Source: an uncultured Prevotella sp.
Lineage (GTDB): Bacteria; Bacteroidota; Bacteroidia; Bacteroidales; Bacteroidaceae
NCBI GenBank assembly: GCA_934203355.1
Contig: CAKPZC010000003.1
Coordinates: 13,014 to 77,013 of the forward strand
Direction of reading: 5' to 3'
Length of the DNA stretch: 64,000 bases
Of this stretch, positions 1-64,000 are shown in pieces. Below the pieces are notes generated by a model. The model did not search any database, had not been told where the DNA came from, and saw nothing but the letters and a program-made list of their open reading frames with translations. Position numbers and translations under genes: made by a program. Within the stretch, counting starts at the first letter, position 1, and every line of letters begins with the position of its first letter.

Positions 1-81
1 GTAGGGATTGATTTGTTCATAGAGTTTTTATATTGTAGATGTATTTTTTTGCAGACAGCATGTCAGGACATGAGAGGTTTA

Positions 82-121
82 AAACAGACATGCGATGCTT
101 GAAACAGACATGCGATGCTTG
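82..121. repeat. 20-bp tandem direct repeat, two copies
   Basis: The same 20 bases (beginning AAACAGACATGCGATG) occur twice back to back at 82-101 and 102-121. The rest of the first 212 bases holds no gene that I can support; it lies downstream of the minus-strand GT90 gene. Confidence 0.8.
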
Positions 122-212
122 AATTTGTTGTTTAGCGAGTGCAAAATTACAACAATATATGAAGATAATCCATAATAGTTACAAAAATCTTGTCATTGTC
201 ATTGTTTTCTTG

Positions 213-1202
213 CTACAGCAGGCTTCGGTCGGTTTCGCCTGTGCGTTGTAAATATTCGTCGAGCACAGCCACCTGGGTGAGCTTCTCAAGTCGCTGGTTG
301 GCAAACTGCTTCACATACTCATGGGCATTGCTTATGATTTGTTCAGCCTCGTCGGGGTGTTCTATATAATACTTCAATTTTTCCTCCAGGTCGTGATAGT
401 CGTCAGCCACCTCGATGTAGTGCACTCCCGGTTGCAGCAGTCCCTCCCTGAACCACGTCTCGTAGTGGGGTCGTGGCATCACAGCCACCGAGTTTGATGC
501 CATAACCCATTTTAGGTTTGTCGCCACGTCGTTGCCTTCAATGCACGCTACAAACTTATACTTTAGTTGGTCTGCCACACTCATAAACGGGCGCAGCCAC
601 TCGTCGTGTCCACCGTCGGCGTTGATTTTTCCGGCGTCGCACAGCGGATGGTTGAAAAACATCTCCATGAATAACTTGCGGTGGGGTTGGCGCACCACAT
701 TGCGGAAAACAATCATGTCGCGTTTGTCGCGGTAGTTCATATTGTCGCTGAAGAATCGGAAGTGGCGCACACTGTTCAGCTTAAGCACCACCGAGTTGGT
801 GGCACCCTTGCCGACGGGGCGGCTCTTGACTATAGTGGGAGTAGCAGGTTCGTGTGTGACATCGCCGAAGAGATAGCTTATGTGCATGTGTGATGGGAAA
901 TAGCGCACAACGCGGTAGAGGTCGAAGAAATAAGCCGAGTGTTTATGTTTCTCGCCAAACGGGAACTTATATCCGGCGACTGTTGTTGTGCGCACGCCGT
1001 CGCCTGGGGTGGGCATTGAAGTTTTAGTCGGAAGGCAGCGCACATAATAGTCTACTCTCTGGCGTATGACGGCGCGCTCCTCTTCGTTGAGCGAACGAAA
1101 TAGCAGCCTGCGTTGCCATCGATACCACTGGCGCGGCATGATATAAGAGCCGAACGAGGAGGCATAAAAGCGCATTTTATGAATAGCTTTGCGTATATGC
1201 AT
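213..1202 (-). CDS. GT90 (CAP10-like) glycosyltransferase
   Basis: A 329-residue protein without signal peptide. Its C-terminal half carries the CAP10/GT90 pattern: an acidic patch (ACIEGNDVATNLKWVMASNS), then a WFREGLLQPGVHYI stretch and a DLEEKL helix, followed by a terminal helix typical of nucleotide-sugar-binding domains. Family members transfer sugars, mostly xylose or other pentoses and hexoses, onto glycans; in bacteria they sit in LPS or capsule loci. Here the gene is divergent from waaA, so a role in lipopolysaccharide core or O-glycan synthesis at the cytoplasmic face is the best inference; donor and acceptor are unknown. The start at 1202 fits a consensus promoter 38 bases upstream, giving a leader of about 30 nt. 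Confidence 0.75.
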   Translation of the reverse strand: MHIRKAIHKMRFYASSFGSYIMPRQWYRWQRRLLFRSLNEEERAVIRQRVDYYVRCLPTKTSMPTPGDGVRTTTVAGYKFPFGEKHKHSAYFFDLYRVVRYFPSHMHISYLFGDVTHEPATPTIVKSRPVGKGATNSVVLKLNSVRHFRFFSDNMNYRDKRDMIVFRNVVRQPHRKLFMEMFFNHPLCDAGKINADGGHDEWLRPFMSVADQLKYKFVACIEGNDVATNLKWVMASNSVAVMPRPHYETWFREGLLQPGVHYIEVADDYHDLEEKLKYYIEHPDEAEQIISNAHEYVKQFANQRLEKLTQVAVLDEYLQRTGETDRSLL

Positions 1203-1239
1203 GGAATAAATAGGATAATGATTGAATTGTTTATCAGCG

Positions 1240-1271
1240 CAAATTTAACTAAAAAACGACGAGTATGCAAA
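1240..1271 (-). promoter_or_regulatory. Bacteroidetes promoter for the GT90 gene
   Basis: On the minus strand TTTG (1271-1268) is followed after exactly 20 bases by TAAATTTG (1247-1240), matching the -33/-7 consensus of the Bacteroidetes primary sigma factor. Transcription would begin near 1235. Confidence 0.7.
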
Positions 1272-1350
1272 GAAAAAGCCACGTAAATACGAATATGCTT
1301 TTGGATTGTAGCGTGTTCTACGTGCATAATGCAACTTTCAAAGCTAAAAG

Positions 1351-1382
1351 TTTGGTTGTTTCGGCAACATTTCATAACTTTG
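1351..1382 (+). promoter_or_regulatory. Bacteroidetes promoter for the LPS-core operon
   Basis: TTTG (1351-1354), a 20-base spacer and TAACTTTG (1375-1382) form a full consensus promoter directed at waaA. It is back to back with the GT90 promoter, so the two transcripts diverge from about 150 bases of shared control region. Confidence 0.7.
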
Positions 1383-1444
1383 CTTGCAACTCAACGCCTC
1401 AGCGATAGCAGAATGGCGATATAGTTAACTGATAACGACTATTT

Positions 1445-2725
1445 ATGATAGCAATATATAATGTGTTGGTATATGCCGTATATGGACTTTTGAAACTCAT
1501 AAACTTTCTGCGACTCACACAATTGATGTCGTCGGAAAGCAAGTTGCGCAAGTTTATAGAAGGACAATCGAAAGCCATAGAGTGCATAGCCACAGCCAAT
1601 ATCTCAGGCAACGACAACGTAGTGTGGTTTCATGCTGCCTCATTGGGCGAGTATGGAATAGCGCGCCCTATAATCAGACGACTCATTGAAGAGGAGCATT
1701 GTCGTGTGGTAATGACATTCTTCTCGTCGACCGGCTATGAGGCACTGCATCCACGGGTGGGCAAGGACCCTTATGCTCCCGACTATGTGTTCTATCTCCC
1801 GCTCGACACTCCGGGCAACGCATCGCGCTTTCTTGACCTCGTTAGGCCCAAGAAAGCTGTTTTTATGGTGTCGGAAATCTGGCCCAACTATCTGCACTCG
1901 CTCCATCGGCGCGGTATAAAGTCGTGTCTTGTGTCTGCCAAGGTGTCGAAGCGCACAGCAGCAATGAAATGGTATGGCGGCTTGCACCGCAGTGCCATGC
2001 AGTGTTTCAGCAAGATACTTGTGCTCGACGAGCTTTCGCAAGAAATGCTTCAGAATGCTGGCATGGCAGACGTTGAGAAGACAGGCAACCCACTGTTCGA
2101 CAACGTGATTGGCGTTGCCGAACAACCCTACGAAAATCCTATTCTTGAGCGTTTCTGCCAAGGACACCGCGTGTTTATTGCCGGAAGCATAAGCGACGAC
2201 AACGACTTGCAGCTTACAGCCACTCTCGCCAACAGGCACGGCGAGATGCGGTTTATTTTTGTGCCCCACGAGATTACCACCGACAACCTGTGTCAAACAC
2301 GCTCGGCACTGATTGGCAAGTCGGTGCTCTACAGTGAGTGCAATGGCGAAACCGACTTCGACGGCGAAGGCATACAGGTGCTCATATTCGACAGGTTCGG
2401 CGAGTTGTCGCGCCTTTATCGATATGGTGCCTACGCCTATATAGGTGGCGGGTTCACACGCTATCTGCACAGCCTCATCGAGGCATCGGTATATGGACTG
2501 CCCGTAAGTTTCGGACCATATACAGGGCGCAAGGTGACACCACAGCAGATAGTGTCGCTCGGCATAGGGCGCAAGGTGTCAACACCCGACGAACTCGACC
2601 TGTGGATAACCGACATCAAGGACAATGTCGAAACTCTGCAAGCTATCCGCCGTAAGGCCATCGACTATGTATACGCCAATGCCGGTGCTACTCAACAGGT
2701 GACAGAAATAATAAGAAATCTCTAA
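1445..2725 (+). CDS. waaA: 3-deoxy-D-manno-octulosonic acid (Kdo) transferase
   Basis: A 426-residue protein of the usual WaaA/KdtA length and plan: an N-terminal hydrophobic helix (about residues 1-20), then a GT-B fold. The segment WFHAASLGEYGIARPII carries the conserved glutamate that acts as catalytic base, followed by FMVSEIWPNYL and the C-terminal donor domain with a GGGF...LIEASVYGLPV region. The enzyme transfers Kdo from CMP-Kdo onto lipid IVA at the inner face of the cytoplasmic membrane. It is the first gene of the plus-strand cluster, 11 bases ahead of an LpxL-type acyltransferase and close to a CMP-Kdo-synthetase-like gene, which supports the assignment. Whether it adds one or two Kdo residues cannot be read from sequence. 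Confidence 0.93.
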   Translation: MIAIYNVLVYAVYGLLKLINFLRLTQLMSSESKLRKFIEGQSKAIECIATANISGNDNVVWFHAASLGEYGIARPIIRRLIEEEHCRVVMTFFSSTGYEALHPRVGKDPYAPDYVFYLPLDTPGNASRFLDLVRPKKAVFMVSEIWPNYLHSLHRRGIKSCLVSAKVSKRTAAMKWYGGLHRSAMQCFSKILVLDELSQEMLQNAGMADVEKTGNPLFDNVIGVAEQPYENPILERFCQGHRVFIAGSISDDNDLQLTATLANRHGEMRFIFVPHEITTDNLCQTRSALIGKSVLYSECNGETDFDGEGIQVLIFDRFGELSRLYRYGAYAYIGGGFTRYLHSLIEASVYGLPVSFGPYTGRKVTPQQIVSLGIGRKVSTPDELDLWITDIKDNVETLQAIRRKAIDYVYANAGATQQVTEIIRNL

Positions 2726-2736
2726 CTTCACGCAAT

Positions 2737-3684
2737 ATGACACGACTACAGACCATACGATACCACGTGCTATTGTCGCTGCTGCGACTCGTAGCCTTGT
2801 TGCCGCTGCCGGTGCTTTATGTATTCAGCAGTTTTGTGTGCTTTGTGCTCCACCGTATAGTGGGCTATCGCGTCAAGGTGGTGCGCGACAATCTGCAACG
2901 GTCGTTTCCCGAACGCTCTGTCGAGGAATTGCGCCGCATAGAGCATCTGTTCTATGTCCACCTGTGCGACTGCATTGTCGAGACGGTAAAACTGTTGCAC
3001 ATCTCCGATGCCGAGATAATGCGCCGCGTGGACACACGTGGAGGCGACTATATCGAGAAACTCGCCGAGGACGGACGTCCAATCATCATCATGCTCGGCC
3101 ACTATGGCAACTGGGAGTGGGTGCAGGCGGTGACTATGTACTATAAGCGTCCGGACCTGAACGCCGAGATTTATCGCAAGTCGCGCGACGATGTGTTCGA
3201 CAAGATAATGTACACCATACGCTCGCGCTTCAACACACAGCAGATAGTGCAGGCTAAGGCAGTGCGCACGCTGATAGGATGGAAACTGCGAAAGCAGCAG
3301 TTTCTTGTGGGATTCATATCCGACCAGCGTCCCAATAGCACCAACCTCAACCACTGGATGACTTTCCTCGGTCAGGACACGCCAATAGCCGTCGGAGCCG
3401 AGGAGATAGGCGAGCACATCGGGGCACACTATGTATATCTCGACATAGAGCGACCAACGCGCGGACACTACCGCATGACATTCTGCCCTATAGAGCCCGA
3501 CAACGACGCACCCGAATTCCCCTATGTGGTGGCGTTTATGCGGCGTTTGGAGCAAACAATACAGCGCAACCCACAATACTGGCTTTGGTCGCACAAGCGA
3601 TGGCGCCGTACACGCAAGTTCGACGAGAGTCTTGCACGCTACAGGGAGCGCATGGCTGAGAAAGTTGACGAGTTGATAAGTTGA
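2737..3684 (+). CDS. Lipid A biosynthesis acyltransferase (LpxL/HtrB family)
   Basis: A 315-residue protein with one N-terminal membrane helix (about residues 10-35) and the family HX4E catalytic motif in GHYGNWEW near residue 125. Further conserved elements are the SDQRP segment near residue 200 and the C-terminal WLWSHKRWRR motif, typical of late acyltransferases. These enzymes add a secondary acyl chain to Kdo-lipid IVA at the inner membrane; the chain-length preference cannot be read from sequence. It follows waaA by 11 bases and is surely cotranscribed with it. The C-terminus runs into AGTTGACG-type short repeats (about 3663-3700), just before an interspersed repeat element. Confidence 0.9.
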   Translation: MTRLQTIRYHVLLSLLRLVALLPLPVLYVFSSFVCFVLHRIVGYRVKVVRDNLQRSFPERSVEELRRIEHLFYVHLCDCIVETVKLLHISDAEIMRRVDTRGGDYIEKLAEDGRPIIIMLGHYGNWEWVQAVTMYYKRPDLNAEIYRKSRDDVFDKIMYTIRSRFNTQQIVQAKAVRTLIGWKLRKQQFLVGFISDQRPNSTNLNHWMTFLGQDTPIAVGAEEIGEHIGAHYVYLDIERPTRGHYRMTFCPIEPDNDAPEFPYVVAFMRRLEQTIQRNPQYWLWSHKRWRRTRKFDESLARYRERMAEKVDELIS

Positions 3685-3752
3685 CGAGTTGACGAGTAAA
3701 CAAGTTGCTACTTATACTTATCAAAGTTGTTATGAAGAGTTTGAGTTGTAAA

Positions 3753-3852
3753 GGCAAATGTCCATTAACTTCACGAGCGAAGCGAGTTATCTTCCAATAA
3801 CTCCCAATAACTCCCAATAACTCCCAATAACTTCTTTCGCTTGCGAAACTTT
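3753..3852. repeat. Interspersed repeat element with 10-bp tandem core
   Basis: This copy contains GCAAATGTCC, then ACTTCACGAGCGAAGCGAGT, about four AATAACTCCC units (3793-3832) and ends in the self-complementary TTTCGCTTGCGAAA. The same order recurs near 16680, 26040-26320 (inverted) and 51479. It separates the acyltransferase from the next gene, probably within one transcript, where it could form hairpins. No protein is encoded. Confidence 0.7.
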
Positions 3853-3889
3853 AATAATAAAGACTATCAATAAAAATAAATATACAACA

Positions 3890-4624
3890 ATGAACATCAT
3901 TTGTGTTATTCCTTCAAGAGCCGAGTCGTCGCGTTTCTTCGAGAAACCGCTTGCACTGATTCTCGGCAAGCCTATGGTACAGTGGGTATGGGAACACTGC
4001 AAGGCAGTGCCCGAATTCTCAGAAGTGTATGTAGCCACCGACAGTGAGAAAATTCAGAAACTCTGCGAGAGCTTCGGCGCCAAGGTCATCATGACTTCGT
4101 CCGACCACGACACTGCAACAGAGCGACTCTATGAGGTGTCGACAAAGGTGGAGGCCGACCTCTATGTGATGGTCAACGGCGACGAGCCACTGCTCACACG
4201 CGACGCCATCATACAGTGTATACCCGACCATATCGACGAGGGACAACTCTATGTGTCGAATCTTATGACCGACTTCTCGAATCCAGTGGAAGTGGTCGAC
4301 ACCACCAACTTGAAGATTGTCACAGCTACCAACAACCGCTGCCTATTCATCTCGCGCAGTCCGATACCATTCCCAAAGGGCAACATGGACTATGTTTACC
4401 ATAAGTTCGTGGGAGTGGGAGCCTTCAACCGCAAGGCCCTCGACTTCTATCACAACACGCCGCGTGGCCCCATCGAGAAGATTGAGGAGAACGACTCGTT
4501 CCGATTCATCGAGAACGATGTGCCCATCTACTACTACAACTGCCACTGCAAGTCGCTCTCGGTCGACAACCGCAAGGACATCGAGGGCGTGGAGCATTAT
4601 ATGAAGCAGAAGGGACTGGCTTAG
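3890..4624 (+). CDS. kdsB: KdsB-like CMP-sugar synthetase (3-deoxy-octulosonate cytidylyltransferase family)
   Basis: A 244-residue member of the cytidylyltransferase family: N-terminal CVIPSRAESSRFFEKPL nucleotide loop, VATDSEKI, HDTATERLYE, and VMVNGDEPLL carrying the metal-binding aspartate. The family activates Kdo or related acids with CTP to the CMP-sugar used by WaaA. Position after waaA and lpxL supports Kdo as substrate. It is, however, less like textbook KdsB than expected: the usual GKPL is EKPL, and the C-terminal third (KFVGVGAFNRKALDFY, then IEENDSFRFIEN) departs from the standard KdsB pattern. An 8-amino-Kdo or other ulosonate activating enzyme is a real alternative. Another kdsB elsewhere in the genome cannot be excluded. 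Confidence 0.75.
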   Translation: MNIICVIPSRAESSRFFEKPLALILGKPMVQWVWEHCKAVPEFSEVYVATDSEKIQKLCESFGAKVIMTSSDHDTATERLYEVSTKVEADLYVMVNGDEPLLTRDAIIQCIPDHIDEGQLYVSNLMTDFSNPVEVVDTTNLKIVTATNNRCLFISRSPIPFPKGNMDYVYHKFVGVGAFNRKALDFYHNTPRGPIEKIEENDSFRFIENDVPIYYYNCHCKSLSVDNRKDIEGVEHYMKQKGLA

Positions 4625-4632
4625 GCAAGACT

Positions 4633-5766
4633 ATGAAAATAGGTTTTGACGCCAAGAAGGCTGTTAAGAATCTCACTGGCATCGGCAACTACAGCCGACG
4701 CTGCATCAACGCCGTCGGGCGACTGTCGCCCGACGACGAGCTGCTGCTTTTTGCGCCAGCAAGACACAACAGCAAGGCAACCGAACAAATAATGGTTCCC
4801 CACAAGCTGGTGGAACCGCAAGGATTCATGCGCCGCAACCCTATTGTTTATGAGTTGTGGCGCAACTTCACACAGTGGCGCACAGTGAGACGCTCACAGC
4901 TCGACGTGTTCCACGGACTCAGCAACGAGTTGCCTTTCTTCATAGGCAACGCCAGATGCAAGACTGTAGTCACAATACACGACCTTATATTTCTGCGCTA
5001 TCCACATATCTACTCGTGGCTTAGCCGCCAGATTTTGCGCGTAAAGACACGCTACGCCTGCCACGTGGCCGACCGCATCATAGCCATAAGCGAATGCACC
5101 AAAAACGACATCATGCGTTTCTATGGCATTCCCGAGGAACGTATCGAAGTGGTCTACCAAAGCATTAGCCCAATGTTTTTCGAGCCAGTCGACGACAGCG
5201 ACGTGCAGACATCCCTCGCAAAGTATGGCATTTCAGGTCGTTTTGTCCTGGGCGTGGGCACTATAGAACGGCGCAAGAACCAGCAGCAACTCATTCGTGC
5301 GGCTGCCATGTTGCCCGACGACGTGCAGGTGGTGATACTCGGCAAGCGCACACCCTATCAGCAAGAGCTCGAGCGTCTTGTCGATGAGATGCATCTTGCC
5401 CACAAGGTGCGCATACTCAACGGTGTGTCCAACGACCATCTGCGCTGTTTCTATCATGCTGCCACAATGGCTGTCTACACTTCGTTTTTCGAGGGCTTCG
5501 GACTCCCCGTCGTTGAGGCTCTCGCCTGTGGATGTCCGGTGATAGCAGCCAAAGGCTCATGTCTTGAGGAAGCGGGCGGAGAGAGTAGTGTGTATGTAAG
5601 TCCCGACAGCATAGAGCAACTTGCCGAGGCTGTGAACAGCCTGCTCGACAACCCTGGTCAGCTCGACAAGATGTCGAGCGAGGGAATGAAGTACGCACGC
5701 CAATTCCGCGATGACACCATGGCAGAGTGTCTGCTGCGCATCTACAGCAATCTGACAAATCCATAA
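4633..5766 (+). CDS. GT4-family glycosyltransferase
   Basis: A 377-residue GT-B enzyme. The N-terminal acceptor domain begins with a GIGNYSRRCI loop. The C-terminal donor domain shows VLGVGTIERRKNQQQLI, a middle VVILGK strand and the GT4 motif FFEGFGLPVVEALACGCPVI with the EX7E pair that contacts the nucleotide sugar. It is a cytoplasmic retaining glycosyltransferase. The gene starts eight bases after the cytidylyltransferase stop and ends three bases before the next glycosyltransferase, so all three are one operon. The context suggests addition of a core or O-unit sugar outward of Kdo; donor and linkage are unknown. Confidence 0.88.
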   Translation: MKIGFDAKKAVKNLTGIGNYSRRCINAVGRLSPDDELLLFAPARHNSKATEQIMVPHKLVEPQGFMRRNPIVYELWRNFTQWRTVRRSQLDVFHGLSNELPFFIGNARCKTVVTIHDLIFLRYPHIYSWLSRQILRVKTRYACHVADRIIAISECTKNDIMRFYGIPEERIEVVYQSISPMFFEPVDDSDVQTSLAKYGISGRFVLGVGTIERRKNQQQLIRAAAMLPDDVQVVILGKRTPYQQELERLVDEMHLAHKVRILNGVSNDHLRCFYHAATMAVYTSFFEGFGLPVVEALACGCPVIAAKGSCLEEAGGESSVYVSPDSIEQLAEAVNSLLDNPGQLDKMSSEGMKYARQFRDDTMAECLLRIYSNLTNP

Positions 5767-5769
5767 ACA

Positions 5770-6753
5770 ATGAACATCCTACTGAGTTTTCCTGGCAGCC
5801 GCTTGCCAGTCACCAACTATGGCGGCACGCAGCGCGTGGTGTGGTATCTCGCCAAAGAGCTTCACGCCATGCACCACCGTGTGTGGCTGCTTGCTGCCAA
5901 AGGCTCCTCGTGTCCCTTTGCCGAGGTGGTGGAGTACACGCCGGGGGTGCCTATCGCTGAGCAGATACCCAGCGGCATCGACATCATACACTGTCAGGAG
6001 AGCGCCGACCCCAGCATAAGCCATCTGCCCCATGTGGTGACCATGCACGGCAACCGCAGCCACGGACCGCTTGACCCCAACACAGTGTTTGTGTCGCGCA
6101 ACCATGCCGAGCGTTTCGGCAGCGACAGCTATGTCTACAACGGCATGGACTGGGACGACTATGGCAAAGTAGACTGGAATGCTCAGCGCCGTTATTTCCA
6201 TTTCCTTGGCAAGGCGGCGTGGAGCGTAAAGAATGTGCGTGGAGCCATCAATGTGGCTAAAGCCATTCCCGGCGCACGGCTTGAGGTGTTGGGCGGCTAT
6301 CGCTTCAACTTCAAGATGGGGTGGCGTTTCACCTTCTCGCCAAAGATAAGGTTCGAAGGCATGGTGGGCGGCGAGCGCAAGAGCCAGCTGCTCAACGGTT
6401 CGCGTGGACTCATCTTTCCAGTAATCTGGGACGAGCCATTCGGACTTGCCATCACCGAGAGCCTTTATTTCGGTGCGCCAGTGTTTGGCACGCCCTACGG
6501 GTCGCTGCCCGAACTGGTGACTCCCGAGGTGGGATTCCTCACCGACAACAAGGCCGACATGTTGGCCCATCTGCTCAACGACTACCACTACTCGCCACGT
6601 ATATGCCACGAATATGCTGCCGACAACTTCAACTCGCGGCTCATGGCAGAGCGCTATGTCGAGAAATACGAGCGGGTGCTCAATGGTGAGACTCTCAACT
6701 CCCATCCGCTCATCCAGCACGACTCATATCCCCGCCACCCGTGGATAGAATAA
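5770..6753 (+). CDS. GT4-family glycosyltransferase
   Basis: A short (327-residue) GT-B enzyme. The N-terminus has the typical GGTQRVVWYLAKEL loop, the middle FHFLGKAAWSVKN marks the start of the donor domain, and PVIWDEPFGLAITESLYFGAPVFG supplies the EX7E motif of GT4 retaining enzymes. The sequence is closest in pattern to UDP-sugar-using LPS enzymes of Bacteroidetes; the real sugar is not predictable. Only three bases separate it from the preceding glycosyltransferase, implying translational coupling. It is followed after 32 bases by the GT9 enzyme. Assignment to LPS core assembly rests on the operon. Confidence 0.87.
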   Translation: MNILLSFPGSRLPVTNYGGTQRVVWYLAKELHAMHHRVWLLAAKGSSCPFAEVVEYTPGVPIAEQIPSGIDIIHCQESADPSISHLPHVVTMHGNRSHGPLDPNTVFVSRNHAERFGSDSYVYNGMDWDDYGKVDWNAQRRYFHFLGKAAWSVKNVRGAINVAKAIPGARLEVLGGYRFNFKMGWRFTFSPKIRFEGMVGGERKSQLLNGSRGLIFPVIWDEPFGLAITESLYFGAPVFGTPYGSLPELVTPEVGFLTDNKADMLAHLLNDYHYSPRICHEYAADNFNSRLMAERYVEKYERVLNGETLNSHPLIQHDSYPRHPWIE

Positions 6754-6785
6754 GTATAACCCGATAAACAACAACCCATCACATA

Positions 6786-7775
6786 ATGTCCAAACCATCA
6801 CGCATCCTTGTCATACGTCTCTCGGCTCTAGGCGATGTCGCCATGACCCTGCCCGTCATCTACTCCATGGCGCGGCAAAACCCCGAGGTGCAGGTCGACG
6901 TGCTCACCCGTCCGTTTTTCGCACGTATGTTTGTTGGCGCACCAGAGAATGTGCATCTGCTGAAAGCCGACTTCAAGAACAAATACACGGGATTCTTCGG
7001 ACTCCTCAACCTCGCGCTGTGGCTGCGCCGACGCGGCTACGACGCCGTAGCCGACCTTCACAATGTGTCGCGCTCGTGGATTATCGACTCTGTAATGCGG
7101 CTTACGGGTGTGAGGGTGGCTATGGTTGCCAAACTGCGAAGCCAGCGCAAGAAGCTGCTCAACGACAAGGTGCAGCAACAACCGTTTGTCGACCGCTATG
7201 CCGACGTGTTTCGCCAGCTCGGGCTCGACGTGACACTCGACTTCAAGTCGATATATGCCGAAGACGCCATCGTTGCCACTCCCATCGAGGTTCAGCAACC
7301 AGCTATAGGCATTGCGCCCTTCGCGCGGTTCGAGAGCAAGACTCTGCCTGCCGATACCATGTTTGGAGTAGTGCAGCGTCTCGCCTCATGGGGATGGAAT
7401 GTGTATCTGTTTGGAGCCAAGACCGACGACAAGATATTATCAGAATGGGCCGAGCAGACCGAAAATTGCGTCTCGCTTGCCGGACGCTACTCGCTTGAGG
7501 AGGAACTTGCCATCATGTCCCGACTCGATGTCATGCTCTCCATGGACTCTGCCAACCAACACCTGGCTTCGCTCGTGGGCACAAGGGTGGTGTCGATATG
7601 GGGAAGTACAACACCGCTGTGTGGCTTCCTCGGATATGGCCAAAAAGCCGACGACGTGGTGTGTCGCAATCTCCAGTGCCAGCCTTGCAGCATAGGTGGC
7701 ATAGCGGACGACTGTCGTTTCCATTACGCCTGTCTCAACCAGATTGACATTAACGACATTTTGAAAAAGATTTAA
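6786..7775 (+). CDS. GT9 glycosyltransferase (ADP-heptose:LPS heptosyltransferase-like)
   Basis: A 329-residue GT9 protein with the family N-terminus ILVIRLSALGDVAMTLPV and the C-terminal SMDSANQHLASLVGT followed by VSIWGSTTP, where the donor diphosphate binds. GT9 enzymes move heptose (or, in related proteins, other sugars) from ADP- or nucleotide-activated donors onto the inner LPS core. The cysteine-containing tail (NLQCQPCSIGGIADDC, then CLNQI) is common in Bacteroidetes members. It lies in the LPS operon, so addition of an early core residue is likely. Heptose itself is not proven, because I see no heptose biosynthesis genes in the window. Confidence 0.88.
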   Translation: MSKPSRILVIRLSALGDVAMTLPVIYSMARQNPEVQVDVLTRPFFARMFVGAPENVHLLKADFKNKYTGFFGLLNLALWLRRRGYDAVADLHNVSRSWIIDSVMRLTGVRVAMVAKLRSQRKKLLNDKVQQQPFVDRYADVFRQLGLDVTLDFKSIYAEDAIVATPIEVQQPAIGIAPFARFESKTLPADTMFGVVQRLASWGWNVYLFGAKTDDKILSEWAEQTENCVSLAGRYSLEEELAIMSRLDVMLSMDSANQHLASLVGTRVVSIWGSTTPLCGFLGYGQKADDVVCRNLQCQPCSIGGIADDCRFHYACLNQIDINDILKKI

Positions 7776-7804
7776 CCCCCTGACAAAGGACAATACATAT
7801 TTAT

Positions 7805-9643
7805 ATGTTGACCGACCTACTGTTCATAGCGGCACACTTCGCAGTGTGTACGCTATTTTTTCTTATAGTGCAGCGACCTCTGTTCATGGTCTACAACCGA
7901 AGTTCGTCGCCATCGCCGATGAAGCCGAGCGACGTGTTCGACATCTATCGTCATGGCTATCGCACCGACTTCATAGTAGCTGCCTACCTGACACTGCCCG
8001 TGGTGGCTGTCATCATTCTCCACACTCTTGTGCCGTTTTTCCGCCACGACTTGGTGCTCGCAGTTCTCGATGTGGTCATAGCTCTTGCTGCCGCCCTTGC
8101 GTCGGTTGCCGACACAGCACTCTATAAGTTTTGGCAGTACAAAATCGACCGCTCGGTGTTCAACTATCTGCGTTCGCTCAAAGGTGCGTTTGCCAGTGTC
8201 TCAGCCTCCTACATCGTTGTGGCATTGCTGGCGTGGGCCACGGTGGGGGCTATATTCGTAGCCATGCTCATGCCTTTGGGCCACATCTACGACGCATTGC
8301 CGCCCGCCAGCTACCATTGGGCTTTGCATCTGCCAGTTGCAGTGCTCTTTGCCGTCGTCGGCGGACTGCTCTATCTCGTGATACGAGGATTGAAGCGACG
8401 CCCGCAAAACACGAGCATAGCCTACTTCAGCAATTGCCAGTATTTCAATCATTGTGCGCTCAACTCACTGTTCAATCTCATCTACTCGTTGTCGGTGAAG
8501 GAAAACTTCTCAAGTCAGTTTCGCTTCTTCGACGAGGATGAGTGTCGCCGCATATATGCACCACTGTTTCCCTTGGAGGGTACTCCCGTGCGCCGTCTGC
8601 TCAACACCAATCGCCCCAACATAGTGTTTGTGGTGTGGGAAAGTCTGTGCGCCTATTTCACGGGTACGCTCGGCGGCGACGCCAATGTGTGTCGCAACAT
8701 CGACCGACTGTCGAAGCAGGGCGTGTATTTCACCAACTTCTATTCGGCAAGCTTCCGCACCGACCGTGCCTTGCCTTGCCTTTTGAGTGGCTATATGGCA
8801 CAGCCCACCACTTCCGTGATACTCTACACGCGCAAACTGCCCCATCTGCCAGGTCTGCCGCGCACACTGCGCGACAAGGCTGGCTATCAGACCACGGCTG
8901 TGCATGGTGGCGACCTGACCATATTCCATAAGTGCGACTTCTATCTCGCCGTGGGACACGACCGCCTCGTCGACCAAACACAACTGCCCAATGATGCTCC
9001 GGCATGCAGCTGGGGCATACACGACCACTATATGTTCGACTGGCTCTACGACGACATACAGCGCCGACACGAGTCGCACGATGCCCCATGGTTCACCACA
9101 CTACAGACCCTGTCGTCCCACGAGCCATTCGACGTGCCCTACAACCGCATAGCCGACGATCCTGTGAAAAACTCGTTTGCCTACACCGACGATGCCTTCG
9201 GACAGTTCATCGATCGACTCCGACAGACACCAGCATGGGACAATCTGCTCATCGTTGTCACTGGCGACCATGGCATCAATCATGTGCCGGGCGTGACCGA
9301 CGAGAGCCGCATCCATCTGCCGCTGCTCATGCTTGGAGGTGCCGTGAAGCAACCGGCTCAAATCGACACCATCTGCAACCAAAGCGACATAGCAGCCACA
9401 CTGCTCGGACAGATGGGCATCGACCACAAGGACTTCGTTTTCTCGCGCGACGTGATGGCCGACACATATAGGTATCCCTTCGCCATGCACTGCTATAACA
9501 ACGGATTCATATTCCGCGATGCCACAGGATTCACCAACTACGACAATGTGAAACTTGCCGCAATAGAGAATCCCGACGAGCACCGCGAGCAATGTGGCAA
9601 GGCAATACTCCAAACACTATACAACGATTTGGACAAGAGATAG
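7805..9643 (+). CDS. LTA-synthase-like membrane phosphotransferase (alkaline phosphatase fold)
   Basis: A 612-residue protein: five membrane helices in residues 1-200, then a periplasmic sulfatase/alkaline-phosphatase-fold domain. Catalytic features visible are NIVFVVWESL (metal-binding Glu), SFRTDRALPCLLSGY (Thr nucleophile next to Arg), an LSSHEP segment and VVTGDHG with the second metal site. The family transfers phosphoglycerol or phosphoethanolamine from phospholipids to glycans. In this locus the probable acceptor is LPS core or a surface glycan; a lipoteichoic acid role is excluded for a Gram-negative cell. It is followed 43 bases downstream by a second member of the same family. Confidence 0.82.
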   Translation: MLTDLLFIAAHFAVCTLFFLIVQRPLFMVYNRSSSPSPMKPSDVFDIYRHGYRTDFIVAAYLTLPVVAVIILHTLVPFFRHDLVLAVLDVVIALAAALASVADTALYKFWQYKIDRSVFNYLRSLKGAFASVSASYIVVALLAWATVGAIFVAMLMPLGHIYDALPPASYHWALHLPVAVLFAVVGGLLYLVIRGLKRRPQNTSIAYFSNCQYFNHCALNSLFNLIYSLSVKENFSSQFRFFDEDECRRIYAPLFPLEGTPVRRLLNTNRPNIVFVVWESLCAYFTGTLGGDANVCRNIDRLSKQGVYFTNFYSASFRTDRALPCLLSGYMAQPTTSVILYTRKLPHLPGLPRTLRDKAGYQTTAVHGGDLTIFHKCDFYLAVGHDRLVDQTQLPNDAPACSWGIHDHYMFDWLYDDIQRRHESHDAPWFTTLQTLSSHEPFDVPYNRIADDPVKNSFAYTDDAFGQFIDRLRQTPAWDNLLIVVTGDHGINHVPGVTDESRIHLPLLMLGGAVKQPAQIDTICNQSDIAATLLGQMGIDHKDFVFSRDVMADTYRYPFAMHCYNNGFIFRDATGFTNYDNVKLAAIENPDEHREQCGKAILQTLYNDLDKR

Positions 9644-9686
9644 CGAGTAGAATAGAAAAAAACTCAAAACATAGGAAAAGAAAAAA

Positions 9687-11681
9687 ATGAAACATCTTAA
9701 TCTTTTATTCAACACCAACTCCAACCGGGGCTTCTTCGCCGCCCAACTCGCAGCCGTTGCCATCAATCTGCTGCTGAGCTACGCCTGCTATGCTATATGC
9801 CGAGTGGCTTTCCTTGCCGAAAACTGGTCGGCGTTTGGAGCCGAATTGCATTGGGGCATGATGGGTAAGCTGTTGCGCGGAGCAATGCTGTTCGACACTT
9901 CGGCGGTGTTCTACACCAACAGTCTCTATCTGCTCCTTGTGCTACTGCCGCTCCACAAAAAGGCAGGCAAGGCATGGCACATCGCCACACGTATGGCTTT
10001 CGTCCTGCCAAATGCCCTCGCCATAGTGCTTAATCTCATGGATTCGGCCTACTTTTCGTTCACCGAGAAGCGCATCATGGCAAACGTGTTTGCCGAGTTC
10101 AAGAACGATAACAACCTCGGAGGCATCATCGGAGTGGAGTTTCTTCACCATTGGTACTTCGTGCTCATAGCCGTAGCCATGATATGGGCGTTGTGGCGAC
10201 TGTTCCGCCGCACACCGGTGTTGGGCAAAGACATCAATCTCAAAACCTACTACGCCTGCGCCACGGTGCAGCTGGTTGTCGCTGTGCCCTGCATCATGTG
10301 TTGCATGCGCGGAGCCTTGTTCTCGACAGCCACACGCCCAGTGGCAGTGAGCAACGCCATGTCGTATGTGGAACAGCCGCTACAGGCAAACATCATACTC
10401 AACACTCCGTTCTCGCTAATACGTACCGCCCACAACAAGCCGGCTGTAATACCCACCTATTTTGCCGACCAGAAGCAACTCGACCGGCTCTACTCGCCGG
10501 TTCACATGCCCGACTCCACACTTACTTCGCGCCGCAAGAATGTAGTGGTGCTCATAGTTGAAAGTTTTGCAGCCGAATTCATAGGGGCGATGAACAACAA
10601 CCGTGCGCTCGACGGTGGCAAATACCGAGGTTACACCCCGTTTGCCGACTCGCTGATAGCTCATAGCCTCACCTTCGAGCAGTCGTTCTGCAACACATGG
10701 ACCAGCATCGATGCCATGCCTGCGGTGCTCGCCTCCATTCCCCATATCGACCGTCCGTTTGTACTCACACCCTATTCGCTAAATAAGCTCAACTCTCTGC
10801 CCAACCGACTGGACAAACTGGGCTACGAGACAGCTTTCTTCCACGGAGCCGAAAACTCGTCGATGGGATTCCATGCCTTTGCCGACGCCATAGGCTTCAA
10901 ACACTACTACGGTCGTTCTGAGTATGAAGCCGACAAGAAACTGGGTGGCACCAACGACTTCGACGGCACGTGGGGAATATGGGACGAGCCTTTCCTGCAA
11001 TACTTCTGCAATAAAATGACGCAGATGCAGCAGCCGTTTATGACTGCCGTGTTCACTCTCTCGTCGCACCACCCATTCAATATTCCCGACAAATACAAAA
11101 ACGTATTCCTCGACGAGGGCAAGCACAAACTGCACAAGTGTATTCGCTATACCGACTACTCGCTGCGCCGATTCTTCGAGACTGCCTCGAAACAGCCTTG
11201 GTATAAGAACACTATCTTTGTGCTCTGCGCCGACCACGCAAGTTCTAAGACCACACACGACGTCTACCAAACTGAGCTTGCACATTTTCGTGTGCCAGTG
11301 ATCTTCTTCGATCCCTCGGGCGAGATGCCGCGCGGCGTGCACAAAGGCATTGCCCAGCAAATCGACATCATGCCGACTGTGCTTGGATGGATAGGCTACG
11401 ACAAACCTTATATTGCCTTCGGCATCGACCTGCTGCGCACCAAGCCCGAAGACACATGGATGGTAAACTGGCACTCAATGCCTATGTATGTGCAAGGCGA
11501 CAAAATGATAATGTTCGACACTAAGGAAGTGGTGTCTGCCTACAACTATCTGAACGACCCGCTTATGCACAACAACCTGAAAGGGAAAATACCCGAACAG
11601 AACTATATGGAGCAAAGAGTGAAGGCTTTCTTGCAGAGCTATAACGAACGAATGCGCTCAAACCAAATTGCATTGCCATAA
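9687..11681 (+). CDS. LTA-synthase-like membrane phosphotransferase (second tandem copy)
   Basis: A 664-residue paralogue in fold of the preceding gene: about five N-terminal membrane helices, a linker near residue 230, then the periplasmic catalytic domain with VVVLIVESFAAEFIG (metal Glu), TWTSIDAMPAVLASI (nucleophile region), FTLSSHHPFN and VLCADHAS. The GDHG of the neighbour is replaced by CADHA, still keeping Asp-His. The two proteins are too different for a recent duplication and may attach different groups or act at different positions. It is the last gene of the plus-strand surface cluster and is followed by a strong hairpin. Confidence 0.82.
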   Translation: MKHLNLLFNTNSNRGFFAAQLAAVAINLLLSYACYAICRVAFLAENWSAFGAELHWGMMGKLLRGAMLFDTSAVFYTNSLYLLLVLLPLHKKAGKAWHIATRMAFVLPNALAIVLNLMDSAYFSFTEKRIMANVFAEFKNDNNLGGIIGVEFLHHWYFVLIAVAMIWALWRLFRRTPVLGKDINLKTYYACATVQLVVAVPCIMCCMRGALFSTATRPVAVSNAMSYVEQPLQANIILNTPFSLIRTAHNKPAVIPTYFADQKQLDRLYSPVHMPDSTLTSRRKNVVVLIVESFAAEFIGAMNNNRALDGGKYRGYTPFADSLIAHSLTFEQSFCNTWTSIDAMPAVLASIPHIDRPFVLTPYSLNKLNSLPNRLDKLGYETAFFHGAENSSMGFHAFADAIGFKHYYGRSEYEADKKLGGTNDFDGTWGIWDEPFLQYFCNKMTQMQQPFMTAVFTLSSHHPFNIPDKYKNVFLDEGKHKLHKCIRYTDYSLRRFFETASKQPWYKNTIFVLCADHASSKTTHDVYQTELAHFRVPVIFFDPSGEMPRGVHKGIAQQIDIMPTVLGWIGYDKPYIAFGIDLLRTKPEDTWMVNWHSMPMYVQGDKMIMFDTKEVVSAYNYLNDPLMHNNLKGKIPEQNYMEQRVKAFLQSYNERMRSNQIALP

Positions 11682-11690
11682 ACAAAAACG

Positions 11691-11723
11691 ACGGAGACCT
11701 CGCCAAGTAGCAGAGGTCTCCGT
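11691..11723 (+). terminator. Hairpin after the LPS cluster, probable terminator
   Basis: ACGGAGACCTC (11691-11701) pairs perfectly with GAGGTCTCCGT (11713-11723), and pairing can extend four more bases with one mismatch. It begins 10 bases after the stop. No long T run follows, so it may act as a 3'-end protecting stem instead of a classic intrinsic terminator. Confidence 0.6.
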
Positions 11724-11778
11724 TGTTCGTATCATCACGTACAAATCAAAACGTTGCATTATCCGAAAGACAAAGATT

Positions 11779-11910
11779 GTCGTGCCAAATTCTGATAACC
11801 GTCGTATCAAGTTCTGATAACCGTCATACCAAGTTCTGATAGCCGTCATACCAAGTTCTGGTAACCGTTGTACCAAGTTCTGGTAACCGTTGTACCAAAT
11901 TCCTAAATTC
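11779..11910. repeat. 22-bp tandem repeat, six imperfect copies
   Basis: Six units of 22 bases run without gap from 11779, with consensus near GTCGTACCAAGTTCTGATAACC; the last copy is degenerate after 13 bases. Directly after it lies the perfect 21-base palindrome at 11913-11933 (ATTATCAAAG, T, CTTTGATAAT). The 856-base gap 11682-12538 otherwise holds two interspersed repeats and the promoter of the next gene. Confidence 0.85.
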
Positions 11911-11939
11911 TAATTATCAAAGTCTTTGATAATAATTAG

Positions 11940-11985
11940 CAGTTCAGAATTGTCTTTACATATAGTAGGAGGGTATGGCAGGGGG
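11940..11985. repeat. Interspersed repeat R2, copy 1
   Basis: A segment with the words AATTGTCTTTACATATAGTA and GGGTATGGCAGG. It recurs in inverted orientation at 22682-22741, and its first part recurs in degraded form at 63189-63215. It flanks the surface-variation region on the left, as the other copy does on the right. Confidence 0.65.
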
Positions 11986-12148
11986 TTGTCTGCCACATTC
12001 CGCCTTTCGACTGTCACATAGACTGTTTTTTTTTGACGTTGATGATACTAAACCATTGGATATGGCAGATTCAATAATAGGATACATTGCAGAAATCATA
12101 AAATAAGTGCATATTAACACACTTTGCCATCGTCATCCAATCCCACAA

Positions 12149-12204
12149 TGCCATGGGAATGTAGAGTGGGGGATAGTGGCTGTGACGGTGAATGAATCGT
12201 TCAG
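12149..12204. repeat. Interspersed repeat R3, left copy
   Basis: About 56 bases including TAGAGTGGGGGAT and TGTGACGGTGAA. A second copy in the same orientation lies at 15930-15985, roughly 80% identical by eye. The two copies bracket the three secreted-protein genes between them. Confidence 0.7.
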
Positions 12205-12479
12205 ATTGAGGTTGAACTGATTGGGTGTGACATTGATTTTTCAAATCTGACAATATGATGTTGTTGGGTGTGCCTTGTCTGATAAATGAAAATGGTATTG
12301 CTTGATTTCGATTTTTGAGGTAATTCTTAAGGCGGATACACTTACATTGTGTATATGTGTAAGTTTTTGTATTTTATCGAATTCATGTTAATTTAAGAAA
12401 TAACAACCCCTTCGCAAAAAAACATCTAAGTCTTGTATATTTTTAACTTTTGTTTTTAATGTTATCTTTTGAAATGCCT

Positions 12480-12487
12480 TACCTTTG
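12480..12487 (+). promoter_or_regulatory. Promoter -7 element of the secreted-protein operon
   Basis: TACCTTTG fits the TAnnTTTG -7 box, 51 bases upstream of the ATG at 12539. The nearest TTTG candidate is 27 bases upstream, longer than the 19-20 seen elsewhere, so the promoter may be weak or depend on an activator. Confidence 0.45.
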
Positions 12488-12538
12488 CGTTTGTGAATTA
12501 TTAACTTTATTATTAACTAACATCTAACAGACAGATCT

Positions 12539-13022
12539 ATGCGAAAGACCATTCTTTTATTTGCTTCTTTATTGCCGATGTTTGCAATGGGAGCTTCTGA
12601 CGATGCTGGGGGGGGTAAATGCATTACGCCTTCATAAAGCATCTGGTGATGAGGTGACAATTTTATTGAACGAACGTCCTCTTGTCACTTTTAATAACAA
12701 CGACTTGGTAATCACCACCCACATGGACGAAGTTAGCTATCCTTCGGCAGATGTTCTTAAGCTAACTTATGTGAATGTGAATCCTACGAATATCAACGGT
12801 ATTGAGCACTCGGGAACCCTCTATTCATTAATAGGGGACGAATTAAAGATAGCCAATGCAGTTCCTGGCACTCGCGTATTTGTTTATACTGTTGACGGTA
12901 CGCTTCTCACTTCTTCCACAACTGACACACAAGGCTGTTCGACATTGCCCATTGCGGGAATGTCCGGATCGGTGTATGTTGTAAAAACCTCGTCTGTAAC
13001 TTTTAAAATCCGTAAGCTATGA
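12539..13022 (+). CDS. Small secreted protein with C-terminal sorting-like domain, frameshifted in a G8 tract
   Basis: The ATG at 12539 opens a good signal peptide (MRKTILLFASLLPMFAMGAS), but reading runs into a run of eight G at 12608-12615 and stops at 12635-12637 after 32 codons. The continuation lies one base later in phase and is open to 13022. With seven G the product would be one protein of about 160 residues: signal peptide, a beta-rich segment, and a C-terminal region (TRVFVYTVDGTLL to FKIRKL) like the beta-sandwich sorting domains of type IX secretion cargo. The stop overlaps the next ATG by ATGA. A contingency (phase-variable) gene is likely; a sequencing or assembly error in the homopolymer is the alternative. 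Function unknown. Confidence 0.7.
12608..12615. repeat. G8 homopolymer tract within the secreted-protein gene
   Basis: Eight consecutive G after codon 23. A change of one base moves the downstream part into frame. Such tracts are classic sites of slipped-strand mispairing. Confidence 0.85.
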
Positions 13023-13855
13023 AAAGACTTGTTATCTCCTTTACACTCCTCTTTGCTATGTGTTGTGGAGTAATGGCACAGAATGAAGCCATTTATCAGT
13101 ATAGAAATGACGGCAAGGGAAAGTCGATGTTCTTGAAGTCTAAAGTGGATAGTGTAGTGTATTCGCAAAAAGACATGCAGAGTAATGTCAAGAACGAATA
13201 TGTCGTACAAGAAATATGGACTCAAGACAGTGTGTATAGAACACCATTAGATGCGATCGACCATATAGACTTCGTCACATTAAAGAACTGTTGTCCAGAT
13301 GAGCATCATCCCCATGCCGTAGACCTCGGTTTGCCAAGCGGCACGAAATGGGCTTGCTGCAATGTAGGCGCTTCATTTCCCGAAGCCTACGGCGGTTATT
13401 ATGCTTGGGGCGAGACAATAGAGAAAGATGAATATAGTTGGGATACATACGCCCACTACAATAGCAACAAATACAGTTTCAATAATATCGGCTCTGACAT
13501 TACAGGCTCTTCGTTTGATGTGGCTCATGTACGCATGGGCGGCTCATGGCAAATGCCAACTGTTGAGCAACTGAAAGAGTTGTATGAAAACTGTGATCAG
13601 GAGTGGACACAGCAAAATGGTGTGGATGGAATTCTGGTGACAGGTCCTAATGACGCTCAGATATTCCTTCCTGCCCCAGGCTATCGCTCGAAATCAGATC
13701 TATATGACGAAGGTAAATTCGGTTTCTATTGGTCTGGCACACTCAGTTCTGACAGCGAGTATTGTGGATATTATCTCCGCTTCAATGAGGACAACTGGGA
13801 TTGGGGTAATGGCAACCGTGGCGGTGGACGTTCGGTTAGAGCTGTATGTCCGTAA
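13019..13855 (+). CDS. Secreted protein with FISUMP-like (DUF1566-type) domain
   Basis: A 278-residue protein. An N-terminal signal peptide (cleavage after about MCCGVMAQ) is followed by about 75 residues of beta-rich sequence (RNDGKGKSMFLKSKVDSVVY). From residue 100 comes a FISUMP-type domain: AVDLGLPSGTKWACCNVG, YYAWGET, MGGSWQMPTVEQLKEL, PAPGYRS, FYWSGT and a terminal VRAVCP. These domains are common in cell-surface and fimbrial-tip proteins of Bacteroidales; biochemical role is unknown. The start overlaps the stop of the frameshifted gene (ATGA), so its translation is probably coupled to that gene and could drop when the G8 tract is out of frame. The ending of the 702-residue fimbrillin downstream is similar. 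Confidence 0.75.
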   Translation: MKRLVISFTLLFAMCCGVMAQNEAIYQYRNDGKGKSMFLKSKVDSVVYSQKDMQSNVKNEYVVQEIWTQDSVYRTPLDAIDHIDFVTLKNCCPDEHHPHAVDLGLPSGTKWACCNVGASFPEAYGGYYAWGETIEKDEYSWDTYAHYNSNKYSFNNIGSDITGSSFDVAHVRMGGSWQMPTVEQLKELYENCDQEWTQQNGVDGILVTGPNDAQIFLPAPGYRSKSDLYDEGKFGFYWSGTLSSDSEYCGYYLRFNEDNWDWGNGNRGGGRSVRAVCP

Positions 13856-13941
13856 TACAGGACGCATGTTGAAATAATAAGAATCAATCGTCATCAGCTC
13901 CTTAATGGGGCGATGGCTAAAAACATCAACAACAAGTAAAC

Positions 13942-15915
13942 ATGATGAAAAAGGTATTATTGTCTCTTGCAGCTGTTGCTCTTGTTCTGAGTGCATCTGC
14001 ACAGATAAACACTCGTGTGGTGTCAATAGGTCCTTCAGTTGGCAAGCACACGGAAGCGAGAAAGGTAGCCAAGATTGCTTCCAACCAGCATTGGGTGGGT
14101 CTGTACTCTTCTGATGATTTGAATGAGAATGGTATAGGTGTCCCAGATTTTCCTGGCGATAACAGGGTTGGTGCCTATCTGTCGTCGGATTTGATGTCTG
14201 GCTATGTGGGAAAGAAGATTGTCGGCATGCGCTTTGGTCTCTGTGCATCGCAGACCAACTCACGAGTGTTTATCAATAAGGCCTCTGGTCCACTCGCCGA
14301 CGTCAGTATAGGGGACGAACTCTTCGGTCAGGATGTTGCTTCTGCAAAAGTGGGATGGAACGAGGTAATGCTTTCTCAACCGATTGAGATTACCGACGGT
14401 GAAGGATATTTGGTAGGATATAATTTCAAGCAAGGCAACACGCGGGCTGGTAATTATTATACTCTTGACTGCTATCCAATCTCGGCGGTGAAAGAGGGCG
14501 ATGATTTGGACAACAAGCTCTGGATTTATTGCAATATCCCTACATCCCAGGGTGGTGATGGTGTCAGTTGGTATCCATTCAGCGGTCAAAATGGTAATCT
14601 GAGTGTTCAGCTCCTCATTGAGGGCGATTTTGCTAACTATGATGTGTCTCTGAAGGACTTTAGTGAAGCTATGGGTGTTGTCAACACCAACGCTGACGTC
14701 ACCCTTTCTTTCTACAACAACAGTAAGGAGGCTGTCAGCGACCTCGACTGCGTGGTTACGGTTGATGGCATGGATTTGGACGAGCAGCATATTGCAATGG
14801 CTAATGCCGTGGCTGTGGGTAAAAACGGCGAAATCACCGTCTCTGTACCATGTGGCTCCGAAGTTAAGAACCGTGAGGTCGCTGTAAAGGTGACTAAGGT
14901 TAATGGCAATGCCAACCAAAGCCAGAATGCTACTGCCAAGGGCACGCTCAGGGTGGTTCCCAAAATGTTCAATCGCGGTGTCGTTGTTGAGGAGTTGACG
15001 GGTACTGGTTGCGGTTGGTGTCCTCGTGGTCTTGTCGGTATGGAGAAGGCTGCTGCCCACTATCCCGACAACTTCATAGGTATCGCCATCCACAAGTTCA
15101 ATGCCAGCGACCCGATGTTCGCGTCTGACTATGCAAATGTTGGCTTGTCAAGTGCTCCCTCCTGTGTGATAAACCGCAATGGAAGGGCCATTGATCCATA
15201 TTATGGATCAAACAAGTCTATCCTTGACGACATGGCTGCAGCCGTGAAGGATGTGCCGATGATTGGTGTGGATGTTAATGGCGTATGGAATGCCGATTCT
15301 ACTGTCGTGACGGTGAATGCCAATATCGACTCATACGTTTCTGGCAAATACGAGATAGCTTACGTGCTCACAGCCGATAACTTGACGGCTAACAAATCTT
15401 CTTGGCGTCAGAGCAATTATTATACTAACTTTACAAAGCAGCAGCTGATTGATCAGGGTGAGGAGGATCTCGCAATCTTTGCAAAGGATGGTGATAAGGG
15501 TTCCAAATACTTCAATTGGGAGTTCATGGACGTGCTGATAGGTAGCTCTTATAGCAATGCGTCCAACTTGGCTGCTCCCGTCACGCTGACTGCCAATGAG
15601 ACAACTACAACTTCTTATGATGTGGCTATGCCCACTAAGGCTGCTCTCAAGAATGCTCTCAAGGCTACGGGTAGAAAGGTGGCTGTCATCGCTATTGTGA
15701 TTGATCAGCAAACCGGACAGGTAGTAAACGCTGGCAAGAGTTACAACATCGTCTCCAACACTACTGGTATACAAGGCGTTGTGGACAACGCGAAATACGA
15801 CGCTGTAGAGGTGGCTCGATACAATGCTTCAGGTCAGCGCATCAAAGCTCCAGTAATGGGTATTAACATTATCAAGATGAGCGACGGTCGTACTGTGAAG
15901 GTTATTGTGAAGTAA
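13942..15915 (+). CDS. Omp28-related secreted protein with CxxC motif and C-terminal sorting-like domain
   Basis: A 657-residue protein with an N-terminal signal peptide (cleavage near LSASAQ). Residues about 20-220 form a beta-rich repeat-like region, residues 230-330 an Ig-like segment, and residues 345-480 resemble Omp28/thioredoxin-like proteins, with the redox-type motif CGWCPRG (Cys357, Cys360). The last 60 residues (from VARYNASGQRI to KVIVK) look like a type IX secretion C-terminal domain. Such proteins are exported to the cell surface; oxidoreductase activity is unproven. I chose the ATG at 13942; a second Met follows at once. It closes a three-gene cassette flanked by R3 repeats. 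Confidence 0.75.
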   Translation: MMKKVLLSLAAVALVLSASAQINTRVVSIGPSVGKHTEARKVAKIASNQHWVGLYSSDDLNENGIGVPDFPGDNRVGAYLSSDLMSGYVGKKIVGMRFGLCASQTNSRVFINKASGPLADVSIGDELFGQDVASAKVGWNEVMLSQPIEITDGEGYLVGYNFKQGNTRAGNYYTLDCYPISAVKEGDDLDNKLWIYCNIPTSQGGDGVSWYPFSGQNGNLSVQLLIEGDFANYDVSLKDFSEAMGVVNTNADVTLSFYNNSKEAVSDLDCVVTVDGMDLDEQHIAMANAVAVGKNGEITVSVPCGSEVKNREVAVKVTKVNGNANQSQNATAKGTLRVVPKMFNRGVVVEELTGTGCGWCPRGLVGMEKAAAHYPDNFIGIAIHKFNASDPMFASDYANVGLSSAPSCVINRNGRAIDPYYGSNKSILDDMAAAVKDVPMIGVDVNGVWNADSTVVTVNANIDSYVSGKYEIAYVLTADNLTANKSSWRQSNYYTNFTKQQLIDQGEEDLAIFAKDGDKGSKYFNWEFMDVLIGSSYSNASNLAAPVTLTANETTTTSYDVAMPTKAALKNALKATGRKVAVIAIVIDQQTGQVVNAGKSYNIVSNTTGIQGVVDNAKYDAVEVARYNASGQRIKAPVMGINIIKMSDGRTVKVIVK

Positions 15916-15929
15916 TGACTATGTTCAAA

Positions 15930-15985
15930 TGCCACATGAATATAGAGTGGGGGATTGTCGTTGTGACGGTGAACGAATAGTTCAG
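15930..15985. repeat. Interspersed repeat R3, right copy
   Basis: Direct-orientation partner of the repeat at 12149-12204, sharing TAGAGTGGGGGAT and TGTGACGGTGAA. It begins 14 bases after the Omp28-like gene. The 1,085-base gap 15916-17000 otherwise contains the element at 16068-16240, a short repeat at 16680-16736 and the fimbrial promoter; I see no convincing gene in it. Confidence 0.7.
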
Positions 15986-16067
15986 CGTACAATTTCGGCA
16001 AAATAGGTATAGGGTGAATTATTATTGATTGATGTCGCGTTTCACGACACACCCCGTATTCAGCATA

Positions 16068-16240
16068 AGGAGGGTCAAAATAGGAGTTAGAGGAAGTTAA
16101 GAAGAAGTTAATCCATCTACGATGGATGGGAGTTAACAGACAAATGCTTTATTTTCAGCAATTTATACATATGTCCGCTAACTTCCGTTAACTTCGGGCG
16201 AAGCCCAAACTTCCTTTAACTCCTATTTTGACTCCCTCCT
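16068..16240. repeat. MITE-like element with 31/33-bp terminal inverted repeats
   Basis: The left arm 16068-16098 (AGGAGGGTCAAAATAGGAGT and on) and the right arm 16208-16240 are reverse complements apart from a two-base indel and one mismatch. Inside are a CCATCTACGATGG hairpin and a core bounded by GACAAATG and CATATGTCC. A related copy lies at 26161-26320 with the flanks inverted. No coding capacity; no clear target-site duplication. Confidence 0.7.
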
Positions 16241-16679
16241 TTAGAAATATGATTGTCGGCGTTTCTCAAAATCCGTGCTATTCGCCGGCGAAGCCCGAGC
16301 GTTTCATCCGTGAAATCCTTATACGACCAGGATGCCATGCGCCAATAATTCTGTGGCTTCTGCGGGATCTGTGGGAGATATATACAGAAAAATACCGTTG
16401 AAAATGCACTGTGAAAATCGGTTCTATCTGCCATGAATCTGCCATTCGCTAATTTATTGTGCTTCAATTTATTACGATATTTATGTCACTTATGTCACTT
16501 TTTTTACAAAAACATTTTTTCGTACCATGAAGCAGTTTATTACTCAAGTTTCGAATGTCTTCTACATGCTATCAGTAAACAAGTAGACAGACGAATAAGG
16601 ATATTTGCCTTGACATTTAAAGCCTTGCAAACAACGATGTTTTAAGAACATTTGTTCGGCTTTGCCGCTTGCTTGCAAG

Positions 16680-16736
16680 AACTTCACGAGCGAAGCGAGT
16701 TATCTTCCAATAACTTCTTTCGCTTGTGAAACTTGA
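16680..16736. repeat. Interspersed repeat element, short copy
   Basis: ACTTCACGAGCGAAGCGAGT, then ATCTTCCAATAACTTC and the near-palindrome TTTCGCTTGTGAAA: the same parts as the copies near 3753 and 51479, but with a single AATAACTTC unit instead of a tandem array. Confidence 0.65.
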
Positions 16737-16841
16737 ATTTCTTATATAATAATGTGTATTTCTCGTTTTTGGCTTAATATTCCGTTTCTTCTTTCTTACT
16801 TTAATGTTTCTAAATGTTAAGAGTCTGAAAACGTGTTAATT

Positions 16842-16874
16842 TTTGGAGGGGGGGGGAAATTTGTAGTATATTTG
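16842..16874 (+). promoter_or_regulatory. Fimbrial operon promoter with G9 tract in its spacer
   Basis: TTTG (16842-16845) and TATATTTG (16867-16874) match the -33 and -7 boxes, separated by 21 bases that include nine consecutive G (16848-16856). The other six full promoters I found in this window have spacers of 19 or 20. Loss of one or two G would give those lengths. The start would lie near 16879, leaving a leader of about 120 nt before 17001. A phase-variable promoter is inferred. Confidence 0.65.
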
Positions 16875-17000
16875 AAGCAGAAAAAAACAACTAAATCTAT
16901 GACGTTTTTTATTAGCTATAATTATGCCCTTAAATGAACTAGGCAAGAGGATATACTACACTTAACTGATTAAATAACTAAAATACAATATATAACTCTT

Positions 17001-18269
17001 ATGAAACTACTGATTAATCTTGCAATATTATTCCTATGCTGTATAGGTGTGTCAGGTCAGACCTATCGCAAGGAGATATGTGTTGGTTTCCGTGTAAGCT
17101 CAAGCGAGATAGATCTTGACTACGGCGACAACATTTCCAATCTCGCCGAGATTGTAGGTTTGCTGACCGACGTTCAGCGTAATCCCTATATGGAAATTAC
17201 GGGCGTGTCGTTCTGCGGCTCGGCCTCGCCAGAAGGCAAGTCTCTGCAGAACAAGCAGCTTGTGGCAGACAGATGCGCAAGCCTTGAGCATTACATTAGG
17301 CAAAGGGTAGACTTGCCAGACAGCGTAGTGTTCAAGTGCGACAAGACAGATGTGTGGCAGAAGCTCGCCATATATGTCGAACGATCGGACATGCCACACA
17401 AAGACGATGTGCTCTACCAGATAAGGCAGACCCCGGAATACACCTACAACGCCAAAGGTACACTTGTTGACAGTCGCAAGAAACGACTGATGGACATGGA
17501 TTTCGGACGCACATGGAATTATATGCTGCGAGAGTTCTTCCCCTCAATACGCAATGCGAGCGTACTGATGGTATACATTAAGCAAAAAGAAACTAAACAA
17601 ACAGAAATACCCCAAGAGGTAAAAACACCCGTTCAATCTGTTGACACAATACCCCAAGAAATATCACCCGAGGAAACTCAGCCTATGCCAGCCGCGAAGA
17701 GCAGCCGCTATTTCGCCCTAAAGACGAATATGCTCTACGACGCCCTTGCTATTCCGAATATCGGTGTCGAGGTGTCGCTTGGCAGACGATGGTCTTTAGC
17801 AGCCGACTGGATGTACGCATGGTGGAGCAACAGCAGCAAGCATCGCTACTGGAGAGTGTATGGCGGAGGACTATCGGCAAGAAAGTGGTTTGGACACGCT
17901 TCGGAGCAGAAACCCTTGCAAGGCCACCACATAGGAATCAACGCCCAAATCCTGACCTACGACTTTGAGTTTGGAGGCAAGGGATATATGGCAGGCGAAC
18001 CTGGAGGCTCGCTGTGTAACCGACTAAACTATGCCTTTGGTGCCGAATATGGCTACTCAATGCCAATAGCCAAGCGACTGAACATCGACTTCAGCCTTGT
18101 GGCTGGATATATGGGCGGACGCTACTACGAATACATTCCACTCGACGGACACTATGTGTGGCAGACCACCAACAACCGACACTGGTGGGGACCTACAAAG
18201 ATTGAGGTGACGCTGGTGTGGCTCTTAGGCAATAACAATTATAATGTGAAGAAAGGAGGCAACAAATGA
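17001..18269 (+). CDS. DUF3575 protein of a fimbrial locus
   Basis: A 422-residue protein. Signal peptide to about residue 20 (LCCIGVSGQ); residues 25-190 form an OmpA-like periplasmic segment with SFCGSASPEG and ADRCASLEHYI; a Pro/Glu-rich linker covers about 195-235; the C-terminal 190 residues form a membrane beta-barrel region of the DUF3575 type, starting ALKTNMLYDALAIPNIGVEV and ending in KIEVTLVWL. Proteins of this kind are typically the first gene of Bacteroidales fimbrial loci, probably as outer-membrane anchoring or assembly parts. The stop overlaps the next start (ATGA). Expression should depend on the G9 promoter 127 bases upstream. No Shine-Dalgarno is present, as usual in the phylum. 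Confidence 0.82.
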   Translation: MKLLINLAILFLCCIGVSGQTYRKEICVGFRVSSSEIDLDYGDNISNLAEIVGLLTDVQRNPYMEITGVSFCGSASPEGKSLQNKQLVADRCASLEHYIRQRVDLPDSVVFKCDKTDVWQKLAIYVERSDMPHKDDVLYQIRQTPEYTYNAKGTLVDSRKKRLMDMDFGRTWNYMLREFFPSIRNASVLMVYIKQKETKQTEIPQEVKTPVQSVDTIPQEISPEETQPMPAAKSSRYFALKTNMLYDALAIPNIGVEVSLGRRWSLAADWMYAWWSNSSKHRYWRVYGGGLSARKWFGHASEQKPLQGHHIGINAQILTYDFEFGGKGYMAGEPGGSLCNRLNYAFGAEYGYSMPIAKRLNIDFSLVAGYMGGRYYEYIPLDGHYVWQTTNNRHWWGPTKIEVTLVWLLGNNNYNVKKGGNK

Positions 18270-19336
18270 TTAACGTGATGAATAAAGGCAGAGTGGCTGC
18301 CTGGGCTGCGTCGCTCGCCGTTGCTACCATGACTTCGTTGTCTTCATGCGACCATAAGGAGCTATGCTTCGACCACAACGCCCATGCGCCAAGATTTCAG
18401 TTGCATGTGAGTGCCAACTATCAGCAGGAATGGGAGGCAGGAAAGGATGGGTCGACCCACTGGATTGACTTCCCCACATGGCTCGAAACCTATGGTATGC
18501 AATACGACGACCTGCGACCGCTGATTCCTGCCGGATTGCGAATGCACGATTTCCCAAAGGAGGGACAGAGCGACATGATAAACATGGCGGCTATGGGCGA
18601 AACCGTTGGTCTGCGTCCTGGAGAGCATCAGCTGTTGTTCTACAACAACGACACCGAATATATCGTTTTCGACGAAATGTATTCGTATGCCTCTGCTAAG
18701 GCCACTACACGTACCCGTACCCGATCAACTTATTTGGGCAATCCGTTCAACAGCCAAACCGGAGCGAAGGAGAACACCGTGAACATGCCCGACATGCTAT
18801 ACGGCAACTACAACAAGAGCTACACCTCGGAGAGAACCTCGGAGCCCACGCTTATGGAGGTGACCATGCACCCACTGGTGTTCAAGTATCTTGTGCGCTA
18901 CGAGTTCAGTAAGGGATTGGAGTATGTCAAGCTGACACGCGGAGCCTTATCGGGCATGGCAGCCTCGGTTTATCTGAATAGTGGCTACACGTCGAAGGAG
19001 ACGGCAACGCTGCTCTACGACTGCACTATGGAGCCGTGGGGAGCACAGGCTATAATAACCTCGTTCGGTGTGCCCGATTATCCCAATGGGTACTACTCCC
19101 CAACACGTGCACCGCACAGCAATGCCCTGAATCTTGAGGTGCGACTGAAAAACGGCATCATCAAAACCTTCAACTTCGATGTCACCGAACAGATCAACAA
19201 CCAACCGCAAGGTGGAGTGATTGTGGTGAGCGGCATAGAGATTTCGGACGAGGACGGAAAGCAAGGCAGCTCTGGATTTGATGTCGGAGTAGAGGGATGG
19301 GGCGAGTTTGAAGATGTCGTTATTCCTCTAAAATAA
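18266..19336 (+). CDS. DUF5119 lipoprotein of the fimbrial locus
   Basis: A 356-residue lipoprotein: lipobox SLSSC with Cys28, then a charged stretch and a beta-rich body. The pattern (FQLHVSANYQQEWE early, GEHQLLFYNNDTEYI, a Thr/Arg-rich TRTRTRST segment, and a final VVIPLK) fits the DUF5119 family that accompanies FimB/Mfa2-type fimbrial proteins. Such proteins are probably anchor or accessory subunits. It is translationally coupled to the DUF3575 gene by a 4-base overlap and followed by the fimbrillin after 59 bases. A second in-frame Met at residue 5 could also be the start. Confidence 0.8.
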   Translation: MINVMNKGRVAAWAASLAVATMTSLSSCDHKELCFDHNAHAPRFQLHVSANYQQEWEAGKDGSTHWIDFPTWLETYGMQYDDLRPLIPAGLRMHDFPKEGQSDMINMAAMGETVGLRPGEHQLLFYNNDTEYIVFDEMYSYASAKATTRTRTRSTYLGNPFNSQTGAKENTVNMPDMLYGNYNKSYTSERTSEPTLMEVTMHPLVFKYLVRYEFSKGLEYVKLTRGALSGMAASVYLNSGYTSKETATLLYDCTMEPWGAQAIITSFGVPDYPNGYYSPTRAPHSNALNLEVRLKNGIIKTFNFDVTEQINNQPQGGVIVVSGIEISDEDGKQGSSGFDVGVEGWGEFEDVVIPLK

Positions 19337-19395
19337 TAGAGACAAAAATAACTTTTACTTTAAAAATAATAATTAACAATTTAAAACCTATCATT

Positions 19396-20367
19396 ATGAA
19401 AAATCTATTTTTAATTGGTATGGCTGCGGCTAGTATGATGCTCGCTTCTTGCAGCAGTGACGAGAATGTAGAGATGGCTAACAACAAGAATGCTATCGAG
19501 TTTAAAACTTTTGTGAACAATAGTACACGTGCTGTTGACTTAACAACAAGTTCCCTCATGAAATTCAAATTGTGGGGTAGAATGGAGAAGGAAGATGAAA
19601 CCAATAAGGGTGGTAAACCGTTTGATGGAACTGACTTCAACAGAACTGGTTCTGCATGGAATTATACTGGAGTAGTTTACTGGGAGAAGGACTATAAATA
19701 TAGTTTCCAGGCTCTTGCTCCGCACGATGTTTATACATTCTCTGCTCCAGACAATTTCGGCGAATGGGGTTCACTTACCTTTGATAATAAAACTGGTGAA
19801 ACTGACCTTATTTATGCTGCCAAAATAGCTGATATATATAGAGGTGGAGTGTGCCCAGCACCAGTAAATCTTACTTTTAATCACCTTCTTTCACGTGTTC
19901 GTTTCCAGTTTAAGAATGGTATGGACGACGGTTCTGAAGTTACTGTTTCAAACGTTAAGATAACAAATGCTTACTCTAAGGGCACGGCAACTCTTGGTGA
20001 GAATTTGGCAGATGTTGTTTGGACTCCAACTGACCCCACTGTACTCGAGTTTGGAAATATGACAGGAAAGGTAGATCAATTTACTGGCATATCTGACCAT
20101 AAGTACATGATTCCTGCAGCTGCAACAGATTATAAAATCACATTTGAGGTAACACGTGTTCACCATGGTGTAACAGATAGATATAATCATAGTGCAAAGA
20201 TTTCTGGTTTGGTATTGGAGAAGAATAAGAGCTATCAGCTGGCAGCTACTCTTGATGCAAGCAACATCGACCCAGAGAATCCTGATCTTTGTAAGATAGA
20301 CTTTACTGTTACAGTAAATGATTTTGAAGACTTTGTAGACAAGGGTCTGACAGTACCTGGCAACTAA
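19396..20367 (+). CDS. Fimbrillin-family lipoprotein, probable major subunit
   Basis: A 323-residue lipoprotein with lipobox MLASC (Cys19). The body resembles the FimA/Mfa1 (fimbrillin) fold: IEFKTFVNNSTRA at the start of the mature region, WNYTGVVYWEKDYKYSFQALAP, then LTFNHLLSRVRFQFKN and a terminal IDFTVTVNDFED. Precursors of this family are lipidated, moved to the surface and cleaved before donor-strand polymerisation. Small size, AT-richer codons than its neighbours and its place before a long fimbrillin suggest that it is the shaft subunit. A 10-bp hairpin follows the stop, which could lower transcription of the last gene. Confidence 0.8.
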   Translation: MKNLFLIGMAAASMMLASCSSDENVEMANNKNAIEFKTFVNNSTRAVDLTTSSLMKFKLWGRMEKEDETNKGGKPFDGTDFNRTGSAWNYTGVVYWEKDYKYSFQALAPHDVYTFSAPDNFGEWGSLTFDNKTGETDLIYAAKIADIYRGGVCPAPVNLTFNHLLSRVRFQFKNGMDDGSEVTVSNVKITNAYSKGTATLGENLADVVWTPTDPTVLEFGNMTGKVDQFTGISDHKYMIPAAATDYKITFEVTRVHHGVTDRYNHSAKISGLVLEKNKSYQLAATLDASNIDPENPDLCKIDFTVTVNDFEDFVDKGLTVPGN

Positions 20368-20375
20368 TTCTTTTC

Positions 20376-20400
20376 TGAGGGGGAATAATGTTCCCCCTCA
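20376..20400 (+). terminator. Hairpin between the two fimbrillin genes, possible attenuator
   Basis: TGAGGGGGAA (20376-20385) and TTCCCCCTCA (20391-20400) form a perfect 10-bp stem with a 5-base loop, nine bases after the fimbrillin stop. No T run follows, so partial termination or mRNA-end stabilisation is more likely than full termination. Confidence 0.55.
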
Positions 20401-20438
20401 CATTTAATTCATTCACAACCCCTTAAACCCAAACCAAA

Positions 20439-22547
20439 ATGAAAGGAAAAAATATCTTACACAAGACAGCTGGCATGGCTGCTGTGCTCCTGTCGTTGTC
20501 ACTCTTTTCATGCAGCAGCGATGGAACATTAGACTCTTTAGGCAAAAGCCAGACTGATTGTATCCGCTTTGGCATTTCCGATGACGACAATGCCACACGT
20601 GCTAACGGCAATGGTGAAGGCGTCAGTTCGAACAGCTATGTGCTCAGGTCGGATGAGACGACCGACACTATGTATGTGTGCGCTATAGTGAGCGACGGAA
20701 TAGAAGCCAACAATAAGCAACATGCCACACGTGCCAGTATGCTTACAGGCATGTACGACAAATTCAAGGTGGTGGCACAAGTAAAGAACGCCGACGGCAC
20801 CTTCGGCACACAACATTATATGGATGACGTTGCCACAAAGAAAGGATCCTTGTGGCAGTCGGCAAACATCTACTACTGGCCCGGCAACCGACAGCTGAAC
20901 TTCCTTGCATGGGCTTCCGCGGATGATGGCGTTTTCACGGAGACACCTGTTTATCCTACGCCTGACGTGAAGAAAACAACGATAAAATATACTGTACCCG
21001 ACGATGCTCTAAAGCAAAGCGACATTATGGCTGCATACACAGGCTACATGTCCAATCCTGGCACGGGCTCGACGTGCGCTCCAGTAAACCTGCAATTCAA
21101 ACATCTGTGTACAGCCGTGAGGATACTGACGGGAGCAGAGATGACCAATGGCTCTATCCAGAGTGTGAAAATCACTAATGTGCACAAGTCGGGAACCTAC
21201 GACATGGCTACTTCGAAATGGACGCTCGACGGTGAGACCACCGACTACTCTATAGCTCCAAACTATACTACCACCACAACCACGCCCAACGGCACAATAC
21301 TATACAACGGTGAGGCGGCTTTCATGCTGCTGCCACAGACATTGGGCAAGGACAGCAAAATAGAAGTGGTGTATAAAGACAAGAACTCGGGTAAGGAACG
21401 AACCATTAGCGCGTCGCTCAACGGAGCTGAATGGCCTATGGGTAAGACCGTGACCTATCGACTCTCAATATCGCCTTACTACGAATTGGAATTTACTGAG
21501 GACCCCGGACTGCAAGATGCACACTATGTGATTTGTCCTATCAAGATAAGGTCGAAGTATCTGGAGAAGGGATGGACGCTGACATCAAAATCGCCAAAGG
21601 TGACGCTTTGCAAAGAGCTTACCGACTTGACCTCGCTTGGATACTGGGTGGAGGAAGACCGAGGTACGTCAAGTATTTCGGGCACAGGCGATGGCGAAGT
21701 GACGGTGTATGCCTTCCTTGAGGAGAACATAGATATGGCAAACCGAAAGGTGGATCTTGAGCTTAAGCCAAACGACTATCCCAAACAGGCTCCTGTGGTA
21801 TATACTCTCGAACAGTTGTTCCCAAGCTGGAATACCGAAGGATTGGGTTGCGAGCGTTTCGAGGACAAGGTGTCGCCGTGGGGATTCTTGTGGGATAATG
21901 ATATGAAAATCACCTATGACATGAGCGAAGCTGGCGGCACCGGATTCTTTGGTCCGTTCCGAAGATGGCTTATGAAGATTCAGATAAAGTATTATGGTGA
22001 TAAATATCATGAATATATTACCTATACCACATATTGGGCTCAGCTGAAAACTCTTACCATCGACTTTAGCAAGGTGCCTAAGCTTGATGTGTCGGACGAT
22101 CCTGACGATGGAAATCTGAACACTTGGGAATTGTATAATTTCAATGGTATTAGCGATGTGACCGGACTAATGAAGCAGCTGGAGGATTGGGGTGGAAAGC
22201 CCGACAAGAAGTTGCCCATCGACCCTGCTGAATATGCCGCCCGAATGTGTATATTGAAGAATAAGTTCAATAAGGAACTTATAGCCTCAGAAGGAGGCCA
22301 TGAGGCTTACCGTCCAGTGCTTAAGCGAGAAAACCTCGTGTGGTATCTGCCTTCAAAGAATGAGTATCCTAAGATGAAGGATAATGCCTATCCGCTCTCT
22401 GGCGAGTATTGGACTTCCACGGCGTCGGATGTTGTCAACGACAACGAAAACGCTTATCAGTATACCGAAGGCGGTGGCACGAAGTTGAGAGTAAGAACCG
22501 CCAATCTGAAGCACCGTGCCGTGCGCAAGATGCCAGGAACAAAATAA
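20439..22547 (+). CDS. Large fimbrillin-family lipoprotein, probable tip adhesin
   Basis: A 702-residue lipoprotein (lipobox LFSC, Cys25). Residues about 45-350 are a fimbrillin-like domain (DCIRFGISDDDNATRANG, then IYYWPGNRQLNFLAWA and APVNLQFKHLCTAVRI). Residues 350-480 hold beta-rich repeats, and the last 120 residues (WYLPSKNEYPKM, GEYWTSTASD, LKHRAVRKM) resemble the FISUMP domain of the protein at 13019. The layout, fimbrillin fold plus a C-terminal binding-like domain and last place in the operon, suggests a tip or adhesin subunit. Ligand unknown. A strong terminator lies 50 bases after the stop. Confidence 0.78.
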   Translation: MKGKNILHKTAGMAAVLLSLSLFSCSSDGTLDSLGKSQTDCIRFGISDDDNATRANGNGEGVSSNSYVLRSDETTDTMYVCAIVSDGIEANNKQHATRASMLTGMYDKFKVVAQVKNADGTFGTQHYMDDVATKKGSLWQSANIYYWPGNRQLNFLAWASADDGVFTETPVYPTPDVKKTTIKYTVPDDALKQSDIMAAYTGYMSNPGTGSTCAPVNLQFKHLCTAVRILTGAEMTNGSIQSVKITNVHKSGTYDMATSKWTLDGETTDYSIAPNYTTTTTTPNGTILYNGEAAFMLLPQTLGKDSKIEVVYKDKNSGKERTISASLNGAEWPMGKTVTYRLSISPYYELEFTEDPGLQDAHYVICPIKIRSKYLEKGWTLTSKSPKVTLCKELTDLTSLGYWVEEDRGTSSISGTGDGEVTVYAFLEENIDMANRKVDLELKPNDYPKQAPVVYTLEQLFPSWNTEGLGCERFEDKVSPWGFLWDNDMKITYDMSEAGGTGFFGPFRRWLMKIQIKYYGDKYHEYITYTTYWAQLKTLTIDFSKVPKLDVSDDPDDGNLNTWELYNFNGISDVTGLMKQLEDWGGKPDKKLPIDPAEYAARMCILKNKFNKELIASEGGHEAYRPVLKRENLVWYLPSKNEYPKMKDNAYPLSGEYWTSTASDVVNDNENAYQYTEGGGTKLRVRTANLKHRAVRKMPGTK

Positions 22548-22597
22548 AAGGTTAGAGAAATAGAGTTCATTCCGCCTAAAAAAGTTAGGCTTGTATA

Positions 22598-22652
22598 AAG
22601 TTATGGAGTCTGCCGTTTTAAGGAACTGCGGCAGGCTACCATAACTTTTTTT
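22598..22652 (+). terminator. Intrinsic terminator of the fimbrial operon
   Basis: GTTATGG plus TCTGCCG on the left pairs with CGGCAGG plus CCATAAC on the right, followed by seven T (22646-22652). Stem of about 15 bp with small bulges. Confidence 0.85.
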
Positions 22653-22681
22653 ATGCGACTTATCACCATATAAGGCTATCT

Positions 22682-22741
22682 GTAGGAGGGTATGGCATTC
22701 CTGCCATACCCACCTACTATATGTAAAGACAATTTGGAACT
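22682..22741. repeat. Interspersed repeat R2, copy 2 (inverted), with hairpin
   Basis: GTAGGAGGGTATGGCA (22682-22697) and TGCCATACCCACCTAC (22702-22717) form a 16-bp stem with one mismatch and a 4-base loop. The rest (ACTATATGTAAAGACAATT) is the reverse complement of the repeat at 11940-11985. The two inverted copies bracket the surface-variation island. Confidence 0.65.
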
Positions 22742-22827
22742 GTCATTATATTAAAAATAAATAATAATAAAGGCGAAAATGGAGATAATCGTTTCGGTTT
22801 TACTAATTTTGGCAAAACGATAAAAAA

Positions 22828-24744
22828 ATGGAATGTGAAAAAATGGAAAAACAGAAGCCTTATCAATATTACGAACAGCGTTTGCATAGACTTGCCGACC
22901 AAATAGCCGTTCGCCGCCGTCGCAACCGACTCTATGTTGCGGGCGAGATAGCGTCGTTTGTACTCTTTGTGGCTTTGGTGGCAGCCTACGCCATGATGGG
23001 GTGGGGATGGCTGGCAGTATGGCTGGCAGCATTGTCGCTTGTGGCTTATGTAGCGACGCGCCGTATGGACGAGCGCAACGAGGCTCACACCGAATGGCTT
23101 GAGTCGCTGAGCGAGGTGTGTCGTCGAGAACTCGCGTATCTGCATGACGACTTCTCGTCGTTTGACGATGGCGAGCGTTATATAGACGCCTCCCATCCGT
23201 TCACTCTGGACATGGACGTGTTTGGCGAGCAATCATTGTTTCAGCGCATCAACCGCACAGTCACTTCGGGCGGTAGCGACCGTTTGGCAGAGATGTTGTC
23301 GACACAGCCGACAGAAACCTTGAACCACGAGGCCAGCGTCGAGCGTAGCTGTTTTGAGTCTGGACTGTCGCCCATCGAACGCATTCGCCAACGTGCCGAC
23401 GCTGTAGCCCAGCTAAGCCAGTGGCAGGAGTGGCGCACGGAGTTTTGTGCGGTCGGTACTGCAGGCAGAATCGACACCGAAGCTGTGGTAAAAGCCATGC
23501 ACAGAGTGCGCGACATAAAAGTGGCGCGGTGGGTGTTGTCGCCAGTTGCTTCGGTAGTGGCAATGGCGGCTACTACGGGACTTGCAGCCACTATAGCTCT
23601 CGCCGCCCTTAGCGATGTGCCGTCGAGTGTAGCAGTGATGTGGGCATTGGTGCAGCTCGGAGTGGTGCTTGCCTTGTGTCATGGAAAACTGATGGAGGTA
23701 AGCCGAGCCGTAGGAACGTTGCAACGACAGATGGCGGCTTATGTGAAGTTGGTGAGAATGATGAGCGAAGAGAGAAGGGCGACGAGCGAAGATGGTAAAG
23801 AAAAGAGAACAGAATCGCTATGCACCCTGGAGACCGGACTGATAGGACGGCTTGTAGATGCCACGAGTGGAGCCATCGGGTCGTTTCGCGAGGTGGAGAA
23901 GATACTTGCCGGACTCGACCGTCGCGGCAACATTCTCGGACTTGTCTTTGCCGACATATTCTCGCTTAGCGACTATCGCCTGTTGAGACGTTTCGCCACA
24001 TGGCAGCGCCGCTACACGATGCACATGAACCGCTGGATTGCAGCAGTGAGCGAGATGGACGCATTGGTGTCGATGGCTACATTCCGCTACAACGAGCCTC
24101 GTGGCGTTAGGGCACAGTTGGCAAATGGCGACGACGTGGTGTTCGAGGCGCGTGGGCTCTGCCATCCCTTCCTCGGCGACAAGGCTGTGAGCAACGACTT
24201 CAGTATCGACGAGCGCAACTACTATATCATCACCGGAGCCAACATGGCAGGCAAGAGTACTTTCCTGAGGTCGCTCGGGGTGAACTGGCTGTTGGCGATG
24301 TGTGGCATGCCAGTGTTTGCCGACTCTCTGCGACTGTCGGTATTCCCGCTGTTCACAAGTATGCGCACCACCGATGACCTAACACGCGGCATCAGCTATT
24401 TCAATGCCGAGCTGCTGAGGCTGAAGAGTTTGATAGGATTCTGCCGTGCCTATAAGAACACGATGATAATACTCGACGAGATACTCAAGGGCACCAACTC
24501 TGCCGACAAGCTTGGTGGCTCACGCCTCTTTCTTGAATATATATCGCAGAAGCGTGTCACGGGAGTCATCGCCACACACGACCTTGAGTTGTCGCGACTC
24601 GCCGACGAGCGTCCGGCACGCTTCCACAACTATTGTTTCGAGATAGAACTCGGCACCGACGTGACATACACCTATAAGATAACGCCTGGCGTGGCACGCA
24701 ACCAAAACGCCACTTTCTTGCTGAAGGAATTGCTGAAAGAGTGA
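22828..24744 (+). CDS. Membrane-anchored MutS-like ATPase
   Basis: A 638-residue protein with two membrane helices near residues 45-78 (IASFVLFVALVAAYAMM, then WLAVWLAALSLVAYVA). After a helical MutS core-like region comes the MutS ATPase: Walker A TGANMAGKSTFLRS (about residues 469-482), MRTTDDLTRGISYFNAEL, Walker B IILDEILKGTN and a conserved IATHDLEL. The N-terminal mismatch-recognition domain of true MutS is absent. Such proteins occur widely in Bacteroidetes; their role is unknown and mismatch repair should not be assumed. A -7-like TAATTTTG lies at 22804-22811. An alternative start is the Met at 22843. Confidence 0.75.
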   Translation: MECEKMEKQKPYQYYEQRLHRLADQIAVRRRRNRLYVAGEIASFVLFVALVAAYAMMGWGWLAVWLAALSLVAYVATRRMDERNEAHTEWLESLSEVCRRELAYLHDDFSSFDDGERYIDASHPFTLDMDVFGEQSLFQRINRTVTSGGSDRLAEMLSTQPTETLNHEASVERSCFESGLSPIERIRQRADAVAQLSQWQEWRTEFCAVGTAGRIDTEAVVKAMHRVRDIKVARWVLSPVASVVAMAATTGLAATIALAALSDVPSSVAVMWALVQLGVVLALCHGKLMEVSRAVGTLQRQMAAYVKLVRMMSEERRATSEDGKEKRTESLCTLETGLIGRLVDATSGAIGSFREVEKILAGLDRRGNILGLVFADIFSLSDYRLLRRFATWQRRYTMHMNRWIAAVSEMDALVSMATFRYNEPRGVRAQLANGDDVVFEARGLCHPFLGDKAVSNDFSIDERNYYIITGANMAGKSTFLRSLGVNWLLAMCGMPVFADSLRLSVFPLFTSMRTTDDLTRGISYFNAELLRLKSLIGFCRAYKNTMIILDEILKGTNSADKLGGSRLFLEYISQKRVTGVIATHDLELSRLADERPARFHNYCFEIELGTDVTYTYKITPGVARNQNATFLLKELLKE

Positions 24745-24785
24745 AAAAAACGCTCACTTATTCTTTTTATGCAATAAAAAAGCCG

Positions 24786-24793
24786 TACTTTTG
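24786..24793 (+). promoter_or_regulatory. -7 element immediately before the sugar permease ATG
   Basis: TACTTTTG fits TAnnTTTG and ends five bases before the ATG at 24799. If used, the mRNA would begin at or within two bases of the start codon. No clear TTTG is seen 19-20 bases upstream. Confidence 0.5.
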
Positions 24794-24798
24794 CACGT

Positions 24799-26040
24799 AT
24801 GAAACAAAATAAGACAACATTGAGCAGCAAGCAGTATGCTGTGCCGTTCATACTCATCACCTCACTGTTTTTTATGTGGGGATTCGCACGTGCCATACTC
24901 GACGTGCTCAACAAGCATTTCCAGAACGAGCTCGACATCACTATCACGCAGTCGTCTCTGATTCAAGTGACAACCTATCTCGGCTATTTCCTCATGGCGA
25001 TACCAGCCGGATTGTTTATCAACCGACAAGGCTATCGGCGTGGCGTGGTGCTCGGACTTATCTTGTTCGGACTCGGTTCGTTGGCGTTCATTCCCTGCTC
25101 TTATGCCGGAACATTCTATGCCTATCTCGTAGCCCTGTTTGTGATAGGTTGCGGACTTGTGTTTCTGGAGACCTCGGCCAATCCTTATGTGACAGAGCTT
25201 GGACCGAAGGACACGGCAACAGCCCGACTCAACTTCTCGCAGTCGTTCAACGGCGTAGGCTCTATGTTTGCCACGCTTGTTGTGGGCAGTTTCCTGTTTC
25301 AAAATAGCGGAATGGGCGAAGCGGAAGGCGGCAACGGTGGCAATGCCGTAGTGCCCTATGCCATTATGGGTGCTGTGGTGATGATTATAGCCGTGGTGTT
25401 CTCGCGTGTCAATCTGCCAGAGATTAAGCACGACGACGACAAGGACACTCAAGAAGGAGGCCATAACCTCTCGCGTCTATTCTCGAATGGATGGTTTGTG
25501 TTTGGACTCATGGCATTGCTCGCCTATGAGATAGCCGAGATTTCAATCAACTCCTATTTCATCAATTTTGTTACGGGACAGGAATGGATGGAGGCTGCCA
25601 CTGGTTCGACGATACTCACTGTGGCTCTCGGACTCTTCATGCTCGCCCGTTTTGTGGGAGCCGCAATCATGAGCAACATGGCAGCCGAGAAATATCTGCT
25701 CATCTGCGCTGTTGGTTCTGTGGTGTGCATAGCCTTGTTGCTGATGAATATAAGCATGGAGGTGTCGGTGGGCGCGTTGCTCTGCAATTATATGTGCGAG
25801 GCAATCATGTTCCCGACGATATTCTCGCTCACGCTGCGCGGTCTTGGCGGTCTGACAAAGAGTGCGTCGTCGATACTCATGATGACCCCCGTGGGAGGAT
25901 GTGGATTCCTTTTGATGGGACTTATTGCTGATAATACGGGCAACCTTGTGCTGCCGTTCTTCATTCCGCTTGTGGGATTCGCTTTTGTGCTGGCTTATGC
26001 TTATAAATGCGTGAAGTTAACAGAAGTTATTGGAAGATAA
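24799..26040 (+). CDS. FucP-type sugar:proton symporter (major facilitator)
   Basis: A 413-residue protein with 12 predicted membrane helices. The start is the usual FucP/GluP N-terminus (YAVPFILITSLFFMWGFARAILDVLN), and FLETSANPYVTELGP in helix 5 is the family signature of L-fucose and glucose/galactose permeases. It imports a monosaccharide across the inner membrane by proton symport; whether fucose, galactose or glucose is not decidable. A secreted beta-galactosidase is encoded 11 kb away, but no direct link is shown. No upstream Met gives a longer protein. The last codons (EVIGR and stop) lie inside the interspersed repeat that follows. Confidence 0.85.
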   Translation: MKQNKTTLSSKQYAVPFILITSLFFMWGFARAILDVLNKHFQNELDITITQSSLIQVTTYLGYFLMAIPAGLFINRQGYRRGVVLGLILFGLGSLAFIPCSYAGTFYAYLVALFVIGCGLVFLETSANPYVTELGPKDTATARLNFSQSFNGVGSMFATLVVGSFLFQNSGMGEAEGGNGGNAVVPYAIMGAVVMIIAVVFSRVNLPEIKHDDDKDTQEGGHNLSRLFSNGWFVFGLMALLAYEIAEISINSYFINFVTGQEWMEAATGSTILTVALGLFMLARFVGAAIMSNMAAEKYLLICAVGSVVCIALLLMNISMEVSVGALLCNYMCEAIMFPTIFSLTLRGLGGLTKSASSILMMTPVGGCGFLLMGLIADNTGNLVLPFFIPLVGFAFVLAYAYKCVKLTEVIGR

Positions 26041-26060
26041 CTCGCTTCGCTCGTGAAGTT

Positions 26061-26160
26061 ATTGGAAGTTATTGGGAGTTATTGGGAGTTATTGGGAGTT
26101 ATTGGGAGTTATTGGGAGTTATTGGGAGTTATTGGGAGTTATTGGGAGTTATTGGGAGTT
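26061..26160. repeat. 10-bp tandem array (ATTGGGAGTT), ten copies
   Basis: Ten head-to-tail units of ATTGGGAGTT, the first with one change. Both sides are bounded by the same sequence AACTCGCTTCGCTCGTGAAG. The array is the reverse complement of the AATAACTCCC units near 3793, so it is one family with variable copy number. Confidence 0.9.
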
Positions 26161-26320
26161 AACTCGCTTCGCTCGTGAAGTTAATGGACAAATGCTTTGT
26201 TTTTTCAGCAAATTATACATTTGTCCGTTAACTTCCATCCATCGTAGATGGATTAACTTCTTATTAACTTCCTTTAACTCCTTCATAACTCCTTCATAAC
26301 TCCTTCTTAACTCCTATTTC
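26161..26320. repeat. MITE-like element, second copy, flanks inverted
   Basis: It shares with 16068-16240 a core GGACAAATG ... CATTTGTCC, the CCATCCATCGTAGATGG hairpin and a run of TTAACTCCT/CTTCATAACT units. Compared with the copy at 16068, the flanks are inverted while the core keeps its plus-strand orientation. It lies between two convergent genes. Confidence 0.7.
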
Positions 26321-26331
26321 TACACACTTGC

Positions 26332-27027
26332 TTAGAAATTCACTCCGATGTTGAGCGACAGGCAGCTGTTGTGTGAGCGGTCGAAGTCGTCGTGGCAAAT
26401 ATTAGTGAGTCCGAGGTCGTAGCTCAGGTCGGCATAGAACATGTCGTAGGAAATGCCACATCCCATGCGCAGTCCGGCATCGAAACGTTTGAAGTAGTTG
26501 CCGGAGAACGAGCTTTCAGCCTCGCGTTCGCGGTAGTTCTTCACCTTGCCGCCAATGCCACACGCCATGTATCCGCCAACAAACGGCTGTATGGAGAAGT
26601 CGTAGTCGGTTTCGATGGCATATTTCACTACAAACGGCACCTCAAGATAATTCAAGTCGTAGGTCATATTCTTCTTGCCGTCGTTTTTCTTTTTGCCGCC
26701 TTTCTCCACATATAAAGCTCCCACTTCGAGATAGAGTGGCTCGGATGGGCTGAGTGCAAATCCTGCCACCGCTCCGAAGCTGAGTCCAGTCTGCGACTTG
26801 CCTCCGTCGAGAGCAGGGTCGTCGGAGCTTACGGTTGTGAACGACGGTCCGAGACGCAATCCATAGTAGTTCTCGCCAGGAGTGAGTCCACCAATGCTCG
26901 ACGAATAGCGTGAGTAGTCGAGATGTCCGGTGCGCTCGTTATAGTAGCGGCTGTTTGTGTAAGACTGCGCCTGCGTAGTCAGTGAGAGTGCGAATGCGGC
27001 TATTGCCATTATCAGAAATTTCTTCAT
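26332..27027 (-). CDS. Outer-membrane beta-barrel protein (PorT-like family)
   Basis: A 231-residue protein from the Met at 27027, chosen because it opens a clean signal peptide (MKKFLIMAIAAFALSLTTQAQ); upstream codons are lysine-rich leader. The mature part alternates beta strands (YYGLRLGPSF, LSFGAVAGFAL, YLEVGALYVEKGG, YLEVPFVVKYA, FVGGYMACGIGG, and a terminal SLNIGVNF with final aromatic residue), the pattern of small eight-stranded barrels common in Bacteroidetes. Function is unknown. It is alone, 152 bases downstream of the minus-strand glycan operon, and converges with the sugar permease across the repeat array. Confidence 0.75.
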   Translation of the reverse strand: MKKFLIMAIAAFALSLTTQAQSYTNSRYYNERTGHLDYSRYSSSIGGLTPGENYYGLRLGPSFTTVSSDDPALDGGKSQTGLSFGAVAGFALSPSEPLYLEVGALYVEKGGKKKNDGKKNMTYDLNYLEVPFVVKYAIETDYDFSIQPFVGGYMACGIGGKVKNYREREAESSFSGNYFKRFDAGLRMGCGISYDMFYADLSYDLGLTNICHDDFDRSHNSCLSLNIGVNF

Positions 27028-27179
27028 TGTTTTCTTTTTTTTTACTCTATTAATAACCAATTATTAACCTATTAAAATACTATTGTTTGTGTTTCTACGC
27101 TGCGAAGGTAGTGATAAATATGTGATTTTGACTAAGGAAAATCCCTAAACAGTAGTGGGGAAACCCATATTTAGGAAAT

Positions 27180-28286
27180 TTAGGACAGTTTGTGGTACAC
27201 CTTTTCATACTCCTCCTGCATATGCCTTACTGAGAATCGTGCGGCTACAAAGTCGTAGGCTTGGTCGGCAAGCCGTTGGCGCGAAACAGAGTGAAGAGTG
27301 TTGTTGAAGAGGTGTAGATAGTCGTCCACGCTATTGCCTCTTACCATCAGAGGCCAGTCGGCGGGCAGAGTGTCGCTCAGTCCGGGGGCTCGGTTGGCAA
27401 TCACAGGCAATCGATTCATGCTTGCCTCCATCGACAACATGCTCAGTCCTTCAAACTCCGACGGCATGAACAGATAGTCGAACGACGCCATATAGCTTGC
27501 AAGCGAGAATATAGGTGGCACCAGTTGAGCGTTGGATGCAGCCGGGCTGTTGTTCAGTGTCTGTTCGACCAATGGACGTAGCGAGCCGTCGCCAGCTATG
27601 ACGAAGTTCAGTCGGTTGTCACCGTTAAGACGCTTTATCACCTCGCAAAGTGTGGCAATTCCCTTTTGCGGCTCAAGTCTGCCAGCAAAGAGAATGTTTA
27701 TGCGGTCGTGGGGCAATCCTTTGTAGTCTTGTTGTGGCACCTCAGCCACACCGTTGTGTATGATAGGAGGTATAGCACCGAATCGCTGTCTATAGCTGTC
27801 GCGCACGGAGAGGGATATGGCAATGTTGGCATTGTGATTGACGAAGAACCGTTCCACACATTTAGCCGTGCGTGGCAGTCCGGTCCACAGGCGTGTGTTG
27901 TGAATGGTGCGCACAACTCGTGTGTGGCGCAATAGCCAAGGAAAGACGCGGGCAGCTACGTAGAGAGCCAGGTCGGGGGTCTCGGTGTGGGTGTGAATTA
28001 CGTCGGGACGCCATCGCAACATGATGTAGAGCAGGCGTAGTGGAAACAGAACGGCTGCTATGCGCTGTAGCAGAAAGTGGAAGTTGATGTCGGGCATGAG
28101 CGAGCGGTGGCAGTGAACGCCATAGCTGCTCAACTCGGCCATGAACTTGGAGGTGTAGCTGGAGTTGCCTCGCATTATCTCCACGACATGATATTCCATG
28201 CCGGGAGTAGTCGACGCGGCTATGTTGGCGGCAACACGTTCGGCTCCGCCAAGGTCGAAGTGGGTTATCAGATGGAATACTCTCAT
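27180..28286 (-). CDS. GT4-family glycosyltransferase
   Basis: A 368-residue GT-B enzyme: N-terminal THFDLGGAERVAANIA loop, donor domain beginning ILFAGRLEPQKGIATL, and the EX7E motif in PSEFEGLSMLSMEASMNRLPVIA. It is the last gene of the long minus-strand operon; its ATG overlaps the stop of the upstream membrane protein by four bases. The operon context (prenyltransferase, phosphatase, GtrA, acyltransferases) suggests addition of a sugar to a lipid-linked or surface glycan. Acceptor and donor are not predictable. Confidence 0.87.
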   Translation of the reverse strand: MRVFHLITHFDLGGAERVAANIAASTTPGMEYHVVEIMRGNSSYTSKFMAELSSYGVHCHRSLMPDINFHFLLQRIAAVLFPLRLLYIMLRWRPDVIHTHTETPDLALYVAARVFPWLLRHTRVVRTIHNTRLWTGLPRTAKCVERFFVNHNANIAISLSVRDSYRQRFGAIPPIIHNGVAEVPQQDYKGLPHDRINILFAGRLEPQKGIATLCEVIKRLNGDNRLNFVIAGDGSLRPLVEQTLNNSPAASNAQLVPPIFSLASYMASFDYLFMPSEFEGLSMLSMEASMNRLPVIANRAPGLSDTLPADWPLMVRGNSVDDYLHLFNNTLHSVSRQRLADQAYDFVAARFSVRHMQEEYEKVYHKLS

Positions 28287-29599
28287 ATTAAATACTCGGC
28301 TATTATTGTTCCGTTATAAGCCCAAAGCCACACTGTGATAGCTGCAACAAGCAAGCGCGGCATGGCACCAGCTGTATGTCGAAGCAGATAGGCTGCAGCT
28401 ATGGGGATGATGAATGCCCAGTGGGCAGTCATGATATAAACCTCGTTGAGTCCGAAGCCAAATCCAAGGTGCATCAGCATGTCGAAAGCAAACCATGAGG
28501 CTACAACCTGGAAGAATCGCTCGCGACGCGCCATCCATGCCCCGACCACCAAAAGCAACACTATCAGAGCCTCCACCACATAGTTAAGAAACGAACGATA
28601 GGCCACAAATACGGGTCGTGTCTGCTGCACATCCTCAAGCAGATGGTCGCGGTGGAGCTGTAGCGACTCGCCGAACAGATTGTCGACAGCCGATTGCCAG
28701 CGCGATGTTGTCATGTCGCTCCATTCCAATAGCGGAATGTCCTTTGCCACTGCCTTACCATTTTGCTGCTTCACGAACTCGTCGTGCTTCTTCAGGCGTT
28801 CTATGCGTGCTGGGTCTTTCTGTGCCACGGCAGCCTCTATGCGCTTGATGCCCTGCTCTTGAGGCTCAATGATGGATTTCTGTTGCCATATATACACACC
28901 TCCGAGGATAATAGTAGGCACTACGAACGAGAGTATGCTTTTCGGCGAGAACACCCGTCTGCCATTGGTAATCCATGCTGCGAGAGCCACCTTAACACCA
29001 TTGGTGAGAGTCATTCCAGCTGTAAGAAAATACAGTAAGGCAGTCTGAAGCCATGTGAAGCGGGTGTGGTTTTTCAGATGCTTGCCGGTCATATACAGTG
29101 TGAGCATGAGCAATGGTAGCGACAGGGCGAAGTGGTCGGGCACCATTGTGGCTATCATCACATGGGCGAAACCATAGAACAGAGCCGTGAGCAACGCTGC
29201 GTCGTGGCGTGTGCAGCCAACGATGTCGCGCAGTGTGCGGTGGAGTAGCACCGCCCCCCACACGTCGCAAACCACAAGAATGGCAGCCATGAGAAACACG
29301 GCATAGTTGAATTCTGTCTGTGGCATGAGCCAGTGGTTAATCCAGTAGAGCGGCAGCAGCACGGCTACAAACAGTGGATGGCGCAGTACGTTCCAGTGTA
29401 GGCGCATGCATGAGATGAATATGAGCGAGAAAATGTCGTAGCCCGACATGTTCAGGTGGTTGTAGAACACCGACCAGAACCCCACGTGTGCGCCACGTGT
29501 GAACGAGTCGTAGTGGTTGTAGATGAGCATGCCGTTGAGCACGGCGAATATTATCGTCGCGACAATGGCTATGGGGCGTTCTTCTTTTTTGAGAATCAT
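28283..29599 (-). CDS. Polytopic membrane protein, possible GT-C glycosyltransferase (DUF6080-like)
   Basis: A 438-residue protein with about ten membrane helices. The first loop after helix 1 is NHYDSFTRGAHVGFWSVFYN, carrying acidic and aromatic residues, and later a conserved MVPDHFALS segment and FLTAGMTLTNGVKV occur. A charged cytoplasmic or periplasmic stretch (residues about 245-310) splits the helices. It is a paralogue of the next gene upstream, with the same landmarks in order. I think both belong to the family labelled DUF6080, but am not certain. The helix plan with an acidic first loop recalls GT-C enzymes that use polyprenyl-phosphate sugars; this is inference. Confidence 0.6.
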   Translation of the reverse strand: MILKKEERPIAIVATIIFAVLNGMLIYNHYDSFTRGAHVGFWSVFYNHLNMSGYDIFSLIFISCMRLHWNVLRHPLFVAVLLPLYWINHWLMPQTEFNYAVFLMAAILVVCDVWGAVLLHRTLRDIVGCTRHDAALLTALFYGFAHVMIATMVPDHFALSLPLLMLTLYMTGKHLKNHTRFTWLQTALLYFLTAGMTLTNGVKVALAAWITNGRRVFSPKSILSFVVPTIILGGVYIWQQKSIIEPQEQGIKRIEAAVAQKDPARIERLKKHDEFVKQQNGKAVAKDIPLLEWSDMTTSRWQSAVDNLFGESLQLHRDHLLEDVQQTRPVFVAYRSFLNYVVEALIVLLLVVGAWMARRERFFQVVASWFAFDMLMHLGFGFGLNEVYIMTAHWAFIIPIAAAYLLRHTAGAMPRLLVAAITVWLWAYNGTIIAEYLI

Positions 29600-29610
29600 T
29601 GTTCTATTGA

Positions 29611-31092
29611 TCAGTTATTATATAAGTAGCCCACTATGAGCCACAGATTCCATATCCACAGATAAGCTGCAAGCAAGGCTATCGCTGCCTTCAGCGAGAG
29701 TGCCCAGCGGCGGCGTGGCACGGCTTTGAGCAGATAGGCAATGGCTATCGGTATGATGTAAATCCAGTGGGCCGACATGATGTAGACCTCGTTGATACCG
29801 AATCCGAATCCCACGTGAAGCACCATGTCGAGAGCGAAGTAGGACATGGCGAGCCAGAAGAATCGTGAGCGGCGTCCACACCAGATACCCAGCAAGAACA
29901 ATAGAGCAATAGATGCCTCGATGATGTAGTTGAATGTGTGGCGATAGTGCACCATCATGGGGCGCGACTTGAGCACATCGCCCAGTACATAATCCTGATG
30001 GAGCTGTATCGACTCTCCCATCAGATTTTCGACTATCGACTCTGTGCGCGACGTGGTGATGTCGGTCCATCCTATGAACTCACCGTTGGCTATAGGCTTG
30101 CCGTTTTTGCGGCGTTTCACGGGTTTGGGTTTAGCCTTGGCTATGGAGTCCTTATAGGCAGAGTCAGTGCGGAAGGAGTCGAGTTGTAGGGTGGTGAACG
30201 ATGCTATGCGCACCGAGTCGTCGTGGCGGCGCTGAGCTTCCTTAGCCTTTTTCTTTGCCTCCATGGTAGCCTTCTTTTTGGCTTTGGCGGCCTTGGCAGC
30301 CACATCTCGTGGCCACACGATATAGTCGTAGCTCAGACGTGCGGCACCCCATGTGAGGGCTGCGGGCAAAAGAATGGCGAGAAAAAGGAATTTCGGGCGG
30401 AATATCTTGAAACCATTTACGAATAGTTCGGAGAGATATATCTTCAATCCGTTGTTGAGCGACGTGCCGGCGGTGAGGAAAAAGTAGACCACCGACTGCC
30501 ATATAGTGAGTTGTCTGCCGCGAATCATCAGTTTGCCCGACACGTAGAGCGCAAGCAATAGCAACATCATGGAAATGATGAAATGGTCGGGCACCATAGC
30601 CGAAAGCATCACGAAGGCGAATCCGAAGAAGAAAATGGTGAGCAGCGTGGAGTCGGTGCGGCTCACGCCAACCACTTCGCGGAAGATGCGGTAGAGGAAA
30701 ATCATGGCATAGAAAGCCGCGAAAGTTTGTATTGCCGACACTATGAACACAGCGCAATTGATGCCCGTTGCCCATATCAGTGCCTGATTGATGAGATAAG
30801 GCACATACATATAGAACGCCAATAGCGGATGTCGGTAGACATTATAGCCTGCTGTCCAGTCGCTGACAACGCTGTAGGTGATAGGGTCGAAGCCCGACAC
30901 ATGGAATTTGGATATGAACAGATGCCAGTAGTGGGCGTTGAGGGGAGTGAACACATCGTAGTATTTACACACTACGAGGGCGTCGAGTGCGAGAAAAGCC
31001 ACCAGCATGACAGCGGCAAGCAGGCGTTCCTCGCGCTTCACGCGGAACAGGGAGGTGAAGATACGGATGAATGAGTTGTCTTTTATGTTCAT
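29611..31092 (-). CDS. Polytopic membrane protein, paralogue of the downstream gene (DUF6080-like)
   Basis: A 493-residue protein with about ten membrane helices: CKYYDVFTPLNAHYWHLF in the first loop, VMLSAMVPDHFIIS, FFLTAGTSLNNGLKI, and a C-terminal FGFGINEVYIMSAHW that matches FGFGLNEVYIMTAHW of its neighbour. It carries a long Lys/Ala-rich insert (about residues 265-340, KAAKAKKKATMEAKKKAK and on), which the paralogue has in shorter form. Enzymatic role is unknown; like its neighbour it could be a lipid-sugar-using membrane glycosyltransferase. The intergenic gap is 11 bases on the downstream side and five bases toward gtrA. Confidence 0.6.
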   Translation of the reverse strand: MNIKDNSFIRIFTSLFRVKREERLLAAVMLVAFLALDALVVCKYYDVFTPLNAHYWHLFISKFHVSGFDPITYSVVSDWTAGYNVYRHPLLAFYMYVPYLINQALIWATGINCAVFIVSAIQTFAAFYAMIFLYRIFREVVGVSRTDSTLLTIFFFGFAFVMLSAMVPDHFIISMMLLLLALYVSGKLMIRGRQLTIWQSVVYFFLTAGTSLNNGLKIYLSELFVNGFKIFRPKFLFLAILLPAALTWGAARLSYDYIVWPRDVAAKAAKAKKKATMEAKKKAKEAQRRHDDSVRIASFTTLQLDSFRTDSAYKDSIAKAKPKPVKRRKNGKPIANGEFIGWTDITTSRTESIVENLMGESIQLHQDYVLGDVLKSRPMMVHYRHTFNYIIEASIALLFLLGIWCGRRSRFFWLAMSYFALDMVLHVGFGFGINEVYIMSAHWIYIIPIAIAYLLKAVPRRRWALSLKAAIALLAAYLWIWNLWLIVGYLYNN

Positions 31093-31097
31093 TGCTT

Positions 31098-31505
31098 TTA
31101 TTTTTTCAGAAAGAATCTAACGAGCACGAAGTTCACCGGCACACACACACCGAACATAGGTATTGGTGCCCATTGTTTGGGGATGCCCAGCCAGATGAAC
31201 ACATTCAGCGTTGCCATTTGCAACACATAGTTGACGGCGTGGCTCAGGGCGAATCCAGCCCCGTGTTTTGCCGATGCCTTTACGCGGAAGGTGTAGCGGG
31301 TTGAGGCTATGAAATTAAAGGCGAAGCTAATGGCATAACCAATCGTCATTGCTATGGTCGGGGCGAGCCATTGTATGAGAATCCAGTACACACCGTATTG
31401 TATCAGTGTGGCTGCAATGCCAACAATGGCGAATCTTAATATTTCACCGATTTTCCCATCGCCGAGTTTCTCGCCTATGTTTGACTTTATGTTTGCTTTG
31501 TCCAT
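31098..31505 (-). CDS. GtrA-family membrane protein
   Basis: A 135-residue protein with four membrane helices, starting LRFAIVGIAATLIQYGVYWIL and containing YAISFAFNFIASTRYTF, the GtrA family hallmark. GtrA-like proteins are thought to move polyprenyl-phosphate sugars across the inner membrane or to recruit their enzymes; the Shigella O-antigen glucosylation GtrA and the mycobacterial arabinan-pathway homologue are examples. It sits between the HAD phosphatase and the two polytopic proteins in one operon, so a role in handling a polyprenyl-phosphate pentose or hexose is reasonable. Confidence 0.85.
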   Translation of the reverse strand: MDKANIKSNIGEKLGDGKIGEILRFAIVGIAATLIQYGVYWILIQWLAPTIAMTIGYAISFAFNFIASTRYTFRVKASAKHGAGFALSHAVNYVLQMATLNVFIWLGIPKQWAPIPMFGVCVPVNFVLVRFFLKK

Positions 31506-31531
31506 AGTGTTTACTAAGTAGGATTGTGGAA

Positions 31532-32158
31532 TTAGCGAAACGGTTTGTAGTGCGCCTCGTCGGCGAAGTTAAGCATCTCTCTGTCGCCGCGGCTATCGCC
31601 AAACGCCACAATGTCGTAGTTGGCACGGTGGTGGACAAGGTCGGGGTGGAGTTTGAGGATTCTGCTCACTTTCTCTGGTCCGTAGCAATTCTTGGTGAGG
31701 AATCGTCCTGTCAGACACCCGTTGGAGTCAACTTCTACCTTGGTTCCAAGCACATGAAAATCGGAGATGCTTTCGCGTTTCAGTATGTCGAAAAAAGGAG
31801 CTACCCAGTTGTCTATGCTTGCGCTAACTATCGCCACTGTATCGCCGTCGGCAAACACCTGGCGCAGTTTGTCTAATCCCTTCAGACGCATCAGACGACT
31901 GTTGTCGGCGGCAAACCGCTGGCATACATCGTCGAAGTCGTGGGCGGTCATACCTCTGAAATACCAAGCGAAGATGCGTTGTTTAGCTCGGTAGTTGGGA
32001 TAGAGCCCGAGTTTCATAAGCACAAGCAGCGGACTAAACAATGCGAATCCCAGCAACAGTCGCCATGTGCCACATGCATAGCGAATGAAGCATATAAGAG
32101 TGTCGGCTGATGTCAGCGTTCCGTCGAAGTCGAAGAAATAGAGTTTCTGTTTTGTCAT
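31532..32158 (-). CDS. HAD-IB-family phosphatase
   Basis: A 208-residue protein from the Met at 32158 (MTKQKLYFFDFDGTLTSAD); longer upstream reading overlaps the prenyltransferase gene in a different frame and is not real. Motif I is DFDGTL, motif II the VSAS segment, motif III a Lys before the GD pair and motif IV FGDSRGD. A hydrophobic stretch (LLLGFALFSPLLVLM) near residue 35 is typical of this subgroup and may touch the membrane. In other bacteria such domains are neighbours of, or fused to, UbiA-type phosphoribosyl-decaprenol synthases, acting as the 5-phosphatase. Here the UbiA gene starts 17 bases upstream, which supports that job. Confidence 0.8.
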   Translation of the reverse strand: MTKQKLYFFDFDGTLTSADTLICFIRYACGTWRLLLGFALFSPLLVLMKLGLYPNYRAKQRIFAWYFRGMTAHDFDDVCQRFAADNSRLMRLKGLDKLRQVFADGDTVAIVSASIDNWVAPFFDILKRESISDFHVLGTKVEVDSNGCLTGRFLTKNCYGPEKVSRILKLHPDLVHHRANYDIVAFGDSRGDREMLNFADEAHYKPFR

Positions 32159-32175
32159 ATTTATGAGCGTGTAGC

Positions 32176-33060
32176 TTATATCACGTAAATCATCAGAAGA
32201 AAGGTGAGCAACCATGCCACAACGATAAACTGCGAGAAATGGTCGCGCAGGATAATCTTTGTAGGGTCGCCGCTCTTCTCGTCGACAACGGCTATCTGTA
32301 TGTAGCGCAAAAGTCCGAGCAGCACGAATACGAATGTGAGATAAAGATAAGGAGTCTCGAAGCGTACAGCCACCTCGGGCGACACACAATACATTATATA
32401 GCACACGAGTGTCACCGATGCCGTTATGGTGATGGCTTGGTTGATGAATGTCAGGTTGTAGCGCACGGTGTTCTTGCGTGGAGCCTCGCCCGTCTCGTTC
32501 ATGCGCAGCACGTCGTCGCGGCGTTTGGCAAACGACATGAACAGTGTGAGCAGGAATGTCATAATTACTATCCAGTTGCTCAGTGCCAACTCGCACGCAA
32601 GACCTCCGGCGAGTATGCGCAGCACGAATCCGAACGCCACGATGCACACGTCGAGAATGGCATACTGCTTTAGTTTGGAGCAATAGGCGAGGTTGAGCAC
32701 ATAGTAGAATATGATGACAGCCATGACTTGACTCTGCACCTCGGGCGGCAACATTAGCATTACAGCCATGCTGAGCACAAAGTTGAGTGCCATGAGTATA
32801 TAGCCCATGCGTATGCTAACATCGCCCGAAGCTATAGGTCGTAGGCACTTCGTGGGGTGATGGCGGTCGGCGTCGACGTCAACGATGTCGTTGTAGCAGT
32901 AAATCGACGATGCCACAAAACTGAAGGCGATGAATGTTATGGCTGTGAGCCATATGGAATGGATGTCGAAAAGTTCGCCTCCGAAGAACATGGGTATGAA
33001 CACAAAGAAGTTCTTTATCCACTGTTTGGGGCGTGTGAGGCGTAGGATGTTCTTTATCAT
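32176..33060 (-). CDS. UbiA-family prenyltransferase, polyprenyl-phosphate phosphoribosyltransferase-like
   Basis: A 294-residue protein with about eight membrane helices, start at 33060 (MIKNILRLTRPKQWIKNFFVF). The first Asp-rich motif is YNDIVDVDADR, the second AKRRDDVLRM. The RPKQWIKN opening and NDIVDVDADRHHPTKCLRPIASG are characteristic of the decaprenyl-phosphate phosphoribosyltransferase branch of UbiA, which joins PRPP and polyprenyl phosphate, not of quinone-forming UbiA. The HAD phosphatase and GtrA genes next to it fit a pathway giving polyprenyl-phosphoribose or its epimer. Substrate remains inferred. Confidence 0.75.
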   Translation of the reverse strand: MIKNILRLTRPKQWIKNFFVFIPMFFGGELFDIHSIWLTAITFIAFSFVASSIYCYNDIVDVDADRHHPTKCLRPIASGDVSIRMGYILMALNFVLSMAVMLMLPPEVQSQVMAVIIFYYVLNLAYCSKLKQYAILDVCIVAFGFVLRILAGGLACELALSNWIVIMTFLLTLFMSFAKRRDDVLRMNETGEAPRKNTVRYNLTFINQAITITASVTLVCYIMYCVSPEVAVRFETPYLYLTFVFVLLGLLRYIQIAVVDEKSGDPTKIILRDHFSQFIVVAWLLTFLLMIYVI

Positions 33061-33119
33061 AATATTTTTAGTTAGCGAGTTGTTGTCAATATTGGGGCAA
33101 GAGGTCGGAATGGAAATTC

Positions 33120-34115
33120 TTAAAGACGAGCTGTGGCGATGTTGACAGCGCGTTGCAGAATCCATGCAATTGGCAGGGTTATAGCCACGGTCAACAGGAA
33201 TGTAGGCCAGTAGCCCAGTCCTAATGGTTGCACATATACGAGCACGAAGTGGATGTGGATGAGATAAGCCTCAAGGCTCAGCGCCCCGACGAATCGGAAG
33301 GCACGGTTCACCCACTCGGGCGTGCGTCGGAAAATGCGGTTCATAACGAGCACTGTGCACAGTGTGAATGGGATGTAGATCATGCGCTCCACGAAGAGAG
33401 GGAATTGTCCGTGGCGCATTTGCTCGAGATACAGGCTTGTGCCGAATGTCATTAGAAACGTTATAAGCAGCAACCACACGGCATCGCCTTCGACCTTATA
33501 GTCGGACTTGACCAAGGCTCCGCAGTTGATGCCGATGAAGAAAATTGGTACACGGCTCCAGAATATCTCCAGATGTCCCACAGCGTGGTGTATGGGTAGT
33601 ACCCATTGCACCATGATACACCACACCACCATCAGCAGTGGCATCCAGCGGTAGACGGGATGGCGCTCTATGAGCCTCATGTACCACGGGGCAATGATAT
33701 AAAGCAGCATTATAGCAGGCACATACCAGAATGTGAGTTCGTCGTGGAGCCAAAAGTCCCAGTTGATGGTGATGTCGCCAATCAAGTCGACAAAGCTTGT
33801 CGAGAACCTCCTTGCCCCGAGATAGTCGGGCAGATAGAACGCCGTTGAGCATACAAGCCATGTGGGCAGGATGCGCATCAGACGACGGCGGTAGAAGTGG
33901 CCGACGCTCGGAGTCTTTATCCACGAGAACCACAGTCCCACACCGCTTAGAAATAGAAAAATGTCGACACCCACGTTGCCACACCGCCGCAATCCATAGA
34001 ATGGGTCGCCACGGTCGAGAGCCACGTGGAATAGGATGACGAAGAGCATGGCAGCTCCCATCTGTTCGGCTCGGAATCGCGATATGTTTTTAAGTTCAAT
34101 GTCGGGTATCTTCAT
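33120..34115 (-). CDS. Acyltransferase family 3 membrane protein
   Basis: A 331-residue protein with about ten membrane helices. The catalytic His/Arg region is FVILFHVALDRGDPFYGLRRCGNVGVDIFLFLSGVG, the usual H and GVDIFFxLSG motif of Acyl_transf_3. Members O-acetylate (or succinylate) sugars of LPS, capsule or other glycans at the membrane. The start overlaps the end of the upstream homologue by 20 bases, showing tight coupling. Which glycan is modified is unknown, but the operon makes lipid-linked and LPS-type structures likely. Confidence 0.83.
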   Translation of the reverse strand: MKIPDIELKNISRFRAEQMGAAMLFVILFHVALDRGDPFYGLRRCGNVGVDIFLFLSGVGLWFSWIKTPSVGHFYRRRLMRILPTWLVCSTAFYLPDYLGARRFSTSFVDLIGDITINWDFWLHDELTFWYVPAIMLLYIIAPWYMRLIERHPVYRWMPLLMVVWCIMVQWVLPIHHAVGHLEIFWSRVPIFFIGINCGALVKSDYKVEGDAVWLLLITFLMTFGTSLYLEQMRHGQFPLFVERMIYIPFTLCTVLVMNRIFRRTPEWVNRAFRFVGALSLEAYLIHIHFVLVYVQPLGLGYWPTFLLTVAITLPIAWILQRAVNIATARL

Positions 34116-35142
34116 TGCGTAGCTTAAAGTTATGATAGAACCATGCCAATGCTATTGAGGCTATGATGTAGAGTAGCAGTCCGGTGTATACATCGCCATG
34201 TCGAGAGATAGGGATGAATATCTTGCGTGTGATAGGATGCAGTACGAAGAGTGCGGCTGATATAGTTCCCACCCAGGCTATCCATTGGTTGACGCGACGC
34301 GGCATGAGTTTGGCAAATCCCACTGCCGCCGAGCATACAAAGAGTGGTGCCCACAGCCATAGCTGGAAGTTGAAACTGAAGAAGAACACCAACACGATAC
34401 TTATCACGGTTTGTGTCACCCAGAATGCGTGTGTCATATCTTTGCCACGGCGTGCGTAGAGTATTCCGGCGCAGAATGGAAGTATGCCGCCCATGAAGTT
34501 GTAGCGTATGCGGTTGAGTGTATCGCCTTCTGGGTCGCAGAAAGCCTGCAATGCCCAGCAAACAGCAATGAGCAGGATGGGGAATATAATTCCCTTGCGC
34601 CATATCAGCAGGCGGTAGACGATGTAGAGCTGCATCATAAGCCCGAAGAACCAATAGGGTCCAGGCCATATTATATGGTCGGGGTCGGGCATCATGTTGT
34701 TGACCATGAACATTTGTCCAAGTATGTCCGTCACGTGATACTTATGTGGACCAGGGGTGATGGCGTCGACCATGGTGAAGATGACAAACCCCACTATCAT
34801 CATCTTGAACAGTTTCATGTAGTGGTGCTTGACGAACGGCAGGAAGGCTGTCTGCTTTGATGGCAGATTGCCGCCCTGGCGATACTCATACTTCATAACG
34901 AGACCATAGGCGCTGAGGAAAAGGAACACGGGAACACCATAGTGTCCGAAGAACGAAATGAGGTGTATCGGCAGATTCCAGTCGGGCGACATGATGGCCT
35001 GTATGAGTTGTGAACTTTTCGAGATAGTGAACGTGTATTCGTTTTCCTTCACAGCTAAGCCAAGCCAATGGCAGTAGTTGTGGAGGAATATTCCTATGAT
35101 AGCAAGTCCGCGCATGGCAGAACATTCGGTGCGTGATAGCAT
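34096..35142 (-). CDS. Acyltransferase family 3 membrane protein
   Basis: A 348-residue polytopic protein of the same superfamily: ECSAMRGLAIIGIFLHNYCHW (catalytic His in helix 1), then FFGHYGVPVFLFLSAYGLV, matching the GV-F-FLSA motif. About ten helices. It overlaps the second acyltransferase gene by 20 bases. The two are divergent in sequence, so they probably act on different positions or acceptors and are not a recent duplication. It follows the phosphoethanolamine transferase by 53 bases. Confidence 0.83.
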   Translation of the reverse strand: MLSRTECSAMRGLAIIGIFLHNYCHWLGLAVKENEYTFTISKSSQLIQAIMSPDWNLPIHLISFFGHYGVPVFLFLSAYGLVMKYEYRQGGNLPSKQTAFLPFVKHHYMKLFKMMIVGFVIFTMVDAITPGPHKYHVTDILGQMFMVNNMMPDPDHIIWPGPYWFFGLMMQLYIVYRLLIWRKGIIFPILLIAVCWALQAFCDPEGDTLNRIRYNFMGGILPFCAGILYARRGKDMTHAFWVTQTVISIVLVFFFSFNFQLWLWAPLFVCSAAVGFAKLMPRRVNQWIAWVGTISAALFVLHPITRKIFIPISRHGDVYTGLLLYIIASIALAWFYHNFKLRNEDTRH

Positions 35143-35195
35143 TTGGTTATCTTGTTTTTTTTGAATTAATATTAATTGTTTGCATTAAGCAAAGG

Positions 35196-37022
35196 TCAAA
35201 GTTTATCGTAGTCGGCACTGTTCTTTAGTATTCTTGGTCGCGACTCGTTGTAGTCGGGCGACAGCAGATTGAGAGTCTCCTTATACTCCGGACAGCTTAT
35301 ACCTCCAAGATAAAGCAAGAGGTGGGGCAGGGCGTCGGTCATGTAGCGCCGGTTACGAGCATTGATAATCTCGCGGAATATTTCGGGCCGTTTCTTGATA
35401 TACTTGCGCGAGCACCATATCCACATTGGAATGTCGAATTCGGCGTGAGCGAGTCGCGCGTCTACCTTGGCTGAGTGCATACGGCAGAAGAAGTGCATGT
35501 CGCCCTCGTAGCATTCCTCGCCATGGTCGGGCACATAGATCACAATGGCATCCTCGTTCTCGAATTTCTTCACAATCTCTGTGACAATGGAGTCGTTGTA
35601 GAGCACGGCGTTGTCGTAGTCGGAGAGAATGCCTCGTTCGCGTGCGTTGAGATTGGGTTTCAGCTCCTTATAGTCGTCGCCGTGAAACAGTTTGCGGTCC
35701 TTGGGCGAGCGTTGCCGATATTGCACATGTTGTCCGAGCAGGTGGAATATGATTAGGTTGTTGTCGGTGTTCTGACTCTGTAGCGACTCGTAGTCGCGCA
35801 ACAAACCATCGTCGAACTCATGCAATTGGGTGTTGCGCGAGTCAAACTGTGCTGCGCTCAGTGTGGGGTTGTTCAGGAAGAAGCCACCGCTGAAGTCGTA
35901 AACCGCTTCCTTTGCCTTGGGCAGGAACTGGTTGGTGATGAAAGTCACGTGATAGCCTGCCTTGCGGAACACCTCGGGAAAGAGAGGATAGTCGCACCAT
36001 TCGCCCTTGTCGCCTACGGTGTAGAGCGAGAAGATGTGCTTGAACACGAAACTCGTAAGGTTCCATGGCGACACCACATCGCTGAACTTCACGAGTCGTC
36101 CCTGTTTCTCAAGTTTCGATTGTCGTGGTGTGGTAGGCATCACGTAGCCATACTGCTCACTGTGGTGGCGGTTGTAGCTCTCGCCTATGATGAGCACAAT
36201 GTTGGGCGAACGGAACGAGCACGAGTCCACCTTCACCTTGTCGGCGGTGGCTATCAGTCGGTCTATCTGCTTTGCCGTCAGCGTGTTGGCGTAGATGCTG
36301 AACGCAAGTCGGTAGATAGGTTGATAGAGCACAGCGTGCTTGTTTTCGGTGAGCGTGTGCTCCACGTCGCCAATGGTTTTGCCCGACATGAGTTTCGCTG
36401 TGGCAGCCTTGTTGTGGGCACTCGTCACTGCCGACACAATGAACAATGTGAGCACAACCAATGCTGTGACTGGACGCACGCGATGCATCATATACTTGGT
36501 GCGCACCAATATCGAGCGCACCAGCCAGCACCACTTTCTTGGCACAAAGTGAGGAAAGCGGAGTCGCAGCGTGGCGAAAACATGAATGAAAAGGAGCAGC
36601 AACACCCAGCCTACGCTACTCAGCAGTATGTCGGGCGACACGCATGAACGCAGAAACTCGCCTGCCTCACGGGTGTCGGTTTCGCCTACGAGAAGCAACA
36701 TAGTGGGTGTAAGTGTTGATTGGAACTTCACAAAGCAGTAGACATCCACCATGGCGGTGGCATACAATACCACATAGATAGCCCCACGCACCCATGCTTT
36801 AATGCGACGCGGCAACACTGTAAGCACGGTGGCAAGCAAGTACACGTCGAAGAAGAGTTCAAGATACAGATTCTCATAGAGTCGTGCGCCACGTGCATTG
36901 GGCAGAGTGCCCCATGCGCACAAGCATCCCAAGAGATACATGAACACGAAGAAAGCCGCATTATCATGTATTGGCTTCATCACCAAGCCAAGCATACGGC
37001 GTATTGTTTTAGTGTATGTCAT
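35196..37022 (-). CDS. Lipid A phosphoethanolamine transferase (EptA-like)
   Basis: A 608-residue protein: five membrane helices in about residues 20-205 and a periplasmic alkaline-phosphatase-fold domain with NIVLIIGESYNRHHSEQYGY (metal Glu), SPWNLTSFVFKHIFS (Thr nucleophile), LLGQHVQYRQRSP and YVPDHGEECYEGD. The GESYNRHH and PDHGEE segments are typical of phosphoethanolamine transferases, in contrast to the two LTA-synthase-like proteins at 7.8-11.7 kb. The enzyme decorates lipid A or core with phosphoethanolamine and can alter sensitivity to cationic peptides. It is the first gene of the minus-strand glycan operon. Confidence 0.82.
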   Translation of the reverse strand: MTYTKTIRRMLGLVMKPIHDNAAFFVFMYLLGCLCAWGTLPNARGARLYENLYLELFFDVYLLATVLTVLPRRIKAWVRGAIYVVLYATAMVDVYCFVKFQSTLTPTMLLLVGETDTREAGEFLRSCVSPDILLSSVGWVLLLLFIHVFATLRLRFPHFVPRKWCWLVRSILVRTKYMMHRVRPVTALVVLTLFIVSAVTSAHNKAATAKLMSGKTIGDVEHTLTENKHAVLYQPIYRLAFSIYANTLTAKQIDRLIATADKVKVDSCSFRSPNIVLIIGESYNRHHSEQYGYVMPTTPRQSKLEKQGRLVKFSDVVSPWNLTSFVFKHIFSLYTVGDKGEWCDYPLFPEVFRKAGYHVTFITNQFLPKAKEAVYDFSGGFFLNNPTLSAAQFDSRNTQLHEFDDGLLRDYESLQSQNTDNNLIIFHLLGQHVQYRQRSPKDRKLFHGDDYKELKPNLNARERGILSDYDNAVLYNDSIVTEIVKKFENEDAIVIYVPDHGEECYEGDMHFFCRMHSAKVDARLAHAEFDIPMWIWCSRKYIKKRPEIFREIINARNRRYMTDALPHLLLYLGGISCPEYKETLNLLSPDYNESRPRILKNSADYDKL

Positions 37023-37066
37023 CTATATAATTATGTGTGAAATTAGCGATATTATAGAATCATAGG

Positions 37067-37074
37067 CAAATTTA
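37067..37074 (-). promoter_or_regulatory. Promoter -7 element of the minus-strand glycan operon
   Basis: On the minus strand TAAATTTG, 45 bases ahead of the EptA-like start. No convincing -33 TTTG is seen at 19-21 bases. The gap 37023-37368 holds only this and the promoter of the beta-galactosidase. Confidence 0.45.
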
Positions 37075-37230
37075 CATAACTTTTTCCACTTATGTATAAT
37101 ATGCGGCTCTATTTTTAGTGGGCTTATTGAAAATAACTTCACATTTTACTCTCTATCACGATCAAAACTTACTGCACGCACTTGTTTAACAGGCAAAAAG
37201 CAATAAAAACGTAAAAAAGAATAGAATCAT

Positions 37231-37261
37231 TTTGTATTGTCTTCGATTTGAACTAACTTTG
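37231..37261 (+). promoter_or_regulatory. Consensus promoter for the beta-galactosidase
   Basis: TTTG (37231-37234), a 19-base spacer and TAACTTTG (37254-37261). The start near 37266 leaves a leader of about 100 nt before the ATG. Confidence 0.7.
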
Positions 37262-37362
37262 CATGGGATAGACTGCATTTCGGCATTTGAAGTGTTTTTT
37301 ATAGCAGCAGGATTGCGCTATCCTAAAAAATAATTCTATAATATACAAATCAAAAACTCTAA

Positions 37363-40671
<3,309 letters not shown>

Positions 40672-40727
40672 TCTATTCGTTAACTGAAAAGGCATGTCGA
40701 AGACATGCGAAACTTGAATAAAATTAA

Positions 40728-40764
40728 AGGTGTTGGTGACGTTAGTTGCCAACACCTTTTTTTT
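40728..40764 (+). terminator. Intrinsic terminator after the beta-galactosidase
   Basis: AGGTGTTGG (40728-40736) pairs with CCAACACCT (40749-40757) and is followed by eight T. Confidence 0.88.
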
Positions 40765-40822
40765 CGGTATGCCTTAACGCTAAGTTTAACAGCTTTGTAA
40801 CATGTATTTTATGCAAAAGTAT

Positions 40823-40830
40823 TAATTTTG
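40823..40830 (+). promoter_or_regulatory. Promoter -7 element of the calcium ATPase gene
   Basis: TAATTTTG, 59 bases upstream of the ATG. A TTTG at 40794-40797 is 25 bases away, longer than the optimum. Confidence 0.4.
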
Positions 40831-40889
40831 CATAGCATTCTATGTGTATATTAATAATGTAAGTGAAAATACAGAAGCAAAGCTAAAAA

Positions 40890-43613
40890 ATGGAACAAAA
40901 ACATCACTACATTGGGCTGACAGATGCCCAAGTGCAGGAGAGTCGTGCCAAACATGGTGAAAACGTGCTCACTCCACCTGCCAAGAAGCCAGTGTGGCGG
41001 CAGTTTCTCGAAAAGTTTAAGGATCCGCTCATCATAATCCTGCTATTTGCAGGAATCTTGTCGGTGGGTATATCGTGCTACGAGTACTTTGGGCTCGACG
41101 AAGGACCGAAGGTGTTCTTCGAGCCAGTGGGTATATTCATAGCCATAATGCTGGCTACAGGTCTTGCCTTCTACTTTGAATATCAAGCCGACAAAGAGTT
41201 TGCCATTCTTAATCAAGTGAACGACGACGAGCCGGTGGAGGTAATACGCAACGGCAACACCACACAAATACCGCGTCGACAGGTTGTGGTGGGCGACGTG
41301 GTGGTGCTCAACACCGGTGAGGAAGTGCCAGCCGACGGAGAATTGCTTGAGTCGATACAGTTGCATGTCGACGAGTCGACACTCACAGGCGAGCCCATGT
41401 GTTCGAAGACCACCGACAAGGCTCAGTTCGACCCCGATGCCACTTTCCCCTCTAATCATGTGATGAAAGGCACAAAGGTGATGGAGGGTCATGGCATAAT
41501 GCGTGTCATGTCCATCGGCGACCACACTGAGCAGGGCAAAGTGTTTGAGGCAGTGCAGATAGACAATTCTGTGCGCACACCTCTCGACGAGCAGCTCGAC
41601 CGTTTGGGCAAGTGGGTAGCAAAGATGAGTTATGTGGTGGGTGCCGCCATTATTGTGGGCAGAGTGATGATGTATTTCATGCAACCCTCATATCAGGAGT
41701 TCGACCTTCTGCCATTCATTGCCTATGTGTTGCAGACGCTGATGATAGCCGTGACTCTTGTTGTGGTGTCTGTGCCCGAGGGTTTGCCAATGGCTGTGAC
41801 GCTGAGTCTTGCCTACAGTATGCGTAGAATGCTCAAGACCAATAACCTTGTGCGCAAGATGCATGCCTGCGAGACGATGGGAGCCACTACCGTTATATGT
41901 ACCGACAAGACAGGAACACTGACACAAAATCAGATGCGTGTTGACGAGGTGCAGTTCTATGGCGTTGATGCCACAAGTTCTGCAGTCACCGAGGGCATTT
42001 CGGTCAATTCCACATCGCAGCTCGACTTCTCCGACCCCAAGCATCCCCAAGTGCTTGGCAACCCTACAGAAGGCGCATTGCTGCTTTGGCTCGCCGACCA
42101 TGGTGTAGACTATCGCCATTTGCGCGAGAGTGCCGAAGTTGTCGACCAGTTGCCCTTCACAACTGAGCGCAAGTATATGGCTACGGTTGTCGACTCAGCC
42201 CTCATGCAAGGCAAACGCATACTCTATGTCAAGGGCGCACCCGAGATAGTGTTCGCCATGTGCAGAACGGCGGGCGAGGGAGCTACAGGTGAGCGTGTGG
42301 AACAACAATTGCTTGATTATCAGAACAGAGCTATGCGCACGCTTGGATTTGCTTTCCAAATACTTGAGCCTGGCGAGACAGCCATAGTCGACGGCAAAGT
42401 GGTGGCTTCACGACTCCACTTTATCGGTGTTGTCGCTATTGCCGACCCCGTACGTGCCGACGTGCCGGCTGCCGTGAAGGAATGTATCGACGCAGGAATA
42501 AAAATCAAGATAGTTACCGGCGACACGCCAGCCACAGCCCGTGAGATAGGACGCCAAATAGGATTGTGGACCAACACCGATACCAACCGCAGTATAATAA
42601 CCGGACCAGAGTTTGCCGCTCTTAGCGACGATGAGGTGTACGACCGCGTCATGGATCTTAATATAATAGCCCGAGCACGTCCAATGGACAAGAAGCGCCT
42701 TGTGGAGACACTGCAAAAACGCAATCAGGTAGTGGCTGTCACTGGTGATGGCACCAACGATGCGCCTGCTCTACGTGCTGCACAGGTGGGACTCTCGATG
42801 GGCGATGGAACGTCGGTGGCAAAGGAGGCGTCGGACATCACTATTGTCGACAACTCGTTCTCGTCGATTGGCAAGGCAGTGATGTGGGGACGCTCGCTCT
42901 ATCAGAACATACAGCGTTTCTTGCTATTCCAGCTCACTGTAAATGTCACAGCCTGTCTTATAGTGCTAATTGGAGCATTTACGGGCACCGAGTCGCCACT
43001 CACCGTGACACAGATGTTGTGGATAAATCTCATTATGGACACCTTCGCCGCCATGGCTCTTGCCTCGTTGCCACCGTCGGAGAGCGTGATGCGCGATCAG
43101 CCCCGCGACCGTCGCGCATTTATTCTCAACCGTCCTATGATGTCGGAGATATTTGGAGTGGGTGGTTTCTTCTTCATAATGCTGTTGTTCTTCCTTCTTG
43201 TGTTCAAGCACGCTGATGTCGACCAGCTCGGCGATATGCTGTCGGTCAACTATATTGGTGTGTTTGCTGGAATTGGCACTCTCGGCTTTTGGACAGAGGG
43301 AAGCCTGTCGGCTTATGAGTTGACACTGTTGTTCACCATATTTGTGATGACCCACTTCTTCTATCTGTTCAATGCCCGCGCGTTCGAGACGGGACGCTCG
43401 GCACTGCACTTCGCAGGATGCAAGGGACTGTTGTCGATAGTGGTAATAATTCTTGTAGGTCAAATACTTATGGTGGAGACTCCGGTGCTACAGGACTTCT
43501 TCAACGTCGTCGGACTATCGCTTCAGGATTGGCTGATTATTCTTGTCGGCTCAAGCTTTGTACTGTGGGTGCGTGAGTTTTGGCATGCGCTAACGGTGGC
43601 TATGAAAAAATAA
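40890..43613 (+). CDS. Calcium-translocating P-type ATPase, PMCA type
   Basis: A 907-residue P2B-type ATPase. N-terminal cation ATPase domain (residues 1-70); actuator domain with TLTGEP; ion-binding helix motif SVPEGLPMAVTLSLA; phosphorylation motif CTDKTGTLTQNQMR with Asp339; nucleotide-binding domain with KGAPEIV; hinge VTGDGTNDAPAL; ten membrane helices in total. No long C-terminal calmodulin-like tail. It exports Ca2+ (or Mn2+) from the cytoplasm using ATP. The gene stands alone between two terminators. Metal specificity is by family. Confidence 0.92.
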   Translation: MEQKHHYIGLTDAQVQESRAKHGENVLTPPAKKPVWRQFLEKFKDPLIIILLFAGILSVGISCYEYFGLDEGPKVFFEPVGIFIAIMLATGLAFYFEYQADKEFAILNQVNDDEPVEVIRNGNTTQIPRRQVVVGDVVVLNTGEEVPADGELLESIQLHVDESTLTGEPMCSKTTDKAQFDPDATFPSNHVMKGTKVMEGHGIMRVMSIGDHTEQGKVFEAVQIDNSVRTPLDEQLDRLGKWVAKMSYVVGAAIIVGRVMMYFMQPSYQEFDLLPFIAYVLQTLMIAVTLVVVSVPEGLPMAVTLSLAYSMRRMLKTNNLVRKMHACETMGATTVICTDKTGTLTQNQMRVDEVQFYGVDATSSAVTEGISVNSTSQLDFSDPKHPQVLGNPTEGALLLWLADHGVDYRHLRESAEVVDQLPFTTERKYMATVVDSALMQGKRILYVKGAPEIVFAMCRTAGEGATGERVEQQLLDYQNRAMRTLGFAFQILEPGETAIVDGKVVASRLHFIGVVAIADPVRADVPAAVKECIDAGIKIKIVTGDTPATAREIGRQIGLWTNTDTNRSIITGPEFAALSDDEVYDRVMDLNIIARARPMDKKRLVETLQKRNQVVAVTGDGTNDAPALRAAQVGLSMGDGTSVAKEASDITIVDNSFSSIGKAVMWGRSLYQNIQRFLLFQLTVNVTACLIVLIGAFTGTESPLTVTQMLWINLIMDTFAAMALASLPPSESVMRDQPRDRRAFILNRPMMSEIFGVGGFFFIMLLFFLLVFKHADVDQLGDMLSVNYIGVFAGIGTLGFWTEGSLSAYELTLLFTIFVMTHFFYLFNARAFETGRSALHFAGCKGLLSIVVIILVGQILMVETPVLQDFFNVVGLSLQDWLIILVGSSFVLWVREFWHALTVAMKK

Positions 43614-43620
43614 AACACAT

Positions 43621-43675
43621 CATGCTATTTGTATGCTCGTACTGTTGTCTGTAGCATACAAATAGCATGACTTTT
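43621..43675 (+). terminator. 17-bp perfect hairpin, terminator of the calcium ATPase gene
   Basis: CATGCTATTTGTATGCT (43621-43637) is fully complementary to 43653-43669, loop 15 bases, followed by ACTTTTT. It begins eight bases after the stop. Confidence 0.8.
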
Positions 43676-43730
43676 TGCTCATTTTTGTAATAATAATTCC
43701 GTCAATGTGTTTATTGTGCCATATTTTCCG

Positions 43731-43738
43731 TAACTTTG
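43731..43738 (+). promoter_or_regulatory. Promoter -7 element of metF
   Basis: TAACTTTG, 24 bases before the chosen ATG at 43763, so the leader would be about 20 nt. The -33 box is not clear. Confidence 0.55.
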
Positions 43739-43762
43739 CATACACATATAAATGTACGAAAG

Positions 43763-44719
43763 ATGAATATAGCCGAAATGTTGAATGCCAACGACGGAAA
43801 GAAGCACTTTTCGTTTGAGGTTCTGCCACCTTTGAAGGGCACTGGCACTAACAGATTGTTTTCCACGATAGAGAAATTTAGAGAGTTCGATCCCGCATAC
43901 ATCAATATCACAACACACCACAGCGAGTATGTCTACCGTGAGTTGGAATGCGGACAGTTCGAGCGTTTGCGTGTGCGCCGTCGCCCAGGTACGGTGGCTG
44001 TGGCTGCTGCCATACAAAACAGATTCGGCATTCCGGTTATACCTCATGTGATTTGCAGTGGAGCAAGTGCCTACAGCATTGAGTATGAATTGCTCGACCT
44101 ACAGTTTCTTGGCATAGAGAATCTCTTGCTGCTTCGTGGCGACAAGGCTAAGGACGACCGCACTTTCACTCCTACAGAGGGTGGATATTCACACACAACA
44201 GAGCTGATAGAGCAGGTGAACCGATTCAACGACGGGTTCTTCAACGACGGAACGCCAATAAAGAATCCCGGACATAAATTCTCTTTCGGCGTGGCTTGCT
44301 ATCCCGAGAAACACGAGGAGGCTCCCAATATCGAGATGGATATGAATTATCTGAAGCAGAAGCAGGATCTTGGAGCCGGCTATGCTGTGACACAACTCTT
44401 CTACGACAATCAGAAGTACTTCGAGTTTGTGGAACGCGCTCGCCAAATGGGAATCACAATGCCTATCGTGCCAGGAATAAAGCCGTTTGCAAAACTGTCG
44501 CAGCTGACAGTGGTGCCAAAGACATTCCATTGCGACCTGCCGCAGGAACTCGCCCAGGAGATACTAAAGTGTAAGACCGACGACGATGCCAAACAACTCG
44601 GTATTGAATGGACCACTGAGCAGTGTCGCCAACTGTATGCCGCCGGTGTACACAATATACACTTCTATACAGTGTCGGCTGTCGACTCTGTGCGCGAGGT
44701 GGCGAAAAGGCTGCTGTAG
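43763..44719 (+). CDS. metF: 5,10-methylenetetrahydrofolate reductase
   Basis: A 318-residue single-domain reductase. I start at 43763 (MNIAEMLNANDGKKHFSFEVLPP), because the upstream in-frame codons fall in the promoter. The FSFEVLPPLKG motif carries the active-site Glu; ITTHHSEYVYRE, PHVICSGAS, LLLRGDKAKDD and QLFYDNQKYFEFV are the FAD- and folate-binding segments of the TIM barrel. It makes 5-methyltetrahydrofolate for methionine synthesis. Length matches bacterial MetF. Monocistronic by promoter and the repeat gap that follows. Confidence 0.94.
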   Translation: MNIAEMLNANDGKKHFSFEVLPPLKGTGTNRLFSTIEKFREFDPAYINITTHHSEYVYRELECGQFERLRVRRRPGTVAVAAAIQNRFGIPVIPHVICSGASAYSIEYELLDLQFLGIENLLLLRGDKAKDDRTFTPTEGGYSHTTELIEQVNRFNDGFFNDGTPIKNPGHKFSFGVACYPEKHEEAPNIEMDMNYLKQKQDLGAGYAVTQLFYDNQKYFEFVERARQMGITMPIVPGIKPFAKLSQLTVVPKTFHCDLPQELAQEILKCKTDDDAKQLGIEWTTEQCRQLYAAGVHNIHFYTVSAVDSVREVAKRLL

Positions 44720-44767
44720 AGAATGTTGAATGTTGAGTGTTGAATGTTGAATGGTCGGCTTCGCAGA

Positions 44768-44854
44768 TGACGAATTATTCAATGACGAATTGTTCAATGA
44801 CGAGTTTTTCAATGGCGAGTTGTACGGTGACGAATTATTCAATGACGAGTTGCC
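44768..44854. repeat. 15-bp tandem repeat, about six imperfect copies
   Basis: Units like TGACGAATTATTCAA from 44768, five full and one partial. The preceding bases 44722-44752 contain a shorter run of GTTGAAT/GTTGAGT units. Non-coding spacer between metF and the DNA polymerase subunit gene. Confidence 0.8.
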
Positions 44855-44901
44855 ACTGCTAATAATAAATCTATAAACAATAAATCTCATAAGAATTCCA
44901 A

Positions 44902-46002
44902 ATGCAGTTTCAGGAAGTCATAGGACAGGATGAGGCTAAACAACAGCTTCAACAACTTGTAGCCGAGGGGCGTGTGCCCCATGCAATGCTTTTCTGCGGC
45001 CCGTCGGGTTGCGGCAAGATGGCTCTTGCCATGGCGTTGGCGTCCGAACTGCTTGGACATAGCCGATTGTTGAGGCAGTGGGGACATCCCGACCTCCATT
45101 TCTCGTTCCCTACAATCAAGAAACCGAGTATGGGAGCCGAGCATCAGCCTACAAGCGACGACTACGCGACTGAATGGCACGAGATGATAATGCAAGGCCC
45201 TTATTTCACTCTTGAAGAGTGGATGACGCAGATGGGGGCAGAAAATCAACAGGCTGTTATCACTGGTGGCGAGAGCGACCGGTTGGCACGTATACTGTCT
45301 ATCAAGTCGAGCCAGGGGGGATACAAAGTGTGCATAATATGGATGCCAGAACGAATGAACCTCACAAGCGCAAACAAGTTGCTTAAACTGCTTGAGGAAC
45401 CGCCAGAGCTCACCGTCTTCATATTGGTGAGTGAGGAGCCAGGCAAACTGTTGGAGACAATACGCAGTCGCACACAGAGGTTTGACTTCAAGCGCATTGC
45501 CGACAAGAGTATAGAGGAAGCCTTGCAGAGTCAGCGAGGACTCGATGCCGACAATGCCCACCGCATTGCCCGACTCGCTAATGGCTCATGGACCAACGCC
45601 CTTGAGTCGTTGAAAGCAGGCAATGAAAACCAGATGTTCTTCGACCTCTTCACCATGCTCATGCGTCTTGCCTACAGCAAGCGTGTGAAGGAATTGAAGA
45701 AGTGGAGCGAGAGTGTGGCTGCATTCGGAAGGGAGAAGCAGAAACGCTTGCTTGTCTACATGAACCGTATGGTGCGTGAGAGTTTCGTTTACAACTTCCA
45801 TCTGCCCGAACTTAATTACATGACAGCCGACGAGGAGCATTTCGCCACAAGGTTTGCCCCGTTTATCAACGAGAACAACGTCATTGAACTGACGGAAATG
45901 ATAGAACACGCACTGCGTGACATATCACAGAACGCCAACTCAAAAATGGTATTCTTCGACATTGCCATGCAGACCATCATATTAATCACCAGAAAGAAAT
46001 AA
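44902..46002 (+). CDS. holB: DNA polymerase III delta-prime-like subunit
   Basis: A 366-residue AAA+ clamp-loader protein: P-loop GPSGCGKMALAMAL with Met after the lysine, in place of Thr/Ser; HPDLHFSFPTIKKPSM; sensor segment LLKLLEEPPELTVFILVSEEP and arginine-like IRSRTQRFDF. The zinc-binding cysteines of many delta-prime proteins are absent, as I believe is usual in Prevotella-like members. The P-loop change suggests that the subunit does not hydrolyse ATP. Its stop abuts the ATG of the PSP1-domain gene, so they are cotranscribed, the arrangement commonly seen in Bacteroidetes. Confidence 0.88.
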   Translation: MQFQEVIGQDEAKQQLQQLVAEGRVPHAMLFCGPSGCGKMALAMALASELLGHSRLLRQWGHPDLHFSFPTIKKPSMGAEHQPTSDDYATEWHEMIMQGPYFTLEEWMTQMGAENQQAVITGGESDRLARILSIKSSQGGYKVCIIWMPERMNLTSANKLLKLLEEPPELTVFILVSEEPGKLLETIRSRTQRFDFKRIADKSIEEALQSQRGLDADNAHRIARLANGSWTNALESLKAGNENQMFFDLFTMLMRLAYSKRVKELKKWSESVAAFGREKQKRLLVYMNRMVRESFVYNFHLPELNYMTADEEHFATRFAPFINENNVIELTEMIEHALRDISQNANSKMVFFDIAMQTIILITRKK

Positions 46003-47541
46003 ATGAAAGATTTTAAGGACATGGACTTCAAAATATCCCGGGGTTGCGACCGGGGACTGTGCCACAGTGCTTGTGGACGACAGGATAAGCAGCTCAACAC
46101 CTACGACTGGCTCTATGATGTGCCAGGCAACGAGGAGGACACCGACCTCGTAGAGGTGCAGTTCAAGAATACTCGCAAGGGCTACTATCATAATGTGAAC
46201 AAGCTCGACTTGCAGAAGGGCGACATCGTTGCGGTGGAGGCAAACCCTGGACACGACATTGGAGTTGTGACGCTCACCGGACGACTAGTGAAACTACAGC
46301 TCAAGAAAGCAAATATAAAGTCGGCTGACGATATAAAGCGAGTGTATCGTATCGCCAAGCCTGTCGACATGGACAAGTACCATGAGGCAAAGAGCCGTGA
46401 ACATGGCACGATGATTCAGAGCCGACAGATAGCCAAAGACCTCGGACTACAGATGAAAATCGGCGACGTGGAGTATCAGGGCGATGGCAATAAGGCCATA
46501 TTCTATTATATTGCCGACGAGCGTGTCGATTTCCGACAACTCATTAAGGTACTTGCCGACACTTTCCACGTGCGCATTGAGATGAAGCAAATCGGAGCAC
46601 GTCAAGAGGCTGGACGCATCGGTGGAACCGGACCGTGCGGTCGCGAGTTGTGTTGTGCCACATGGATGAAAAACTTCGTGAGCGTGAGCACCAATGCGGC
46701 GCGCTTGCAGGACATATCGCTCAATCCGCAGAAGCTTGCCGGAATGTGCGCCAAACTGAAGTGTTGTCTCAACTACGAGGTCGATGACTATGTGGAGGCA
46801 GGACGCAAGATGCCGTCGCGCGACGTGGTGCTTGAGACTCTCGACAACGACTATTATCTATTTAAGTCGGACATACTCGCCGGACTTGTCACTTACTCTA
46901 CTGGCAAGGGTGTGGCTGCAAATCTCGAGACTATTACTGCCGACCGTGCACGCGCCATCATCGAGATGAACAAGCGTGGCGAGAAGCCAGAGTCGCTTAC
47001 CGAGGACGGTAAAGCAAAACCTAACGATCAATCTAAAGATTTGCTTGCCGATGCCGACATTAGTCGATTTGATAAGGCAAAGAAGAAAAAGAAAAAACAG
47101 GCTAAGAAACAGCAGCAACCCAATGTGGCTGCAAAACAGCAGACCGCAAATGCAACCGCAAAGCAGCAACCCAACGCCGAAACTGCAACTGTCGCTAATG
47201 AACCACAGCAGGGAGGACAGCAACGCGGAGGCGAACGCCGTGAGGGAAATCAACCCAAACAACAGCGCCGTGACAATCAGCGACGCGACAATCGTCAGCA
47301 ACGTCAACCGAATGGCAATAATAAGGGTCAAATGGGCAATGCACAGAAGCAACCAAACGTAGAGCCTCAGAAGCAACCAAACGTAGAGCCTCAGAAGCAA
47401 CCAAACGTAGAGCCTCAGAAGCAGGCAAATGCAGAGCCTCAGAAGCAGGCAAACGTAGAGCCTCAGAAGCAGGCAAAAGCTGAGTCTCATAAACAGCCAA
47501 ATACAGAGGCAAAGAACAATAATCAGCCGAGTGCTGAATAA
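46003..47541 (+). CDS. PSP1-domain (RicT/YaaT-like) protein with repetitive tail
   Basis: A 512-residue protein. Residues about 1-330 are the PSP1 core: N-terminal Cys-rich SRGCDRGLCHSACGRQ, the central FYYIADERVDFRQLIKVLA, and GGTGPCGRELCCATWMKNF followed by GMCAKLKCCLNYE; the many Cys agree with the iron-sulfur-binding Ric proteins. Residues 355-512 are a charged, low-complexity tail with Lys runs, RGG/RRDNQ stretches and seven 8-residue repeats (QKQPNVEP type). Ric proteins of Bacillus affect RNA processing; the role in Bacteroidetes is not established. The tail could bind RNA. Preceded directly by holB and followed by gldH. Confidence 0.83.
   Translation: MKDFKDMDFKISRGCDRGLCHSACGRQDKQLNTYDWLYDVPGNEEDTDLVEVQFKNTRKGYYHNVNKLDLQKGDIVAVEANPGHDIGVVTLTGRLVKLQLKKANIKSADDIKRVYRIAKPVDMDKYHEAKSREHGTMIQSRQIAKDLGLQMKIGDVEYQGDGNKAIFYYIADERVDFRQLIKVLADTFHVRIEMKQIGARQEAGRIGGTGPCGRELCCATWMKNFVSVSTNAARLQDISLNPQKLAGMCAKLKCCLNYEVDDYVEAGRKMPSRDVVLETLDNDYYLFKSDILAGLVTYSTGKGVAANLETITADRARAIIEMNKRGEKPESLTEDGKAKPNDQSKDLLADADISRFDKAKKKKKKQAKKQQQPNVAAKQQTANATAKQQPNAETATVANEPQQGGQQRGGERREGNQPKQQRRDNQRRDNRQQRQPNGNNKGQMGNAQKQPNVEPQKQPNVEPQKQPNVEPQKQANAEPQKQANVEPQKQAKAESHKQPNTEAKNNNQPSAE
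47344..47511. repeat. 24-bp minisatellite in the RicT-like gene, seven copies
   Basis: Units beginning CAGAAGCAACCAAACGTAGA repeat seven times without gap; the first three are nearly identical and the last two degenerate. Since 24 is a multiple of three, copy changes lengthen or shorten the protein tail without frameshift. Confidence 0.88.
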
Positions 47542-47548
47542 ATCAGCA

Positions 47549-48013
47549 ATGAGAAAATCATTATTACTCGTCTGCATAGCAGTGGCATTGTTGATGTCCA
47601 CTGCCTGCAGCCGCCGTATGGTTTACGACAAATATGTCAACACTCCATTGGCGGGATGGGAGAAGAACGATACTATTTCGTTTGCGATTCCGCCAGTCGA
47701 CAGCACCACATTGTATGACACTCGTATCGGACTGCGCATCACCGATGCCTATCCGTTCACTGCCATCACAATGATTGTAGAGCAGCGTCTATTGCCTGGC
47801 AATAAGGTTTTTGTCGACACAGTGAATTGCAAGCTTACCGACCGTAGAGGCAACCCTTCGGGCAACGGACTGAGTTATCATCAATATGTGTTTCCCGTGC
47901 GCTCAATGCAGCTTCAGCATGGCGACTCCATTTATGTGCGCATACGTCACGACATGAAGCGCGAGATTCTTCCTGGAATAAGCGATGTCGGCATGTTGCT
48001 GCATAGAGAGTAG
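47549..48013 (+). CDS. gldH: Gliding-motility lipoprotein GldH
   Basis: A 154-residue lipoprotein from 47549 (MRKSLLLVCIAVALLMSTAC, Cys20). The body has YDKYVNTPLAGWEKNDTISFAIPP, a DTRIGLRITDAYPFTAI segment and a terminal DVGMLLHR, as in GldH of Bacteroidetes. GldH is required for gliding in Flavobacterium; in non-gliding Bacteroidales it is kept for unknown reasons, perhaps in envelope or type IX secretion-related functions. It starts seven bases after the RicT-like stop. The -3 residue of the lipobox (Ser) is not the most common one. Confidence 0.85.
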   Translation: MRKSLLLVCIAVALLMSTACSRRMVYDKYVNTPLAGWEKNDTISFAIPPVDSTTLYDTRIGLRITDAYPFTAITMIVEQRLLPGNKVFVDTVNCKLTDRRGNPSGNGLSYHQYVFPVRSMQLQHGDSIYVRIRHDMKREILPGISDVGMLLHRE

Positions 48014-48050
48014 ATTTTCTTTATGGTTAAAGCAATTTTATGATACTATT

Positions 48051-48082
48051 TTTGCGACATATGCTAAGATTGAGTAACTTTG
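48051..48082 (+). promoter_or_regulatory. Consensus promoter for hpt
   Basis: TTTG (48051-48054), 20-base spacer, TAACTTTG (48075-48082), leader of about 20 nt before 48108. Confidence 0.7.
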
Positions 48083-48107
48083 CACACAATATTAAAGACT
48101 GTCACTA

Positions 48108-48644
48108 ATGAGTATAATAAAAATAAAAGACAAGACATTCAAGACCTCAATACCTGAGGCTGAAATTCTGGAGCGTGTAAAGGCTGTTGCCGACCGTATT
48201 AATGTAGATATGGCAGGCAAGAACCCATTGCTGCTCGGCATGCTCAATGGCTCCTTTGTGTTTGCTGCCGACCTAATGCGTATGATAACCGTACCGTGTG
48301 AGGTATCGTTCGTTAAGATGTCATCATATCAGGGCACTTCGTCAACAGGCAAGGTGAAAGAACTTATAGGACTTAACGAAGATATCAAGGGACGCACTAT
48401 CATAATCGTTGAGGATATAGTGGAGTCTGGTTTGACAATGCAGAAAATCATAGAGACACTGAAGGCAAGAGGCCCAGAGGCAGTGTATGTGTGCACAATG
48501 TTGCTCAAGCCCGATTGCTTGAAAGTGCCACTCGACATTAAATATGCGGCAATGGAGATTCCCAACGACTTCATTGTGGGCTACGGTCTCGACTACGATC
48601 AGCAGGGACGCAATCTGCGCGACATATACACTGTAGTGGAGTAA
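48108..48644 (+). CDS. hpt: Hypoxanthine(-guanine) phosphoribosyltransferase
   Basis: A 178-residue phosphoribosyltransferase of the usual length. The PRPP loop is IIIVEDIVESGLTM, the N-terminal MLNGSFVFAADL and the flexible loop KMSSYQGTSSTGKV are typical of HGPRT. It salvages hypoxanthine and guanine to IMP and GMP in the cytoplasm. The gene heads a short purine unit with adk 44 bases downstream, which probably share the promoter at 48051. Confidence 0.94.
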   Translation: MSIIKIKDKTFKTSIPEAEILERVKAVADRINVDMAGKNPLLLGMLNGSFVFAADLMRMITVPCEVSFVKMSSYQGTSSTGKVKELIGLNEDIKGRTIIIVEDIVESGLTMQKIIETLKARGPEAVYVCTMLLKPDCLKVPLDIKYAAMEIPNDFIVGYGLDYDQQGRNLRDIYTVVE

Positions 48645-48688
48645 ATAGGTAAATTAAAATTTAAATAATAAATTCTTAAAGTAAAAAG

Positions 48689-49261
48689 ATGAAAAACATC
48701 GTTATTTTCGGTGCTCCAGGTTCAGGTAAGGGCACTCAGAGTGATCTGATGATTGAGAAGTATGGTTTCAACCACATCTCAACAGGCGACGTTCTTCGCA
48801 GCGAAATCAAGAACGGCACAGAGCTTGGCAAGACAGCAAAGGGCTTTATCGACAATGGTCAGCTCATTCCCGATGAGCTCATGGTTAACATCCTCGCCAG
48901 CGTTTACGACAGCTTCGGCAAGGAGCACAAAGGTGTTATCTTCGACGGCTTCCCACGCACCATCCCGCAGGCTGAGGCTCTGAAGAAGATGCTCGCCGAG
49001 CGTGGACACAAGGTGGCTGCCATGATTGAGCTCGATGTTCCTGAGGAAGAGCTGATGACACGTCTCATCAAGCGCGGACAGATGAGTGGACGTTCTGACG
49101 ATAATGCTGAGACAATCAAGAAGCGTCTCGATGTTTACCACAACCAGACTGCACCGCTCATCGAGTGGTATAAAGGCGAGGGTATTCATCACCACATCAA
49201 CGGTCTTGGCGAACTTGATCGCATATTCGGCGACATCTGCGCTGTAATCGACGCTCTCTAA
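48689..49261 (+). CDS. adk: Adenylate kinase
   Basis: A 190-residue short-type adenylate kinase: P-loop IFGAPGSGKGTQSD, AMP-binding STGDVLRSEI and GFPRTIPQAEAL, and a short lid RGQMSGRSDDN, lacking the zinc-finger insertion. It converts ATP and AMP to two ADP. It ends with a strong terminator 57 bases after its stop. Codon use is close to that of highly expressed genes (Lys AAG, Glu GAG). Confidence 0.96.
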   Translation: MKNIVIFGAPGSGKGTQSDLMIEKYGFNHISTGDVLRSEIKNGTELGKTAKGFIDNGQLIPDELMVNILASVYDSFGKEHKGVIFDGFPRTIPQAEALKKMLAERGHKVAAMIELDVPEEELMTRLIKRGQMSGRSDDNAETIKKRLDVYHNQTAPLIEWYKGEGIHHHINGLGELDRIFGDICAVIDAL

Positions 49262-49317
49262 TATTATAAGAGAAATAGATATCTATTTTGTAGAGAATAG
49301 ACATCGACAATACACAT

Positions 49318-49355
49318 GCAGGCTTGCTATATTTATGGCAAGTCTGCTTTTTTTT
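49318..49355 (+). terminator. Intrinsic terminator after adk
   Basis: GCAGGCTTGC (49318-49327) pairs with GCAAGTCTGC (49338-49347, one G-T pair), followed by eight T. Confidence 0.88.
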
Positions 49356-49387
49356 ATATATAGGAGTGTGTTGTCAAAAAAAATTAG

Positions 49388-49395
49388 TAACTTTG
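49388..49395 (+). promoter_or_regulatory. Promoter -7 element of obgE
   Basis: TAACTTTG; 75 bases before the obgE ATG. The -33 region has no exact TTTG at 19-20 bases. Confidence 0.5.
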
Positions 49396-49469
49396 TCCCA
49401 AACGCGTTTTTCGCATTTTTATTTTTATAGCAACCACATTCAGCAAACAAACAACAACGACATACAGTA

Positions 49470-50645
49470 ATGGCAGAATCCAATTTCGTAGACTATGTGA
49501 AGATATATTGTCGCTCGGGTAAGGGCGGCAGAGGCTCAATGCACTTGCGCCACGTGAAGTATAACCCCAACGGCGGTCCTGACGGAGGCGACGGTGGACA
49601 TGGCGGCAGCATCTATCTGCGCGGCAACCATAATTATTGGACGCTTCTACACCTTAAATTCCAGCGTCACGTCTTTGCCGAACATGGAGGCAATGGCGGA
49701 CGCGACAAGTGTCACGGCAAGGACGGCAAGGATATATATATCGACGTGCCTTGCGGAACGGTGATTTACAACGCTGAGACCGGCAAGTATGTGTGCGACG
49801 TCACCTACGACGGTCAGGAAGTACTGTTGCTCAAGGGTGGTCGTGGAGGACTTGGCAACTTCCAGTTCCGCACAGCCACCAACCAGACTCCACGCTATGC
49901 CCAGCCAGGAGAGCCGATGGAGGAGATGACAATAATCCTGGAGTTGAAACTCCTTGCCGACGTTGGTTTGGTGGGTCTGCCCAATGCTGGCAAGTCAACT
50001 CTGCTCTCTGCCGTGTCGAGTGCGCGACCCAAAATAGCCAACTATCCATTCACCACACTTGAGCCGTCGCTTGGTATCGTAGACTATCGCGACCATAAGT
50101 CGTTTGTTATGGCCGACATTCCGGGCATTATCGAGGGCGCGAGCGAAGGCAAGGGACTCGGACTGCGATTCCTTCGTCACATCGAGCGCAACTCCCTGCT
50201 GCTCTTCATGGTGCCGGGCGACACCGACGACATAAAGCGCGAGTATGAGCTTCTGCTCAATGAGCTGCGACAGTTCAACCCCGAGATGCTCACCAAGCAT
50301 CGCGTGCTTGCCATCACCAAGTGCGACCTGCTCGACGAGGAACTCGTGGAGATGCTACGCGAGACTTTGCCCGACGATCTGCCAGTGGTGTTTATATCCT
50401 CTGTAACAGGATTTGGCATACAGGAACTCAAGGACATATTGTGGCGCGAGCTCAACTCCGAAAGCAACAAATTGCAAGAGATAACAGCCGAGGACACTCT
50501 CGTTCATCGCGACAAGGACATGTCGCGCTTTGCTGCCGAGCTTAAGGCCGAGGGCGAGGACGAGATTATCTATCTCGACGAGGACGACATTGAGGACGTT
50601 GAGGATCTCGACGACTTTGAATATGAGGAGGAGAGCGATGAATAA
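49470..50645 (+). CDS. obgE: GTPase ObgE/CgtA
   Basis: A 391-residue GTPase. Obg fold with the glycine-rich helices ([34 protein letters not shown]) in residues 1-160; G1 GLPNAGKST near residue 168, G3 [11 protein letters not shown]4 TKCD; then an acidic tail [16 protein letters not shown]. ObgE helps late assembly of the large ribosomal subunit and links growth to nucleotide levels. The tail overlaps the next gene by eight bases. Confidence 0.96.
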
Positions 50646-51471
50646 CACACCATTGCGCCTCACACATTATAATATAGCACCCGAGGTCGATGCCTTCTCG
50701 TCGACACGACACGGTGGGGTGGGCGAGGGCAACTACTCCTCGTTCAACATCAATCCCTATTGCGGTGACACGGAGGAGGCTGTGGGGGCAAACCGCCGAC
50801 TGCTTTCTGAAGCTATCGGACTGCCTGAAGAGTGCATATTATTGCCACATCAGACTCATGGTGTAGAGTCGCGCATCATCGGACCGGAGTTTATCGCATT
50901 GCCCGAGAACGTGCGCCGAATGCTACTCGACGGAGTGGACGCTTTGCTCACAAATCAACGCGGTGTCTGCATAGGTGTGTCGACTGCCGACTGTATACCA
51001 GTGCTTCTCTACGACGAGGAGCACCACGCCATTGCAGCTATTCATGCCGGATGGCGAGGCACACTTGCGCGCATTGTTAGCAAGGTCATTGTAGATATGG
51101 AGATGGCCTACCACACCGATGCACGTAAGCTCAAGGCTGTGATAGGACCAGGCATCTCGCTCGACAACTTTGAGGTGGGCGACGAGGTGTATGCTGCCTT
51201 TGAGAGTGGGGCGTTCGACATGAGTGCCATTGCCGAGCGACGCATCAAGCGCATTCCTAATGCCGACGATCCATCGAAGGCATTCCAGGCAAAGTGGCAC
51301 ATCAACCTCCCTCTCTGCAATCGCCTGCAACTTGAGCAGTCGGGAGTGCCTTCGGACAACATCCAGATGAACGGTGTATGCACCTACGACAATGCCGACG
51401 AATATTTCTCGGCGCGTCGCTTGGGGGTGGAATCGGGAAGAATCTACACCGCCATAAGTCTTTCTGATTAA
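50638..51471 (+). CDS. pgeF: PgeF/YfiH multicopper-like purine nucleoside phosphorylase family protein
   Basis: A 277-residue protein. Start at 50638 ([17 protein letters not shown]), which overlaps obgE by eight bases in another frame; a longer reading would lie within obgE. Family motifs: [62 protein letters not shown] and a terminal SARRLG...GR segment; the His and Cys of these bind zinc or copper. The family, once called polyphenol oxidases, includes purine nucleoside phosphorylases and peptidoglycan-editing factors. Which activity dominates is unknown here. Confidence 0.9.
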
Positions 51472-51478
51472 ATAATAG

Positions 51479-51566
51479 GACATTTGTCCATTAACTTCAC
51501 GAGTGATGCGGGTTATCTTCCTATAACTTCCAATAACTTCTTTCGCTTGCGAAACTTGAGTAAGAC
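51479..51566. repeat. Interspersed repeat element copy
   Basis: GGACATTTGTCC palindrome, ATTAACTTCACGAGTGATGC, ATCTTCCTATAACTTCC and the self-complementary TTTCGCTTGCGAAA, as in the copy at 3753 but with only two CTTCC(A/T)ATAA units. It begins eight bases after pgeF and ends just before the peptidase gene. Confidence 0.7.
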
Positions 51567-51571
51567 AATAT

Positions 51572-52693
51572 ATGATATTAAAGAAATTATTAATTGCCGC
51601 GGCAGTAGTGTTTTCCACCACTGCTGCAGCACCCGTAAAACAGCAGTTCACTGCTGCCGAACAGCAGCAGATAAGCATTGCCACGCCCGGACTTTTCGCT
51701 CGCTCCGATGCCTTCAATGTGGATTTCAGCACCTTGAAGGCATCGGAGTACTCGTTTCCGCTTCCAGTAGGAAAGGTTGTGTCGAGAAAGAACAATGAGC
51801 TTGAGATTACCACTAAGGACGGTGATGCTGTGAAGGCTATGTTTGAAGGCACTGTGCGACTCTCGCGCAAGCATCCAGATATGGGCAACGTGATTGTCAT
51901 ACGTCATCGCAACGGACTTGAGACGGTGTATGCCAACAATGCCGAGAATCTTGTGGACGTTGGCGACTATGTGCGTGCCGGACAGACCATTGCCATTGTG
52001 GGCCATAGCGACGGCAAGTTTTATTGCAACTTCTCAATCATGGTAAATGGCGGACGTATCAATCCGTCGACTATCATTGAGACACGTACCCATCACCTGC
52101 GTCGGCAGGCTGTGCTTTTCGAACTCAATGGCTCGCATGTAAATGTGAGCATTCTTGGCGACAAGACCGACATAGAGGAGACCGACGACGATGTGGCAAT
52201 GGAGAATGTCTTCGAGAAATCTGCCACATTCAAGTGGAATCTTGAGGAGATGGAGAAAAAGCGTTGGGCTTATCCTCTGCCAGGCGCAAAGGTGATAAGT
52301 CCTTATGGAGGCAAACGCAGACATGCTGGAGTTGACCTTAAGACCAAACCCAACGACAATATTCTCGCTGCGTTCGATGGTGTGGTGACGCGTTCTTCTC
52401 CTTATGCCGCTTATGGCAACTGCATCGTCATCAAACATGCCAACGGCATCGAGACGCTCTACTCCCACCAGTCGAAAAACCTCGTGAAGGTGGGCGACCG
52501 TGTCAAGGCGGGACAAGTGATAGGACTCACGGGGCGCACAGGTCGCGCCACAACCGAGCACCTTCATTTTGAGACTCATTTCAAGGGTAGACGTTTCAAT
52601 CCCAACCTCATTTTCGACCACACGTCCAAGCAATTGCAGCAATCAACCATAACGCTTACAAAAAATGGAGGTATAACGTCGAAGAAGAACTAA
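51572..52693 (+). CDS. M23-family (LytM/NlpD-like) peptidase, tandem-domain
   Basis: A 373-residue exported protein: signal peptide to about residue 22; a first LytM-like domain (about residues 65-185, [21 protein letters not shown]) lacking the zinc-binding HxxxD; and a second, complete M23 domain (about 230-355) with [29 protein letters not shown] and [10 protein letters not shown]. The second domain has the zinc ligands; the first appears inactive. Members cut or regulate the cutting of peptidoglycan cross-bridges, often at division. The nearest repeat element ends six bases before the ATG. Confidence 0.85.
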
Positions 52694-52708
52694 ATAACTC
52701 GCTAAATA

Positions 52709-52740
52709 TTTGGGAGTTAGCTGAAAAAGTAGTAACTTTG
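52709..52740 (+). promoter_or_regulatory. Consensus promoter for rplS, with about 90-nt leader
   Basis: TTTG (52709-52712), 20-base spacer, TAACTTTG (52733-52740). The leader to 52834 is long enough for a ribosomal-protein leader fold; I cannot assign it to a known family. Confidence 0.65.
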
Positions 52741-52833
52741 CACCCGCTTTTCGGCGTAACCGATGACGGGAAGATGAGTAGCCCAGTTATGTTGCGCGAG
52801 AACGATAAAACAAATTTAATTATCAAAATTACA

Positions 52834-53199
52834 ATGGATTTAATTAAAGTTGCTGAAGAAGCATTTGCAACCGGCAAGAAGTTCCCAGAGTTCCGTTCTG
52901 GTGACACAATCACAGTCGCTTACAAAATTATCGAGGGTACAAAGGAGCGTATTCAGCTCTACCGTGGTGTAGTTATCAAGATTTCTGGTCACGGTGACAA
53001 GAAGCGTTTCACTGTTCGCAAGATGTCAGGTACTGTAGGTGTAGAGCGTATCTTCCCTATCGAGTCACCGAACATCGAAAGCATTGAGATCAACAAGTAC
53101 GGTAAGGTACGTCGCGCTAAGCTCTACTACCTCCGCAATCTCACTGGTAAGAAGGCTCGTATCGCTGAGCGTCGCGTTAACAGCACTTCAGCTGAGTAA
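52834..53199 (+). CDS. rplS: 50S ribosomal protein L19
   Basis: A 121-residue protein. The start at 52834 gives [20 protein letters not shown], the usual N-terminus; upstream in-frame codons belong to the leader. Motifs: [25 protein letters not shown]-like [49 protein letters not shown]. It lies at the interface of the ribosomal subunits. A short extension with Asn/Ser follows the last conserved Arg. Own promoter and terminator. Confidence 0.97.
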
Positions 53200-53227
53200 T
53201 TACAGTCTACCCGTTTCGAGAAGAAAT

Positions 53228-53276
53228 AAAAAAAGCAGAGAATGTCAGATAATAAATGACAATCTCTGCTTTTTTT
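53228..53276. terminator. Bidirectional terminator between rplS and the DUF4831 gene
   Basis: AAAAAAAGCAGAGA (53228-53241) is the reverse complement of TCTCTGCTTTTTTT (53263-53276), with a further inner TGTCA/TGACA pair. T runs on both strands fit convergent genes. Nothing else is seen between 53200 and 53364. Confidence 0.9.
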
Positions 53277-53364
53277 ATTTGTAGTATTCTATCAGTTGAA
53301 TGGCTGGCATATTGTCCAGGCACATCTGGGCGATGAGCCTGCCAAAGTGCCAGCCACTCTTGTT

Positions 53365-54420
53365 TTATTCCAGTGGCTCGGTCTTCAGTTCCACAATGCC
53401 TCCCGTGGCTGGGTCGAGCACGATGTTCGATGTGAATTTTTTTCCGAACAGTGCGCCGTTGAGCAGTTCGGTCTTTCCAAACTGTGCAGCCTCAGTCTCG
53501 TATGATGCAATAGGAGTGCCTTCGGCTGTTGTGATACTGATGCGTATTTTGCCAGGCAGACACACTCCAAGTTTGAAGTCGTCCTTCTCCTTGTCTGCCT
53601 TCTGTGCTTCGGCAGGCAGTTCTTTCATTATTCCTTCGTCCTCAACCGTAGCATAGTATGGTTCGCCCGAGAAGTCGTCGGCTGCGCAAAGTCCGAATCT
53701 CTTTGAGAATCGGAAAGCCACGCTGCGTTTTTGCTCAGCATTGGGAATGATGTTCAGCACGGTCTCGGTGGTGTCCACCGTCACAGTTCCAGTGAACAGC
53801 TGCATAAGTGCACGCTCCTGAGTGTCGAGTTGGCGATACATCAGTCTCAGTTGTTCGCCATCCTTTGGCATATTGTCAGCTTCGCCACGCGATAGTTGGT
53901 TGCGTGAGTCGCGTATGTCGTAGATTTCCTGTGCCACAAGCTGTGCCATTTTGGGCAGGTTGCCAGCTGCGAGGATGTCCTGGCTCATATAGTCGCGTGG
54001 ATTTAGCGGAGCCGCCTTTGGCGATTGTTTGAAAGCCTTGGGCTTGGCTGTTGCCGGAGCTTTGGTGTTGATGGCTTTCAGCACGCGGTCGGGTGTGCAG
54101 TCGATAGAAAATACACTGTGTTTCTTGTCGATGGCTACGGTGAACTGTCGTTCGTTGTCGGGTGTGCCGACAGTCGAGAAGTTGGTGCCCACAATGCGGT
54201 ATGTGGTTTGTGGTACGGTTGTGGCAGTCTTCTTGAAGTAAAGTTCTGAGTAGTCGGCGAGTTGTCCCGGCTTCACAGTTGTCTTCTCCACGAGCACCTG
54301 CATTCTTACTGCGGTCTTGGGCAGGAAGTAGGTCAGTCCGTCCACTGTTTTGTCTCCGGCAGCAATGGCTGTTATTGAGCTCATTGCCGTGACGATTATG
54401 GTTGACAGTAATTTCTTCAT
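53365..54420 (-). CDS. DUF4831-family exported protein
   Basis: A 351-residue protein, start at 54420 (MKKLLSTIIVTAMSSITAIAAG), a clean signal peptide; frames continuing upstream overlap the Nnr gene and are not real. The body is of DUF4831 type: LTYFLPKTAVRMQVLVEKTTVKPGQLADYSELYFKK, a TPDNERQFTVAI segment, and a C-terminal LDPATGGIVELKTE. The family is specific to Bacteroidales, probably periplasmic or outer-membrane; role unknown. It starts 38 bases after Nnr and is probably cotranscribed with it. Confidence 0.82.
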   Translation of the reverse strand: MKKLLSTIIVTAMSSITAIAAGDKTVDGLTYFLPKTAVRMQVLVEKTTVKPGQLADYSELYFKKTATTVPQTTYRIVGTNFSTVGTPDNERQFTVAIDKKHSVFSIDCTPDRVLKAINTKAPATAKPKAFKQSPKAAPLNPRDYMSQDILAAGNLPKMAQLVAQEIYDIRDSRNQLSRGEADNMPKDGEQLRLMYRQLDTQERALMQLFTGTVTVDTTETVLNIIPNAEQKRSVAFRFSKRFGLCAADDFSGEPYYATVEDEGIMKELPAEAQKADKEKDDFKLGVCLPGKIRISITTAEGTPIASYETEAAQFGKTELLNGALFGKKFTSNIVLDPATGGIVELKTEPLE

Positions 54421-54458
54421 CGTTTTATTTCTTCTTATGATATATGCCGTTTTATTTC

Positions 54459-55970
54459 TTAATACATAGTCTTGAAGGCATCGGGCAGAGCGTTTATGAT
54501 ATCGCTTGCGATGAGGCTCTCCTTGCCGATTCGCGAAGCCGCGATGTCGCCTGCGAGTCCGTGCAGGTACATTGCCGTGAGGCATGCGTTCTTGCGCGAG
54601 TAGCCGCGTGCGAGCAGTGCGGTGATGATGCCCGTGAGCACGTCGCCGCTTCCAGCTGTAGCCATGCCCGAGTTGCCCGTTGTGTTGAATATCACGTTGC
54701 CGTCGGGCAGACATAGTGCCGAGAAGTGTCCCTTCAGTATGATGTAGGCTCGCAGGCTTTCAGCCATGTCGCGAGCCACGCTCAGTCGCTCGTAGTCGCT
54801 GTGGCATGTTGTAGCGGCGAGTCGGTCGAGTTCGCGTGGGTGTGGAGTCATAATCATGTTGTCGGGCAGTTGGTTAATCCATGTTCCGTGCGAGCCGAGC
54901 ATGTTCAGCGCGTCGGCATCGAGCACCACTGGGCATTGTGTCTGTTGCAGCTGCGACATAAGTGCGAGTGCCGAGTCTTCCTCTCTGCCCAGTCCGGGGC
55001 CTATGCCCACAGCGTTGAATTCGTCGGTGGCAACCGCCATTGAGTAGTAGTTCTCCTGGTCGATGTTGAGCACTGCCTCGGGCACAGCAATCTGCATTGC
55101 CATGGCGTTGCATCGTGGTGTGAGTGCTGTAACCTTGCCCACTCCGCTGCGCAAGCAGGCTTTTGTGGCGAGCATTGCTGCTCCCGCCATGCCCTCGCTT
55201 CCGGCTATGAGCAGTGCGTGACCCATAGAACCTTTGTGTGCGAAGTCGTCGCGTTGCAGCATCTGTTGGTGTATGTATTCTGTGTCTACAGTGCTGTAGA
55301 GCGACGGTATGCTCTTGATGTATTCCTTCGACAGTCGTATGTCGAGCACCTGCACACGTCCCAGGAATTGCTGGCAGTCGGCGAAGTACATCGACAGTTT
55401 TTTCATCTGTATTGTCAGCGTCAGGTCGGCTCGTATGATGGCTGCAGCCTTGTTGTTGGAGTTGTCTTCAGCCATGAGTCCCGACGGCATGTCGATGCTC
55501 ACCACTCTTGCCGACGACTGGTTGATGTATTTCACGAGCGAGGCAAAACCTCCCGACAGCGGCTTGTTGAGTCCCGAGCCGAAGAGTCCGTCAACCACGA
55601 GTGTTTGTTGTGTGAGCTTGGGCGGGTCGAAGTTGTTGGTCACTTCCACGAATTTCTTTACGAGTCCTTCGCCCGAGAGTCGGTCGCGGTTGCGGCTGCA
55701 CTCGTCCGACAGGTTGCTGTGTATGTTGAAGAGGTATGCCTCCACGGCATATCCTTTCTCTGCGAGCATTCTTGCCACGGCGAGAGCGTCGCCGCCGTTG
55801 TTGCCTGGTCCGGCGAAGACAACTACTGGTGTGTTGGCATCCCATCTTGCGGTGATTGCTGTGGTGATGGCGCGCGCTGCCCGCTCCATAAGGTCTATTG
55901 AGGCAATCGGCTCATGGTCGATTGTGTATTTGTCGAGCTCGCGAATCTGAGCTCCGGTGAGTATCTTCAT
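54459..55970 (-). CDS. nnr: Bifunctional NAD(P)H-hydrate repair enzyme Nnr
   Basis: A 503-residue two-domain protein. Residues about 1-215: YjeF_N epimerase with FAGPGNNGGDALAVARML and LVVDGLFGSGLNKPLSG. Residues about 225-500: ADP-dependent dehydratase of the carbohydrate-kinase fold with GSMGHALLIAGSEGMAGAA, GIGPGLGR, LDADALNML, MTPHPRELDRL and AGSGDVLTGIITALLARG, where Asp of GSGD is the base. It repairs hydrated NADH and NADPH in the cytoplasm. The upstream region holds a strong promoter and terminator forming a candidate small RNA or attenuator. Confidence 0.95.
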   Translation of the reverse strand: MKILTGAQIRELDKYTIDHEPIASIDLMERAARAITTAITARWDANTPVVVFAGPGNNGGDALAVARMLAEKGYAVEAYLFNIHSNLSDECSRNRDRLSGEGLVKKFVEVTNNFDPPKLTQQTLVVDGLFGSGLNKPLSGGFASLVKYINQSSARVVSIDMPSGLMAEDNSNNKAAAIIRADLTLTIQMKKLSMYFADCQQFLGRVQVLDIRLSKEYIKSIPSLYSTVDTEYIHQQMLQRDDFAHKGSMGHALLIAGSEGMAGAAMLATKACLRSGVGKVTALTPRCNAMAMQIAVPEAVLNIDQENYYSMAVATDEFNAVGIGPGLGREEDSALALMSQLQQTQCPVVLDADALNMLGSHGTWINQLPDNMIMTPHPRELDRLAATTCHSDYERLSVARDMAESLRAYIILKGHFSALCLPDGNVIFNTTGNSGMATAGSGDVLTGIITALLARGYSRKNACLTAMYLHGLAGDIAASRIGKESLIASDIINALPDAFKTMY

Positions 55971-56088
55971 ATTTCTTATTAAATGCTTATGTTTTTATCG
56001 TTTTGCAAAAATACAAAATTAATTGGGAATATGAGGATTTATTAAGGGTAAAAATAAAAGCTTGGTGTGTGTTCTGACTTATGGACAC

Positions 56089-56150
56089 AAAAAAAGGGGC
56101 TCCGCCGAGTCCCAACCTTTGTTAACCTTAAATCTAATACCATGAAAAAC
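56089..56150 (-). ncRNA. Candidate small RNA or attenuated leader, about 62 nt
   Basis: On the minus strand, a full promoter at 56185-56155 is followed by about 37 nt, then a hairpin GGGACTC-GGCG-GAGCCCC (56113-56096) and seven U (56095-56089), an intrinsic terminator. The span has no substantial reading frame. It lies 119 bases upstream of nnr on the same strand, so it is either an independent small RNA or a terminating leader of nnr. The remaining gap 55971-56364 is AT-rich, with nothing else seen but a -7 box of the kinase gene. Confidence 0.65.
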
Positions 56151-56154
56151 ATTG

Positions 56155-56185
56155 CAAAGATACATATTTTTAATCAATTAGCAAA
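56155..56185 (-). promoter_or_regulatory. Perfect consensus promoter of the candidate small RNA
   Basis: Minus strand TTTG (56185-56182), 19-base spacer, TATCTTTG (56162-56155). Both boxes match exactly. Confidence 0.75.
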
Positions 56186-56310
56186 ACATTTGTAATTTAG
56201 TTTTGCGTTTTTCTTGATTTTTGCCACTTTTTCTTGATATATGTCAATTGATATATCGGCGTTGTTGCTATTTTTTTGACAATAAATACTCTTGTTTGCA
56301 AAAAAGTAAG

Positions 56311-56318
56311 TAAATTTG
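56311..56318 (+). promoter_or_regulatory. Promoter -7 element of the sensor kinase operon
   Basis: TAAATTTG, 46 bases ahead of the ATG at 56365; no TTTG at the right distance, nearest spacers 12 and 32. Confidence 0.4.
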
Positions 56319-56364
56319 CATAACAAACAATTCTCTGTATCTAACTGACAACATAGAACCTTAC

Positions 56365-58434
56365 ATGAATTCTAAAATCAAATATAAAATTAGAGCTAAA
56401 ATATCACTTTTGTCATTATATGTGGTGCTGGCTTCGGCATTGTGTATGGCATTTGTGGCGTGTGGCTCGCGCGCTGAAAATGCAACTGCCAACTCTGCCC
56501 GTATTGATAGTCTGCGCCTTATCGACGATTCTATTTCGGCGTTGGCTCCCTCGGTATTAGGCAAGATAGATCGGGGCTTGGCTTCTGCCACCGACAGCAT
56601 GGAGTATTATGAATATTTATTGCGCAAGGCAACCTACTATTGGTTGTCGGACACTCCAGAGCGTGCCGACACTTTGGTCGACCGTATTGTGGCGTTTGTA
56701 AACAGAACTGACGGCGTTGGTCGCGAAACCATACGCAGTTCCTACAGTTCACCGCGCCTCAACTCGCTGATGTCTGCCGCATTGGTGTGCCGTGCGGCGC
56801 GCAACCACAATTTTCATCGCAATCCCGAGACTACGGTGTCAATATATAATGATGCCTATCGCTTGATGATGCAAAGCGACAGCAAGTACAACTTGCCAAG
56901 AACTTGTGCTAATCTTGCCGATGCTTATATACAGTGCAACAATTTGCCCGATGCTGCCAAGTGGTATAGGCGTGCCCTGTTTCTGGTCGACTCGCTCCGA
57001 CTCCCAGAGCAGGAGAATGTGACTCTATATATGGGACTTGCCCAAATTTATGTCAGCCTCAACGACTTCACCCAGGCAAGGGCGTATTATGATTACACTG
57101 AACGTTATTTCGATAGCATGTCGCCGTCGATGCAGGCTTATTATCTCAACAACCTCGGCAACTTGTATTATTTCTCCAAGGACTACAATAGGGCGTTGGC
57201 TACTTTCCTGAGAATGAAGCAGCAGTTGTTGAGGCATGGCATGCAGAACAAGTTTGACATGTATCTGTGCAAGTTAAATCTTGCCGATGTCTACTTGAAT
57301 CTTGATAGTATCGACCAGTCGCTCGTATGTCTCGACGAGGTGGAGCCGTTCTTCCTGCAGAACAACGACCGTAGCGCCTTGTACTACTGCCGCACCATAC
57401 GCATCGGCATTGCCACACGCCGTGTAGACACAGCCATGGCTGCCCGCCTGATTGCCGACGAGAAGAACGAGGGATTGATGCCTTATTCTCTGGTCAACAT
57501 ACGCAATGGCTACCTCATGAAGTTTTATGAGCACACGGGCAACTACCGCAAGGCTTACGACATATTGCGTGAGAGTAACGACTACACCGACTCGCTGGAG
57601 CACAACCGCTCTAACATGCGCTCGGCTGAAATCATGGCGCGTTTCACCACCGACACCCTACGCCTGCATCACGACCTCGCCATGGAGCACAAGAACGCCG
57701 ACCTGCAGCATGCCAACTTCGTCATGGCTTCGTCAATAGCGGTGGCTGTGGCTATGGTGCTGCTGCTTGCCATGTGGTATATGTACACGAGAAAGAAGAG
57801 TTTCGAGAACCAGTTGAACGTGATGCACCTAAAGCTAAACAATGTGCGCAACCGCATATCGCCGCATTTCATGTTTAATGTGCTCAACAATAAGATATTG
57901 AACTCCGACCAAAAGGAGGCTTCTGAGCTCATGGAACTGGCAAAGCTAATACGTGCTAATCTCGACATGTCGAGTATGCCGTCGATTCAGCTCGACTGCG
58001 AGCTCGACTTTGTCAACCAGTATATAATGGTTGAACGCTATCTGCTTGGCGACGACTTCAGTTTCTCGGTGGATGTAGCCGAGGATGTGAAGACATCTGA
58101 GGTGAGTTTGCCGTCGATGTTTGTGCAGATTCTTGCCGAGAATGCCATCGTGCATGGACTGAAGGGCAAGCAGGGCGCTAAGAGCTTGGATATAAAAGTG
58201 AGTCGCAACGGTCGATGCACCATAATAACTGTCACCGACAACGGGCCAGGATTCAACGCTGGGCGCGCCATGCGTAAAGGCACCGGACTGGGCATAATCT
58301 CGCAGACTATAGCTGTTGTCAACGAGCGCAACAGTCAAAAGATGCGCTTCAACATAAGCAATGTTGTGGATGCCGATGGCAGTGTCAAGGGATGTCGGTC
58401 AACTCTGCGTGTGCCCGACAATATGAAGTATTAG
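56365..58434 (+). CDS. LytS-type sensor histidine kinase with periplasmic TPR domain
   Basis: A 689-residue kinase. The N-terminus has a hydrophobic segment ending FVACGS (Cys33), which reads as signal anchor or a loose lipobox. Residues about 60-440 are helical repeats of TPR type (AKWYRRALFLVDSLRL, ARAYYDYTERYF, DYNRALATFLRMKQ). A membrane helix follows at about 452-475, then the His_kinase domain: ISPHFMFNVLNNKI with His501, the N box AENAIVHGLKGK, and the ATP lid DNGPGFNAGRAMRKGTGLGI. It forms a two-component system with the LytTR regulator 42 bases downstream. Stimulus unknown; TPR sensors are common in Bacteroidetes. Confidence 0.85.
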   Translation: MNSKIKYKIRAKISLLSLYVVLASALCMAFVACGSRAENATANSARIDSLRLIDDSISALAPSVLGKIDRGLASATDSMEYYEYLLRKATYYWLSDTPERADTLVDRIVAFVNRTDGVGRETIRSSYSSPRLNSLMSAALVCRAARNHNFHRNPETTVSIYNDAYRLMMQSDSKYNLPRTCANLADAYIQCNNLPDAAKWYRRALFLVDSLRLPEQENVTLYMGLAQIYVSLNDFTQARAYYDYTERYFDSMSPSMQAYYLNNLGNLYYFSKDYNRALATFLRMKQQLLRHGMQNKFDMYLCKLNLADVYLNLDSIDQSLVCLDEVEPFFLQNNDRSALYYCRTIRIGIATRRVDTAMAARLIADEKNEGLMPYSLVNIRNGYLMKFYEHTGNYRKAYDILRESNDYTDSLEHNRSNMRSAEIMARFTTDTLRLHHDLAMEHKNADLQHANFVMASSIAVAVAMVLLLAMWYMYTRKKSFENQLNVMHLKLNNVRNRISPHFMFNVLNNKILNSDQKEASELMELAKLIRANLDMSSMPSIQLDCELDFVNQYIMVERYLLGDDFSFSVDVAEDVKTSEVSLPSMFVQILAENAIVHGLKGKQGAKSLDIKVSRNGRCTIITVTDNGPGFNAGRAMRKGTGLGIISQTIAVVNERNSQKMRFNISNVVDADGSVKGCRSTLRVPDNMKY

Positions 58435-58476
58435 ATTATAGAGAAGAACGAAGTATTAGATTAGTGTGGAATAATT

Positions 58477-59274
58477 ATGATGAGGATATTAATCGTCGAC
58501 GACGATATGTCGTCGGCAAAGGCGCTTGCCGATAAGCTCGCGCAGTATGAGGACACCGAGCTTATTGGTATGGCGCATACGGGTGTCGACGGACTGCGCA
58601 TGTATCGTGAGTCGAGTCCCGACCTTATGTTTCTTGATGTGGAGTTGCCCGATGTGTCGGGTTTGGACTTCCTTGCGTGCATCGACGCTGTAGGCATGGG
58701 CAACTGTCGTGTGGTGATGTATACAGCCCACAGCCGCTACATGTTGCCAGCGTTTCGCAGCCGAGCGTTCGACTATCTTGTCAAACCCATTGACGATGCC
58801 GAGTTGCGTAGCATCATGCGCCGCGCCTGCATCGACTATAGACTTGTGTCGTCGACGCAAGCCACTCGGCAACCCTCTGTTGCCGAAATGGCTGTCGACG
58901 ACGATTCCAACGGAGAACCGCGACGTTGTGGCGACGACAGGTTTATGATCTATACCAACAACAACGACTTCCGCATTGTTAGTCTTGGCGAGATAGGCGT
59001 GTTCACCTACAACCGCGAGCAACGGCAGTGGGAACTTTTGTCGTCGGTAGTGGACGAGCCAATAAAACTGCGCCGCAATGTCAACAGCGACATGATTCTC
59101 GCCCTCGACGACAGTCTGGTACGCATTAGCCAAAGCCAGATAATCAACATTGCCTATCTTATGGAGGTGGTCGACAACACGTGTCGCTTCTATCCTCCGT
59201 TCGATTCGCTCGACGATGTGAAGGTGGGGCGTTTCTATCGCAAGCGGCTCATCGACAGGTTCTGCGGATTGTAG
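58477..59274 (+). CDS. LytTR-family response regulator
   Basis: A 265-residue regulator. Receiver domain: acidic pair in ILIVDDDMSSAKAL, phospho-acceptor Asp in LMFLDVELPDVSG (about residue 52), Thr/Ser region MYTAHS and Lys of FDYLVKPIDDAEL. A short linker is followed by a LytTR DNA-binding domain (about 150-262) with FRIVSLGEIGVF and DDSLVRISQSQIINIAYLMEV. It is cotranscribed with the LytS-type kinase and binds DNA as a regulator of unknown genes, perhaps envelope ones. It converges with CvfB, eight bases apart. Confidence 0.9.
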   Translation: MMRILIVDDDMSSAKALADKLAQYEDTELIGMAHTGVDGLRMYRESSPDLMFLDVELPDVSGLDFLACIDAVGMGNCRVVMYTAHSRYMLPAFRSRAFDYLVKPIDDAELRSIMRRACIDYRLVSSTQATRQPSVAEMAVDDDSNGEPRRCGDDRFMIYTNNNDFRIVSLGEIGVFTYNREQRQWELLSSVVDEPIKLRRNVNSDMILALDDSLVRISQSQIINIAYLMEVVDNTCRFYPPFDSLDDVKVGRFYRKRLIDRFCGL

Positions 59275-59282
59275 GCAACCTT

Positions 59283-60113
59283 TTATTTAAGCTTAATGCC
59301 CTCTTCCACTATATCTATCAGTCGGCGTTTATACAGGTCGCCAATGGCTCGCTTATACACCTTCTTGCTCACCTGGAAGCGTCGCTTTATGTCCTCGGCG
59401 TCGCTCTTGTCGCCCAGGTCGCAAGTGCCGCCGTTGTCGCGTAGATATTGCAGCAGCGTCTCCGAGAAGTCGAGTGTCTGTTGGCGTCCCGTGGGTTGCA
59501 GTGTGACATCGATTTTGCCGTCGGGTCGCACGGTGTTGATATAGCCCTTCACGCGGTCGCCCGTGTGCAGGTAGCGGAACACCTGGTCTTCGTATACAAG
59601 TCCGGGGTAGCAGTTGTCGATAATCACCTTGAATCCCATTTCGGTCTTTTGCCACACCAGCAGGTCCACCTCCTGTCCGTGCTTATAGAATGGATGGCGC
59701 TCGGCGAAGTAGCGTTCCACCTTTGCCGATGCCATGATGCGGTAGCTGTCCTCGTCAATATGCACATGCACGATGTAGCTCTCGCCCTTCTGCATACGCA
59801 TTTTCTGTTCGCGGAAAGGGCAGAAGAGGTCCTTCATCAATCCCCAGTTGAGAAACGCTCCATACTCGTTCACCCACGACACCTCAAGATAGGCGAAGTC
59901 GCCCACCTTGCACAGAGGATGTTCTGTGGTGGCAACCGGACGCTCGTCTTGGTCGAGATATACGAACACTTCGAGTTCGTCGCCTGGTTTGGTGCCTTCG
60001 GGCACATAGCGTTTGGGCATGAGGATTTCGCCCTCGTTGCCGCCGTCGAGATAAATGCCAAAGTCAACTTCTTTGACAACGGTCATCTTATTGTAATCGC
60101 CAAGTTTTATCAT
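59283..60113 (-). CDS. CvfB-type S1-like RNA-binding protein
   Basis: A 276-residue protein of the CvfB/YitL family: three successive S1-like or OB modules (KEVDFGIYLDGGNEGEILMP; FAYLEVSWVNEYGAFLNWGLMKDLFCPF; DRVKGYINTVRPDGKIDVTLQP) and a C-terminal winged helix (VSKKVYKRAIGDLYKRRLI). Family members bind RNA and affect virulence-gene or translation control in Gram-positive bacteria; the role in Bacteroidetes is not established. It is 18 bases downstream of the ABC ATPase, probably in one transcript. Confidence 0.85.
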   Translation of the reverse strand: MIKLGDYNKMTVVKEVDFGIYLDGGNEGEILMPKRYVPEGTKPGDELEVFVYLDQDERPVATTEHPLCKVGDFAYLEVSWVNEYGAFLNWGLMKDLFCPFREQKMRMQKGESYIVHVHIDEDSYRIMASAKVERYFAERHPFYKHGQEVDLLVWQKTEMGFKVIIDNCYPGLVYEDQVFRYLHTGDRVKGYINTVRPDGKIDVTLQPTGRQQTLDFSETLLQYLRDNGGTCDLGDKSDAEDIKRRFQVSKKVYKRAIGDLYKRRLIDIVEEGIKLK

Positions 60114-60131
60114 AATCGAATTGTTTTTTTT

Positions 60132-60797
60132 CTATATTTCTTCTGGTTCCACAATCTTTCCGTCTACGATGTGGATGGTGCGGTCGGTGATTGACGCCAG
60201 GTGTTCGTCATGGGTGACGATGACGAATGTCTGCCCGAACTTGTCGCGCAGGTCGAAGAATAGCTGGTGAAGCTCAGCCTTGTTCTTTGAGTCGAGCGAG
60301 CCCGATGGCTCGTCGGCGAACACCACAGCTGGATTGTTCACCAGGGCGCGCGCCACAGCCACACGTTGCTTCTCGCCGCCCGATAGCTCGTTGGGTTTGT
60401 GCGAGGCGCGGTCGGAGAGTCCCATAAACTCCAGCAGTTCCTGGGCGCGTTGCTTTGCCTCCTTGGTGTTCTTGCCACCGATATATGCTGGAATCATGAT
60501 GTTCTCCATAGCTGTGAACTCGGGCAGCAGCTGGTGGAACTGAAACACAAATCCTATATGCTGGTTGCGGAAGTCGCTCAGTTTCTTGGTCGACAGGTTG
60601 CCCACGTCGATACCGTCGATACTTATCTCGCCGTTGTCGGGCTTGTCGAGCGTTCCCATTATCTGTAGCAGAGTGGTCTTGCCGGCACCGCTCGGACCGA
60701 CAATGCTCACCACCTCACCCTTATTGATGTGCAGGTCGATGCCTTTAAGCACCTGCAGTGAGCCAAAACTCTTGGTTATACCCTTAATGTCTATCAT
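60132..60797 (-). CDS. LolD-like ABC transporter ATP-binding protein
   Basis: A 221-residue ATPase: Walker [11 protein letters not shown]-loop [12 protein letters not shown], signature [15 protein letters not shown], Walker [14 protein letters not shown] and switch VTHDEH. The pattern [16 protein letters not shown] and [14 protein letters not shown] is that of LolD or MacB-like lipoprotein-export ATPases. In LolCDE it powers release of lipoproteins from the inner membrane. Its permease genes are not next to it; the neighbours are an antiporter and CvfB. A role with FtsX-type permeases encoded elsewhere is inferred. Confidence 0.85.
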
Positions 60798-60803
60798 CTT
60801 AAA

Positions 60804-62930
60804 TTAATTTTTTAATTTCTTCTTTATCCACTTGCCCAGACTCTCGTATGCGCTCTGGTCCTCGGTGTGTTGAGGCTGTGCGAATGTCATTTCGTCCATA
60901 GCGTCGCCGTGCTGGTCGGGGAATATAATCATTATATTTTTGCCCGAGAAGTTGCGTTGTATCTCGTCGGGCAATCGTTCGAGTGCGTTTTTGTACGACA
61001 CGGTGCCCTTGCGTGCTGTGACCACGATGAACAGATGGTCGTCGGATATGGTCGACGCTATCTCGGGCATCTCGGCCCAATGGTTCATCACGGTGTAGGA
61101 CACTCTCATGTCGGTGTGCCGGTTGCGCACATATTTCTCTATTAGCGGCAATACGTCGTCGCGTCCGTAGAATTCGGTGTGGCATTCCAGATTGGTGCCG
61201 AGTCGGCACAAGCGTTCCAGCCAGCGGTAGAATCCTGGCTCAAACTGCGCTCTCGACGGCACAGCCACCTGTATGCGGCGTATGGTGGATAGTGGTTGGC
61301 GGAGTCGCGCCATTATTATCTGCGAGTTGAGTCCGTTGAACAGACTTTGGTGGAAGGCTCCCCAGAACTTCTGCGACACCTCCAGATGCATGTGCATTCC
61401 GATGAGAATCTCTGTGGCGCGGAATTCCTTGAAGGCGTGGCGTATGCCGTTGGCTATGTTGGCAGCCACGCGCACCTGTGTTTGCATGGCAATGTCGGTG
61501 GAGGCGGCATAGCGTGCCATCTGTTCCAGTAGTCGGTTGCCCTGCTCCTGATTTCGCAGCATGTCGTCGTCGTCGTACACCACGTTGAGCCCCACGAGTC
61601 CGGTGGTCTTCTTATTGTTGCTCATCATCATAGCGAGGTTCACGAGCCGCTGTGCATACTCGGGATATTTCATCGGTATGAGAATCTTCTCTTCGGTTTG
61701 TGTCGTCTCGTTTTCGAGCGGCATCTCCTTGTCGCGCAGGGTTATCTGCTGTGCGGCCTTCTCGGTCACCATGGTCGATATGATGCATGTGAATAGAATC
61801 ATTATCACCACACCATTGAGCATGTCGTCGTTGACGAGCGGCACTCCTGGTTCCAGCTCTATCCTCATGCCAATCATCACCATGGCAATGGCTCCCGCGG
61901 CATGTGCCGACGTGAGTCCGAACATCATGTTGCCCGACGACAGTGGCAGCTTGAACAGCCATCTCGCGAGATAGGCGGCAAGTGCTTTGCCCACTGTGCC
62001 GAAGACCACAATCATAAGCACCACCATGACAATGTCGCCTCCCTGAAACAGCATGCGCACATTGATGAGCATTCCCACACCGATGAGGAAATAGGGAATG
62101 AAGAGGGCGTTGCCTATGAACTCAATGCGGTTCATTAGCGGCGATACGTGGGGAATGAATCGGTTGAGGATGAGTCCCGAAAGGAATGCTCCGAATATGC
62201 CCTCAAGTCCTACAGCCTCACTCAACGCGGCACTCATAAACAGTATCGAAAGCACGAATATGAATTGCATGACGGCGTCGGAGTAGCGGCGCAGAAACCA
62301 TCGCGTCAGCCGTGGAATCACGAATGCGAGCACTGCACAATAGCCCACAAACTTGCCTGCGAACAGGGTCCAAAACAATACTCCCGTATCGCCTTCGTAC
62401 GAGGCGACGATGGCAGCGAGCGTCACGAGAGCCATGAGCAGCGATATCATCGACGAGCCAACACTAAGCGTCACGCTTGGTTTTCTTTGCAGTCCATAGC
62501 GTCCTACGATAGGGTAGGCAATGAGCGTGTTCGACGCCATGATGCATCCCAATAGTGCCGATGCCAGAGGCGAATAGTGGAGCAGGGTGATGCTTGCCAC
62601 ATAGGTGAGGCTGAGCGGTACGGCAAACGTGAGCAGTCCGAATACTCCAAACCTGCCCTTGTTGCGCTTCACTCCCTCCATGTCCATCTCGAGCGAGGCG
62701 AGGAACATGATGTAGTAGAGACCCACCTTGCCGAATAGTTCGAATGAGTCGTCGCGTGCCAATATGTTGAAGCCGTATTTTCCTACGGCTACACCTGCAA
62801 GCACCATGCCTATAATGTGCGGAATGCGCAGCTTGCCCATGATGATGGGGGCAAAGAGGATGATGAGCAGCACCACGAAGAATATGAGGGTGGGGTCGGT
62901 TATGGGAAAATAGTTGGCTATATTGGTCAT
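60804..62930 (-). CDS. Cation:proton antiporter (CPA2 family)
   Basis: A 708-residue protein. Residues 1-400 contain about 12 membrane helices with the CPA2 pattern (PHIIGMVLAGVAVGKYG, YYIMFLASLEMDMEG, AASNTLIAYPIVGRYGL-like, and FGAFLSGLILNRFIP); the acidic ion-binding residue lies in FLASLEMDM. The C-terminal 300 residues form two soluble Rossmann-like USP-type halves (LVGLNVVYDDDD, then EILIGMHMHLE), which may bind a nucleotide. It exchanges Na+ or K+ for H+. KefB-like glutathione-gated channel motifs are not seen. Confidence 0.85.
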   Translation of the reverse strand: MTNIANYFPITDPTLIFFVVLLIILFAPIIMGKLRIPHIIGMVLAGVAVGKYGFNILARDDSFELFGKVGLYYIMFLASLEMDMEGVKRNKGRFGVFGLLTFAVPLSLTYVASITLLHYSPLASALLGCIMASNTLIAYPIVGRYGLQRKPSVTLSVGSSMISLLMALVTLAAIVASYEGDTGVLFWTLFAGKFVGYCAVLAFVIPRLTRWFLRRYSDAVMQFIFVLSILFMSAALSEAVGLEGIFGAFLSGLILNRFIPHVSPLMNRIEFIGNALFIPYFLIGVGMLINVRMLFQGGDIVMVVLMIVVFGTVGKALAAYLARWLFKLPLSSGNMMFGLTSAHAAGAIAMVMIGMRIELEPGVPLVNDDMLNGVVIMILFTCIISTMVTEKAAQQITLRDKEMPLENETTQTEEKILIPMKYPEYAQRLVNLAMMMSNNKKTTGLVGLNVVYDDDDMLRNQEQGNRLLEQMARYAASTDIAMQTQVRVAANIANGIRHAFKEFRATEILIGMHMHLEVSQKFWGAFHQSLFNGLNSQIIMARLRQPLSTIRRIQVAVPSRAQFEPGFYRWLERLCRLGTNLECHTEFYGRDDVLPLIEKYVRNRHTDMRVSYTVMNHWAEMPEIASTISDDHLFIVVTARKGTVSYKNALERLPDEIQRNFSGKNIMIIFPDQHGDAMDEMTFAQPQHTEDQSAYESLGKWIKKKLKN

Positions 62931-63016
62931 AAGGACTTCAATTTGGGTTCATTATCTTTGGGGTGCTACGCCTTGCTGTATGCTGGGCATCATGCAGGCT
63001 TGTTGGTATCATTATG

Positions 63017-63024
63017 CAAAGTTA
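63017..63024 (-). promoter_or_regulatory. Promoter -7 element of the antiporter operon
   Basis: Minus-strand TAACTTTG followed by C; the leader to 62930 would be about 80 nt. An ATTG 16 bases upstream is only a poor -33. Confidence 0.45.
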
Positions 63025-63488
63025 CTGATTTTTGACGAAACAATGAGGTTTTAAATCATACAAACTGAAATGGCATCGTGTAATCGACGCTAATTTTTTA
63101 TTTAGCTGAACTTTTGCAAGTTCAGAGTATTCAGAAGTTAAAGGAGTTAAGAAGTTAAGCCAAATGTTTTTGTTGCTATAATTAAGTAACAATCCAGAAT
63201 TATCTTTACATATGTTTGCTTAACTTGAATTGTTCAATTTCTAACGGTCGTTAATTATAGGTGCGTTTAATCGACGTTAATGTTATAAGCTGGTGTTTAA
63301 ATCTCTTTTTACTGATGCAAATATTGTATTGATGGTAAAAAGTTGTGACAAATGAAACTTTGAAAATAGAGTTTTTGAATGGGGAATTTGATGGTTCTTT
63401 AGGCTTACATTTCTGTTTTGCAGTTCATAAACTTCCAGCTAATCCTCAGTTAAGTTCCTTTGGCACTCCAAGTGTAGCTCTTTTGCAC

Positions 63489-63552
63489 CGCTGTTATTAT
63501 CCTTTTGCAGTGCTAAAGGATAATAACAGCGATGCTAAAGGAATCCTTTAGC
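63489..63552. repeat. Cluster of two perfect palindromes
   Basis: CGCTGTTATTATCCTTT (63489-63505) pairs with 63515-63531 over 17 bp, and GCTAAAGGA/TCCTTTAGC (63534-63552) adds a 9-bp palindrome. It lies in the 996-base gap 62931-63926, where I see no convincing gene. Confidence 0.75.
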
Positions 63553-63643
63553 ATTAGCAGGGATATTTATAAAGGTGTTGTTGTTTGCACACTTCCAATC
63601 GGTTTTGTTGTAAAGTGCTGGATATGAGAAATATATGTATTGC

Positions 63644-63709
63644 ACGCTCAAAACTCGCAAAAAATCAGCCAATGATTAAACGCTGCGTTTAGCTCGTAGT
63701 TTTGAGCGT
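63644..63709. repeat. 12-bp inverted repeat pair
   Basis: ACGCTCAAAACT (63644-63655) and AGTTTTGAGCGT (63698-63709) are perfect reverse complements, 42 bases apart. It could form a long stem or serve as a binding-site pair. Confidence 0.6.
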
Positions 63710-63778
63710 TTAGAAATGCAAATATAAGATTGTGGATTGTTGTTTCTGGGTGTGCAATACAATACGGATGGATTGTGA

Positions 63779-63840
63779 TGTTTAGCTTGCTGAGTCCGGA
63801 TGCTTAGTTTGCTGAGTCCGGATGTTTAGCTTGCAGAATG
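63779..63840. repeat. 22-bp tandem repeat, two full and one partial copy
   Basis: TGTTTAGCTTGCTGAGTCCG-type units at 63779-63800 and 63801-63822, then a truncated third copy. No coding function. Confidence 0.75.
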
Positions 63841-63926
63841 AATGGCAATGGTTTATTTGCTGGGGTATAAAACAAAAAAAATCCCCGCAGTCTCTCCGAA
63901 GAGAAGACCACGAGGAAACACCCCTG

Positions 63927-64000
63927 TGGGCGTTGACGGATTCGAACCGCCGACCCTCTGCTTGTAAGGCAGATGCTCTAAACCAGCTGAGCTAAACGCC
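63927..64000 (-). tRNA. tRNA-Val (anticodon TAC), 5' base beyond the window
   Basis: Read on the minus strand, it begins GGCGTTTAGCTCAGCTGG, the D-arm, then an anticodon arm TCTGC-CTTACAA-GCAGA with anticodon TAC, a variable loop, the T-arm GGCGGTTCGAATCCGTC and the acceptor AACGCCC plus discriminator A at 63927. The first G of the acceptor stem would be base 64001, so the gene is cut by one base. The CCA end is not encoded. Confidence 0.95.

What the first reader, a model, noticed from the sequence alone, without database searches (positions are those of the whole stretch)
16842..16874. G9 tract inside the promoter spacer of a fimbrial operon: likely phase-variable promoter
The -33 (TTTG) and -7 (TATATTTG) boxes are separated by 21 bases that contain nine G in a row. 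All six other full promoters I could measure here have 19 (two) or 20 (four) bases. So one G lost restores 20 and two lost give 19. Slippage of the tract would tune or switch a four-gene fimbria. Bacteroidales are known mainly for invertible promoters, so a spacer-length switch would be a different mechanism for the group. Established: slippage in homopolymers and -33/-7 promoters. Inferred: that this tract switches expression.
Basis: partly seen in the sequence, partly recalled or inferred. Interest (0 to 1): 0.82.

Follow-up and report, generated by a model that had tools for sequence, protein, structure and literature searches.

The report
Slippery G-tract promoter of gut pili
A run of nine G's sits inside the promoter of a pilus operon in a gut bacterium close to Segatella copri, and comparison with relatives suggests that such runs are slippage-prone switches for pili and other surface genes, though switching at this copy has not been shown.

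Summary
In detail: G9 (16848-16856) lies in a 21-nt spacer between TTTG and TATATTTG, before a four-gene type V pilus-type operon (DUF3575, DUF5119, two Mfa_like_1). In 59 related loci TTTG is enriched at spacers 19 and 20 (13 and 18 of 158 upstream -7 boxes), not at 21 (3), so tract length should matter here. The tract is part of a pattern: 33 of 88 DUF3575 genes but 8 of 475 other genes in the same loci have a G/C run of 8 or more upstream (p=2.6e-22). A -7 box follows within 35 nt in 22 of 40 tracts (controls 0 and 1). But only 3 of those 22 lie in the spacer, so spacer tuning is a special case. Slippage is supported by other genes: in the closest S. copri genome four, probably five, of nine tracts sit at frame breaks, and its DNA methyltransferase occurs in databases in different frames at its tract. 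The window's only other G8 also splits a secreted-protein gene. Length change at this tract and its effect on transcription are not demonstrated. No report of poly-G slippage promoters in Bacteroidales appeared in my searches.

The parts
16733..16841 (+). upstream regulatory region conserved with the S. copri orthologue; homology of the operon cassette begins at 16733
   Evidence: blastn 93.3% over 5.9 kb starting at 16733; 86 of 105 aligned columns identical over 16740-16840
16842..16845 (+). -33 box TTTG
   Evidence: sequence; TTTG enriched 19-20 nt before -7 boxes in related loci
16848..16856 (+). G9 homopolymeric tract inside the 21-nt spacer (16846-16866)
   Evidence: sequence; enrichment of such tracts upstream of DUF3575 genes
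16867..16874 (+). -7 box TATATTTG (TAnnTTTG)
   Evidence: sequence; consensus as in passages of PMC12632263
16875..17000 (+). initially transcribed region / 5' UTR (start site near 16879 inferred, not mapped)
   Evidence: 118 of 134 columns from -7 to ATG identical to L001, no gap
17001..18269 (+). DUF3575 protein, 422 aa, first gene of the pilus operon
   Evidence: PF12099 E 9e-35
18266..19336 (+). DUF5119 protein, pilus-associated
   Evidence: PF17145
19396..20367 (+). Mfa_like_1 fimbrillin-like protein
   Evidence: PF13149
20439..22547 (+). Mfa_like_1 fimbrillin-like protein, 702 aa
   Evidence: PF13149
12539..13022 (+). second poly-G gene in the window: secreted protein whose signal peptide and body are in different frames, changing at G8 12608-12615
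   Evidence: frames; relatives carry signal peptide and body in one frame

Best explanation
The G9 run is a slipped-strand contingency tract in the promoter of a type V pilus-type operon. Gain or loss of G's during replication changes promoter geometry; in this copy it changes the -33/-7 spacing (21 with G9, on the 19-20 optimum when one or two shorter), so that cells of one population differ in pilus expression. It belongs to a wider class: G/C tracts of 8-15 recur upstream of, and in some lineages inside, DUF3575 genes that lead pilus-type operons in the genus of S. copri and in a second family-level group. Shown: tract, boxes, spacer optimum, enrichment, length differences between species, frame breaks and multi-frame database variants at other poly-G genes. 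Inferred: slippage at this tract, its rate, and its effect on transcription and pili.
For: Spacer optimum 19-20. 33 of 88 DUF3575 genes against 8 of 475 others with a G/C run of 8 or more upstream, p=2.6e-22, with a second mode of run lengths at 8-9. 26 of 28 and 17 of 21 such runs in the kilobase before the domain. -7 box within 35 nt downstream in 22 of 40 tracts, controls 0 and 1 of 40. Tracts inside the reading frame of the same gene family, one with its halves in different frames (L040). In S. copri genome G001 four clear and one probable of nine tracts at frame breaks. Methyltransferase variants: 60 in-frame, 18 with another N-terminus before the tract, 42 starting after it, of the 120 listed. 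Acyltransferase as near-identical full-length and truncated database entries. Window G8 gene split. Tract interval is the least conserved part of the promoter (20 of 27 columns) with 4 nt of length difference to L001.
Against: No length variant of this promoter itself was found: only one relative (G001) holds it among the genomes searched, and it also has a G9. Some orthologous tracts in relatives have equal length (L082/L083, G8/G8). Most relatives do not have the tract in the spacer. 18 of 40 tracts have no TAnnTTTG within 35 nt. Conserved flanks in relatives suggest an extra role. Other G-run measures are not unusual in the window. Truncated database proteins may partly reflect gene-caller start choice.
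Confidence: 0.7

Rival explanations
1. The poly-G is mainly a protein-binding element, of the form C-Gn-TA with AT-rich TTAA-like flanks, shared by promoters of surface genes; its length is held by the protein and slippage is incidental.
For: In 36 tracts of 7 or more upstream of DUF3575, read in G orientation, T follows in 29 and A in second place in 31, and C precedes in 19; similar flanks at other intergenic tracts seen by eye.
Against: Lengths spread from 8 to 15; distance to -7 varies from 14 to 31; tracts also occur inside reading frames; the window and L001 tracts lack these flanks.
Confidence: 0.17
2. Slippage acts, but through the distance between upstream elements and the core promoter (as in Bordetella fim promoters), not through -33/-7 spacing, also in this copy.
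For: In relatives 19 of 22 tracts with a -7 box lie over or above -33; L001 lacks a TTTG at the right distance; the region above the tract is conserved.
Against: This copy has a TTTG at 21 and the tract inside the spacer; 19-20 is a strong optimum.
Confidence: 0.35
3. Chance or assembly error: an ordinary long G run without regulatory meaning.
For: Homopolymers are error-prone; some shuffle controls are unremarkable.
Against: Enrichment p=2.6e-22 at the same gene family in many assemblies; L001 independently has a G-rich tract there.
Confidence: 0.08
4. An invertible promoter, as is usual for Bacteroidales surface loci.
For: One imperfect pair of inverted arms, 16453-16467 and 16872-16886.
Against: The arms are low in complexity and 87% complementary; the left arm lies outside the conserved cassette that begins at 16733. 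Nearby recombinase genes were not searched for.
Confidence: 0.02

Closest known systems
Bordetella fim2/fim3/fimX C-stretch promoters
   Same: G/C homopolymer in a pilus promoter; length reported to change transcription (fim2 10-15, fim3 13-18, fimX C7/C8; passages of PMC1891110); most relatives here have the tract over or above -33
   Different: Other phylum, pilus type and promoter boxes; no fim box or BvgA-like activator identified; here the tract of this copy is inside the spacer
Neisseria porA-type poly-G spacer promoters (recalled, no call)
   Same: poly-G between the two promoter boxes, spacing near an optimum
   Different: Bacteroidota -33/-7 promoter and a pilus operon; no expression data
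Neisseria nadA repeat tract
   Same: repeat number changes spacing of distal promoter elements (abstract of PMC2791445)
   Different: tetranucleotide repeats with a known repressor; none known here
Bacteroidales invertible promoters and phase-variable fimbriae
   Same: stochastic control of surface structures in the same order (passages of PMC12632263)
   Different: DNA inversion, not slippage; no convincing inverted repeats here
Phase-variable type I restriction systems of Prevotella intermedia and P. gingivalis (PMC5690328, main text read)
   Same: phase variation of DNA methylation in the order; S. copri G001 has a poly-G in a DNA methyltransferase
   Different: described there as type I systems structurally similar to that of S. 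pneumoniae; not poly-G and not promoters

Membership tests
Slipped-strand (homopolymer) contingency locus | Homopolymeric tract long enough to slip (about 8 or more G/C; threshold recalled) | tested here: met
   G9 at 16848-16856
Slipped-strand (homopolymer) contingency locus | Located where length change alters promoter or reading frame | tested here: met
   Inside the -33/-7 spacer, spacing optimum 19-20
Slipped-strand (homopolymer) contingency locus | Length polymorphism within a clone or species at this tract | not testable with these tools
   No reads; a single relative holds the promoter. Other poly-G genes show frame variants
Slipped-strand (homopolymer) contingency locus | Expression depends on length | not testable with these tools
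   Needs reporter or RNA data
Bordetella fim-type C-stretch promoter | Tract between an activator site and the core promoter | tested here: inconclusive
   Position fits most relatives but not this copy; no activator identified
Type V pilus (Mfa/Fim) operon | Fimbrillin-family structural genes in the operon | tested here: met
   Two Mfa_like_1 genes; Fimbrillin_C, Mfa_like_1, DUF3868, DUF5119 in tract-bearing relatives
Invertible promoter (inverton) | Conserved inverted repeats flanking the promoter | tested here: not met
   One imperfect low-complexity pair, left arm outside the conserved cassette

The most novel reading that the evidence does not exclude
Gut Bacteroidales, known mainly for DNA inversion, also run a poly-G slippage phasome: type V pilus-type operons in at least two family-level groups carry a promoter module with a variable Gn tract that sets expression, alongside coding poly-G switches in acyltransferases, secreted proteins and a DNA methyltransferase (a possible phasevarion) in Segatella copri.
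Probability: 0.45. Interest if true: 0.86.

Novelty: new variant of a known kind. Interest (0 to 1): 0.74.

Why it matters
If true, an abundant human gut commensal group controls adhesive pili by replication slippage as well as by inversion. Surface heterogeneity in Bacteroidales, now scored largely through invertons, would have a second source that can be read from existing deep metagenomes by counting G's. A slippage-prone methyltransferase in the same species would predict epigenetic heterogeneity too.

Tried and rejected
Inverton: not supported. Leader-peptide frameshift: the short ATG frame at 16899 is not kept in L001. A genus-wide rule 'G8 then -7': pattern rows 31 against 10 for the reversed control with G8 (16 of 150 genomes), 13 against 11 with C8 (9 of 150); rows count a G9 twice, so this alone is weak. 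More copies of this promoter: among 200 genus genomes and 119 relatives (overlapping sets) only G001; the other hits were 24-66 nt pieces; viral contigs 0. Orthologous tract pairs: some differ (L283/L288 G9/G8 at 95% flank identity; L110/L128 G8/G9; L337/L343 G10/G9), others are equal (L082/L083), and many of the 52 pairs come from GC-rich repeat arrays. Helical phasing of tract-to--7 distances: looked at, not convincing. GTTAA repeats above the tract: seen by eye, not tested.

Papers: ten searches were run. The eight on this topic gave no title or abstract start on poly-G slippage promoters in Bacteroidales, but three lists were cut (25 of 145, 15 of 18, 20 of 84 seen). PMC5690328 main text; PMC1891110, PMC12632263, PMC10434189, PMC2831843, PMC12355684, PMC7394358 passages; PMC2791445 abstract and outline; all others listings. 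A survey of type III methyltransferase repeats, recalled, is not held, so no novelty is claimed for the methyltransferase.

Rows dropped: L169 (duplicate of L147); L170 (GC-rich array) (tract group) and 78 but not 26 or 57; 10 of 98 loci absent (6 with under 60 nt upstream, 4 missed by the ORF filter). Loci were chosen from listed hits with a preference for long contigs (58 and 40 taken), not at random.

Full report
What is there. The sequence at 16842-16874 is TTTG, GA, G9, AAATTTGTAG, TATATTTG: a -33 box, a 21-nt spacer with nine G's, and a perfect Bacteroidota -7 box. It precedes by 126 nt a four-gene operon: DUF3575, DUF5119 and two Mfa_like_1 proteins, a type V pilus-type operon. The first protein is 95% identical (best segment) to one of Segatella copri iAQ1173 (L001); the operon DNA is 93.3% identical over 5.9 kb, beginning abruptly at 16733, so the promoter is part of the same cassette. 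The window's own genome is not held.

Is the spacer unusual? In 59 loci from the genus of G001 (the S. copri genome), 158 TAnnTTTG boxes lie in non-coding DNA within 350 nt upstream of an ORF. TTTG stands 19 nt before 13, 20 nt before 18, 21 nt before 3, and 0-5 at each other spacer from 14 to 27. Five other window pairs have 19 or 20. So 21 is off the optimum and shorter tracts would sit on it; the consequence for transcription is inferred.

Is the tract part of a pattern? I took regions of up to 16.6 kb around DUF3575 domains from listed hits with long contigs: 58 in the genus of G001 and 40 in the family of G402 (the record title of its locus says Porphyromonadaceae, and the tool gives no family name). 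In the first set 26 of 28 G/C runs of 8 or more fell in the kilobase before the domain (three of them in one GC-rich array, L170); in the second 17 of 21. In non-coding upstream DNA, 33 of 88 DUF3575 genes against 8 of 475 other genes carry such a run (Fisher p=2.6e-22); run lengths fall from 4 to 7 as elsewhere and rise again at 8-9, up to 15. A TAnnTTTG follows within 35 nt in 22 of 40 tracts against 0 and 1 of 40 in two mirror controls, mainly when G is on the sense strand (20 of 28; C-oriented 2 of 12). The next one or two genes in tract-bearing loci (59 proteins from 31 of 36 loci) match DUF3868 (14), Fimbrillin_C (12), Mfa_like_1 (4), DUF5119 (4) and Mfa2 (1), so pilus operons are well represented.

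Where does the tract sit in relatives? Of the 22, 3 lie in the spacer, 9 overlap the -33 position and 10 lie above it; among the last, L176, L178 and L180 have TTTG at spacer 20, L202 TTG at 19, and L343 TTTG at 21. The window tract, ending 10 nt before -7, is an extreme. In L001 the interval reads ATTTA, G9, A, G3, A6, TGTAG, TATATTTG, without TTTG at the right distance. The interval is the least conserved part of the promoter (20 of 27 columns, against 86 of 105 above and 118 of 134 below) and has 4 nt of gaps, although smaller gaps occur further up too.

Is poly-G slippage real in this group? First, of the first 57 relatives 10 hold a G/C run of 8 or more, and in several it lies inside the DUF3575 reading frame: L004, L041 and L042 with one continuous match across it, L048 open across it, and L040 with its two halves in different frames that exchange in the short stretch holding C9. 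Second, G001 has nine such runs in 3.1 Mb: the pilus promoter; two Acyl_transf_3 genes whose downstream frame keeps only profile positions from 117 on; two secreted-protein genes with signal peptide and body in different frames; a gene of unknown family probably split at it; a DNA methyltransferase (PF01555) in frame across G11; a kinase tail in frame; and one unclear gene. Third, of the 120 listed best hits (of 5,290) to that methyltransferase, 60 begin in frame before the tract: five with three glycines, at least 46 with two, three with one, the rest with altered tracts. Eighteen have a different N-terminus before the tract, of which 13 match another frame of the G001 DNA and one the third frame; 42 begin after the tract, one of them (P0103) 100% identical over its length and standing for 52 contigs. 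One acyltransferase exists as full-length (P0016, 94%, 76 members) and truncated (P0017, 93%) entries. Start choice by gene callers may explain part of the truncated forms. Finally, the window's only other run of 8 G's (12608-12615) separates the signal peptide (ATG 12539) from the body of a secreted protein; close entries in the database do not show it joined either (P0001, 98%), but more distant relatives have both in one frame.

Mechanism. Best reading: slippage makes a mixed population in which promoter geometry, and so pilus expression, differs. In this copy the -33/-7 spacing is the natural target; in relatives the tract would shift upstream elements relative to the core promoter, as described for Bordetella fim (passages of PMC1891110) and for nadA (abstract of PMC2791445). 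Both may operate in one family.

What does not fit. No second copy of this promoter with another length was found. In relatives the tract has conserved flanks, C before and TA after, also at some other promoters, which points to an additional role, perhaps protein binding; the window tract lacks them. Eighteen of 40 tracts have no TAnnTTTG within 35 nt. Simple G-run counts in the window are within shuffle expectation.

Novelty. Homopolymer promoters are known in Proteobacteria and inversion in Bacteroidales; type I phase-variable methylation is known in oral Prevotella (PMC5690328). My eight topic searches found no poly-G slippage promoter in Bacteroidales; subscription papers are not covered and three result lists were cut. 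I rate it a new variant of a known kind.

Noticed in passing
window 12539-13022: Secreted-protein gene split between signal peptide and body exactly at G8 (12608-12615); the only other G run of 8 or more in the window.
   Followed up: yes
L235:2530-4482: S. copri DNA methyltransferase (PF01555) with G11 in its 5' coding region and frame variants in databases: a possible phasevarion.
   Followed up: partly
L240:1935-2690 and L240:9910-10655: Two Acyl_transf_3 genes in a polysaccharide-type gene cluster, each split at a run of eight; full-length copies exist in databases for the second.
   Followed up: partly
L040:6551, L004:6583, L041:3892, L042:6039, L048:5977, L330: G/C tracts of 8-9 inside DUF3575 reading frames of other Bacteroidales.
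   Followed up: partly
tract flanks in L145-L204 and L306-L345: Conserved C before and TA after the G run, in either orientation; no explanation from slippage alone.
   Followed up: partly
L170, L112, L123, L119, L126: GC-rich repeat arrays with many G/C runs between genes in a few genomes; nature unknown.
   Followed up: no
window 22828-24744: A MutS-family gene (MutS_V, MutS_III) follows the pilus operon directly.
   Followed up: no
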